Positions 1 to 41,167 of a stretch of DNA of 41,167 bases are shown piece after piece. Position 1 is the first letter of the stretch. Every line of letters begins with the position of its first letter. Source of the stretch: Nanobdellota archaeon (GTDB lineage Archaea > Nanobdellota > Nanobdellia > Pacearchaeales > GW2011-AR1); the NCBI GenBank assembly GCA_013329055.1, contig DUKY01000022.1, forward strand, positions 1 to 41,167, written 5' to 3'. The notes beneath the pieces are model-generated. The model ran no database searches and was not told the origin of the DNA. It worked only from the letters and a program-made list of their open reading frames with translations. The translations under genes and the position numbers were made by a program.

Positions 1-146
1 AAAGCCATAACATCAATATCTGAAGTTTCTTCTTTCCATCTTGGTGTTCCATAACTTCCAAAAAGTCTTAATTCTTTTAGAGATGGAATTGTTGATTTTG
101 AAACTTCTATTAATTTTTCTAAGTCATTATTAAATTTATTTTTCAT
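1..146 (-). CDS. Nucleotidyltransferase-fold protein (MNT type), C-terminus cut by window edge
   Basis: The reverse strand reads MKNKFNNDLEKLIEVSK and continues into LRLFGSYGTPRWKEETSDID, the GSxG...SDID motif of minimal nucleotidyltransferases (DNA polymerase beta superfamily). Only the first 48 residues lie in the window. The motif carries two catalytic metal-binding aspartates and follows a short amphipathic helix, as in MntA/HEPN-associated nucleotidyltransferases. Stand-alone MNT proteins often pair with HEPN toxins or AMPylate partners, but the neighbour that would show this lies outside the window. The start is the ATG at 144-146. The family call is firm; the specific function is unknown. 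Confidence 0.8.
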   Translation of the reverse strand, partial: MKNKFNNDLEKLIEVSKSTIPSLKELRLFGSYGTPRWKEETSDIDVMA

Positions 147-253
147 AAGAAAAATGTAATTTTAAGATTTATAAATATTTTTTTAAGGAAAAAAGTAGAT
201 ATCTAAAAAAAGATAAATCAAAAGCTATTTAAGTTAATACTATTATCATCTAT

Positions 254-388
254 ATGAAAATGGTAAAAATCCCAAAGGATGAATATGAAAAATTAAAAAT
301 GCAAGCAAATATAGATTTAGGATTATTACAGCAATTAGTTAAAAGTCTAAAGGATGTTAAACAAGGCAATGTAATAAGGACAAAATAA
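254..388 (+). CDS. Small antitoxin-like protein (44 aa), orphan
   Basis: This 44-residue ORF begins MKMVKIPKDEYEKLK and ends KDVKQGNVIRTK. It parallels the 51-residue product at 4373-4528: an N-terminal I(S/P)xxEYExxK segment, a hydrophobic helix and a C-terminal LxDVKxGxxxR tail. Such proteins are typical antitoxins of archaeal RelE/ParE-type modules, with an N-terminal dimerisation helix and a basic tail. No toxin gene is recognisable beside this copy: upstream is a divergent nucleotidyltransferase and downstream a palindromic non-coding stretch. A TATA-like stretch about 30 nt upstream would give a leaderless transcript. Conservation of the ORF in two places is the main evidence that it is real. 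Confidence 0.6.
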   Translation: MKMVKIPKDEYEKLKMQANIDLGLLQQLVKSLKDVKQGNVIRTK

Positions 389-399
389 ATTTTTAAGAT

Positions 400-537
400 T
401 CTTCATTTTGATTATCTTTATAATTCAAAATTTTGAATTATTTTTGAGGTAAAATGCTAAGATTTCATTTCGCAGTGTAGCATCGCTACATAAGAAATTA
501 TAATCGTAGATTTTAACCAAAAAGAATCAAAATTTAA
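400..537. repeat. Long imperfect palindrome between small ORF and PCNA
   Basis: The gap holds nested inverted repeats. An inner perfect hairpin (TGTAGC, loop ATC, GCTACA at 476-490) lies inside longer arms: GGTAAAATGCTAAGATTTC at 448-466 pairs imperfectly with 494-518, and an outer AT-rich pair (about 403-420 with 519-537) extends it. It may be a bidirectional terminator between convergent genes, a structured RNA, or a distant relative of the attC-like elements further on. It lacks their TAACAGG core. Confidence 0.5.
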
Positions 538-540
538 AAA

Positions 541-1275
541 TTAATCCTCGGTCTCAACTCTTGGAGCCAAGATAAAATTCAATTCAATATTATTAGCTCG
601 AATATCCATTTTCAAAGGATGGTCTTGAGAAAAATTCAAAACAGTTTTATCGCAAAGTTTTGAACCTTTAACAAATTTTGATAAATATTCTAAACTATAC
701 CTTGACTTGCAATTCTCTCCGGTAATTGTAGAATCATCTGAAAATTCAGCTCTGGCAGAATTTAACCCTTTAGATTCAATAATAAATTTTCCATTTTCAA
801 TAATAAATGAACAAGCATCAGAAACAACAGCACAATCTTCAATAGAATCAATTAAATCCACTGAACTTAATTCAACTCTTGAAACAAATTCCATCCTTGA
901 AGTTTTTTCATTAAAATTAATATCTTCGCTTTCAATTTCAATTAAGCTTAAACTAAAATTTCTTTTAATTCTATCTTGAATTAAAATGTTTAACATATTT
1001 TCTTGTTTCTCCAAAATTAATGAGCTTTTTGTACCACATCTTTTCAAGACCTTTTTTAAATTCTCTAAATTAATGCCTAATTCTTCTTTACCCACTTCAA
1101 ACTGTGTAAAAGCACTTTTTGGGATTTTAAAACCAATCATAGAAACATTAGCCGGATCCATCGCAGTAATGCTCATCCCAAATTCATTAACTTTTAATCT
1201 AACTTCTGTAACTAACTCCGAAATAAGTTCAATCGCTTTTGAAAACATTGCAGGGTCATCTAATTTAACTAACAT
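541..1275 (-). CDS. pcn: DNA polymerase sliding clamp (PCNA)
   Basis: The 244-residue product has the usual length of archaeal PCNA and begins MLVKLDDPAMFSKAIELISELVTEVRLKV, followed by the FGMSITAMDPANVSMIGFKIP segment characteristic of the first clamp domain. The C-terminus (LNFILAPRVETED) carries the conserved LAPRxE element. PCNA forms a trimeric ring on DNA and tethers polymerase, ligase, FEN1 and other partners. The start is ATG at 1273-1275, about 22 nt downstream of a TATA-like box, so the message is probably leaderless. The gene stands alone, convergent with the small upstream ORF and separated by 53 nt from the next minus-strand gene. Confidence 0.98.
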   Translation of the reverse strand: MLVKLDDPAMFSKAIELISELVTEVRLKVNEFGMSITAMDPANVSMIGFKIPKSAFTQFEVGKEELGINLENLKKVLKRCGTKSSLILEKQENMLNILIQDRIKRNFSLSLIEIESEDINFNEKTSRMEFVSRVELSSVDLIDSIEDCAVVSDACSFIIENGKFIIESKGLNSARAEFSDDSTITGENCKSRYSLEYLSKFVKGSKLCDKTVLNFSQDHPLKMDIRANNIELNFILAPRVETED

Positions 1276-1296
1276 AAGTAAATAAAGTCATAATCA

Positions 1297-1306
1297 TTTT
1301 TTAAAC
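1297..1306 (-). promoter_or_regulatory. TATA box of the PCNA gene
   Basis: On the minus strand this reads GTTTAAAAAA, centred about 26 nt upstream of the PCNA ATG. That spacing fits an archaeal TATA box driving a leaderless transcript. Confidence 0.5.
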
Positions 1307-1328
1307 ATTACTGCGTTAAAGTATAGGG

Positions 1329-1721
1329 TTAAATTATTGTATTGATATACTTCTCAATTAACTTAACATCCCTTTTGTCTTTTTCCCTTCCATATGCTTT
1401 TTTCCACTCAAGAACATACTTTAGTTTTACAAATCTAATGTTTTCAAAAATATCTGCATCGTCAATTAAAAAATTTACATCCTTAAACCAAGGTAACCAA
1501 TTTTTGTAAATTTCCACAGAACCGATTTTAATTAATTTATCATTTTCCTGAGGATATTTTTTTATTAATTTATTCCATAAATCTTCTTTTACTATAATGT
1601 CTATGTCATCGCTATCTCTAATTTTATGAATTGCTAATGGACCACTTCCAAAAACAGCATATTTATCATTTGGAAGATTTAATTTTTTTAGTTCATCTAA
1701 ATATTTTTTAAAATTATTCAT
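1329..1721 (-). CDS. Nucleotidyltransferase-fold protein (130 aa)
   Basis: The sequence NDKYAVFGSGPLAIHKIRDSDDIDIIV has the GSG...DDID signature of a nucleotidyltransferase fold. The remainder (WFKDVNFLIDDADIFENIRFVKLKYVLEWKKAYGREKDKRDVKLIEKYI) matches the small nucleotidyltransferase proteins that end with a KxxxGRxKDxxDVxLI helix. Proteins of this sort occur alone in many archaea and their substrate is usually unknown; some act in toxin-antitoxin or antibiotic-modifying systems. No HEPN partner is adjacent. ATG start at 1719-1721. Family call good, function open. Confidence 0.75.
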   Translation of the reverse strand: MNNFKKYLDELKKLNLPNDKYAVFGSGPLAIHKIRDSDDIDIIVKEDLWNKLIKKYPQENDKLIKIGSVEIYKNWLPWFKDVNFLIDDADIFENIRFVKLKYVLEWKKAYGREKDKRDVKLIEKYINTII

Positions 1722-1797
1722 AATATAAGATAATCAGAGTTTTTATTAAATTTTTCATTCTGCAAATCTTTATAATTCTTTATTGATATTAACTAAT

Positions 1798-2094
1798 ATG
1801 GAAGATATGTTTTTCCCTCATCAATATAAAAAAGCTCTTATGAATAAAACAAAAAACAGTACTATTCGTATCGGAAATGAGATAGGAAAATATAAAGTTG
1901 GAAAAATCTATTCAGCAAAATCTTATGCAGGTAGAAATTGGAATATTAAGATAAAAATTTTAAAAGTAATTCCAACTACATTTAGCAAATTACTCGATTT
2001 TGGTATTCCAAAGCGAAGTATCAAAGCAATTCAAAAAAATGAAAAGATATCTCTTAATGAAAATGTAGAATTAATACGCTTTATTGTACTATGA
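1798..2094 (+). CDS. ASCH-domain protein
   Basis: A 98-residue protein beginning MEDMFFPHQYKKALMNKTKNSTIRIGNE, then GKYKVGKIYSAKSYAGRNWNIKIKILKV. The early R(I/V)G segment and the G(K)xYxAxSYxGrxw motif are typical of ASCH domains, a PUA-related RNA-binding fold. A longer reading from a TTG at 1783 is possible, but a TATA-like CTTTATAATTC at about 1768-1778 lies 20-30 nt before the ATG at 1798, so I chose that start. ASCH proteins are thought to bind RNA, and some have amidohydrolase or nuclease roles. Context gives no further clue. Confidence 0.7.
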   Translation: MEDMFFPHQYKKALMNKTKNSTIRIGNEIGKYKVGKIYSAKSYAGRNWNIKIKILKVIPTTFSKLLDFGIPKRSIKAIQKNEKISLNENVELIRFIVL

Positions 2095-2170
2095 TTATAT
2101 CTGAAATTATAAGCTCTGGGACAGGGCGAGATTAACTTAATATGTTACTACTTATTAGAGACTATTAAAA

Positions 2171-2185
2171 CGAAACATTTAAATA
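2171..2185 (+). promoter_or_regulatory. BRE/TATA element before the ParB-like gene
   Basis: CGAAACATTTAAATA has a purine-rich BRE-like start and a TTTAAATA box, 25 nt before the ATG at 2210. It is a clear archaeal core promoter for a leaderless gene. Confidence 0.6.
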
Positions 2186-2209
2186 CTAAGACTCATAGTA
2201 TATATTAAA

Positions 2210-2815
2210 ATGAGCCCAAATTTAGAAGCAAGAACGGTAGATTCATCAAGTATCTTAATTACTGAACATAATGTTAGTAAGGACTATAAAAGATACCCAG
2301 AATTATATGGAGATACTCCTCTAAGAGTTAGAACTGCTATTGAATCTGGAAAAACTGATGAAATTCCTTCAATTATTGCATTACAAAATCCATTTTCTTC
2401 ATTAGATCAAACTGTTCAAGCATATCAACAATATACTCAAGCTGTTCCAAGACAAGGAGGACAGTATTATGAATACGGAAAAGAAGTTTTGAGAGATATT
2501 CTTGAACAAAATGCTTTGCTTTGTTATAATGGAAATAGAAGATTAGAGGAATTTCAAAGAGCAGGAATTCCAATAAGAGCATTTGTGATAATTTCTCAAG
2601 AAGAGTATGATCAAATGCCCGCAGAAGAAAGAAGAATTCCTAAAAGATTGAAAGATGAGAGACCAGCTCAATATGAAATTGATCAAAATTATGTTCTATC
2701 TTATCTAGGATTACTTGATGATGCTGTCTATATTCGCACTGAAAAAAGACATTGGGAAAATTTGGACACAGGAAAACTTCTTACTCAAATGAGAGAAAGA
2801 AAAAAAAAGAGTTAA
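2210..2815 (+). CDS. ParB/sulfiredoxin-like domain protein (201 aa)
   Basis: Residues 106-126 read YNGNRRLEEFQRAGIPIRAF, the (D/N)GNRRLxAxxxxGI motif of the ParB/Srx nucleotide-binding fold. The flanking region (EIPSIIALQNPFSS near 51-64) resembles the segment that precedes this motif. The C-terminal third is charged and ends ERKKKS. ParB-like folds bind CTP or ATP; stand-alone members include nucleases, kinases and many proteins of mobile or defence islands. No ParA partner is present, so a segregation role is unlikely. The gene has its own promoter and is followed by folded element A, so it may be the first cargo gene of the cassette-like array. Confidence 0.65.
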   Translation: MSPNLEARTVDSSSILITEHNVSKDYKRYPELYGDTPLRVRTAIESGKTDEIPSIIALQNPFSSLDQTVQAYQQYTQAVPRQGGQYYEYGKEVLRDILEQNALLCYNGNRRLEEFQRAGIPIRAFVIISQEEYDQMPAEERRIPKRLKDERPAQYEIDQNYVLSYLGLLDDAVYIRTEKRHWENLDTGKLLTQMRERKKKS

Positions 2816-2913
2816 TCTTGCCCTTAAATTCTTTTGTTTGATGTATCGCATTCGTTCAATAGAAGACGCACCGATTTTTTTACTTTGAATTTTTCCTTCG
2901 TTTTGCTACGGAA

Positions 2914-3080
2914 CGTTGCACTAAATTTCAGCCCTACGGGGAATATAACAAGGATTATGAGGTTACTAAGTCTTGCAGACTTCTCCACCCAAATTGAATT
3001 TTTGGAGGTCGCTACGCTCCACTCTCAAAAATCCAACTTCTCTTAATCGCGATGTTAAATGCAATCCGCCTCCGCCCGCC
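2914..3080. repeat. Folded attC-like element A
   Basis: This 331-nt gene-free stretch holds the first of five related elements. A conserved CGTTGCACT lies at 2914-2922. The left arm TAACAAGGATTATGAGG begins at 2946. Inside are a small AAGTCTTGCAGACTT hairpin and a CCCAAATT box. The right arm CTCTTAATCGCGATGTTA ends at 3057, and the arms pair with a few bulged bases. The right end reads GTTAAAT, which fits the integron R' consensus GTTRRRY. The GC-rich tail 3060-3080 is an inverted match to 4089-4104 plus 4130-4135, before element B. The 2834-3046 open frame across it is not credible coding sequence. Confidence 0.7.
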
Positions 3081-3112
3081 TTAAGGTTCTAATTGACTTG
3101 AAGCTTTCGATA

Positions 3113-3125
3113 GCTTTATATAATA
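3113..3125 (+). promoter_or_regulatory. TATA box before the 3147 gene
   Basis: GCTTTATATAATA lies 22-34 nt upstream of the ATG at 3147, just inside the left end of the A-B interval, so the cargo gene brings its own promoter. Confidence 0.5.
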
Positions 3126-3146
3126 ATTATTCTTAATACTAAAACT

Positions 3147-3773
3147 ATGAGAAACAAACTTATCATCTTATTTGCTTTCGTATTAGTCTTTTCTGTATTT
3201 CCTCAAGCAGTTTCAGCAGATTTAATAATTCCCGGAACAAAATCTGTAAACTGGTGTTATGAAATTTCAAATGTTGATGATTATCCAAATTATGTTTTTG
3301 TTTTCAATGAAGAAAGAGTTACAGGTCATAGAGTAATTAATCAAGGTGATTGTTTTAGTTTTTACAAAATTGGTTTAACAAGTATTTATGCAATTCCTAA
3401 AACAGAATTCAACGAAAGTGAGTTAAACCGGGAATTTTTTGAAGAAAACAATCCCCAACTAATTAAATCAAATATTCAACTAAATGCTTTCGGCTCAGTG
3501 CAAGAAAATGATCCGTTACAAAAAGCAGTCATAACTTTAGATATTATATCATTGAGTGAAAGCAGTTTTGGTATCCAAAAATCCAAAGTAACTTATACTT
3601 ATACAGACGGAACATCTGAAGAAAAAGTTTTTCAATCTCAAGAAATTATGCCCGAACCTTCAAAAACCGCCATTATGCCTTGGTGGTTTGCTAAATTCTG
3701 GTACATCATTTTACCGATAGTAGCTATTGTCTTGATAGGCATAATTCTTTTAGTAAGACGATTGAAAAAATGA
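3147..3773 (+). CDS. Secreted, membrane-anchored protein of unknown function
   Basis: The N-terminus MRNKLIILFAFVLVFSVFPQAVSA is a signal peptide with an AxA-like cleavage site. Near the C-terminus FWYIILPIVAIVLIGIILLVRRLKK forms a membrane helix followed by a basic stop-transfer tail. The roughly 155-residue region between should lie outside the cell and has two cysteines (near NWCYEIS and GDCFSFY) that could form a disulfide. The last 4 nt overlap the start of the next gene (ATGA), so the two are translationally coupled. The pair fills the interval between elements A and B. I recognise no family. Confidence 0.7.
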   Translation: MRNKLIILFAFVLVFSVFPQAVSADLIIPGTKSVNWCYEISNVDDYPNYVFVFNEERVTGHRVINQGDCFSFYKIGLTSIYAIPKTEFNESELNREFFEENNPQLIKSNIQLNAFGSVQENDPLQKAVITLDIISLSESSFGIQKSKVTYTYTDGTSEEKVFQSQEIMPEPSKTAIMPWWFAKFWYIILPIVAIVLIGIILLVRRLKK

Positions 3774-4087
3774 TCCCTATGTTCGGATACATTTTGTCTT
3801 TGATAATTACCATTATTATTGAGTTTGGTATAATTTGGATTTTTATTAGAAAAGACATATCAAAACTTTTTCTTTATGCTGTTTTGATAAATGCTTTTAC
3901 TCTTCCTATCGCGACATTTTCTTACCAAAACCTAATCAATAATTTCTACCTTATTGAAACATTAGTAATCTTCGCCGAAAGCATTTTAATCATGTTACTA
4001 TTGAAAAAAAAATATTCAAAAGCATTATTAATTTCATTTGTTGCAAATTTCATAACTGCGATGATAAGTTTGTTATTTTTTATATAA
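3770..4087 (+). CDS. Small multi-spanning membrane protein (105 aa)
   Basis: The ATG overlaps the stop of the preceding gene by 4 nt. The protein is almost entirely hydrophobic, with three or four predicted membrane helices (FGYILSLIITIIIEFGIIWIFI, LFLYAVLINAFTLPIATF, LIETLVIFAESILIMLLL, ALLISFVANFITAMISLLFFI). Secreted-plus-polytopic pairs like this are common in DPANN genomes. It is presumably a membrane partner of the upstream protein. No catalytic motif is visible and the family is unknown to me. Confidence 0.65.
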   Translation: MIPMFGYILSLIITIIIEFGIIWIFIRKDISKLFLYAVLINAFTLPIATFSYQNLINNFYLIETLVIFAESILIMLLLKKKYSKALLISFVANFITAMISLLFFI

Positions 4088-4088
4088 C

Positions 4089-4254
4089 GGCGGGCTACGG
4101 CGGACTTTCTCCGCTTCGCTCCGAACCCCATTGCATTCTCACTTCACTTCGTTCCGTTCGGGGCACATAACAGGCATTAACAGGAAACCTCGTTGCACTT
4201 CGGTTTCCCAAATTTTGCTCCTTCGTCGCAAAACTTCAGTTAATGCCGATGTTA
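4089..4254. repeat. Folded attC-like element B
   Basis: The left outer part is GC-rich: GGCGGGC at 4089 and GGCGGA at 4099 pair with the tail of element A, followed by a TCCGCTTCGCTCCG hairpin and ATTGCATTC at 4130. The core left arm TAACAGGCATTAAC is at 4168-4181 and the right arm GTTAATGCCGATGTTA at 4239-4254. The two match over their whole length except for bulged bases in the right arm. The interior repeats the CCCAAATT box (4207) and a GTTGCAC hairpin. The apparent short proteins on both strands at 4236-4437 lie across this structure and are not supported. Confidence 0.7.
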
Positions 4255-4372
4255 CGGCATAAATTTTTTATCCTTTTATGGAATGCTCCGTTTTTTTTTG
4301 TAAAAGGGCAAAGCAAAAAGCCCGCACCAGCACCAGAAAAAAACTTAAAAACTTTGAGATTATTAAATAAAT

Positions 4373-4528
4373 ATGGAAATGATAAGCATATCGAGAACGG
4401 AATACGAAAGAATGAAATCCCAAATAGCAAAGCTTAAAGAATTGGAGAAAATTGACTTTGATTTAGTTAGACAATTCAAAGAGAGTTTAGAAGATGTAAA
4501 AGAAGGCAAAATAAGAAGAGTCGCTTAA
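4373..4528 (+). CDS. Antitoxin-like protein paired with RelE-type toxin remnant
   Basis: A 51-residue protein: MEMISISRTEYERMKSQIAKL, then ELEKIDFDLVRQFKESLEDV and a basic tail KEGKIRRVA. The S(R)TEYERxK N-terminus with a following helix is typical of archaeal antitoxins cognate to RelE/ParE toxins. Its stop codon overlaps by 3 nt the stop of the toxin-like reading frame on the opposite strand, an unusual tail-to-tail arrangement, since such pairs are usually co-directional operons. A shorter relative lies at 254-388. It sits between elements B and C. Probably intact. Confidence 0.65.
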   Translation: MEMISISRTEYERMKSQIAKLKELEKIDFDLVRQFKESLEDVKEGKIRRVA

Positions 4529-4842
4529 TTTTTTCTTAATAATTTTTCTAGATATTCCTTATATTCATCAAAATTATCAATTATATGATTAATTGTTGCT
4601 TGTTGGTCTTTCTTTCCACTAACTGCGACAACAAGAACAGTTTGCAAGTCATCATAAACTAAATAATAAACCCTTTTTTCTTTGATTCGTTTCTCTCTTA
4701 AATGCCTATATTGTAATTGGTCGCCGACGTAAGGATTTTCTTTAAGTTGTAAAAATATTTTTTGTATTCTTTCTTATTCGTCTTTAGTCAATTTTTCTGT
4801 TTCTTTGTCAAAGATTTTTGTTGTGTAAATAGCATAAACCAT
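4525..4842 (-). pseudogene. RelE/ParE-type toxin gene interrupted by an in-frame TAA
   Basis: Read on the minus strand from the ATG at 4840-4842: MVYAIYTTKIFDKETEKLTKDE, a TAA stop at 4774-4776, then in the same frame ERIQKIFLQLKENPYVGDQL and RHLREKRIKEKRVYYLVYDD, ending YKEYLEKLLRKN. The (L)REKRI..KRVYYLVYDD..VLVVAVSGKKDQQ block is a typical RelE/ParE core. Total length (106 codons) fits the family. The single nonsense codon near the end of the first helix would truncate the toxin at 22 residues. It could be an inactivating mutation, a sequencing error or, less likely, a readthrough site. Everything downstream remains open, so the inactivation is recent or the stop is artefactual. Confidence 0.75.
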
Positions 4843-4869
4843 GACTAAGGAGATATTTCAAATTATAAA

Positions 4870-4905
4870 AATCTTCTTTTTCTAAAAAAGAAACAAAAAA
4901 AGCAC
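4870..4905. repeat. Leader-like repeat shared with 7220-7255
   Basis: A roughly 35-nt segment (TTCTTTTTCTAAAAAAGAAA followed by CAAAAAAAGCACGCG) is nearly repeated at 7220-7255, ending GCGCGC. Both copies lie 5' of minus-strand genes (the toxin remnant and the nuclease-like gene) and form an AT-rich hairpin. It may be a shared promoter/leader or part of the cassette end. Confidence 0.45.
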
Positions 4906-4973
4906 GCGTCTCTCTAATACATAGCCCCCAAAAAAATATTATTTCAAAAACTTTGATTTTTTGTCTTCGGCAT

Positions 4974-5106
4974 CGTTGCACTAAAAATTAAGTCCTCCAA
5001 GTATTCGGACGAAACTAACAGGCATTAACCGACTACGAAACCTTGCAGGTTTCTTCGTCCAAATTCTTCTACGGCGAACTTCGGTTAATACAGATGTTAG
5101 TTTCAA
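4974..5106. repeat. Folded attC-like element C
   Basis: Part of a 474-nt gene-free stretch (4843-5316). CGTTGCACT is at 4974-4982. The left arm GAAACTAACAGGCATTAACC begins at 5011 and the right arm GGTTAATACAGATGTTAGTTTC ends at 5104, so the outer GAAACTAAC/GTTAGTTTC pair is perfect. The interior carries GAAACCTTGCAGGTTTC (a perfect small hairpin) and a CCAAATT box. This is the best-paired of the five elements. Confidence 0.75.
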
Positions 5107-5272
5107 TTTCCAATCTCCTCCTCAGCGTCGGTAAACCAAAAATTCTGATTTTGATATCTTCGTTTAACGCTCCAATACGAAATTAAAATTGTCGCATAAC
5201 ATCGCTAATTAAACGAAATTGCTGAAAATAAAAAACTAAAATTGTCTACCAAACCCCAAGGAAAGAGCGCGC
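5107..5272 (+). repeat. Left terminal inverted repeat of the C-D interval
   Basis: Right after element C this segment contains, in order, TTTCCAATCT (5107), a TTGATATC block, TTGCTGAAAAT (5219), TAAAATTGTC and GGAAAGAGCGCGC (5260). The same blocks occur in the same order, inverted, at 7330 back to 7251. The left copy is longer, with extra sequence at about 5163-5218. The remaining 5273-5316 shows nothing recognisable. Confidence 0.7.
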
Positions 5273-5316
5273 GGTTTTATCAAAGATAAAACAGATAGTC
5301 GGCTTCGCCAAAATTG

Positions 5317-5541
5317 TTATGAAAAGATTGAAGCAATTTGTAAAATGTTTCCGAAACCTAAACAAATCCATCCAACAATTCTCAAAAAAGAATTTTCATA
5401 ATATAAAACCAAAGGTTCTTTCCCGTCAAATTCGTATGTATAATCTCCAAGATATTTTGGTTTTCCAAATCGGAAACCAAAGGCGAGGTAAACTACTCCT
5501 AATGTTGAAAATAACAATCCAAATAAATTTAATACTTCCAT
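5317..5541 (-). CDS. Small membrane protein, third gene of the C-D operon
   Basis: A 74-residue protein starting at the ATG at 5539-5541, only 2 nt after the stop of the upstream gene; a longer reading from a GTG at 5565 would overlap that gene. Two membrane helices are evident, VLNLFGLLFSTLGVVYLAFGF at the N-terminus and FLRIVGWICLGFGNILQIASI at the C-terminus, joined by a polar loop (KPKYLGDYTYEFDGKEPLVL). No family recognised. Tight coupling to the nuclease-like gene and the other small membrane protein implies a joint function. Confidence 0.6.
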   Translation of the reverse strand: MEVLNLFGLLFSTLGVVYLAFGFRFGKPKYLGDYTYEFDGKEPLVLYYENSFLRIVGWICLGFGNILQIASIFS

Positions 5542-5543
5542 AT

Positions 5544-5756
5544 TTAAAAAAACGAAAAAATCCACTTAATCATTTTTATAGCGTAAGGGGAGAGTTCGAG
5601 AATTAAAGTTAATGTTATTGTAATAGCAGTTATTCTCGACCACTTTAATATTTTATTTTGAATATCATCTGAGCTTGAAGAATTTTCTTTAAGGATATTA
5701 CCAAACTTTTCTGCATTTTCTCTTTCAGCTTTAATTCTCTTTTCAGTTGTTCCCAT
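5544..5756 (-). CDS. Small tail-anchored protein, second gene of the C-D operon
   Basis: A 70-residue protein: a charged N-terminal half (MGTTEKRIKAERENAEKFGN and on to about residue 38, likely helical or coiled coil) and a C-terminal membrane segment ITAITITLTLILELSPYAIKMIKWIF. The ATG overlaps the end of the nuclease-like gene by 14 nt, so translation is likely coupled. The topology suggests a cytoplasmic domain tethered to the membrane, for example an adaptor or effector of the upstream protein. No family recognised. Confidence 0.6.
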   Translation of the reverse strand: MGTTEKRIKAERENAEKFGNILKENSSSSDDIQNKILKWSRITAITITLTLILELSPYAIKMIKWIFSFF

Positions 5757-7167
5757 TTTTCAATAAAACCTTTAATTTTTTATCCAAATTTGAAATATCC
5801 TTCTCATGTATTTCAATTAAATTTATTTTATATTTTGAGCAAAGTTTTCTTTTAATTTCGGACTTTTTATCATAATCTTCTGAGCCTGCTAATCCAAAAT
5901 ATTCTATATAGTAATTTTCAACTTTCCAATCTCCCCTCATGTTTTGGTTAGGGTTAAACTCTTCATCTCTTGGATATTTTGGTTCTTTTTCATGATTGAA
6001 AGAATTTTTGGATAGCCAATCATCAATAGCTTTTTCCTTCATAGATAAACAAAGATGTCCATCTTCAGCAATACAGAAAGTTCCTCTTGCTGTTTTTCTT
6101 ACATATCCTTCCAATACTCCCGCCAAAATTAAAACTCTTAACCAATTTCCGAATTTATCTTTATATGTCGGATAACCTTCTTTTGTTTTTTTGTAAGGAA
6201 AATTAAATGCTCTTTGATTTTCAGAGTAAGGACAAGTGTTAATCAATATTTTCATGACTTCATGAAATTTATCTCTTGGCAAATCTTTCAAAAATCTTGT
6301 ATTCATAAAATAATTTGTTGTTGGTATAAATCCAATACAATCTATTAATTTTTTTATGTCAATTAACATCTCTTTTTCTGACTTTTTGCTTTTGTAAATT
6401 CCCCAAAATGCAGAAGTCAAACAGGCATTACAATAATCAATTTCTAACACATTTTTTTTAATTGGATAATATTTTATTAGGTTTGCAGAAAGGAGACTTG
6501 GATAAAATTTTTTCCCACAATAAATACATTTTTTACTTTTCTTAATCGGTTTATATCTTTTCCTGAAAGCCATAACCTTGTTTTCTAAAAAATATCCGCT
6601 TGCGTTTCCGATTCCATTTATTTCTTCACCTCTCTCCAATCTTTTTAGAAGTTCTTTTTTTAAGGAATTATAATTTCTCTCTCCAATTATTTTCTTAAAT
6701 ATTGCGGTAGAACTTCTTTGGATATCATTAAAATTCCCCCTTAGAAGATAATCCTTTTTGAAAATTTGCTCTTCTTTCTTGCCCCAGTATTTTTTTATAA
6801 TTTTATTGTTATTCCTTTCTTTTTTTCTCCATCTATTCTCGTGAATATATTGTCTTTGGATAAAATCTCTTAATTCATCTTCAAATAAATCATCAATTTT
6901 CTCACTACGAACATATTTATCATTTAACAAGATTGTAGGCAAAGATTTTTTAGCAGAATAATAAGATTGTTCTTCTTTAATAATTTTAATTCTAAGTTTT
7001 AGGATTTCATTTTTTAATGATTCTGGAAATTCTTTTAATCCATAAATTTCTTTAAGTAATGAATTAACTTTCTGTTTAGAAATTCTTTTTTTCTCTTCAA
7101 CCCATTTTTTAATTTGTTCTTGTCCAATCAAAAGTTCGCTTTTTGAAACTTTTAGTTTTTCTTCCAT
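5743..7167 (-). CDS. Zinc-finger protein with C-terminal PD-(D/E)XK nuclease-like domain
   Basis: A 474-residue basic protein. Residues 1-130 are charged and helical. A four-cysteine zinc-binding unit follows: CIYC at 214-217 and CNAC at 246-249. Residues 375-470 resemble PD-(D/E)XK endonuclease-like domains: SMKEKAIDDWL, then RGDWKVENYYIEYFGLAG with candidate metal-binding D413 and E422, a YDKKSEIKRKL helix and INLIEIHEKDI. I infer DNA or RNA cleavage; the family is not identified with certainty. It is the first gene of a three-gene operon with two small membrane proteins, bounded by inverted repeats and elements C and D. Defence against mobile elements is plausible but unproven. Confidence 0.65.
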   Translation of the reverse strand: MEEKLKVSKSELLIGQEQIKKWVEEKKRISKQKVNSLLKEIYGLKEFPESLKNEILKLRIKIIKEEQSYYSAKKSLPTILLNDKYVRSEKIDDLFEDELRDFIQRQYIHENRWRKKERNNNKIIKKYWGKKEEQIFKKDYLLRGNFNDIQRSSTAIFKKIIGERNYNSLKKELLKRLERGEEINGIGNASGYFLENKVMAFRKRYKPIKKSKKCIYCGKKFYPSLLSANLIKYYPIKKNVLEIDYCNACLTSAFWGIYKSKKSEKEMLIDIKKLIDCIGFIPTTNYFMNTRFLKDLPRDKFHEVMKILINTCPYSENQRAFNFPYKKTKEGYPTYKDKFGNWLRVLILAGVLEGYVRKTARGTFCIAEDGHLCLSMKEKAIDDWLSKNSFNHEKEPKYPRDEEFNPNQNMRGDWKVENYYIEYFGLAGSEDYDKKSEIKRKLCSKYKINLIEIHEKDISNLDKKLKVLLKNGNN

Positions 7168-7250
7168 ATTTTTTCTATTGGTTTAAATTTAATAAAGTTA
7201 TCTATCGCCTCTCGGGGCAACTTCTTTTTTAGAAAAAAAGAAACAAAAAA

Positions 7251-7330
7251 GCGCGCTCTTTCCACCCAACGACAATTTTAAAGACAATTTTCAGCAACTA
7301 CGATATCAAAGAATTTTCGAAGATTGGAAA
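7251..7330 (-). repeat. Right terminal inverted repeat of the C-D interval
   Basis: Inverted, diverged copy of 5107-5272. GCGCGCTCTTTCC at 7251-7263 mates with 5260-5272, ATTTTCAGCAA at 7287-7297 with 5219-5229, and AGATTGGAAA at 7321-7330 with 5107-5116. It lies between the operon's promoter region and element D. Confidence 0.7.
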
Positions 7331-7354
7331 CTCACGAGGAAACCTTTAATTTCA

Positions 7355-7538
7355 GCTCGTGCCCTTCGGGTCTGGGAACAGCAGATTAAACAGAAAAATG
7401 TTTTCGCTTCGCTCACCCTCTTTTTTCGGGACACATTTTTCCCAAATTTTTTCTTTCAGAAAAAACTCTCGAGGTCACTTCGTTCCGCTCGAGCCCTTCG
7501 GGTTGTTTAAGCCCGATGTTGCAATCAATAACTTGCCC
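7355..7538. repeat. Folded attC-like element D (diverged)
   Basis: Fills most of the 412-nt gap 7168-7579. The left arm GGAACAGCAGATTAAACA starts at 7375; the right arm TGTTTAAGCCCGATGTTG ends at 7521. A CCCAAATT box occurs at 7441. Several strong hairpins occupy the centre, for example TTCGCTTCGCTCACC and CTCGAGGTCACTTCG with CCGCTCGAG. The tail TCAATAACTTGCCC (7525-7538) is a perfect 14-nt inverted match to 8352-8365 before element E. Of the five it deviates most from the TAACAGG core. Confidence 0.6.
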
Positions 7539-7547
7539 TAGCCAAAA

Positions 7548-7556
7548 ACTTTATAT
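7548..7556 (+). promoter_or_regulatory. TATA box before the 7580 gene
   Basis: ACTTTATAT lies 24-32 nt before the ATG at 7580, directly after element D, so this interval also carries its own promoter. Confidence 0.5.
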
Positions 7557-7579
7557 CATTCATTCTATCTTTAAATAAT

Positions 7580-8350
7580 ATGGACAACCAAAAAATATTC
7601 AATAAAGCAAAAGAATACCTTTTGTCTTTCCCAGAAATAAATGAAGAAATACTTAATAATCATTTAACTGCTTGGAAAGAAAAGAAGCCAAAAGACTTGA
7701 GAGATTTATTTAAGAGAATGGTTTTTCATTCTCAAAATAAACAGGGTATGCCTAATAGCATAGGGGACATTGATAAAATTTCTTCTTTCGTTTATGATTG
7801 GGATTTCCAAAAAGTAAATGAGAATTATGATTCATGGGGAAAATTATTTGATACTATTAAATCAAGCGATTACACTCCACCTGGAAGAATGGTAAAAGAT
7901 AATTCTCATAGTTATTGGGTTCAATTTTGTAAATCAATTCTTTCAATTGCTTTGTTTGTTTCAAGATTCAAAAACATTGAGGAATTCAATAAATTTGTTG
8001 AAGTTTTTTATTTTAATGAAGAAACAAGAATTGCTTTACCTTTATTATTGAAAGAAGAAATTTTTGGCTATCAGTTTGCTTTATCCTGTGACTTTCTTAA
8101 AGAAAATGGTTATCCCGAATTCATAAAACCTGATGTCCACATTATTGATATTTTCAGAGGACTTACTTTATCTAATGGTAATAATGATTTTCAGATTTTT
8201 AGAGATGTAATCAAATTCTCTAAATCCATAAATAAATTACCTTATGAAGTGGATAAGATTTTTTGGTTGATTGGAAGTGGAAACTTCTATTTGAATGATA
8301 TAAAAGTTCATACTTCTAAAAGAGATTTTATTAATTCTATACCTAACTAA
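7580..8350 (+). CDS. Accessory protein, possibly HhH-GPD glycosylase-like (256 aa)
   Basis: A soluble 256-residue protein occupying the whole interval between elements D and E. The central and C-terminal part reads FLKENGYPEFIKPDVHIIDIFRGL, where an alpha-helical region ends in a KPDVHxxD motif. This resembles the part of helix-hairpin-helix (HhH-GPD) DNA glycosylase folds containing the catalytic aspartate, as in small OGG-like proteins found with mobile elements. The N-terminal half (KAKEYLLSFPEINEEILNNHL; SFVYDWDFQKVNENYDSWGK) is not recognisable. The assignment is tentative. The start is the ATG at 7580, with a TATA box at the expected spacing and no Shine-Dalgarno. Confidence 0.5.
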   Translation: MDNQKIFNKAKEYLLSFPEINEEILNNHLTAWKEKKPKDLRDLFKRMVFHSQNKQGMPNSIGDIDKISSFVYDWDFQKVNENYDSWGKLFDTIKSSDYTPPGRMVKDNSHSYWVQFCKSILSIALFVSRFKNIEEFNKFVEVFYFNEETRIALPLLLKEEIFGYQFALSCDFLKENGYPEFIKPDVHIIDIFRGLTLSNGNNDFQIFRDVIKFSKSINKLPYEVDKIFWLIGSGNFYLNDIKVHTSKRDFINSIPN

Positions 8351-8351
8351 C

Positions 8352-8539
8352 GGGCAAGTTATTGACTCTTCGGGTTTCGGCTTCGCCGACCGTTGCACTA
8401 TCCCTCGGTCTCCACTTTGCTCCGACGCATTTAACAGGCATTAACCTACTATGAATCTTTGCAGAATTTTCCCAAATTAATTTCTCAGCCAGCTTGTAAA
8501 CTCGCGGAATAAATTAACTTCGCTTAATCCCGATGGTTA
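8352..8539. repeat. Folded attC-like element E
   Basis: Begins just after the 8350 stop with GGGCAAGTTATTGA (8352-8365), the perfect inverted mate of 7525-7538. Hairpin CGGCTTCGCCGACCG and CGTTGCACT (8391) follow. The core left arm ATTTAACAGGCATTAACC starts at 8429 and the right arm CTTAATCCCGATGGTTAAAC ends at 8542. A CCCAAATTAATTTC box lies at 8471. Both end boxes fit the integron consensus (ATTTAAC as R'', GTTAAAC as R'). The left GCATTTAAC is also the exact reverse complement of the right end of element A (GTTAAATGC). Confidence 0.7.
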
Positions 8540-8570
8540 AACTCAATTTTTCTCGACGGCTTCAAGTAAA

Positions 8571-8579
8571 ATTTATAAA
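8571..8579 (+). promoter_or_regulatory. TATA box before the aldolase-family gene
   Basis: ATTTATAAA at 23-31 nt before the ATG at 8602. It decides the start: an in-frame ATG at 8533 lies inside element E, upstream of this box. Confidence 0.55.
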
Positions 8580-8601
8580 GTTTAAAGAAACTCTAATTTA
8601 T

Positions 8602-9183
8602 ATGTCCTATGTTGGTGTAAAATTCAAAACTAAAATGATTGGAAAAGATTTGCCAAGTGATCCAAGATTGGATAGATTAAAATATTGGTGTAATCTCTTC
8701 CATGAAAAAGGTCTTGCACCGCCTTACGAGGGGGGTTCTTATGGCAATCTAAGTTTTAGATTAAAAAATAATGAAGATGATTTTATTATTACTGCATCTC
8801 AAAGCGGATTAAATGAATCCAACACAAATGATAGATTTGTTGTAGTTCCTCGTGTAGATTTAGGGGCAGGAATTGTGTATGCAATTGGTTTAAGAAAACC
8901 CTCTTCTGAAGCAATGGTTCATTATGCAATCTATAATATGAGACCCGATGTCCAAGCAGTTTTTCATGGTCATTGTGACAAAATTTCAAGAGATGCTGAA
9001 AAATTAGGCATACCTGTTACTTCCAAAGAAGAGCCTTATGGGACCATTGCATTGGTAGATAAAGTCTTGGAATCCTTGGATAATTTATATTTTTTAGAAA
9101 TGAGAAATCATGGATTTCTTGCACTTGGCAAATCTTTAGATGATGCAGGGAATCTAGCATTAGAGTTTCTTAAAAAATGTTAG
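8602..9183 (+). CDS. Class II aldolase/adducin-family protein
   Basis: A 193-residue protein with the aldolase-II signature: PYEGGSYGNLSFR near the N-terminus, PSSEAMVHYAIY in the middle, the AVFHGHCD metal-binding histidine pair and the later EMRNHGFLALG histidine. Family members use a divalent metal for retro-aldol cleavage or epimerisation of small phosphorylated sugars; the substrate here cannot be predicted. The N-terminus KMIGKDLPSDPRLDRLKYWCNLFHEKGLAPPYEGG resembles stand-alone archaeal members. It is metabolic rather than defensive cargo, lying between element E and the half-element at 9211. The TATA box at 8571 sets the start at 8602 rather than 8533. Confidence 0.85.
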   Translation: MSYVGVKFKTKMIGKDLPSDPRLDRLKYWCNLFHEKGLAPPYEGGSYGNLSFRLKNNEDDFIITASQSGLNESNTNDRFVVVPRVDLGAGIVYAIGLRKPSSEAMVHYAIYNMRPDVQAVFHGHCDKISRDAEKLGIPVTSKEEPYGTIALVDKVLESLDNLYFLEMRNHGFLALGKSLDDAGNLALEFLKKC

Positions 9184-9210
9184 TTTGCTACCGAGAAAAA
9201 CTTTCCTTCT

Positions 9211-9240
9211 CCCAAATATTTAATTCAGATGGTTCGTTAG
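9211..9240. repeat. Possible half-element F (truncated attC-like right half)
   Basis: CCCAAATATTTAATTCAGAT followed by GGTTCGTTAG matches the order CCCAAAT - TTAAT - (C)(A)GATG(G)TT seen in the right halves of elements C and E. No left arm is visible in the 27 nt after the aldolase stop. A small GTTCG/CGAAC hairpin follows. It could be a decayed boundary of the array. Confidence 0.35.
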
Positions 9241-9291
9241 AATCGAACAGAAAACAATAGTCTTAAATATTTGTTTACTATTAATTATTTC

Positions 9292-9663
9292 ATGGCAACA
9301 AAGATTAACAAATTTGTATTATGGACGCCAAGAATATTATCAATAATATTAGTCCTATTTCTAACAATATTTTCTTGGGATGTTTTTGATAAAAATTCAG
9401 GTTTTTGGCAAACAGTTTTAGCTTTATTAATACACAATATTCCCGCATTGTTGTTAGCAGTTATTATATGGATATCATGGAAATACGAAATAGTTGGAGG
9501 AATTGCTTTTATTTTTGCAGGCATAGTGCACTTAGTGTCTTCGATTTTAAGAGCAGATGTGGAACCATGGTATATCTCTTCTGTTTTTTCATTAATAATT
9601 GATTTGCCGGCATTTATTATAGGAACTTTGTTTCTTATTGGTTGGTTCAAGAAAAGAAAATAA
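9292..9663 (+). CDS. Small four-helix membrane protein
   Basis: A 123-residue protein with four predicted helices: LWTPRILSIILVLFLTIFSW, WQTVLALLIHNIPALLLAVI, IVGGIAFIFAGIVHLVSSIL and SVFSLIIDLPAFIIGTLFLIGWF, ending in a basic KKRK. The regular WTPRILSI...GGIAF.FAG layout resembles a family of small uncharacterised archaeal and bacterial membrane proteins of DUF type. A TATA-like TCTTAAATAT at about 9261-9270 supports the ATG at 9292 over a TTG at 9271. It is the first gene past the cassette-like region. Function unknown. Confidence 0.7.
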   Translation: MATKINKFVLWTPRILSIILVLFLTIFSWDVFDKNSGFWQTVLALLIHNIPALLLAVIIWISWKYEIVGGIAFIFAGIVHLVSSILRADVEPWYISSVFSLIIDLPAFIIGTLFLIGWFKKRK

Positions 9664-9679
9664 TTTTTGAGAATTTTGT

Positions 9680-10177
9680 TTATTTAACCGAATGGTGATT
9701 TCCAGGTTTATCAATAGTCCAATATTTCCAATTCAACTCTTTGTCCCACCAAGAATGAAATTTAAGATTTATTCTTCCTTCAAAATCTATTTCCATTAAA
9801 TGATTATCTAATACTGTTCTTAAAGTAGATTTTTGTGGTTCTGGAAGATTTGGATCATAGGGGTCAATTCCATGACTTAATATAACCATTCTTCCAATCC
9901 CATCTTTTGTTGGTTCAATCCTTCCATATTCTAATGAAAATCCTTTTTGATAATCCTTTAAAGGAAAATGAAAAACATCATTAGAATCCACCAACATATA
10001 CAATCCAGATTTATCTTTCTTAAAATCAAGTTTTTTATCTCCTAATTTTTCATTAACCTTAACTGTTCCACCCATTGAACCAACTAATCTGATATAAATA
10101 AAAGTAGGTGAATAATTATCTAAGCACAACCTTAAATTTTTAAAATCCAACTTTTTTGGCATCCAATATTGTTCCAT
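9680..10177 (-). CDS. Hypothetical protein (165 aa)
   Basis: A soluble protein with no signal peptide or membrane helix, rich in aromatic residues (MEQYWMPKKLDFKNLRLCLD; LKFHSWWDKELNWKYWTIDK). A DPYDPNLPEPQKSTLRTVLDNH segment lies near the middle. The composition suggests a beta-rich fold, but I recognise no motif. A TATA-like TTTATATAC on the minus strand lies about 20-30 nt upstream of the ATG, so it appears to be expressed on its own. Convergent with the 9292-9663 gene. Confidence 0.6.
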   Translation of the reverse strand: MEQYWMPKKLDFKNLRLCLDNYSPTFIYIRLVGSMGGTVKVNEKLGDKKLDFKKDKSGLYMLVDSNDVFHFPLKDYQKGFSLEYGRIEPTKDGIGRMVILSHGIDPYDPNLPEPQKSTLRTVLDNHLMEIDFEGRINLKFHSWWDKELNWKYWTIDKPGNHHSVK

Positions 10178-10376
10178 GATTGTGATAAATCTTGTGAGTA
10201 TATAAATTTATGAGGAGAATTTTTTCGGGGAAATTTAAATTTCTTTGATTCTGATGTTATGTGAAATTGAAAAAGAGGGCTAAAAAATAAAGAGGGGAAT
10301 TTAAAATTCTTGACAACAATTCCCATAATTTTGAGATATTATTAAAATAATCTTTCCCTCTCCAAAAAATAAAAAG

Positions 10377-10387
10377 CTTTTTATACC
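10377..10387 (+). promoter_or_regulatory. TATA box before the 10411 surface-protein gene
   Basis: CTTTTTATACC at 24-34 nt upstream of the ATG at 10411, in the divergent intergenic region 10178-10410. No other structure was seen in that gap. Confidence 0.5.
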
Positions 10388-10410
10388 TATACTTAATTGT
10401 ATCTATTAAG

Positions 10411-11994
10411 ATGAAATCAAAATCCTTCTTATTTTTGTTCTTAATAGTATTCTCTTTTTCATTTGTTTCTGCAATGCCTCCAACTATTGATGTTTCTTCT
10501 GAATTTAAAGTAGATGATAACATAGAATTTTTTTTGAATAACACTTTAGAATCTAATATGGATTTATCACAAATTAAAATTTACGATTCTAATGATGCAA
10601 TTGTTTATGGTTCAGGTCCTATTGGTATAATTTTAACTCCAGGACAAGAAGAATCTGTTTTTGTATGGAATCAGCAAGGAAATTCCGGAACTTACAATAA
10701 CAATATTGTTCCTTCAGGAAGTTATAAGGTTACGATTATTTATTCTTATGAAGGAGAAGCAAAAAATATTTCAAAAGTTTTTAGCATAAGATTGTTTTGT
10801 TCTGATACTGATGGTGGTTTGAATTTTTATACAAAAGGACATATAGAAGATATTGAACATGGAAATGCTGTTTATGATGACACTTGTACTACTTTAGAAA
10901 CAACAGATAGTTCAGGAGGTTGGACCCCAACTCAACAAGGAAAAATATTAATGGAGTACTATTGTGAAGATAAAAATTATCAATATACCCCAATTGAATG
11001 TGAAAATGGTTGCATGGAAGGAAAGTGCATGCCTGAAAGTTATAATGAAAATGGTTGTAAAGATTCTGATGGAGGACTAAATTTTTATTATAAGGGAATT
11101 GTTCAGGGAGAAGAAAATGGGGAGTACCTTAGCAAAGAAGATTCTTGCAAGTATGATCCTATAAATAATAAAACTTTTTTAGTTGAGGGATATTGCCAAG
11201 AATCAGGAGTTCCTGCTTTGCTTACGATTGAATGTTCTAATGGGTGTTATGAAGGGATTTGTCTTGGAGATTCAGATGAAGTTTTTGAATGTAAGGAAGA
11301 TGATGAGAAAAATCCTTTTGTAAAAGGATACATTGAAGGACCTTATTATGAAAGTGAAGATGGAAGTTTTGTAACAGAAATGGATCTTTTAGAGATTTCT
11401 CATTTTTATGATAAGTGTAGTGAAAAAGAGGAAGGATATCTTTTAGAATACTATTGTTATTCTGGTTTGATAAATTCTGAATCAATAAAATGTGACTTTG
11501 GTTGTTATGATGGAGGCTGTCTTACTGAAGATAGTGATGTTTTACTTCCTAATGGGTGCACAGAAAAAGATGGTGGAAAAAATTATTATGAAAAATCAGC
11601 AATTTATATTGATGGAGAATATCACAATGAAGATAAATGCTCTGAGGATCAAACACTTAATGAATGGTTTTGTAATTCTGAAGGAACTCAGGAAGTTGAA
11701 GCTTATGAATGCGAAGAGTTTTGTGCTAATGGAAGATGTTATAAAGAAAATGAAATTTTTGAAGATGGGAATTGTAATGGATGTTTAGATTCTGATAATT
11801 GTTATCCTTTTGGTTTTAGAAAAGAAGGAAATTATTGTTCTGATGAAAATAATGAATTTGTTTTTCAAAAAAATCCAGAATTAACCTGCGAGAATAGCTT
11901 TGAGTGTGATAGTAATTTGTGTATTAATAATCAATGTGTAAGCGGTAGCTTATGGGCTAAGTTCTTAAGGTGGTTTAAAAGTATATTTGGATAA
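10411..11994 (+). CDS. Secreted cysteine-rich repeat protein
   Basis: A 527-residue protein. Signal peptide MKSKSFLFLFLIVFSFSFVSA. Residues 25-125 look like a beta-sandwich related to BsuPI/FlgD-Ig domains (VWNQQGNSG...VPSGSYKVTI). From C130 come four tandem cysteine-rich repeats of about 70-80 residues with the pattern C-(x)-D-x-D-G-G-x-N-(F/Y)-Y ... C ... EYYC ... EC-x-x-G-C-x-x-G-x-C; the third is the most diverged. A further Cys-rich segment and an amphipathic C-terminus (SLWAKFLRWFKSIFG) follow. The spaced cysteines imply disulfide-stabilised extracellular modules, probably cell-surface or adhesion-related. The tail may bind the membrane peripherally. Confidence 0.8.
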   Translation: MKSKSFLFLFLIVFSFSFVSAMPPTIDVSSEFKVDDNIEFFLNNTLESNMDLSQIKIYDSNDAIVYGSGPIGIILTPGQEESVFVWNQQGNSGTYNNNIVPSGSYKVTIIYSYEGEAKNISKVFSIRLFCSDTDGGLNFYTKGHIEDIEHGNAVYDDTCTTLETTDSSGGWTPTQQGKILMEYYCEDKNYQYTPIECENGCMEGKCMPESYNENGCKDSDGGLNFYYKGIVQGEENGEYLSKEDSCKYDPINNKTFLVEGYCQESGVPALLTIECSNGCYEGICLGDSDEVFECKEDDEKNPFVKGYIEGPYYESEDGSFVTEMDLLEISHFYDKCSEKEEGYLLEYYCYSGLINSESIKCDFGCYDGGCLTEDSDVLLPNGCTEKDGGKNYYEKSAIYIDGEYHNEDKCSEDQTLNEWFCNSEGTQEVEAYECEEFCANGRCYKENEIFEDGNCNGCLDSDNCYPFGFRKEGNYCSDENNEFVFQKNPELTCENSFECDSNLCINNQCVSGSLWAKFLRWFKSIFG

Positions 11995-12082
11995 AAATTT
12001 TCCCCTAATTCCTTATAAATCTCTAATCTATTGAATTTTCAATCATCATAAACAATTTAAACATCTATTAGTATTTCCTATT

Positions 12083-15000
12083 ATGGAAAATAAAACTTGC
12101 TCTGGTGAAACTAATGAAAAACCTAAGTCAGATAATAATCCTCCACAATTTAATAAAACTTTATCCATAAAAGAAGCAAGAATAAGAAATATAACGCATC
12201 TTTATTATTCAAGACCAGAAGTGCAAAGAGCAATTTATGAATTTTCAAGAAATCGGGAAATCTCTCCAAGATATTTTGAAGGATTTGGAAAAAGACCAGA
12301 CAGTTTTCAATATAAAGGAGATATTTTTGAATTAGTAAAACGAGGAGCAACATCTTTTCATTGTTCAGAAGAACTCTGGGAAGATCCATTAAAAATCTCA
12401 ACTGATTTAAAAGAGCAGGAAATAAAAAAATTAAGAACCGGCTGGGATTTATTAATCGATATCGACTGTAAATGGTTTGATTATAGTAAATTAGCAGCAC
12501 AGGCAATAGTAAAAGTACTAAATAATCACGGAATAAAAAATGTGGGTGTGAAATTCAGTGTGTCTGGAGATACACCAATATTAGTAAAAGAAAAAGAAGA
12601 GATAAATTTACTTGAAATCTCTAAAGTTATTGAATTATTAAAAAATGGAAAAAAATTAGAAGTATTATCTCTAGATAAAGAAAGAAAACTAAAATTTTCA
12701 AAGATTTATAACTCTCTGGAACATCTGGATACAGTATATGAATTAAAACATACTCAAAGCACTTTGCCTTTAAAAGTTACAGAACATCATTCAGTATTTA
12801 TCTGGAATAAAGGTGAAATAATCCAAAAAAAAGTAAAGGATCTTAAAGAAGGAGAATTTTTAATTTCATTTAACACAACCACAAACCAATTTCAAACAAA
12901 TAATATTCAAGTAATAAATGAATTTGAATTTGCAAAAAACCAACATTCTAAAAAAACTATCTCTAGAAAAATTAATATTAATAAAGAATTAATGAGATTA
13001 ATCGGGTATTTTTTAGCTGAAGGGCATGTTACAAATACAATTAATCAAGTAGGATTTACTTTTAATAAAAATGAAGAAGAATATATTAAAGATGTAACCG
13101 AACTTTTATCTTCAATTACTAAGAGAAAAATTTCAATCAGGAATCCTAATGAAAATTCAATTCAAATTTTAATCCATTCAAAAGAATGGTCAAATTTCTT
13201 TGATGTATTTTGTGGTAAAAAGAAAAATAAACATGTTCCTGCATTTGCATTCAAAGCTTCTCGGGAATTATTTTTAGAATTATTAAGGGGATATATCCGT
13301 GGTGATGGATATAAAATCGGAGAATATGGCATTACTGTAAAATCTGTTTCAAAAAAACTTATTACTGAAATGATATGGCTTTGCAAATTAAATGATCTCT
13401 CCTGTAATCTATCTAAAGAAAAAAATAAACCCCACATTTTACCTCAAGGAACACTTTTCAAGGGGGGTTTAGTTTACATGTTAAAAATTCCTAAATCAGA
13501 AATTTCTATGCTTGAATTTAATCGAATAAGAAATAAATTCTCACCATTTGCAGGAGATAAAATATTCCCCGTGGATGGATTAAAAGAAGTCTATAAACAA
13601 ATTAAACCAAAAAAATTTGTTTCTCACAGATTAGAACATGAAACTTTTAGAACAAAAAAAAGAGCAAATTTAAATCGTATAAGAAAAGTTTTAGATTGGT
13701 TTTATAATTTTAACTCTGTAAACCCTGATGAAACTTCAAAGAAAATTTTATCTAATTATGAGAAATTATTTGATTCAGATATTTCTGTGGTAGAAATAAA
13801 AAAAATAAACAAAAAAGAAAAGGCTCTTGTTTATGATGTTTCTGTAGAAGAAACAGAATCTTTTTTTGGAAATCATTATCCTATATTATTACATAATTCA
13901 GGTTCAAAAGGGTGGCATATTTTAATCCCATGGAAAGCATTTCCAAAAGAATTAGGCGAAGAACAAACTAAAGATTTATTCCCTGATTTACCTCGAAAAA
14001 TCGTAGGATATATTACAGACAAAGCAAGACCTGAATTAGAAAAAATGCTCCCCGAAGATTTTTATGAACAATTCAAAAAGACTGATCTTAAAAGAGGGGT
14101 AAAATGTTCTATCTGTAATCAAATAGCCCAAAGTTTTATTCAAGTAGAATTATATTGTTCTTTTTGTGGGATTTCAGAAATTAAAAAAATAAATAATGAT
14201 GCAAAACAAAAATGTGCTCATTGCAAAAGAGAATTAGAAATAAGGAATCAAAAAAATATCAGTGAATGTAATAATTGCAACACTACAAATGACTTATTGA
14301 ACAGAACAAAAAAGCAAGGAAAATTTTCCGAACCAGTACAAAATGATAAAGAAGATTTATTTGATTTAATGGGGTTAGATTTTGTCTTAGTTTCTCCTCG
14401 GCATTTATTTAGAATGCCTTATTCGTTGCATGAAAAAACTGCTTTAGCAAGCATTGTAATTGACTCAGACAAAATTAAAGATTTTGAAATGAAAGATGCT
14501 GACCCAATGAAAATTGAAATTAAAGATTTTAATCCGGAAGTAAAAGAAGGCGAAGCAACAGAATTAGTAATACAAGCAATGGATTGGTTTCAGGAAAATA
14601 AAATTAGAAGAGGAGTAGTTGAAGAAAAAATTACCGGAAAATATGCAGATTATAAACCTCTCAAATTAGAAAATTTATCTGAAGATAACTTTCCTCCGTG
14701 CGTTAAGAGAATATTAAATGGAATTGTCGACGGTAGAAAAAGAGCATTGTTCATTTTAATTCATTTATTTAGATCAATAGGAATGGATAAAGAAGAAATT
14801 GAAAAAAAGATTTATGAATGGAATAAAAAAAATGAGCATCCTTTAAACGAAGGTTACATAAAATCTCAATTACAATGGGCTTACAGAAAAAAACCAATAA
14901 TGCCTCAAAACTGCAAAGAATTTTATCAGGGAATTGGCGTGTGCGTTCCGGATAATCTTTGTGACAAAATAAAAAATCCTGTGAACTACGTTGTTAAAAA

Positions 15001-15172
15001 AAATTATATGCAAAATAATTTTTCTCAAAAAAATAATGATGCTAAAAATTCAGAAAAGAAAAAAGATGATAAACCCAAGAAGGAAGTTAAGAAAAGGGCT
15101 CCGAGAGTAAAAAGCATTAGGGAGAAGAAAGTTGGTGTTGGGAAGGTTGTGGAAGAAGGAAAGGATGAATAA
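12083..15172 (+). CDS. priS: DNA primase: PriS fused to PriL-type Fe-S domain, with intein
   Basis: A 1029-residue precursor. Residues about 30-158 are the start of the archaeo-eukaryotic primase catalytic domain, with LLIDIDC carrying metal-binding D126 and D128. An intein (159-605) interrupts the conserved KF/SGSKGWHI motif. After it come two zinc-ribbon-like Cys pairs (C675/C678, C692/C695, C711/C714, C729/C732) and SPRHLFRMPYSLHEKT, typical of PriS. The C-terminal part has PPC (C873), C944, C954 and C960 followed by NPVNYV, the layout of the PriL C-terminal 4Fe-4S domain. It therefore seems to be a single-chain primase like that of Nanoarchaeum. No separate priL is in the window. It ends in a lysine-rich tail. 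Confidence 0.93.
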   Translation: MENKTCSGETNEKPKSDNNPPQFNKTLSIKEARIRNITHLYYSRPEVQRAIYEFSRNREISPRYFEGFGKRPDSFQYKGDIFELVKRGATSFHCSEELWEDPLKISTDLKEQEIKKLRTGWDLLIDIDCKWFDYSKLAAQAIVKVLNNHGIKNVGVKFSVSGDTPILVKEKEEINLLEISKVIELLKNGKKLEVLSLDKERKLKFSKIYNSLEHLDTVYELKHTQSTLPLKVTEHHSVFIWNKGEIIQKKVKDLKEGEFLISFNTTTNQFQTNNIQVINEFEFAKNQHSKKTISRKININKELMRLIGYFLAEGHVTNTINQVGFTFNKNEEEYIKDVTELLSSITKRKISIRNPNENSIQILIHSKEWSNFFDVFCGKKKNKHVPAFAFKASRELFLELLRGYIRGDGYKIGEYGITVKSVSKKLITEMIWLCKLNDLSCNLSKEKNKPHILPQGTLFKGGLVYMLKIPKSEISMLEFNRIRNKFSPFAGDKIFPVDGLKEVYKQIKPKKFVSHRLEHETFRTKKRANLNRIRKVLDWFYNFNSVNPDETSKKILSNYEKLFDSDISVVEIKKINKKEKALVYDVSVEETESFFGNHYPILLHNSGSKGWHILIPWKAFPKELGEEQTKDLFPDLPRKIVGYITDKARPELEKMLPEDFYEQFKKTDLKRGVKCSICNQIAQSFIQVELYCSFCGISEIKKINNDAKQKCAHCKRELEIRNQKNISECNNCNTTNDLLNRTKKQGKFSEPVQNDKEDLFDLMGLDFVLVSPRHLFRMPYSLHEKTALASIVIDSDKIKDFEMKDADPMKIEIKDFNPEVKEGEATELVIQAMDWFQENKIRRGVVEEKITGKYADYKPLKLENLSEDNFPPCVKRILNGIVDGRKRALFILIHLFRSIGMDKEEIEKKIYEWNKKNEHPLNEGYIKSQLQWAYRKKPIMPQNCKEFYQGIGVCVPDNLCDKIKNPVNYVVKKNYMQNNFSQKNNDAKNSEKKKDDKPKKEVKKRAPRVKSIREKKVGVGKVVEEGKDE
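12557..13897 (+). other. Intein with LAGLIDADG homing endonuclease in the primase
   Basis: A 447-residue in-frame insertion. It begins at S159 (SVSGDTPILVK, splice block A) and ends PILLHN with +1 Ser. Removing it restores KFSGSKGWHI, a conserved primase motif. The TEHHSVFI segment fits block B with its TxxH. Two dodecapeptide motifs mark a DOD homing endonuclease: LIGYFLAEGHV (around 13000) and LLRGYIRGDGY (around 13280). Both carry acidic catalytic residues and both splice junctions are intact, so it looks capable of splicing and perhaps homing. Serine is used as nucleophile at both junctions. Confidence 0.93.
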
Positions 15173-15211
15173 GATTAAAAGGTAAATCAATAACATCATT
15201 GAAAAATCATT

Positions 15212-16552
15212 TTATCTCCGTCCAATAAAAGCACTATATCCCTTAATCAACTGACCCAAGTCGCCAATATGTGCAGTCGGATGTTTACCATGCATATTCC
15301 CAACAGGAACACCAACATCAATAACCTGAATACCTTTTTGCGCAAAATATTTAGCAATAGTACCTTCACCACCTTTTTGCAATTTCGACGGACACTCACT
15401 CATTTGATACATAACATTATTTTCATCAAACAAATCCATTAAATAAGAAACAATTTGATTCGATGCCTGATTTCCATTTGATTGAAAAATACCCCCATTT
15501 GATTTAACAATAGCAATACCACGATTAAATCTCGTAGCAATCGCCGGATCTTGATATTGAGAATCATAACTCGTCAAAGCAATATCAACATCTGAAGAAA
15601 TCATCAAAGAATTATTATAAATCCTATTCATCAAACCCAAAGAAATATCTCTCTCCGGAACAAATTCTTTACTAAGTAGATTATAAATTGCAGAATCCAA
15701 AAAAGTTGATTGTGCCCCGCTTAAACCAGTACTCCCAATTTCTTCCCGATCGCAACCATAAACAATTAATGGAAATTTCAAATCTTTTGTTTCAAGTGCA
15801 GCCTTAACACTCGCAAAAACACAAATTCTATCATCATGACCATAACCATCAATTAAACCATCACCCAAAATTTTAGTTTTATCTGCCGGAACAACATACC
15901 AATTACCACGATAAAAATCCTTTTCATCCAATCCCTTTCTTTCCAAAACCTTCAAAAATGATTCCTTTTTACTAAAACCAGTAATAAACTTAAACATCTC
16001 ATGAGGAAATGCTTTCTTTAACGGTAATTCATTCACTTCTTTAGAAATATGAATCCCTCTATCTGAAAGTAAACCCTCTAAATTAAAAGTAATCTCGCCT
16101 TGTTTTTTTGTGACGTGCCCAATTAATTTAGCAGAATAATCAACATGCTGATGTTCCCAAATTCCCCCGTACGGTTTAGTCTTCAAAATAACTCCTTCAG
16201 TACCTTCTTCAATTGGACTTCCTCTTAAATTTAAACAAGGAGCATCAGTATGTGCACCCAAGATAGAAACACCATAATCATAACATCTTTGTTTACCCTT
16301 TAAGACAATAGCAAATTGTTTTTTATCTGCATCAGTCATATAAAACCCCTTTTTATTATCAATAAACTTCTGTTGTCCGGTAAATTCTTCTAAACCCTCT
16401 TTTTTAGCCATATCAATAACCCGCCTAATAGTTAATTCCGGAGTTTTGCAATGATCAAGAAATTGAACATATTCAGGAACAATTTTTTTCCTTAATTTTA
16501 CCGATTCAGGTACATCCAAATTTTCTAAAGCAGATAATTTAGGGTCAATCAT
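15212..16552 (-). CDS. M18-family aspartyl aminopeptidase
   Basis: A 446-residue dinuclear zinc aminopeptidase. Metal and catalytic motifs appear in order: SILGAHTDAP (His/Asp), GYGHDDRICVFASVKA (bridging Asp), CDREEIGSTGLSGA (Glu-Glu), SSDVDIALTSY (Asp) and a C-terminal HGKHPTAHIGD (His). Length and layout fit M18 enzymes, which remove N-terminal acidic residues from peptides in the cytoplasm. I prefer the ATG at 16552 to an upstream in-frame TTG: TATAAAG on the minus strand near 16573 lies about 20-30 nt upstream. It is convergent with the primase gene, 39 nt away. Confidence 0.93.
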   Translation of the reverse strand: MIDPKLSALENLDVPESVKLRKKIVPEYVQFLDHCKTPELTIRRVIDMAKKEGLEEFTGQQKFIDNKKGFYMTDADKKQFAIVLKGKQRCYDYGVSILGAHTDAPCLNLRGSPIEEGTEGVILKTKPYGGIWEHQHVDYSAKLIGHVTKKQGEITFNLEGLLSDRGIHISKEVNELPLKKAFPHEMFKFITGFSKKESFLKVLERKGLDEKDFYRGNWYVVPADKTKILGDGLIDGYGHDDRICVFASVKAALETKDLKFPLIVYGCDREEIGSTGLSGAQSTFLDSAIYNLLSKEFVPERDISLGLMNRIYNNSLMISSDVDIALTSYDSQYQDPAIATRFNRGIAIVKSNGGIFQSNGNQASNQIVSYLMDLFDENNVMYQMSECPSKLQKGGEGTIAKYFAQKGIQVIDVGVPVGNMHGKHPTAHIGDLGQLIKGYSAFIGRR

Positions 16553-16633
16553 AAAAAAATACAATAATTAATCTTTATAATAATTTATATTAAATAACAA
16601 TAATTTTAAAAACAAGATTCTATTATTTCTTTT

Positions 16634-18520
16634 ATGAAAAATAAGGTGATAATGTTACTCTGGGTTTCTGTAATATTATCAATGCTAATTTCTCCATTAA
16701 TTTTAAGTGCAGAAAATGCAACAGCAGATATAACAGTTGATACAAGTAATGATATCGACTCAAAAGTTGAAAAAGCATACACATGTTTAACAAATAGTAT
16801 TGACGAAAAAACTTGTACAAGTCTTTCTTTTGAAGAGAAAGTTTTTTCTTTACTCGCAGTAGATAAATGTGAATCACAGATTTTAAGCGAAGCAAAAAAC
16901 GGAGAATGTTGGCCAAGTTCAGGATGTAAATTAAAATCAACAGCTCAGGCAATTTTAGCTTTAAGTAATACCGGAAGTGAAACCACAAAAGCTGAAAGTT
17001 GGTTAATTGCACAAAATATGACTGCAACAGATCTTGATTGGTTCTTAGAAATTGAAAGCCCGGAAGCAACAAGCTGTAAAATTACATACTCAGGTGCAAC
17101 ATACACAATCCTTATCGGAGAAGATAAAAAAATTAATACTGGAGCAGGAACTTGTTTAAGTTTATCAGAAGGAAGATGGTGGTTAAAAGTTTCATCAACC
17201 TGTTTCAATCAGGATATTGACGTAAGTTGTGATAAACAATTCTTAACAACATTATTATACAAGAAAAAAACATCATCAACAATTTATGTCTCTGAAAAAG
17301 CAACTTCAGGATCAGCAGAAGGAACAACAACTGAAAGAGTAAGTTCTTACTGTTTTAAACAAGGAAGTGCTTGCGACTATGAAGGAAGTTTATGGGCAAC
17401 ATTAATATTAAATCATTTAAATTATGATATCACACCATACTTACCTTACTTGATAACAATGGAAGAAGACAATCAAAAATATCTCCCACAAGTTTTTTTA
17501 TATTTAGTTACAAGTCATTCTGATTATCGAAATGAATTATTATTAAAACAAAAAGATAAATATTGGGAAGAATCCGGAGATAAATTCTTTGACACTGCTT
17601 TAGCATTATACGCATTTCAATATGAAGAACCAATAGAAAAAACAGAATCAATTAACTGGCTTTTAGAAGTCCAAGGTAAAGACGGATGCTGGCAAAGTAA
17701 TATAAGAAACACTGCATTTATTTTATATTCAGTTTGGCCAAAAAGTTTTTACACCCCAGTTGACGATCCGGATGCAAGTATTGATTGCACAGATGCAGGA
17801 TATTTCTGTATGTCGCAAATGAATTGTGAAGGAAGTATTTTAGACGCTTACAGTTGTTCAGGTGTATCTAAATGCTGTGATAAAGAATTTACTTTAGACC
17901 TTTGTGCAGATCAGGGCGGAGAAATTTGTAATTCAAATCAGGAATGTTTAGCAGGTTCTATTGTTGATTCATCAGACACAAAATATGGTGAAGTTTGCTG
18001 TGTAAGTGGAAGATGTGATGTTCCTACTGAACCAGTAGAATCTGATTGTGTGGTATATGGTGGAATTTGCAGACCTAATGGTTGCGATGACGGTGAAGAA
18101 TCAACAAGTGATGATTGTAGTTTTTCAACTGATTCATGTTGTGTAAAACCAACTGTAACAGAAAAGAAAAAAAGTTATTTATGGATTTGGATTTTATTAA
18201 TATTAATTTTACTTGTAATTTTAGCTCTAATTTTCAGAGATAAATTAAGACCTTATTGGTATCAATTAAAATCTAAATTTTCAAAGACTAAACCAGAAGA
18301 ACCTAAGCAAGGATTACCAAGGATGATGCCTCCTTCAAGAATGCCTTTTAGAGCTCCTCCAAGAAGAATGTTACCCCCTCCACAAAGTAGACCTGGACAA
18401 AGACCACAAATAGCTACTGGGCAAAGACCACCTTTAAAAAGAATGCCTCCTGTACCGCAAAACAAACCTTCTGGAGAAGTTGACGAAGTTCTAAAGAAAT
18501 TAAAAGAAATGGGTAAATAA
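16634..18520 (+). CDS. Surface protein with toroid-like repeats, Cys-rich stalk and Pro-rich cytoplasmic tail
   Basis: A 628-residue protein. Signal peptide (MKNKVIMLLWVSVILSMLISPLILSA). Residues about 40-370 contain helix pairs such as STAQAILALSNTGSETTKAESWLIAQN and FDTALALYAFQYEEP...SINWLLEVQGKDGCWQSN, reminiscent of the alpha/alpha-toroid repeats of terpenoid cyclases and complement C3-like domains. A cysteine-rich stretch (about 380-500) follows, then a membrane helix (about 513-535) and a cytoplasmic tail rich in proline, arginine and methionine (RMMPPSRMPFRAPPRRMLPP). I infer a cell-surface anchored receptor or binding protein. The fold assignment is from pattern only. It may share a transcript with the 18527 gene. 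Confidence 0.7.
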   Translation: MKNKVIMLLWVSVILSMLISPLILSAENATADITVDTSNDIDSKVEKAYTCLTNSIDEKTCTSLSFEEKVFSLLAVDKCESQILSEAKNGECWPSSGCKLKSTAQAILALSNTGSETTKAESWLIAQNMTATDLDWFLEIESPEATSCKITYSGATYTILIGEDKKINTGAGTCLSLSEGRWWLKVSSTCFNQDIDVSCDKQFLTTLLYKKKTSSTIYVSEKATSGSAEGTTTERVSSYCFKQGSACDYEGSLWATLILNHLNYDITPYLPYLITMEEDNQKYLPQVFLYLVTSHSDYRNELLLKQKDKYWEESGDKFFDTALALYAFQYEEPIEKTESINWLLEVQGKDGCWQSNIRNTAFILYSVWPKSFYTPVDDPDASIDCTDAGYFCMSQMNCEGSILDAYSCSGVSKCCDKEFTLDLCADQGGEICNSNQECLAGSIVDSSDTKYGEVCCVSGRCDVPTEPVESDCVVYGGICRPNGCDDGEESTSDDCSFSTDSCCVKPTVTEKKKSYLWIWILLILILLVILALIFRDKLRPYWYQLKSKFSKTKPEEPKQGLPRMMPPSRMPFRAPPRRMLPPPQSRPGQRPQIATGQRPPLKRMPPVPQNKPSGEVDEVLKKLKEMGK

Positions 18521-18526
18521 GTTATT

Positions 18527-19015
18527 ATGATTTCAAATAAGTCTAATTTAGGGTTACTAAAATTATTCACTAACACTGAATTGAATCTTTTGCTTGAAAA
18601 TAATGATAATCCTTTTGGATCTTTAGATTTCCATTTAATCGATGAACCTCAAAATCCACTTAAATCTGCATTTTTTTCAAATGGTGGAAATCTTTTAGAT
18701 TCATCAGATTCTATTAATTATAAATATCCTTTTATAATAAAACCGAGATATTTATCCATAGATGTTTCAGGTAAATACCTAAACCCTGTTCTTGAAGAAA
18801 TGATTCCATCATGGAATCAATTTAAGTATAATATAATCTTGACTTCAATTTTACAATTACCCAGTCATTTTGTTTTATTTGAACTTTATAATGGATTTGA
18901 TGAACAAAAGCAAGGTTTAACAAGAAGAAGATATTTTAAAAATAATCCTGATTCAGTTAATAATTGGGATGAAATTCAGGATTATTGCAAAAAAAATAAA
19001 ATAGATATTTATTAG
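18527..19015 (+). CDS. Hypothetical protein (162 aa)
   Basis: Starts 6 nt after the upstream stop, so probably the second gene of an operon. A soluble acidic protein beginning MISNKSNLGLLKLFTNTELN. The C-terminal half (HFVLFELYNGFDEQKQGLTRRRYFKNNPDSVNNWDEIQDYCKKNKI) has a basic patch. No family recognised. The following gap, 19016-19167, is AT-rich and shows nothing clear. Confidence 0.55.
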   Translation: MISNKSNLGLLKLFTNTELNLLLENNDNPFGSLDFHLIDEPQNPLKSAFFSNGGNLLDSSDSINYKYPFIIKPRYLSIDVSGKYLNPVLEEMIPSWNQFKYNIILTSILQLPSHFVLFELYNGFDEQKQGLTRRRYFKNNPDSVNNWDEIQDYCKKNKIDIY

Positions 19016-19167
19016 TAATTGATAAATTTTTAGCATTGATTTGATAATTGATTCAAATCAGAATATTTTGGTTCCCCCTAATTTGCTAATTCAGAAGATC
19101 TAATTTTTCAGGTAACTCTTTTTTACAATTTTAATAGAGAATTAATCTTTATAGTTTTTATTGAATT

Positions 19168-20454
19168 TCAATTTTTCTTCTTCAACCCTTCAATCTTTTC
19201 TTTTCCAAACATAAATGGTCTTAGAACTTCTGGGATTGTAATACTTCCGTCTTTATTTTGATAATTTTCAATTAATGCAACTAATGCCCGTGATGTTGCA
19301 ATGCAAGTATTATTTAATGTATGAGGTGTTATTCTTTCTCCTTTAATTCTTGTAGTAATATTTAGTTTTTGAGCCTGAGCTGTTGTTAAATTTGAACAAC
19401 TTCCTACTTCAATATATCCTTGCTTACGAGGACTCCATGCTTCAACATCTATTTGTTCATATTTTAAATCTCCCAGATCTCCTGAACAAATTTTTAAAAC
19501 CCTTCCAGGGATTTTTAATTTTTCAAAAACTTCAACGGTTATATTTTGTAATTCCTGGAAAAATTTTTCTGATTCTTCCGGTTTACAGATAACAATCATT
19601 TCAATCTTGTTGAATTGGTGTGTTCTAAAAATTCCTTTTTCGTCAATTCCGTGTGCTCCGATTTCTTTTCTAAAACACATTGAATAACTTGTGTGTTTAA
19701 TCGGTAAATCTTTTTCGTTAATTTCCTGATCTACATATCTTCCAATTAAAGAATGTTCACTTGTTCCAATCAAAGCTTTTTTTTCTCCTTCAATTAAATA
19801 AATTTGATTTTGTTTATCATTTAAATCTGTAACCTGATCAATTATTTCTTCATTTAGCATTAATGGTGTTTCTACATATAAGAATCCTTTTTTTACCATT
19901 GTTTCAATTCCTAATCGGATTAATGCTTGATTTAATAATGCAACATCTCCCTGCAAATAATAAAATCCTGTTCCTGAAACTCTTGCTGATGAGTCAAAAT
20001 CTGCTAGTCCTAAATTTTCAATTATTTCACTATGGCTTTTTATTTCAAAATTAAATTTTCTTTTTTCCCCAAAATATTTTTCTGCAACATTTTTTGAATC
20101 ATCTTCTCCAATGATAACATTTTTTGACATAATATTTGGAATTGATGACCTTAATTTTATAATCTCTTGTTCCATCACTTTTCTTTTTTCAGTGCTTTCA
20201 TCTATTTTGTCTGGAATTTCTTTTGCTCTTAATATTAATTTATCGACATTTTTTTTCTCTTTTTTTCCTTCATTAATTTCTTTTGAAATTTTATTTCTTT
20301 CTGCTCGTAAATTATCTTCTTCTGCTTTGAATGCTCTCCATTCTTCATCTAACTTTTTTACTTTATCTACTATGCTTAAATCCTTTCTGAACTTTTTTTT
20401 CATATTTTCTTTTACAAGTTCCGGATTTTCACGTATTAATTTTATATCAATCAT
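19168..20454 (-). CDS. serS: Seryl-tRNA synthetase
   Basis: A 428-residue class II synthetase. The N-terminus MIDIKLIRENPELVKENMKKK leads into the long tRNA-binding coiled coil (about 30-110, Lys/Glu-rich). The catalytic core has motif 2 (CFRKEIGAHGIDEKGIFRTHQFNKIE) and motif 3 (TLNNTCIATSRALVALIENYQ), in the archaeal/eukaryotic form rather than the common bacterial one. It charges tRNA-Ser (and tRNA-Sec where present). Length is typical. ATG at 20454, divergent from the membrane protein at 20560. Confidence 0.98.
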   Translation of the reverse strand: MIDIKLIRENPELVKENMKKKFRKDLSIVDKVKKLDEEWRAFKAEEDNLRAERNKISKEINEGKKEKKNVDKLILRAKEIPDKIDESTEKRKVMEQEIIKLRSSIPNIMSKNVIIGEDDSKNVAEKYFGEKRKFNFEIKSHSEIIENLGLADFDSSARVSGTGFYYLQGDVALLNQALIRLGIETMVKKGFLYVETPLMLNEEIIDQVTDLNDKQNQIYLIEGEKKALIGTSEHSLIGRYVDQEINEKDLPIKHTSYSMCFRKEIGAHGIDEKGIFRTHQFNKIEMIVICKPEESEKFFQELQNITVEVFEKLKIPGRVLKICSGDLGDLKYEQIDVEAWSPRKQGYIEVGSCSNLTTAQAQKLNITTRIKGERITPHTLNNTCIATSRALVALIENYQNKDGSITIPEVLRPFMFGKEKIEGLKKKN

Positions 20455-20559
20455 GTGTTAAATCAAAAAATTAGAATATTTAAAGGTTTTTGATTGAATA
20501 AAAGACATTTTTTTCCTTTCTTATAAAAGTTTAAATATTAATATTTCTTTTATTAATAA

Positions 20560-21213
20560 ATGGTAGAGGTGACAAGTTTAGGTGCTCAATTAGTTGATTT
20601 TTATAAATCATTAGTATTAACTTTGCCTGTTTGGCTAATGGATTTTATTAATTTATTTTTATTAGTTTTTTTAATTGTAATCTATTCAGTTTTTGTTTGG
20701 AAATTTTATCGTCTTATTTCCACAAAAAATTTAATTGAATTAAATTTAAGTCAGTATAACCGTTCTGAACATCCTGTTCTTACTAAACTTCTTGCCGGAA
20801 CTTTGTATTTTGTTGAATATATTGTTGTTTTGCCTTTTTTAATATTTTTTTGGTTTGGTGTTTTTGCACTTTTTTTAATATTTTTAACTGAAGGCTATGA
20901 TGTTAAAGCGATCTTAATTATATCTGCAACAATTATTGGAGCAATTAGGGTAACAAGTTACATTCCAAAGTATGGTGAAAATATTTCTCGTGATTTAGCA
21001 AAATTGTGGCCTCTTAACCTTCTTGCGATTGCAGTTTCAAAACCAGGATTTTTAAGTATTGAAAGAATTTTAAATCATTTTCATGAGATTCCTATTGCTT
21101 TAGGTGATTTTACAATTTTCCTCTTGTTTATAATTATACTTGAAATTTTATTACGATCCTTTGATTTTATATTTATGATTTTTGGATTAAATGAACAGGA
21201 AGTAGAGGATTAA
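20560..21213 (+). CDS. Polytopic membrane protein (217 aa), unknown
   Basis: Four to five predicted helices: WLMDFINLFLLVFLIVIYSVFVW, FVEYIVVLPFLIFFWFGVFALFLIFL, AILIISATIIGAIRVTSYI and DFTIFLLFIIILEILLRSFDFIFMIFG. A conserved-looking cytoplasmic loop (KYGENISRDLAKLWPLNLLAIAVSKPG) lies between helices. It resembles hypothetical membrane proteins common in DPANN genomes, but I cannot name a function. A TTTAAATATT TATA box at about 20530-20540 supports the ATG at 20560. The next gene starts 5 nt after its stop, suggesting an operon with the acetyltransferase. Confidence 0.65.
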   Translation: MVEVTSLGAQLVDFYKSLVLTLPVWLMDFINLFLLVFLIVIYSVFVWKFYRLISTKNLIELNLSQYNRSEHPVLTKLLAGTLYFVEYIVVLPFLIFFWFGVFALFLIFLTEGYDVKAILIISATIIGAIRVTSYIPKYGENISRDLAKLWPLNLLAIAVSKPGFLSIERILNHFHEIPIALGDFTIFLLFIIILEILLRSFDFIFMIFGLNEQEVED

Positions 21214-21218
21214 GCTAA

Positions 21219-21698
21219 ATGGTTCCGACTATTAGAAAGGCAAAAATAAATGATTTAGATTTTATTGATCAATTATATGTTACTAATGCTCTTGATGAAG
21301 TGAAACAACAATTTCCAAAAAGAACAAAGGATTTAATCTTAACGGATTTTAAAAAACATGAAAAATCTAGAAAAAAATCTTTTTTGATTAATTTGAAAAA
21401 AAAGAATTTTATTTTTCTTGTTGTTGAATCTGATAATGAATTAGTTGGTTTTGGTGAAGGAATTATTGAAAAATCTTTTGATGGTAAAATCGGTTTATTG
21501 GATAAAATTTATATTAATAAAAAAAATCGTGGTCAAGGTATTGGTTTTAAAATAGCTTTAGAATTGATTAAAAAGATGAAAAAAAGGGGGATTAAAATTT
21601 TTGACTGGAGATGTTATTCTAGTAATAAATTTTCAATTAAATTGGCTGAGAAGTTAGGATTTTATTCTTTTGCTATTGGTTTTAGAAAGAAAGTTTGA
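21219..21698 (+). CDS. GNAT-family N-acetyltransferase
   Basis: A 159-residue protein with the GNAT fold: the VPTIRKAKINDLDFIDQLY start, a central ELVGFGEGIIE strand pair, IYINKKNRGQGIGFKIALELI (acetyl-CoA pyrophosphate loop, RGQGIG) and the WRCYSSNKFSIKLAEKLGFYSF C-terminal motif. It acetylates an unknown amine; in archaea such stand-alone GNATs often modify protein N-termini, small molecules or polyamines. It immediately follows the membrane protein gene, so is probably co-transcribed. Confidence 0.88.
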   Translation: MVPTIRKAKINDLDFIDQLYVTNALDEVKQQFPKRTKDLILTDFKKHEKSRKKSFLINLKKKNFIFLVVESDNELVGFGEGIIEKSFDGKIGLLDKIYINKKNRGQGIGFKIALELIKKMKKRGIKIFDWRCYSSNKFSIKLAEKLGFYSFAIGFRKKV

Positions 21699-21762
21699 TT
21701 TTAATGATGAAGGGCTTAAATAATTATTTCATGTGAATATATTAAGATGACTGGGATTGACT

Positions 21763-22287
21763 TTAAGAATTCTTTTTAACTTCTTTTATTGCATGACAAT
21801 TGTATTTTTTAAATAATATTTCTGTTTTATTTCTTCGATTAGCATAGAATGTTGATATTCCTATTATCTTGCCTCCTTCTTTTTCAATTAGTTTAATAGC
21901 TGCTTTCATTTGGGCTCCTGTATCAATCCATTCATCAACTAAAAGAATTTTGTCTGATTTTTTAATTAAACCTTTATTTATTTCAAAAGTCTTTTTTGTT
22001 TTTGTATAATCAACAAAAGAAATTTTTCTTTTTAATTTCCCTTCTTGAGGAAGTTTACCCCCTTTTCTAATGGGAATAAGTCCGATTCTTAATTTATAGG
22101 CTATTGCTCCTCCTAAAATAAATCCTAAGGCATCAAGGGCTACAACCTTTGTTATTTTTTGGTTTTTGAAAGGTTTGATTAAATCATTAATTAATTTTTG
22201 AAATAAAATCTTATCCTCAAAAATAGGGGTTGGATCACGACGTGGATATCCTTTTTTTATAAGTTTGTTATATAAATTCCAGCTCAT
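21763..22287 (-). CDS. apt: Adenine phosphoribosyltransferase-like PRTase
   Basis: A 174-residue type I phosphoribosyltransferase. It has VVALDALGFILGGAIAYKL (hood and phosphate loop), IPIRKGGKLP and the PRPP-binding loop ILLVDEWIDTGAQMKAAI, with paired acidic residues and TGAQ. Length and these motifs fit Apt, which salvages adenine to AMP. Other purine PRTases (Gpt/Hpt-like) remain possible. ATG at 22285-22287; elp3 lies upstream on the same strand, 62 nt away. Confidence 0.85.
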   Translation of the reverse strand: MSWNLYNKLIKKGYPRRDPTPIFEDKILFQKLINDLIKPFKNQKITKVVALDALGFILGGAIAYKLRIGLIPIRKGGKLPQEGKLKRKISFVDYTKTKKTFEINKGLIKKSDKILLVDEWIDTGAQMKAAIKLIEKEGGKIIGISTFYANRRNKTEILFKKYNCHAIKEVKKNS

Positions 22288-22348
22288 TTATATGTTTATA
22301 AAAAATGGTTTATAATATTATTGTTCTGTTCAGTTAATAAAATAAATT

Positions 22349-23716
22349 TTAATTTAATTCTTTAACCATATAAGTATCTTCCAATTTATATCCTAATTTT
22401 CTATAATATTCCCGTACTCCAATTCCTGAAATAATACTTAATTTTGAAATCTTATTTTCTTTAGTTATTTTTTCAGCTTCTTCTATTAACCATTTTCCTA
22501 AACCTTGATGCTGAGCAACATCTTTTATTTTTTCTCCTAAATTTAGGCTTTGCCCGTAAACATGGACTTCCCGAATAATTGCATTTTTATGGTGCAACCT
22601 TAATCTTAATAATCCAAATAAAATATCGTCTTTATTTATAATTTCCAAAAAATATTCTTTTCCTTTTGATGCTTTATATTTTGTAATCTTTAATTTTAAA
22701 TCAAGATTAATTTCCTTTTTTTCCTGTTGTGCAAAACCGATTTCTCTGTAACGAATCTCTTTTAATTTTGAATTTTTTTTTCTTAATTCTTTTTCAATTT
22801 CTCTACGTAAATCTATTCTTATTGTTCCTGCAATAATATATTCCGGGGGTATTTCTCTCATAACTCTCATAATTCTGCAATAACGCGGAGTTAATTTTAG
22901 CATTTCTATTAAAACTTTTTCTATCTCTTCTCTTGAATAAGGTTTATATTTTCCTTCCCAATATAATTCTTCAAGAACTGAACTTGGCATTACCTGACAA
23001 GGATATAGTTTTAGTTGGTCTGGTTTAAAGTTTGAATTTGAGAATAATTTTTTGAATAATTTTATGTCTTTTTGTAAATTGCTTCCTGGTAATCCCGGCA
23101 TAATATGGTAACCAATTTTAAATCCTGCGTTTTTTAATTCTTTAGTTGCGTTTATTACATCTATAACTTTATGTCCTCGTTTAATCTGGTCATAAATTTC
23201 GTCATCAATTATTTGGACTCCTAATTCAACTCTTGTAACTCCCCATTCTCTCATACGGTCAATATATTTAATGCAAACATCCGGTCTTGTTTCAACGCAA
23301 AGTGCAACACATCTATTTGTTGAATTTTCGTTAAGTTCTTGTGCGACTTTTAATGTTTTTGATATTTTTCCATTTAGTGCATCATAAAGACTTTTGATAA
23401 AATTATGTTGGAATTCTTCAGGATATTCCAGAAATGTTCCTCCCATTATAATTAGTTCAATTTTTTCAGTTGGATGATTCATTGCTTTGTATGCTTCTAT
23501 TCGTCCTATAACCTGTTTATATGGATCGTAATCAACTTCTTTTGCTCGCATAACGACAGGACTTTTTGGGGTATAACTTTGCGGTACATTCAAATTTGGG
23601 CAATAAATACATCTTCCATGTTCACATTTTCTCGGAGGTAGCATTACTGCTACAGGTGTTATTCCTGAGATTGTTTTAGTTGGCTTTCTTATTTCGCCTT
23701 TTTGTGGTTTTATCAT
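22349..23716 (-). CDS. elp3: Elp3-family tRNA uridine-34 modification enzyme
   Basis: A 455-residue protein combining a radical-SAM domain (C31, C36 and C39 in CEHGRCIYC, binding 4Fe-4S; GGTFLEYP; VCIKYIDRMREWGVTRVELGVQ) and a C-terminal GNAT domain (IREVHVYGQSLNLG, HQGLGKWLIEEAEKI). Archaeal Elp3 alone makes 5-carboxymethyluridine at tRNA position 34 from acetyl-CoA. The N-terminus MIKPQKGEIRKPTKTISGITPVAVM is the usual Elp3 start, slightly shortened. It lies between apt and a TrmB-like regulator. A Trm9-like methyltransferase, which could act on its product, lies about 2 kb away at 25796. Confidence 0.97.
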   Translation of the reverse strand: MIKPQKGEIRKPTKTISGITPVAVMLPPRKCEHGRCIYCPNLNVPQSYTPKSPVVMRAKEVDYDPYKQVIGRIEAYKAMNHPTEKIELIIMGGTFLEYPEEFQHNFIKSLYDALNGKISKTLKVAQELNENSTNRCVALCVETRPDVCIKYIDRMREWGVTRVELGVQIIDDEIYDQIKRGHKVIDVINATKELKNAGFKIGYHIMPGLPGSNLQKDIKLFKKLFSNSNFKPDQLKLYPCQVMPSSVLEELYWEGKYKPYSREEIEKVLIEMLKLTPRYCRIMRVMREIPPEYIIAGTIRIDLRREIEKELRKKNSKLKEIRYREIGFAQQEKKEINLDLKLKITKYKASKGKEYFLEIINKDDILFGLLRLRLHHKNAIIREVHVYGQSLNLGEKIKDVAQHQGLGKWLIEEAEKITKENKISKLSIISGIGVREYYRKLGYKLEDTYMVKELN

Positions 23717-23781
23717 TAAAACATATAATATAAATCTTTTTTAAATGTAGCATATTTTTACACTGGTGTTCAAAGTTGATT

Positions 23782-24528
23782 TTATTTAGAAAGCTTCCAC
23801 AATAATTCAAATTGTTGAATAAAAGATTCTGTAACTTCTTTTGATTCAATTGTTATTATAATTGGGTTTTCTGTAATTATGTCTATTATTGTTAAATCGT
23901 TTATTGTAACAATTGCAACTGGAGAGATATAAGGAAAATATTTTATTTGTGCTTCTTTTTCATGATCTTTCCTATATTTTTTTGCATCTTTATTTAAAAT
24001 TTTTTTAATTTTTACTTTTGAGGAGATTCTTTTTGAGTATAGATTGTCAATATAAAAGTTATAAATTAATTTAGGATATTTCTCTCTTCCCATAATTCCT
24101 AAAACTCTCAATGTCTCTTTTGAAGAATATTTGTCTATTTCTTTTTGATGAGCTGTCTTTAATCCATTAAATCCATAAAAAACTTCCACTTTTTGAGATT
24201 CTTTAGTTGAATTTATTTTCTTCAAAATATCAGGAATTATTTTGTTAAGAGTTTGTTCTTGTTTTTGAATATCTTCTTTTTTTTCATCTAAGTAATTAAA
24301 AATCTGTTGTGGGTTTGCAGGAGAAAATTTTCTAACTCCTGATTCGATTATTTCACTAATAAAGCCTTTATTTTTTAATGAGCCTAGAATATCATAAATT
24401 TTGCCAGTGTTAAGATTAGCTTTTTGCAGAATTTCTCCAGAAGTTGCTTTTCCTAAATCAAGTAAGGCAATGTAAATTTTTGTTTCATATTCAGTAAGTC
24501 CAATTTTTCTTAAAACTTCTTCAATCAT
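23782..24528 (-). CDS. TrmB-family transcriptional regulator
   Basis: A 248-residue protein with the TrmB N-terminal winged helix-turn-helix (LRKIGLTEYETKIYIALLDLGKATSGEILQKANLNTGKIYDILGSLKNKGFI), a linker coiled coil and the effector-binding C-terminal domain (VEVFYGFNGLKTAHQKEIDKYSSKETLRVLG). Archaeal TrmB proteins often respond to sugars and bind operators near TATA boxes; others have lost sugar binding. The ligand is unknown here. It is divergent from 24622/24707, with a GC-rich palindrome in between. ATG at 24526-24528; TATA-like AGTTTAAAT on the minus strand at 24551-24559. Confidence 0.92.
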   Translation of the reverse strand: MIEEVLRKIGLTEYETKIYIALLDLGKATSGEILQKANLNTGKIYDILGSLKNKGFISEIIESGVRKFSPANPQQIFNYLDEKKEDIQKQEQTLNKIIPDILKKINSTKESQKVEVFYGFNGLKTAHQKEIDKYSSKETLRVLGIMGREKYPKLIYNFYIDNLYSKRISSKVKIKKILNKDAKKYRKDHEKEAQIKYFPYISPVAIVTINDLTIIDIITENPIIITIESKEVTESFIQQFELLWKLSK

Positions 24529-24567
24529 GATAGAGCATCTTTATTAGAATATTTAAACTTTGTTATT

Positions 24568-24588
24568 ACCCCCCTTAAAGGGAGGGGT
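24568..24588. promoter_or_regulatory. GC-rich palindrome, candidate TrmB operator
   Basis: ACCCC(CC)...(GA)GGGGT: outer five bases perfectly palindromic, one mismatch, then C/G. It sits between the TATA box of the TrmB-like gene (24551-24559, minus) and that of the divergent unit (about 24586-24600, plus), and overlaps the start of the latter. A G/C-run palindrome in such an AT-rich region is likely a regulator site. Confidence 0.5.
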
Positions 24589-24621
24589 TATATTTAATTA
24601 AGAAATATTATTTGCTTATTT

Positions 24622-24705
24622 ATGACAATTAAAAAAATAGACTCGCGAAATAATAAAAATTCTTTAGTTATAACTTTCAAAAAGAATAAGGGAGATTTAA
24701 GATAA
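24622..24705 (+). CDS. Possible 27-aa leaderless peptide
   Basis: Reads MTIKKIDSRNNKNSLVITFK, then KNKGDLR and TAA. Its ATG lies 22 nt after the TATATTTAATTA box, the spacing of a leaderless start. The downstream gene begins 2 nt after its stop and has a purine-rich GGGAG about 12 nt before its ATG. It could be a short translated leader that couples to the next gene, or just the 5' untranslated region. Confidence 0.35.
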   Translation: MTIKKIDSRNNKNSLVITFKKNKGDLR

Positions 24706-24706
24706 G

Positions 24707-25258
24707 ATGATATCACAATTAGAAGAAAAGATTAGAGAAAAATTCACTAAATATTTTGATAAGAAAGCTGACACTAAAAAATTTAGTTTTAGTTGGGTGA
24801 TGTATTGTCAAGTGTCTAGTGATGAAAAGGCAGCTGCTGTGGCGGTTGAAACATCTGATATTGAGGGTTGGATTGATAGTTGGAATGGGAAATTAGTAGA
24901 GTATTTTAGATTGAATAAAATTGGCTTTTATGCAATGAATGAGCAAGGAAATGAAATTGAAGTAATTAGTCCTGTTATTAGCAGTTTTGCAGACAAAAGA
25001 CCTATAAGGACATATTCTTATTCAGATGAGTTTATTGCTAATAAATATTCTGGAAGACCTTTTGAGAGAAGCTCAGCATGTAGAGATGGAGGAGGAACAC
25101 GAATTGATTTTTTGGATGTTCAGAATTACTTGGTTAGTTTTGAAAATATTGAAAAAGGGAAATATAACTTGGTTACTTTCCATAGAAGATTTGGTGAGTT
25201 TTGGGATGCAAAACCTAAAAATCTTAAAAATAATTTAGTTGATTTTGATAAAGATTAA
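24707..25258 (+). CDS. Hypothetical protein (183 aa), divergent from TrmB
   Basis: A soluble protein beginning MISQLEEKIREKFTKYFDKKADTKKFSFSWVMY. The middle (VAVETSDIEGWIDSWNGKLVEYFRLNKIGFYAMN) and the end (SFENIEKGKYNLVTFHRRFGEFWDA) look like a mixed alpha/beta domain. No family recognised. It carries a possible Shine-Dalgarno (GGGAG, about 12 nt before the ATG), unlike the mostly leaderless genes here. Being opposite the TrmB-like gene with a palindrome between them, it is a candidate target of that regulator. Confidence 0.6.
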   Translation: MISQLEEKIREKFTKYFDKKADTKKFSFSWVMYCQVSSDEKAAAVAVETSDIEGWIDSWNGKLVEYFRLNKIGFYAMNEQGNEIEVISPVISSFADKRPIRTYSYSDEFIANKYSGRPFERSSACRDGGGTRIDFLDVQNYLVSFENIEKGKYNLVTFHRRFGEFWDAKPKNLKNNLVDFDKD

Positions 25259-25273
25259 ATTAAGATGACATTA

Positions 25274-25744
25274 TTAAATTAAGCTTCTTGTTCTTCTATA
25301 AATTTTGTATTGATTACAACCATTACAATTTTTAAAGATCTCTTCACCGAGCAATCCTTTTGGACAAATTGCATAGTATTTTCCTTTTTCATCTGTTAAA
25401 GGAAGAACTGGAATGATTCTTTGTAAATTTTGCTCTAATATTCCTTCTTTGGGTGCTTGGTTTTGGCAAGTTATAGTTTCATTTCTGGGATATGTTTTTT
25501 CCTCTTTGTAAATTTGTAAATATTCACACCTTTTTCTTGAACATCTTTTTGCTTTTCTTTTACCTAATGGTCCTGAATGTTCATTAAGGTTGCAATATAA
25601 AAAATATTCTTCTTGTCCTGTATCAGATAATTCTATTGGGTGTATTTGCAATGCTCCTTTTTGAAATTCATTAAGTTTATCCTGTTCTTGACTTAATTCT
25701 TGATAAATTTCTTTTCGTGTTAATTTATGTCTTTTTGTCCCCAT
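25274..25744 (-). CDS. Cysteine-rich hypothetical protein (156 aa)
   Basis: A basic protein with paired cysteines (KRCSRKRCEYL, TCQNQAP, ICPKGLLG, KNCNGCNQYK) that could bind zinc or an iron-sulfur cluster. The N-terminus MGTKRHKLTRKEIYQELSQEQDKL looks nucleic-acid-binding. No named family recognised. ATG at 25742-25744; divergent from the methyltransferase at 25796, with only about 50 nt between starts. Confidence 0.55.
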   Translation of the reverse strand: MGTKRHKLTRKEIYQELSQEQDKLNEFQKGALQIHPIELSDTGQEEYFLYCNLNEHSGPLGKRKAKRCSRKRCEYLQIYKEEKTYPRNETITCQNQAPKEGILEQNLQRIIPVLPLTDEKGKYYAICPKGLLGEEIFKNCNGCNQYKIYRRTRSLI

Positions 25745-25795
25745 AGAGTTACATTAATTGCAATCATTTTTAAACCTTCTGATATTTCTTTTTTT

Positions 25796-26395
25796 ATGAA
25801 ATCACAAAAAGAAGTATGGAATAATATTGCTAAAGAATGGTATGAATTTAAAGACAGACCTAGTGAGGGAACAATTCAATTTCTTGAAGAACAAAAGGGT
25901 AAAATCTTGGATTTGGGTAGTGGTGCTGGCAGGCATTTATTTTCAATTAAAGATGGGAAGATGTATTTAGCTGATTTTTCTAAGGAGATGATTAAATATG
26001 CTAAAGAAAAAGCAAAAGAAAAAAATATTGATGCAGAATTTAGTGTTGAGGATTTTACAAAACTTTCTTATCCTGATAATTTTTTTGATGGAGCGATTTG
26101 CACTGCTGTTTTACATTGTATTGAGGGAGAAGACAATAGAAAGAAGGTTGTTGAAGAATTATATCGTGTTTTAAAAGTGAATGCGAGGGTAAAGATTGAT
26201 GTTTGGAATAAGGATACTGAACGATTTAAAAACTCGCCGAAGGATAAATCTATTCAGTGGAGAGATAAAGGGAATAGATATTATTATCTTTATAATGAAA
26301 AGGAAATTTTGGATTTGTTTAAATCTGTTGGTTTTAAAATTGTAGAAATTGCTGAACCGAGGAGAAATATTGTTTTTGTTGCAGAGAAAGTTTAA
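25796..26395 (+). CDS. Class I SAM methyltransferase, Trm9-like
   Basis: A 199-residue protein: SQKEVWNNIAKEWYEFKDRPSEGTIQFL, then ILDLGSGAGRHLFSI (motif I), MYLADFSKEMIKYAKEKA and FFDGAICTAVLHCI. The V(W/Y)NxIAxxWxxFRxxP start and motif I resemble Trm9/ALKBH8-type tRNA wobble-uridine carboxymethyl methyltransferases. Those convert the cm5U product of Elp3 to mcm5U. The 25727 in-frame upstream start would overlap the divergent gene, so I use the ATG at 25796. The stop overlaps the next gene's stop on the other strand. The methyltransferase fold is firm; the substrate is inferred. Confidence 0.8.
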   Translation: MKSQKEVWNNIAKEWYEFKDRPSEGTIQFLEEQKGKILDLGSGAGRHLFSIKDGKMYLADFSKEMIKYAKEKAKEKNIDAEFSVEDFTKLSYPDNFFDGAICTAVLHCIEGEDNRKKVVEELYRVLKVNARVKIDVWNKDTERFKNSPKDKSIQWRDKGNRYYYLYNEKEILDLFKSVGFKIVEIAEPRRNIVFVAEKV

Positions 26396-27093
26396 TTAAA
26401 TTTGAATGATTTTGATAATCCATAAATTAAACCTTTTTCTTTTATGATCCCTTCTAAATTAATACTCCTTTTTAAGTTTCCATCTTGGATAATCTGATGA
26501 TAACTTGTTGGATGATATTCCTCTTTAGGTAATAAAACAGTATTATCTGGAATTAATATGTCTATTAGTCTTGGATAAATTTTTATTGAATCTGTAAAAT
26601 CATTCGTTGTAGTTTCATAAGGTATCCAATTATTGTTTCTAGAATATTCCAACCATGTATGAGGATAATAATCTTTTTTTACTTGTAGTGTTCCTGAAGC
26701 AAACCGGACATATTGTTTTAATTTTGGTTTATTAGCATTATTTATTAAAAATAAATAATTTGCATATGTAAATCTTGAAGTTTCTTTGCAATTTCCTTCT
26801 TTATTCTTTAATAATTCTTCGTCTGATTTTTTAAACATATAATCTTTATATGTAATGTTGCTCATTGTTATTGCATTTGCAAGTTTTAGATAAGAAAGGG
26901 CTATTTTTTCATCAGTTCCTTCATAATTATACGAATAATTTTGCGTATTCATATATTCTATTACTTTTGGGTTATTGATTTCCTGTTGACTAAATTTTAA
27001 GTGAATTATTGTAGGTAATATTTTATTTAAAACAAAGAGAGATAAGCTAAAAAATGCTATTTCAGTTATTTTTTTAAATAATCTTGAAGTCAT
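26392..27093 (-). CDS. Membrane-anchored transglutaminase-like cysteine protease
   Basis: An N-terminal signal anchor (ITEIAFFSLSLFVLNKILPTII) is followed by a transglutaminase-like core: EGNCKETSRFTYANYLF (catalytic C102), HTWLEY (H145) and NNWIPYETT (probable acidic third residue at E160 instead of the usual Asp). These folds act as proteases, peptidases or amidases outside the cell. The protein is 233 residues, usual for a minimal transglutaminase domain plus anchor. Convergent with the methyltransferase, with overlapping stops. Confidence 0.75.
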   Translation of the reverse strand: MTSRLFKKITEIAFFSLSLFVLNKILPTIIHLKFSQQEINNPKVIEYMNTQNYSYNYEGTDEKIALSYLKLANAITMSNITYKDYMFKKSDEELLKNKEGNCKETSRFTYANYLFLINNANKPKLKQYVRFASGTLQVKKDYYPHTWLEYSRNNNWIPYETTTNDFTDSIKIYPRLIDILIPDNTVLLPKEEYHPTSYHQIIQDGNLKRSINLEGIIKEKGLIYGLSKSFKFN

Positions 27094-27209
27094 TTTAATA
27101 TTAAATGATTCTTGAGTAATTAAAATTATCTTTATTTTTTAATAATTTTTAAGGTGAAATTTTTTGGGTGTTAAAAATTAAACTCATTTTTTAATAATTT
27201 TTATCACTG

Positions 27210-27226
27210 TAAAAACCTCTGGTTTT
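27210..27226. terminator. Possible terminator hairpin downstream of the 27246 gene
   Basis: AAAAACC TCT GGTTTTT is a perfect 7-bp stem with a three-base loop; an overlapping CCTC/GAGG stem is the alternative. It lies just after the stop of the minus-strand gene. The surrounding 27130-27270 repeats a TTTTTAATAATTTTTA motif three times, one copy being the gene's own 3' end. Confidence 0.4.
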
Positions 27227-27245
27227 TGAGGTAATAAAAATCACT

Positions 27246-27749
27246 CTATTTTTTGATAATTTTTATCATATCAAAAAAAGATCTTTTTTCAAATAATATT
27301 ACTTTTTTTTCTTCTATATCAATGTGCAGGCTTATAATTCCCATTGATGAAATAAATACTGTACCGATAAAATAATCTTTTTCTTTTAAATGTTGCAATG
27401 ATAAAAGAATTTTTTGAATTTTTTCTGTGACTTTTTCTTCTTGCATTTTATTTTTTATTATTTCTTCAATTTCATTAAAATCAAAATCATAATTCATTGA
27501 AATTTTTTCCGGTGTTTTCTGGTCTCTTACTTCTATTGGTGTTCTTTGACAATCTTCTTCTAATTTAAAACTAAACATTTTGTTTGTTGATGGAATATAA
27601 TAATCAAAATGTTGCTGATTTTTTTCGTTTGGATTTTCTTTATTAATTACGAAAAAAGCTGAACAAGGATAAGCTTTTTTATTTTCTTTCAGAAATTTTT
27701 GAAAATCTTTAGCATTATATAATCTTTCAAGATAAAATTGGAAATTCAT
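27246..27749 (-). CDS. Hypothetical protein (167 aa)
   Basis: A soluble acidic protein: MNFQFYLERLYNAKDFQKFLKENKKAYPCSAFFVINKENP, a middle segment HFDYYIPSTNKMFSFKLEEDC and a helical end. The PCSAFFVIN and HFDYYIPS strands suggest an alpha/beta fold. Similar proteins occur in other DPANN archaea, but I recall no function. The 3' end (Lys/Ile-rich) is partly repeated downstream. Confidence 0.6.
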   Translation of the reverse strand: MNFQFYLERLYNAKDFQKFLKENKKAYPCSAFFVINKENPNEKNQQHFDYYIPSTNKMFSFKLEEDCQRTPIEVRDQKTPEKISMNYDFDFNEIEEIIKNKMQEEKVTEKIQKILLSLQHLKEKDYFIGTVFISSMGIISLHIDIEEKKVILFEKRSFFDMIKIIKK

Positions 27750-27829
27750 AATTATTTAGGGAAATAATGGTTAATAAAGTTTTATTTTTTCATAATAATC
27801 TTTATAAGCAAAATTGGGTTTTATTTTAT

Positions 27830-28180
27830 ATGGCAAATGATAAAAATTCTCTGGATAAAATTGTTTGTGATAAACATCCAGATTCAAAATTTAAACAAAT
27901 TGGAACTATTCCCAATTCTGACATTCTTAGAAGCATGAATGATGGAAATGGAATTTTAGGTGAATCATTAAATATTTATTGTTGTGATTCTTGTGAAGGT
28001 CGAAGGGTAACTTTGGCTTATGAATGTTTTAATTGTGGGGTTGTCAAAGGTGTTACTAAAATTAATGAAGTGATTTCTTCAAAAGAATCTTGGCAAGCTT
28101 TAGGGGGAAGACAAACTGATGAATATTTTTGTAAACAGTGTAATATTAAACTAGGTGAATTTCATAAAAGAATCTCTTAA
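27830..28180 (+). CDS. Zinc-ribbon protein, copy 1 (116 aa)
   Basis: After the ATG at 27830 (preceded 20-30 nt by CTTTATAAG), the sequence has CDKHPDSKFKQIGTIPNSD, NIYCCDSCEG, TLAYECFNCGVVKG and YFCKQCNIKLG. The three CxxC units suggest one or two zinc ribbons. A longer reading from 27767 is possible, but the promoter supports 27830. The next gene is a clear paralogue. Possibly nucleic-acid-binding; no named family recognised. Confidence 0.65.
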   Translation: MANDKNSLDKIVCDKHPDSKFKQIGTIPNSDILRSMNDGNGILGESLNIYCCDSCEGRRVTLAYECFNCGVVKGVTKINEVISSKESWQALGGRQTDEYFCKQCNIKLGEFHKRIS

Positions 28181-28221
28181 TTTTAAGAATTTTTATAAAG
28201 TATTTTATTTATTGTAAATTA

Positions 28222-28485
28222 ATGATTGAAGATAATCGGATTGTAAAATCTATTGAAGAATTGATTTGTGATGAACATTTTTATGGTTTTTTTTATGTTT
28301 TAAGTAAAATTCCAAATTCTTCAAATAATATTTATTGCTGTGATTCCTGTTTAGAAAATAGAAAGACTCTTGCTTATGAATGTCCTATTTGCGGTATAGT
28401 TAAAGATTCTGTAAAAAGGGATGGAATGAGAAAAGAAAAATTTTATTGCCAAATTTGTGATAAAGAATTGGGTTTTTTGGGATGA
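28222..28485 (+). CDS. Zinc-ribbon protein, copy 2 (87 aa)
   Basis: A paralogue of the preceding gene: CDEHFYGFFYVLSKIPNSSN, NIYCCDSCLENRKTLAYECPICGIVKDS and FYCQICDKELGFLG align one to one with it. It lacks about 30 residues from the middle (the NEVISSKESWQALGGRQTD region). The spacing of 41 nt with a TATA-like stretch in between (TTTATAAAGTATTTTATTTA) suggests a separate promoter. The pair looks like a recent tandem duplication with divergence. Confidence 0.65.
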   Translation: MIEDNRIVKSIEELICDEHFYGFFYVLSKIPNSSNNIYCCDSCLENRKTLAYECPICGIVKDSVKRDGMRKEKFYCQICDKELGFLG

Positions 28486-28543
28486 AAAGTATTTATTTAT
28501 TTTTGTATAATTCAAAGATAGAATTTTACTAATTATATTAGAA

Positions 28544-29038
28544 TTATCTTAAAAAATTAAGAATTTTATTCGCTGTTAAATCTAAATCATCGTTCTTAAT
28601 CAAATATTCTCCTTGTATTTTTAGTGCTTCTGTATCTTCTTTAAGTTTATTAAAGTCTTCAACAGTATTTTTAATTTTTCTATCTCTTTTTGATTCAACT
28701 TCTAAAAGGTCTTTTAATTTTCTCATTACTCTAAACCAATAATGATCTGCATTTGTTTTATTGATAAATTCATATAATTTTTTTAAAAATTCTTCTTCAC
28801 AAATTAATTCTTCTACTATACAATAATCTTTTTTCATTAAATTAAATTTGTAAAGTTTTTTTAATGTTTCATTATATGCAAAATTTTTTGCAGTTTTGAA
28901 ATCTTTTCCTTTACTCATTGATTTTAATTTGAAATTATCAACACTAATTAATTCTGAATTAGGTAGCTTTGTTTTTAGTATTTCGGCAACCGCAGTTTTT
29001 CCTGTTCCAGGTAAGCCTCTTATAAAAATTATTTTCAT
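28544..29038 (-). CDS. P-loop kinase-like ATPase (164 aa)
   Basis: Begins MKIIFIRGLPGTGKTAVAEIL, a classic Walker A (GLPGTGKT, residues 8-15), followed by SVDNFKLKS and a lid-like basic region RKLKDLLEVESKRDRKIKN. The layout fits the AAA_33/zeta-toxin/polynucleotide kinase group that phosphorylates small molecules or nucleic-acid ends. The ATG overlaps the stop of the upstream HAD gene by 1 nt, so translation is coupled. Substrate unknown. Confidence 0.8.
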   Translation of the reverse strand: MKIIFIRGLPGTGKTAVAEILKTKLPNSELISVDNFKLKSMSKGKDFKTAKNFAYNETLKKLYKFNLMKKDYCIVEELICEEEFLKKLYEFINKTNADHYWFRVMRKLKDLLEVESKRDRKIKNTVEDFNKLKEDTEALKIQGEYLIKNDDLDLTANKILNFLR

Positions 29039-29472
29039 TATTTTATCTCCAGTTTACTTAAATCAAAATTATCTTTATCTTCTGGTATTTTATATTCCGG
29101 AACTAAAATTGTATTGCATCCTAATTCTCTTGCATATGCAATGTCTCTTTCTTCTCTATCTCCTATAACTGTTAATTCTTCTGGAGATAAATTATAATAA
29201 TTTAAAATTATAGTTGGGTCTTTTGGTTGTTTAATAAAATCTGCTGATTGTCTTGGCATTTCAAAATATTTATTAAAACATTTCAAATCAATTCCTGCCT
29301 CTAAAAGATCATTTTTGACTTCTTGAATTTTTCCATCAGAACAAGTACAGAGAATCAATTCTTCAGATTTACAATTATTTAAGAAAGACTCTAATCCTTT
29401 TCGAGGGATATTATTACCTTTTGTAGGTAAAAGAGTCCCATAAATATCCAATGCGACAACTTTTGTATTCAT
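29038..29472 (-). CDS. HAD-superfamily hydrolase
   Basis: A 144-residue protein: KVVALDIYGTLLPT (HAD motif I with D9; the usual second Asp is Tyr, as in haloacid dehalogenase-type members), LILCTCSDGK (motif II), and IGDREERDIAYARELGCNTILV (motif IV). It has no large cap domain. It overlaps the P-loop gene by 1 nt. A phosphatase plus kinase pair recalls polynucleotide kinase/phosphatase split in two, but the missing acid-base Asp argues for caution. Confidence 0.8.
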   Translation of the reverse strand: MNTKVVALDIYGTLLPTKGNNIPRKGLESFLNNCKSEELILCTCSDGKIQEVKNDLLEAGIDLKCFNKYFEMPRQSADFIKQPKDPTIILNYYNLSPEELTVIGDREERDIAYARELGCNTILVPEYKIPEDKDNFDLSKLEIK

Positions 29473-29530
29473 AAATTTTATAGTATTCTTTTCTATTTAA
29501 ATCTTTCTATTTGTTACTACTATATAGAGA

Positions 29531-31576
29531 TTATTCTCTTATACTTATCCCGTGATCTTTTTTAAATCTAATAACGTTTTCGACAAAACTTTCTATCTTT
29601 TGCTCGTGACTTACAATAATTAATTGACCTATTTTTAATTGTTGTAAAACATCTCGCATTTTGTCTAATTGCTGTTCAGAAAAACCATCTGTTGGTTCGT
29701 CTAAAATTACTAAATCTTTTGTTTTTATTTTGCTTAAAAGTGAATTAATAACTTGATTTAATGAAAGTCTATACGCAAGTGCAATTGCTGTTCTTTCTCC
29801 CCCGGAAAGAAATGCATAATCAATCTCATAATCCTGCTGTTCTATTATTGGTGTAAAATCATCCCGTAATCTCACATTGAATGTATCTGAAACAAGCATA
29901 TTAAACCATTCAGCAAATAATTTTGAAAACTCTGTTTTTAATTTAATCATTACATTTCTTTCAATATATGTAATGAGTGGGATAAATTTTTTAGAAAACC
30001 ATGTTTCAAGTTCAATTAAATAATTCAATTGTTTTTTTATCTCTTCAATTTTTTTAACTCTTTCTTTTAATTCTTCAATTTGTTTATCATGCATATTTAT
30101 TTCTTTTTTTGTTTCCGCGATTTTAATCTCTGCAATTTTTTCTTCCCTGAATGCTTCTTGTAATTCTATCTGCTTTGCATTAAATTTCCCGTCATATTTG
30201 ACTAATTCAAATATTGAATTATTTAATGTTTCAAGGTGTTTTTTTAAGATTATTAAATCCTGATTTAATGAATTTTTTGAAATTTCAATTTCATGCAATT
30301 TTTTTTCTTTTTTATCTATATCTTGCAGTTTCATTTTTAAGATTTTTAAGTCTGTAATTTTTCTTTCTTTAAAATGAATCTCTTCTTCTAAGATTTTATT
30401 TTGTTTTAAAATTTCTTTTTTTTCTTGTTCTAGAAATCCTATTTTTTTGTTATTTTCTACAATATCTGAATTAGCTTTGTTTAATACATTTGCCCTATAA
30501 ATTGCATCAACATTTTGAAGGCATGTGGGGCAATTTTTTAAATTAGACATTGTTTGAATCAGATTTTTATGATCTTGATTTTTATAATTTATAGAATTGA
30601 TTTTTGAATTAATTTCTAATTGATGATTGTTTAATTTTTCTTTTTGTTCTCTTTTAGATTTAATTTCATTTTCTAACTGCTGAATTTGTGATTCATCAAA
30701 CTGCAAGCTTTTTAATTCCTCTAACTGTGTAATTAATTCCTGATTTAATTTTGAATTATTATAAAGAATTTCTTCTTTATTGTTGATTATTATCCTTGTT
30801 TTTTCTATCTCTTGTTTAAGTTTATTTTTTTCTTCTATTTTTTTATAAATTTCATCTTTTTCTTTTTCAACGTCTTTTCTTTTTTCAATTTTTAATAATA
30901 ATTCTCCGCTAAGAAAAATTAATTCCCGTTGTATAGATTTTAATTCCTGTTCTTTTTTTATCACATTTGTTTTATCCTGTTCTAAACTCATTGTAATCCC
31001 TTCTCTTACTCTTTTTTCTTCCCGAATATTTGTCATTATTATTGAAGTATTTTCTAAAATTTGTTTATATTTGTCAATTCCAAATACATGCCTTAATGTA
31101 TTTATTCTGGTCTCTGAATCCTGCAATATTATCTGCTTCATTTCTTCCTGCGGGGTATAAACTGTAAATTTGTAGAGAATATTTTGTTTTTTTGAAAATT
31201 CTTTTGGATAATTTAATAATTCTAACACTGTATTTTTCAATTCTGTTACTGAGATTTCATCTTTTTTTCCGTCAATTGTTATCGCACTATAATCCTGTGT
31301 AATTGTTTTTCCTTTTTTTAATTTCCGTTCAATTATTATTTCTTTATTATCTACTTCAAATTCAATTTTTACTTCTCCGTCCTCTTCTCCATTACGCAAT
31401 AATGATGTTCCTTTTTGTCCTGGTTGCAGTCCAAATAATGCAAATTCAATTGCCAAAAGAATTGTTGTTTTTCCTGAACCAATATCTCCGGATAGTAATG
31501 TTGAACCTTTTACAAATTCTATTTCTTCTTCCTGATAACTTCTAATATTTTTTAATTTTATTTTTTTTAATTGCAT
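29531..31576 (-). CDS. rad50: Rad50 DNA double-strand-break repair ATPase
   Basis: A 681-residue ABC-type SMC-like ATPase. It has Walker A (GDIGSGKTT at 30-38), coiled-coil arms, a zinc hook (CPTC, C349-C352), the signature FLSGGERTAIALAYRL and Walker B LVILDEPTDGF. It is shorter than many Rad50 proteins (arms of about 150-200 residues each side), as in other compact archaeal genomes. With Mre11 it processes DNA ends. It is downstream of mre11 in the same operon, separated by about 110 nt containing a 59-bp tandem repeat. Confidence 0.97.
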   Translation of the reverse strand: MQLKKIKLKNIRSYQEEEIEFVKGSTLLSGDIGSGKTTILLAIEFALFGLQPGQKGTSLLRNGEEDGEVKIEFEVDNKEIIIERKLKKGKTITQDYSAITIDGKKDEISVTELKNTVLELLNYPKEFSKKQNILYKFTVYTPQEEMKQIILQDSETRINTLRHVFGIDKYKQILENTSIIMTNIREEKRVREGITMSLEQDKTNVIKKEQELKSIQRELIFLSGELLLKIEKRKDVEKEKDEIYKKIEEKNKLKQEIEKTRIIINNKEEILYNNSKLNQELITQLEELKSLQFDESQIQQLENEIKSKREQKEKLNNHQLEINSKINSINYKNQDHKNLIQTMSNLKNCPTCLQNVDAIYRANVLNKANSDIVENNKKIGFLEQEKKEILKQNKILEEEIHFKERKITDLKILKMKLQDIDKKEKKLHEIEISKNSLNQDLIILKKHLETLNNSIFELVKYDGKFNAKQIELQEAFREEKIAEIKIAETKKEINMHDKQIEELKERVKKIEEIKKQLNYLIELETWFSKKFIPLITYIERNVMIKLKTEFSKLFAEWFNMLVSDTFNVRLRDDFTPIIEQQDYEIDYAFLSGGERTAIALAYRLSLNQVINSLLSKIKTKDLVILDEPTDGFSEQQLDKMRDVLQQLKIGQLIIVSHEQKIESFVENVIRFKKDHGISIRE

Positions 31577-31679
31577 TTTTTTGTTTTTTCGTGGAAAAAA
31601 TGAAATTTAAAAATTTCTAATTTTTTTAATTGCATTTTTTTGTTTTTTCGTGGAAAAAATGAAATTTAAAAATTTTTAA
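31562..31679. repeat. 59-bp tandem duplication across the rad50 start
   Basis: Two adjacent 59-bp copies (31562-31620, 31621-31679) differ at one base. Each contains ATGCAATTAAAAAAA on the minus strand. The copy nearer rad50 supplies the real ATG (31574-31576). The upstream copy gives an ATG at 31633-31635 whose frame ends a few nt past the rad50 start, because 59 is not a multiple of 3. Confidence 0.85.
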
Positions 31680-31687
31680 TTGCTTTC

Positions 31688-32848
31688 TTAAAAATTTAAA
31701 ACCTTTTTACTTTCTTCCATTAATCTTCTCGTGAATGTTTCAGTTGTTTCCCCTTCTTGTTTTTCAATTGATAAAGCATTCATAATCTGCGGAATTAATT
31801 CGTTTAATGCTGAAGGATTTTCCTCTGAATAAACTTTTATTGTTTCATTTTCAATATTTTCTGAATCTTTAATTTCTTTTTCAAGTTCAATTTCTTTTGT
31901 TTTTAGATTATGAGTATTTTTCAACATAAAATAAGCTTTATTGCCCTGAATATATTCCTCTATTTGTGAAAATTTAATATCTGAATTTTTGCTATCTTTT
32001 AATTCTCCATGAATTCTTAAAAGAACAATTTTATCCTGTATATTTTTTTCTTCTAATTTTGAAATTATTAATTCTGTTGCTTTAAGAGCATCCTCAATTT
32101 GAATATCTAATTTTATTATTTCTTTTATTTGTAATTCAATTTTTTGTAAAACATTAATTGATTCAGTATCGACAATATAAAAACTTCCATGTTTTAAATC
32201 TTCTAATTCCTGAAAATTATTCGGGAATATCGGACCGGGATAAACAAAATTTTTATATTTAAAATCAATGTGTAAATGACCTAAAGCATAATAATCTGCA
32301 TAAGGTAATTTTTCTGTCTCAATTGCATCAATTGGTAATGTTCCTTTTGCTTTATCAATTGTTGTATGTAACATTAAAATTTTAAACATGCCCGGGGCAT
32401 CATTGAATTTAATTTTTCTTAAATCCTGAACTTCTAAACCTGATTTTTTTCCGGGATATCCATAAATTGCAACTCCCTCATGAATTGTTGGATTAAGAAT
32501 TATTGTTTCTTCTTTTTCTTCGAAATTTGTTACATTTTTACAAAACCCTGCTTTTTCAAGTACATCTAAAAAAGTTTTTCCTGAAACAGAATAATCATGA
32601 GACCCTGCTATAATAAAGCAGGGGATTCTTGCTTCTTTTAGTTTTCGAAATTCTGCAAAGGTTTCTTTTAAAATTTCAATTGGTGGATATGCTGAATCAA
32701 ATAAATCTCCGGCAATTAATATAAAATTTAATTTTGAATTTATGCAAATATCTATTGCTTTTTGAAATGATTTAAAATTTAAATCCTGCAAAGCTTGAGC
32801 TTTCCAACCTCCTAAATGTACATCTGAAATATGTGCGAATTTTGTCAT
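31688..32848 (-). CDS. mre11: Mre11 DNA double-strand-break repair nuclease
   Basis: A 386-residue calcineurin-like phosphoesterase: HISDVHLGG (metal-binding D9 and H11), LIAGDLFDSAYPP, IAGSHDYSVSG, LMLHTTIDK and ALGHLHIDFK. The C-terminal capping domain is present and long. It acts as the nuclease partner of Rad50 in end resection. The start MTKFAHISDVHLGG is typical. First gene of the operon; a divergent promoter region of about 200 nt (32849-33056) separates it from the 33057 gene. Confidence 0.97.
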   Translation of the reverse strand: MTKFAHISDVHLGGWKAQALQDLNFKSFQKAIDICINSKLNFILIAGDLFDSAYPPIEILKETFAEFRKLKEARIPCFIIAGSHDYSVSGKTFLDVLEKAGFCKNVTNFEEKEETIILNPTIHEGVAIYGYPGKKSGLEVQDLRKIKFNDAPGMFKILMLHTTIDKAKGTLPIDAIETEKLPYADYYALGHLHIDFKYKNFVYPGPIFPNNFQELEDLKHGSFYIVDTESINVLQKIELQIKEIIKLDIQIEDALKATELIISKLEEKNIQDKIVLLRIHGELKDSKNSDIKFSQIEEYIQGNKAYFMLKNTHNLKTKEIELEKEIKDSENIENETIKVYSEENPSALNELIPQIMNALSIEKQEGETTETFTRRLMEESKKVLNF

Positions 32849-33056
32849 TTTTGAATTTTGTTTAATTAATTACTGAAAATTTTATTGCTTAAAAAGCTCT
32901 TTATTTCTCTTTGAATAAAGTTGTATAAAATGTTGGCTATATAAAATTGATTGTGATTGTTTTGATATTTAATCTTTAAGCCTTTTGTATAATCTGTTAT
33001 TATTTATTAGTAACTAACTATAAATCTTTAAATACCTTATAATTTTAAGTTTTTTT

Positions 33057-33548
33057 ATGGGATTAAAACAACCAGTTTATAGGGATTTATATGAAGTTGT
33101 TAATAAACTTAGGGACCTTGAAATAAAAGGTTCTTTGTCTTCCAAGAGTTTAAAAGGATTAAGTAAATTAATTGTTAAACTTGAAGAGATTGCCAAAATC
33201 GGACAAGAAAATCTTGAAGTTTGCTCAGATGTATTTCCTGATGAAGAAGATTTTAATGATGAAGAAAAAACTTATGCCTGTTTAACTGGTGAATGTTTGC
33301 GTCACAGTAAATCTCCTGGCAAATTATATTCCTGTAAATATGAGAAAAAAAGGAATTGTGATACAAAGGGTTACCTTAATCGTAATGTTGATACTGGTAA
33401 TAAACCAAAAAAGATTGATGTTTGTCCTCTTTTTGCCAGATATGATCCTTGGAATGGATCTAATGCAGAGAGTGATTCTATATCTTGTAATTCTAAATCT
33501 CCCAAAACTATTGAGTTAATGGCTACTTGGGGAATTAAATTAAGATAA
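33057..33548 (+). CDS. Hypothetical protein with cysteine-rich C-terminal half (163 aa)
   Basis: Helical N-terminal part (YRDLYEVVNKLRDLEIKGSLSSKSLKGLSKLIVKLEEIAKIG) followed by several cysteines (LEVCSDVF, YACLTGECLRH, YSCKYEKKRNCDTKG, DVCPLFARYD, ISCNSKSP) that could bind a metal. No recognised family. TATA-like TCTTTAAATAC at about 33025-33035 supports the ATG. It is divergent from mre11. Confidence 0.6.
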   Translation: MGLKQPVYRDLYEVVNKLRDLEIKGSLSSKSLKGLSKLIVKLEEIAKIGQENLEVCSDVFPDEEDFNDEEKTYACLTGECLRHSKSPGKLYSCKYEKKRNCDTKGYLNRNVDTGNKPKKIDVCPLFARYDPWNGSNAESDSISCNSKSPKTIELMATWGIKLR

Positions 33549-34001
33549 TTGCGGAGCGGTGATATCTCTAAACTCAAGCCCACACTTGCGACTTTTAAAA
33601 TTTGCTTTCAGAATATTATGCAAGTGTAAACTTTCTACTCAAGCCCACACTCGTATCAGGGGCTATCATGAAAACTCGTGTAAACTTTCGGCCTTCGTGA
33701 ATGCCACGGGTTTTTTGAATTATTTTAAATTGTTAATTCAAGAACATACAATTCTTCAAAATGAAAGGAACCCCTTGGTTCCCTTCAACCCTCCTCGAAA
33801 TCTGGAAGGGTGGTATCTCTTTTAGCCTTCTAGGATACCACATAGAATGTGAACCCGCTGGTTTCCTCAGAAAATTTGTAGAATTAAATTTTCTGGGACA
33901 TTCAAAAGGCGATACTTTTGAAGTTTTCAAGCTTCCTCAAATTGCGGAGCGGTGGCATTTTTCTGAACCTTCGTGAATGCCACGGGTTTTTTGAATTATT
34001 T
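33549..34001. repeat. Hairpin-rich non-coding island with a duplicated gene 3' end
   Basis: A 453-nt gene-free stretch between two convergent genes. It starts with AATTGCGGAGCGGTG (again at 33940-33954). Two related units follow, each with CTCAAGCCCACACT and TGTAAACTTTC (33573-33633 and 33638-33690). Next are a 70-nt segment (33692-33761) repeated at 33968-34038 and at least six consecutive hairpins. Among these are GGAACC/GGTTCC (33767), GTGGTATC/GATACCAC (33811), CAGAAAATTT/AAATTTTCTG (33868), TTCAAAAG/CTTTTGAA (33901) and GTGGCATT/AATGCCAC (33952). The 70-nt repeat includes the last 12 codons of the adjacent methyltransferase gene. Open frames here are not credible. Confidence 0.75.
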
Positions 34002-34544
34002 TTAAATTGTTAATTCAAGAACATACAATTCTTCAAAAAACATTTTTTTTGTATCTATTATTTTTTTATTATAGTCCAACCAATTAATTTGTCTTGTAAG
34101 TGAACTGATTAATAAAAATATTTTACCATCTTTGTTTAAATGGTCTTTTGCTTGTTTCAAAAATTCATTAATAATTTCACTGCCTTCTTTTCCCCCTGTT
34201 GTTGCAAGTTTTGAATCTTTTGGTTCTTTTTTGTCTTCAGGTAAATAAGGGGGGTTAAATATTATTATATCATATTTATCATTAATTTTTTCAAAAAGAT
34301 TTGATTCTATACAATTAAATCCTAACTTTTGGCAATGAATTACTGCCTCATGATTAATGTCTGCAGAAAAGATTTTTTCTTTTTCAATTCCCAGATTTAA
34401 TAATGTTTGAATTTGTATTCCTGAGCCGGGTCCAATTTCTAAAATTTTTAATGATTTTTCTTTATTTATTAATCTAGGAATATTTTCTTTTAAAACTTTT
34501 GAAAGAAGGTATGAATCTTCTTCAGGGGTATAAATTTCAGGCAT
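34002..34544 (-). CDS. HemK2/Mtq2-like glutamine methyltransferase
   Basis: A 180-residue SAM methyltransferase: YTPEEDSYLLSKVL start, ILEIGPGSGIQIQTLL (motif I), FSADINHEAVIHCQKLG and IIFNPPYLPED, the (N)PPY motif for amide-nitrogen methylation. The short single-domain form matches archaeal/eukaryotic HemK2 (Mtq2), which methylates the GGQ glutamine of release factor aRF1. The gene overlaps the upstream membrane-protein gene by 8 nt. Its last 12 codons are copied at 33723-33761. Confidence 0.9.
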   Translation of the reverse strand: MPEIYTPEEDSYLLSKVLKENIPRLINKEKSLKILEIGPGSGIQIQTLLNLGIEKEKIFSADINHEAVIHCQKLGFNCIESNLFEKINDKYDIIIFNPPYLPEDKKEPKDSKLATTGGKEGSEIINEFLKQAKDHLNKDGKIFLLISSLTRQINWLDYNKKIIDTKKMFFEELYVLELTI

Positions 34545-34995
34545 TTTTGTTTAAGAATTCATTAATAAAACTAATTATTTCCGGTTTGAATATAATTGTA
34601 GCTAATAAAACTCCAACTAAAAATATTAAGATTATAACTAATACTGCGATTATTTTTCTATCATTATTTTCAACAATATGATCATAATCTGAAACTTTTT
34701 TTGTAGCTGGTTTATTTTTTATTGGTATTTTTTGTTTTTCAACTATTGGAATTATCTCTTGTATTGGTTCTTTTTTTGGTTCTTCTTTTTTTTCTTCTAC
34801 AAGTTTTTCAACTATTGGAATTATTTTTTGTGTTATAGGATCTTGTGTAAATTGACCTTTTTGTATTATTATTGCTGCTTCTTCAATTTCTTCTTTTTCA
34901 TAACCTGCATTATACAGACTTTGCATGGCATTTTTTAAATCAATCCCACGTGAAACTGCTGAAAATAATCCCCCTAAAATATCTTGCTTTACCAT
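34537..34995 (-). CDS. Tail-anchored small membrane protein
   Basis: A 152-residue protein. The N-terminal 35 residues (LFSAVSRGIDLKNAMQSLYNAGYEKEEIEEAA) look like a UBA/CUE-like three-helix motif. A long proline- and lysine-rich linker with the repeated IIPIVEK motif follows, then a C-terminal helix IIAVLVIILIFLVGVLLATIIF. It should sit on the cytoplasmic face of the membrane. It lies between RNase J and HemK2 (0 and -8 nt), so all three are one operon. Similar N-terminal helix motifs recur in small DPANN membrane proteins; the function is unknown. Confidence 0.7.
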   Translation of the reverse strand: MVKQDILGGLFSAVSRGIDLKNAMQSLYNAGYEKEEIEEAAIIIQKGQFTQDPITQKIIPIVEKLVEEKKEEPKKEPIQEIIPIVEKQKIPIKNKPATKKVSDYDHIVENNDRKIIAVLVIILIFLVGVLLATIIFKPEIISFINEFLNKNA

Positions 34996-36336
34996 TTAAA
35001 ATGTAAATATCTGTCCATTTAATGCCAGATGTGATGTTTCATTTAATTTATATCCTAATTCTTTTGTAATACATATCAAATCTTCTTCCTGTTGTCGATT
35101 TCCATGCGACGGAATTATATGTTTTGGTTTTATTAATTTGATTAATTTTATTTTACTGTCCCTGCTTCCATGTCCTGAAACATGTATATCTTTTTGTAAT
35201 TCTACTCCCATTTTGATTAATTTTGCATCTAATTTTCGTCTTGATTCCTGATTTACTTCTACCGGAATTACTGAAGAAGAAAAAATTAAATGGTCTCCCT
35301 GTTTAAATCTAAATGGTGTTGCTCCATTTGCAATTCTATCTAATATTGAATTTTTTTCTCCCTGATGTCCTGTGCAAATAACTAAATATTTTCCTCGATC
35401 ACTATCTATTTTTTTAAACATTGAGTTAATTTGTCCTCTATATTTTACTATTTTAATCTTGCTATAAAAAGGACATTTTCCGACATTCATTGCACAATTA
35501 ATGTATTTTGCCATACTTCTTCCAAAAACAATTATTTCCCGATGTGTTTTTTGTGCATGCTTAACAATATTATTTAATCTTTCAATATGCGATGAAAATG
35601 TTGTAACAAAAACTGCTGCTTGTTTGTCGTGTGCTACTGATAGCACATTATCAAGCATTTTATCAACATCTTTTTCACTTCCATTTGATTGTTTTTTATA
35701 TGAATAAAGTGTATTAATGATTGCTAATTTAACTCCTTTTTTTCCAATTTCCTCTAATCGTTTATAATTTGGCGGTGGTCCAAAAGTCGGAGTATCATCA
35801 AATTTATAATCCAGTGCATAAAAGAAAATTCCTTCCGGAGTATGCAATGCTACAAATGTTGAATCAATTGTCGAATGTGTCGTATGAATAAATTCAACTT
35901 TTATATCTTTTGTAACATTATGGATATTATTTATTGAATTTATTTCAACAATTTTTCTTTTATTTGAAATTGATAAATGTGCATCTTTAACTAATGAATT
36001 TAAAACTTGTATTGTAAATGGCGTACCATAAATTACTGCATTAGGATACCTGTCTGCTACAAACGGGAATCCTGCTACATGGTCCAGATGTGCATGTGAT
36101 ATAAAAATTGCTTTAACTTGTTTTCTCCATTTAAGATTATCTAAAACTCTGTCATCCGGAATACCTTTAACCCTTCGTAGTGCTGCAGTGGTATAATCTA
36201 TATTTGATTCTTCCTGAAGTTCTATAACTCCCGGTAAATAAAATCCACAATCAAATAAAAAAACATCGTCTTTGATTTTAACTGCAGTCATATTTTTTCC
36301 GACTTCTTCAAAACCGCCTACTGTGCAAATTTCCAT
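34996..36336 (-). CDS. Archaeal RNase J (beta-CASP metallo-beta-lactamase ribonuclease)
   Basis: A 446-residue protein: GGFEEVGKNMTAVKI at the start, IFISHAHLDHVAGFPF (HxHxDH at 81-86), the beta-CASP insertion and a GHGSRDSKIKLIKLIKPKHIIPSHG C-terminus. Archaeal RNase J is a processive 5'-3' exoribonuclease with roles in RNA decay and rRNA maturation. Length and motif order fit archaeal RNase J rather than CPSF-like proteins, which have N-terminal KH domains. Divergent from the 36432 gene. Confidence 0.95.
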   Translation of the reverse strand: MEICTVGGFEEVGKNMTAVKIKDDVFLFDCGFYLPGVIELQEESNIDYTTAALRRVKGIPDDRVLDNLKWRKQVKAIFISHAHLDHVAGFPFVADRYPNAVIYGTPFTIQVLNSLVKDAHLSISNKRKIVEINSINNIHNVTKDIKVEFIHTTHSTIDSTFVALHTPEGIFFYALDYKFDDTPTFGPPPNYKRLEEIGKKGVKLAIINTLYSYKKQSNGSEKDVDKMLDNVLSVAHDKQAAVFVTTFSSHIERLNNIVKHAQKTHREIIVFGRSMAKYINCAMNVGKCPFYSKIKIVKYRGQINSMFKKIDSDRGKYLVICTGHQGEKNSILDRIANGATPFRFKQGDHLIFSSSVIPVEVNQESRRKLDAKLIKMGVELQKDIHVSGHGSRDSKIKLIKLIKPKHIIPSHGNRQQEEDLICITKELGYKLNETSHLALNGQIFTF

Positions 36337-36431
36337 CTTTTTACATGTATATTTAGATTTTAGGGTTTAAAAATGCTTTTGGGAATCTATAGCTCATATA
36401 TTTTTTTAAATAATAAAACTTTTGAAATTTG

Positions 36432-36971
36432 ATGATAAATAATGATATTTATGGTTATGTCCATGCAATTTATGGTAATGGAAAAGGTAAAACTACTTCA
36501 GGGATTGGATTAGTTCATCGGGCATTAGGTTATGGATTAAAAGTTGGCATTGTGCAATTTATGAAAGGAGAAAAAAGTAACGAAATTCCCGAATTAAAAC
36601 AAAATTCTTCTGTAATTTATTACAGTCCAGGAGAGTTTGATTGGGCATTTATTGAAAAAGGATTAACTGATAAACAAAGAAATCATTCTTTGTCTTGCTT
36701 AAATTTTGTTTTAAATATCCCTTGCGATGTTAATTTGTTATTTTGTGATGAAATGCTAAATGTTCCTTTATTTGGAAATGGTAATCCTGCATTTAATTAT
36801 AAAGATATTATTAATATGGTTAAAAATAAACGAAAAAATTTAGAGTTTGTAATGACAGGATTAAAATGCCCAAATGAAGTTTTAGATGTTGTTGATTATG
36901 CTCAGGAAATTAAAATGATTAAGCATGTTTTTGAGAAAGGTATAATAGCAAGACCGGGAATTGAGATTTAA
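36432..36971 (+). CDS. Cob(I)alamin adenosyltransferase-like (CobO/BtuR family) ATPase
   Basis: A 179-residue protein with the CobO P-loop HAIYGNGKGKTTSGIG (residues 11-26), VGIVQFMKGEKSNEIPEL and LLFCDEMLN (Walker B-like). The family transfers the adenosyl group from ATP to cob(I)alamin, though some archaeal members may be generic nucleotide-binding relatives. A compact-genome archaeon may lack the rest of the cobalamin pathway, so the actual substrate is open. The ATG at 36432 is preferred over a TTG three nt upstream. Confidence 0.85.
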   Translation: MINNDIYGYVHAIYGNGKGKTTSGIGLVHRALGYGLKVGIVQFMKGEKSNEIPELKQNSSVIYYSPGEFDWAFIEKGLTDKQRNHSLSCLNFVLNIPCDVNLLFCDEMLNVPLFGNGNPAFNYKDIINMVKNKRKNLEFVMTGLKCPNEVLDVVDYAQEIKMIKHVFEKGIIARPGIEI

Positions 36972-37022
36972 TTTTAAAAGATTATTAGAAACCTTTTTAT
37001 TTTGTAAATTATAATCTTTTAT

Positions 37023-37310
37023 ATGAAAAAAAGGGATTTGATAATATTAATTTTAATTATAGGTTTATTGGGTGTTTTATTTTATTTTTTAAATGAAAAA
37101 ATAAATGACACTTTAGTTGAATGTTATAGTGACTCAGATTGCGTTGCAAATAGTTGTTGTCATGCATCAAGTTGTGTTTCTAAAAGTTTAAAGCCGAATT
37201 GTTCTGATATTTTTTGTACAATGAACTGTCAGTCTGATACAATGGATTGCGGGCAAGGAAGTTGCGGATGCGTGAAAGGAAAGTGTATTGTGAATTGGGG
37301 TGAAAAATGA
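37023..37310 (+). CDS. Membrane-anchored cysteine-rich peptide (95 aa)
   Basis: An N-terminal hydrophobic anchor (LIILILIIGLLGVLFYFL) and a short extracellular part with about 13 cysteines (ECYSDSDCVANSCCHASSCVSK; FCTMNCQSDTMDCGQGSCGCVKGKC). The spacing implies multiple disulfides, as in small secreted inhibitors or binding modules. The stop overlaps the start of the protease gene by 4 nt (ATGA), so the two are coupled. It might bind or inhibit that protease; this is inference from position only. Confidence 0.7.
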   Translation: MKKRDLIILILIIGLLGVLFYFLNEKINDTLVECYSDSDCVANSCCHASSCVSKSLKPNCSDIFCTMNCQSDTMDCGQGSCGCVKGKCIVNWGEK

Positions 37311-40075
37311 AAAAATATTTTGTAATTTTTTGTTTAATTTCAATTTTTGGATTAATTATTATTAATTCAGAATCTTATGAAGATAAAATTGACAAAAAAG
37401 TTTTAGATGATTTTAAAAATGGTATAGAAAAAGTTAATGTTATTGTGAAACTTAAAGAACCTTTAGAAAATAAAGGTTTTTTTGTTCAATCAGAAAAAAG
37501 TGATAAAAAAAAATTATTAGAAAAGAATAAAATTAAATCTGAAATTATTAATGAAATTGGTGAAGAAAATATAAATCATGTTTTTAATAATGAAATTTCT
37601 TTATCTCTTTCTATTCATGATTTGGAATTATTAGAGAAAAATAATAACGTAGATTATATTTGGTTTGATAAATCTCTTCATGCTTTTTTGCAAGGTTCAG
37701 TTCCTTATGTTAATGCAACTAATACCTGGAATGTTCAGATTTCCGGATTTAATGTTACTGGGACAAATGAAACAATTTGTATTCTCGATACTGGTGTAGA
37801 TTTTACTCATCCAGCATTAAATGGAAAAAATCTTACCTGTGTTATTGATTGTTTTGAAAAAGCCTGTGTAGAAAATTGCAGTGTTTTAGATGATCATGGG
37901 CATGGTACTCATGTTGCTGGAATTGCCGGTGCAAGTACTTATATTAACGGTGTTGCAGTCGGAGCAAATTTAATCGGAGTAAAAGTTTTAAATTATCAAG
38001 GTTCCGGAACATCTACTGACCTTAATCGTGGAATTGATTGGTGTATTGCAAATAAAAATGCTTATAATATTTCAGTAATTAGCATGAGTTTAGGTGATTG
38101 TTCGAATCATACTACTTATTGCAATAGTGATCCTAGTGCTTCGCATATTGATAATGCAACTAATAATAATATTAGTGTTATTGTTGCTGCGGGGAATGGT
38201 AATAGCGGAGGTTGCACGGGGATAACAGTTACTATTGGTCCTTCTGCTCCTGCGTGTGTACAAAGTGCAGTTGCTGTTGGGGCTGTTAGTGATGCTGATA
38301 GTAGTATTTATTATCAAAGAGGTCCATTATTTGAATTATTTGCTCCCGGTATAAACATTAATTCCACTAAAGCAAACGGAGGATTTGAATCTTTAAGCGG
38401 GACTTCAATGTCTGCTCCTCATGTCTCCGGTATTTTTGCATTATTCAAACAATTTTTAAGATTAACAAATCAAACAAAAACAAATAATGAAATTAAAGCA
38501 GTAATTAACAATACCGGACATTTATTAGATGATACTTCCGGAAGCGGATATAACTTTTCAATTGTTGATATTTATTCCGCGATTTATTCTTTAGATAATC
38601 TTGCTCCGAATGTAACTTTAATCTCTCCAAGTAATTCTTTAATTAGCATAAATTTCAATCAAACTTTTGTTTGCAATGTTACTGATGAATTTTTGCTTTC
38701 AAATTTAATTTTTTATTTATGGAATTCTGCCGGGAATTTAATTAATCAAACAAGTTCCAATATTTCCGGTTTAGTTAACCAAAGTTCTTTCAATGTTACA
38801 GGTTTATCTTCAGGAATTTATTATTGGAATTGCTTGGGTAATGATTCAAAAAGTAATTCTGCATATGCAAATAGTAATTATACATTAACAATCGGAAATT
38901 TAAGCACTACTTTAAATTCTCCAATAAATAATACTTATACAAATCAAAATTTAACCTTTAATTGTTCAGGTCAAACAATGCAGGGAGCCGAATTAACAAA
39001 TTTAACTTTTTATTTATGGAATTCTACTTCTGATTTAATTTATAATTTAACCAGTAATCTTTCCGGAGAAATAAATTCAACAATTTTTAGTTATAATTTT
39101 ACCGATGAAGGAAATTATTTTTGGAATTGTTTGACTATAAATAATCAATCTAATTCTGATTTGGCTAATGAAAATTATACTTTAACTTATGATATTACTT
39201 CACCTAATATTACTTTAATTAGTCCTGAAAATTCTGCAAGTTATACCTCAAGTTCTCAATCAATTACTTTTAGTTATAATGTTAGCGAGAATATTAATTT
39301 GTCTAACTGCAGTTTAATTGTTAATGATGCAATTAGTTTAACAAACATTTCTATTGTTAATCTCTCGGAAACACAAAGTTTCACAAATTCTTTTATTCCT
39401 GGCAGTTATAATTGGAATATTAATTGCACTGATAAAGCTGGAAATATTAACTATAGCTCTCAAAGAAGTTTCACTGTTACTGCTCCGGCAGTTGTTGCAA
39501 GTTCCGGAGGAGGTGGTGGCGGGGGAAGTCCTTCTGTAAGTATTTATGCTCCAACGTCTAATGATTTACTTGTCGGTTATTCTAAAGAATTAAAAGAAAA
39601 AGAACAAGTTAAATTTACTATTACCGGCTTAGAAAAAAGCAGTCATACCTTGACTTTAAACTCTCTTAAAAATAATAAAGTTAATATTACTATTAAAAGT
39701 GAACCAATAAATTTATTGCTGGGAATTGGTGAAAGTAAAAAATTAAATGTTACTTCAAATGAATATTATGATTTGTATATCAAATTTGAAGGTATAAAAA
39801 ACAATAAAGCCAGTATTACCATTAAAACAATCTTTGAAGAAATTAATCCTAAAATCTATACTATTATTGAAGAGAATAAATCTGAAACTTTAGACTCTGA
39901 AAAAGAAATTGAAGAAAAAATCGAAGAAGATTTTGGGACTTTTGATTCAAATAAAAAAGTATTTTATTTTTTGTTGATTCTTTTTATTATTATTTTTATT
40001 TTGTTTATAATTTTAAACTTAAGGCATTATCAATATAATCAGGAAATGAAACTTTTAAAAAAGTTTGGAAGTTGA
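37307..40075 (+). CDS. Membrane-anchored subtilisin-like (S8) serine protease
   Basis: A 922-residue protein. Signal peptide (about 1-20), an inhibitor-I9-like propeptide (KVNVIVKLKEPLEN...) and a catalytic domain with D161 (ILDTGVDFTHP), H199 (DHGHGTHVAGIAG), oxyanion Asn in VAAGNGNSGG and S367 (SGTSMSAPHVSG). From about residue 420 come three Ig-like beta repeats (PNVTLISPSNS / TTLNSPINNTY / PNITLISPENS), rich in N-x-S/T sequons. A Gly/Ser hinge (about 727-737) leads to a further beta domain, an acidic stretch and a C-terminal membrane helix plus KLLKKFGS tail. A surface-anchored protease, possibly involved in host-cell interaction or S-layer maturation. Confidence 0.93.
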   Translation: MKKYFVIFCLISIFGLIIINSESYEDKIDKKVLDDFKNGIEKVNVIVKLKEPLENKGFFVQSEKSDKKKLLEKNKIKSEIINEIGEENINHVFNNEISLSLSIHDLELLEKNNNVDYIWFDKSLHAFLQGSVPYVNATNTWNVQISGFNVTGTNETICILDTGVDFTHPALNGKNLTCVIDCFEKACVENCSVLDDHGHGTHVAGIAGASTYINGVAVGANLIGVKVLNYQGSGTSTDLNRGIDWCIANKNAYNISVISMSLGDCSNHTTYCNSDPSASHIDNATNNNISVIVAAGNGNSGGCTGITVTIGPSAPACVQSAVAVGAVSDADSSIYYQRGPLFELFAPGININSTKANGGFESLSGTSMSAPHVSGIFALFKQFLRLTNQTKTNNEIKAVINNTGHLLDDTSGSGYNFSIVDIYSAIYSLDNLAPNVTLISPSNSLISINFNQTFVCNVTDEFLLSNLIFYLWNSAGNLINQTSSNISGLVNQSSFNVTGLSSGIYYWNCLGNDSKSNSAYANSNYTLTIGNLSTTLNSPINNTYTNQNLTFNCSGQTMQGAELTNLTFYLWNSTSDLIYNLTSNLSGEINSTIFSYNFTDEGNYFWNCLTINNQSNSDLANENYTLTYDITSPNITLISPENSASYTSSSQSITFSYNVSENINLSNCSLIVNDAISLTNISIVNLSETQSFTNSFIPGSYNWNINCTDKAGNINYSSQRSFTVTAPAVVASSGGGGGGGSPSVSIYAPTSNDLLVGYSKELKEKEQVKFTITGLEKSSHTLTLNSLKNNKVNITIKSEPINLLLGIGESKKLNVTSNEYYDLYIKFEGIKNNKASITIKTIFEEINPKIYTIIEENKSETLDSEKEIEEKIEEDFGTFDSNKKVFYFLLILFIIIFILFIILNLRHYQYNQEMKLLKKFGS

Positions 40076-40118
40076 AAACCAAAGAAATCTTTATAAGGTT
40101 CAAAATTAATTAAAGATT

Positions 40119-41167
40119 ATGAAAAGAAGTGTGTTTATTATTTTTGGTTTATTATTAATTAATATTTTATTTGTTAGTGCTGATCCTTGTGAAACTTCTG
40201 ATGGTGTAACTTGTTGTTATGGAACTTGTAATTGGGGATTGCCGGGACCAGATTCTACAGATGGTAGTTGTGGAGGACAATGCCAAAATTGGGGATGTGT
40301 TGCTTGTGCTCCTTCTTGTTCTCCAAGTTGTGCTTGTGCAACCAATACTTGTACTGGTCAATCTTGTGATGATGGTTGTGGTGGAAGTTGTCCAGGTACA
40401 AAATGTTGTTCAACTTGCGGTGATTCTTTAATTCAATGCAGTGAAACTTGTGACGATGGAAATACTCAATCTGGTGATGGTTGTTCAAATGTTTGTGCAA
40501 TTGAGCCTGGTTATCAATTTTGTAATGATTCTTGTAGTGATCAAATAATCCCTCTCTGGGTTCAAAATACTCCTGTAGCTTCAGAAACCACAAATATCTG
40601 TCCACATGAACTTGATGCATATTGGCCAGAAACTCATAAGAAGCTTTTTATGGATTCTGAAAATGGAATAGAATGTTTAACTGATGCCTTAACTTCATTT
40701 GAATTTTTAGGTTTATGTTTTAATTCAATTTTAGATAAATATGAACTTACCAATGTTCCTCGAAATTGGTTCACAACTAGTTTAAATTGTCAAAATAAAG
40801 GTGCGGGTTGGGATTTAGTTTATGTAACTCCAAGCAATTTTAATGAATTAACTCAGTTAAAACAGTGTTCTTTAGGATATAAGTGTTTAAATGAAATTTG
40901 TGTTCCGAATACATGTACAACTAATAAATGTTTATGTGAATCTTGTGGAGATTTTAATGTTACAGGTTTTGAGGAGTGCGATGATGGAAATTTGGTTAAT
41001 GGTGATGGTTGTTCTGATATATGCTTGATTGAAGATTATGATGATGATATGTGCGGGGATGGAATTTTATTTAATGGTTCTGAAGAGTGTGATGATGGAA
41101 ATTTAATTAATTTTGATGGTTGTTCTTCAACATGTAAGAATGAAACTTACGATAATAGTTATTGTGG
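40119..41167 (+). CDS. Large secreted Cys-rich surface protein with DUF4215-type repeats, 3' end beyond window
   Basis: Signal peptide MKRSVFIIFGLLLINILFVSA, then a region dense in cysteines. At least three copies match the Myxococcus cysteine-rich repeat (DUF4215) pattern ECDDGN-x(4)-GDGCS-x(2)-C: TCDDGNTQSGDGCSNVC, ECDDGNLVNGDGCSDIC and ECDDGNLINFDGCSSTC. Between them lies a non-Cys domain (LTDALTSFEFLGLCFNSILDKYEL). The frame is open to the window end, 349 codons. TATA-like CTTTATAAGG at about 40089-40098 precedes the ATG at 40119. Probably an adhesin or surface-layer associated protein, transcribed after the protease. Confidence 0.85.
   Translation, partial: MKRSVFIIFGLLLINILFVSADPCETSDGVTCCYGTCNWGLPGPDSTDGSCGGQCQNWGCVACAPSCSPSCACATNTCTGQSCDDGCGGSCPGTKCCSTCGDSLIQCSETCDDGNTQSGDGCSNVCAIEPGYQFCNDSCSDQIIPLWVQNTPVASETTNICPHELDAYWPETHKKLFMDSENGIECLTDALTSFEFLGLCFNSILDKYELTNVPRNWFTTSLNCQNKGAGWDLVYVTPSNFNELTQLKQCSLGYKCLNEICVPNTCTTNKCLCESCGDFNVTGFEECDDGNLVNGDGCSDICLIEDYDDDMCGDGILFNGSEECDDGNLINFDGCSSTCKNETYDNSYC

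What the first reader, a model, noticed from the sequence alone, without database searches (positions are those of the whole stretch)
33549..34040. Chain of adjacent hairpins containing a copied end of the neighbouring methyltransferase gene
Roughly 450 nt with at least six consecutive perfect or near-perfect hairpins, an internal pair of related units (CTCAAGCCCACACT ... TGTAAACTTTC), a repeated GCGGAGCGGTG, and a 70-nt direct repeat including the last 12 codons of the HemK2-like gene. The insertion may have arrived by duplicating its target, or may be a structured RNA locus. It resembles no element I can name.
Basis: seen in the sequence. Interest (0 to 1): 0.65.

Follow-up and report, generated by a model that had tools for sequence, protein, structure and literature searches.

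The report
Nested hairpin repeats invading an archaeal genome
The odd stretch is not a one-off: it is a mosaic of short hairpin-forming repeats that have spread to dozens of places in this Pacearchaeota (tiny archaeon) genome and its relatives, including inside a DNA polymerase gene and inside a tRNA intron, and what moves them is unknown.

Summary
The stretch is a mosaic of a dispersed repeat. Its ~82-nt core has three stems (H1, H2, H3). A covariance model finds 60 copies in this 1.19-Mb genome and 2-13 in seven other genomes of Pacearchaeota or close kin. H1 and H3 keep pairing through compensatory changes. Two hairpin modules, X and Y, sit at fixed places inside the core; X is in the H3 loop in three lineages. 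One core lies in frame, antisense, at the same polB loop in three genera; another fills the tRNA-Lys(CUU) intron of one genome. Five copies besides the window's have 21-42-nt direct repeats in their flanks. Left ends abut stop codons, start codons or tRNA/SRP-RNA ends far more often than random intergenic positions. Best reading: a non-autonomous palindromic mobile-element family, working like Rickettsia palindromic elements or mitochondrial hairpin elements. Rfam lacks it, and this genome shows no Y1 transposase or reverse transcriptase. The mover and the reason for the boundary preference are unknown.

The parts
33549..33707 (+). Truncated core unit (H2 3' arm, H3 left arm GTGATATC, H3 right arm GAATGCCAC) with two X modules in the H3 loop; directly follows the stop codon of the ORF 33057-33548
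33573..33635 (+). Module X1: hairpin AAG-CCC-ACACTTGC ... GCAAGTGT-AAA-CTT
   Evidence: related X in G012 and SI047_bin24
33638..33689 (+). Module X2, second tandem X of the ACACTCG...CTCGTGT type
33708..33761 (-). First copy of the 54-nt direct repeat: copied 3' end (stop and last ~12 codons plus 3' flank) of the methyltransferase gene
33762..33843 (+). Core unit 1, complete (H1 33764-33788, H2, H3 33810-33841)
   Evidence: (E 1.4e-23)
33848..33983 (+). Core unit 2, interrupted in the H1 3' arm by module Y
33867..33924 (+). Module Y: two hairpins, TCAGAAAATTT..AAATTTTCTGGGA and ATTCAAAAG..CTTTTGAAGT
   Evidence: Y-like sequence also stands apart from cores (L029, L041-L044)
33984..34038 (-). 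Second copy of the direct repeat (55 nt), containing the true 3' end of the methyltransferase gene
34002..34544 (-).

Best explanation
The stretch is a mosaic of a non-autonomous, palindromic mobile-element family of Pacearchaeota. The unit is an ~82-nt core of three stems (H1 AAAAGGAACC-CCTT-GGTTCCTTTT; H2 around CTCCTCGAA; H3 GTGGCATC...GATGCCAC). Extra hairpin modules ride inside it (X in the H3 loop, Y in the H1 arm) and units form tandem arrays. Shown: dispersal to many unrelated places, conserved pairing, nesting at fixed positions, occupation of sites that are empty in relatives, and long direct repeats around some copies. Inferred: copies spread as folded single strands (DNA or RNA) by a host or borrowed enzyme acting in trans; they are joined at gene boundaries, or inside genes only where function survives (in-frame loop, intron, restored gene end); arrays then grow and shuffle by recombination between copies. 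In the window, an array of two cores, one carrying Y, was added beside a resident truncated core with two X modules, and the 54-nt gene end between them was duplicated, so the methyltransferase stayed intact.
For: 92 matches in own genome; 60 model hits in own genome and copies in G003, G012, G013, G007, G036, G037, G038; compensatory changes in H1/H3 and X; occupied and empty polB, tRNA-Lys and SRP RNA sites; polB insert in frame with open ORF; cores inside repeat T and X inside repeat S; flanking direct repeats of 21-55 nt in six arrays, random pairing 99th percentile 14.5 against scores 21-51.
Against: No mobilising enzyme identified; Y1 transposase and reverse transcriptase absent from the copy-richest genome (85% complete). 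Most copies show no detectable target duplication. No strain-level presence/absence polymorphism could be examined. Cross-genus identity of cores up to 90% against 70-77% for most polB DNA pairs hints at constraint that a purely selfish element need not have.
Confidence: 0.72

Rival explanations
1. The core is a functional gene-boundary element: as RNA or DNA structure it serves as 3'-end hairpin for the gene, tRNA or SRP RNA on its left, or as leader for a divergent gene, and selection keeps it where it lands. Dispersal would be secondary.
For: Left ends flush with stop codons (element supplies TAA/TGA), start codons, tRNA and SRP RNA ends in 11 of 22 own and 28 of 53 pooled cases, against 4.5% of eligible positions; pairing conserved; higher cross-genus identity than polB DNA. 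By eye, the reversed left end places GGTG about 7 nt before several start codons.
Against: Copies inside polB, a tRNA intron and other repeats have no boundary role; relatives do without it at the same sites; the SD-like variant does not track start-flush sites; X and Y interrupt the structure in many copies.
Confidence: 0.15
2. It is a MITE or REP-like repeat moved by a known transposase (IS200/IS605 Y1 type, or a DDE element) that lies in the missing 15% of the genome or in a partner organism or virus.
For: Short palindromic repeats are typical cargo; Y1 transposases exist in G003, G007, G013, once ~220 bp from a weak core copy (G013:C30).
Against: No Y1 in own, G012, G036, G037, G038 although copies are many; core ends are not inverted repeats of each other; direct repeats are long and variable, unlike DDE (short, fixed) or Y1 (none) by established knowledge. 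DDE families were not searched.
Confidence: 0.1
3. Chance local duplication in the window only, with no wider element.
For: The 54-nt repeat is preceded on both sides by 16 nt of element end and starts exactly at a resident element's end, as local recombination would give.
Against: Dozens of dispersed copies and copies in other genera.
Confidence: 0.03

Closest known systems
Rickettsia palindromic elements (RPE)
   Same: Short palindromic repeats, many families in one small genome, some inserted in frame in unrelated genes (PMC10969869, read).
   Different: Archaeal; ~82-nt core against ~150 bp; modular nesting; most copies lie at gene boundaries; no sequence comparison with RPEs was made.
Mitochondrial repetitive hairpin-forming elements (RHE, double hairpin elements, yeast GC clusters)
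   Same: Hairpins filling intergenic regions, tandem and composite forms, occasional copies in genes, no known enzyme (PMC2800124).
   Different: Cellular archaeal genome; three-stem core conserved across genera; long direct repeats around some copies.
MITEs
   Same: Short, non-coding, multi-copy, nested insertions.
   Different: No terminal inverted repeats, no fixed short target duplication, no parent transposon found.
REP/BIME elements with RAYT (Y1) transposases
   Same: Extragenic palindromes in mosaics.
   Different: Longer three-stem unit; no Y1 transposase in this genome.
Archaeal BHB tRNA introns
   Same: One copy makes up most of a tRNA-Lys intron at the canonical place.
   Different: The same site holds other introns in relatives; other copies lie outside tRNAs and the polB copy is antisense and in frame.

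Membership tests
Rickettsia palindromic elements | palindromic repeat inserted in frame in protein-coding genes | tested here: met
   polB insert in own, G012, G013, open frame; but it is one gene only
Rickettsia palindromic elements | sequence homology to RPE families | not tested
   no RPE sequence compared
MITE | terminal inverted repeats | tested here: not met
   core starts TAAAAG(G/A) and ends CCAC(ATGGAAT); each end folds on itself (H1, H3), not with the other
MITE | short target duplication of fixed length | tested here: not met
   direct repeats 21-55 nt in six arrays, none detected in most
REP/BIME with RAYT | Y1 (RAYT-type) transposase in the genome | tested here: not met
   PF01797 absent from own, G012, G036-G038; own genome is 85% complete
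Retroelement / SINE-like | reverse transcriptase in the genome | tested here: not met
   PF00078 absent from own, G012, G013, G037, G038; present in G003, G007, G036
Retroelement / SINE-like | long, variable target duplications | tested here: inconclusive
   seen in six arrays, but recombination or array structure explains some
Archaeal BHB intron | lies between exons and is removed from the RNA | tested here: not met
   true for one copy only; splicing itself not testable here
Known structured RNA (Rfam) | match at gathering score | tested here: not met
   none in window; only tRNA and SRP RNA in nine element loci
Mitochondrial RHE | dispersed hairpins in intergenic regions, sometimes in genes, without own enzyme | tested here: met
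   but these elements are defined in mitochondrial DNA, so this is 'works like'

The most novel reading that the evidence does not exclude
A new class of archaeal small mobile element that targets gene or transcript boundaries (stop codons, start codons, tRNA and SRP RNA ends). It copies itself through a folded single-stranded intermediate with long, variable target duplication, needs neither a Y1 transposase nor a reverse transcriptase of its host, and supplies stop codons or leaders to the genes it lands beside.
Probability: 0.2. Interest if true: 0.85.

Novelty: new variant of a known kind. Interest (0 to 1): 0.62.

Why it matters
DPANN archaea are thought of as streamlined. In the ~438 kb examined here (partly chosen because it holds copies) about 31 kb is repeated at least three times, much of it these and other hairpin families. 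An archaeal counterpart of RPEs or mitochondrial hairpin elements, with polB, tRNA-intron and SRP sites known both empty and occupied, makes two open questions testable: how hairpin-only repeats move, and how selfish DNA becomes protein or intron sequence. It is also a warning for annotation: such inserts can be mistaken for protein domains, introns or structured RNAs.

Tried and rejected
Rfam search of the window and nine loci: only tRNA and SRP RNA. Idea that the flanks are complementary, so that the element sits in the loop of a target palindrome: true for a few copies (L017, C13:35663, linker arrays) but not significant overall. Idea that the core is itself a spliced intron: rejected, since polB carries it antisense and in frame, and the tRNA-Lys site holds other introns in relatives. 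Idea that start-flush copies carry the SD-like GACACC variant and stop-flush copies do not: no clear split by eye. RNAalifold's consensus missed H1 because of an alignment gap, so H1 was tested with a structure I named. Single ancestral polB insertion: carriers lie in one clade of six but are not monophyletic, so repeated insertion, gene conversion and loss cannot be separated.

Full report
OBSERVATION. Rfam has nothing for it. It lies between a 163-aa ORF without a Pfam match and a methyltransferase gene read on the other strand (Pfam MTS).

THE DECISIVE FACT. The same stretch has 92 matches in its own 1.19-Mb genome, to different sub-parts. Reading the copies with their flanks gives the anatomy. 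A core of about 82 nt has H1 (AAAAGGAACC-CCTT-GGTTCCTTTT or AAAAGACACC-CGCT-GGTTTCTTTT), H2 (CCTCCTCGAA...TTGAAGGG or CTTCCTCAAATTGCGGAGC) and H3 (GTGGCATC...GATGCCAC, also GATATC/GATATC and GGTATC/GATACC). Units are joined in tandem by a linker hairpin (AAGCACGACAAT...GTTGTCGTGC) or by CACATAGAATGTG. Module X sits in the H3 loop, singly or doubled; module Y sits in the 3' arm of H1; a third, W, sits in H2 at two places. X, Y and W-like sequence also occur apart from cores. Cores lie inside another repeat family, T, and X inside a family S.

STRUCTURE IS CONSERVED. On 26 cores from three genomes, H1 is 86% and H3 96% paired, with 37 double-change cells against 14.8 expected from shuffles; sliding the partners destroys it. 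H2 is poorly supported (62% in its inner part). X from three lineages keeps AAG-CCC-ACAC...GTGT-AAA-CTT, with 4 pairs changed on both sides against 1.1 in shuffles. Many rows are related copies, so the shuffle counts are supportive, not probabilities.

DISTRIBUTION. A covariance model finds 60 copies in the own genome, 12 in G003, 9 in G012, 2 each in G013 and G007, and only marginal single hits in five of the other 31 genomes searched. A pattern scan of 84,980 species genomes hit only MAGs labelled Pacearchaeota, Nanoarchaeota or archaeon: RS_12_27 (its contigs match G012), NC_groundwater_1200, E14_metabat.bin.35 and SI047_bin24. The last three hold 13, 8 and 3 copies. Cores of different genera reach 90% identity, while polB coding DNA among five carriers is 70-77% identical apart from one sister pair at 83%. 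Strong constraint or recent exchange is implied; I cannot tell which. Families S and T were found in the own genome only (77 matches, 22 genomes searched).

SITES. (a) polB: an in-frame antisense core in the same loop (VITWK^...SYVEYV) in own, G012 and G013; the ORFs are open and long (861, 875, 850 aa; most close relatives 821-841). The loop is plain in G007, sister to G013. (b) tRNA-Lys(CUU): the G012 intron is 85 nt and is almost wholly a core; introns are 21 nt in own, 58 in G007, 70 in G013, 72 in G004, and none in G002, G011, G001. (c) SRP RNA 3' end: occupied in own and G037, empty in G004, G005 and G002. (d) Gene boundaries: among 53 non-tandem left ends, 28 lie within about 3 nt of a stop codon, start codon, tRNA end or SRP RNA end (26 called by script, the 2 SRP cases and the removal of 11 tandem units by eye). 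In the own genome this is 11 of 22, against 4.5% of eligible positions (p about 7e-10, still 2e-6 if the true background were 10%). The null uses ORF calls, not curated genes, and omits RNA genes. (e) Flanking direct repeats: window 54/55 nt, L015 42 nt, L168 39 nt, L169 39 nt with four mismatches, L017 about 37 nt, C13:35663 21 nt. In L168 and L169 the repeat is the 5' end of the downstream gene, which stays intact; in the window it is the 3' end of the methyltransferase gene, which stays intact. In L015 the repeat overlaps the linker hairpin, so part of it may be array structure.

HOW THE WINDOW AROSE (inferred). A truncated core with two X modules already lay beside the methyltransferase. 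An array of two cores, the second carrying Y, was added 54 nt further in, with that 54 nt duplicated. Because the repeat begins exactly where the resident core ends, one-sided recombination at the shared end CCTTCGTGAATGCCAC is as likely as a true target duplication.

MECHANISM (inferred). No reverse transcriptase and no Y1 transposase is seen in own, G012, G037 or G038. Long, variable direct repeats do not fit DDE transposases (short, fixed) or Y1 enzymes (none), from established knowledge. Capture of a folded strand at a wide staggered break, or template switching in replication, would fit; neither is shown. DDE transposase families were not searched.

KNOWN KINDS. It works like Rickettsia palindromic elements (PMC10969869) and mitochondrial repetitive hairpin elements (PMC2800124). 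It fails the inverted-repeat test for MITEs and, in this genome, the enzyme test for REP/RAYT. Literature searches for such repeats in DPANN archaea found none in the held library. That library lacks most subscription papers, so novelty is provisional.

Noticed in passing
own genome C18:104674-104806, C18:45648-45776, C14:20205-20336 and others: Family S: ~134-nt repeat forming one large stem (GGCTCTGTCCAGAATTAAG...CTTTGGACAGAGCC) with inner hairpins; own genome only among 22 searched.
   Followed up: partly
own genome C14:33539-33726, C13:29050-29225, C18:62639-63305 and others: Family T: long nested palindrome (AAAATTGTTTTTAAGATTTAAC...GTTAAATCTTAATTATTAAAAACAATTTT) with several further hairpin modules inserted; hosts core copies.
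   Followed up: partly
L019 and L020 (own C18:80300-81900, C18:98900-100700): Module W (GTCATTGAAAAGTCGTTATTC...GTTCAATAACTTCG) inside H2 of two cores; similar sequence in L028 and L040.
   Followed up: no
L086 (G012), L095 (G015), L074 (G003): Other short insertions elsewhere in polB of relatives (for example SQRVGGDSGFQGNFSKSQIP in G012), possibly other palindromic families.
   Followed up: no
L035 (own C2:47900-49076), about 690-880: Repeated segments with tRNA D-arm-like text (GTAGCTCAGTCTGGTTAG) and X-like hairpins; ARAGORN calls no tRNA.
   Followed up: no
L029, L041-L044 (own C19, C12, C26, C22, C17): Y-like double hairpins standing alone, several followed by GATTCGAA or by GTGCTAAAAAATTC..GAATTTTTGGCAACGC.
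   Followed up: no
L160 (G013), L146 (G004), L148 (G007): tRNA-Lys(CUU) introns of 58-72 nt that contain other hairpin sequence at the site where G012 has the core.
   Followed up: partly
G013:C30:2995-3078 and 3296-3640: A Y1 transposase gene lies ~220 bp from a weak core copy; may be coincidence.
   Followed up: no
G003:C5, G007:C9, G007:C18, G036:C8: Reverse transcriptase genes (RVT_1) in three related genomes; type not examined.
   Followed up: no
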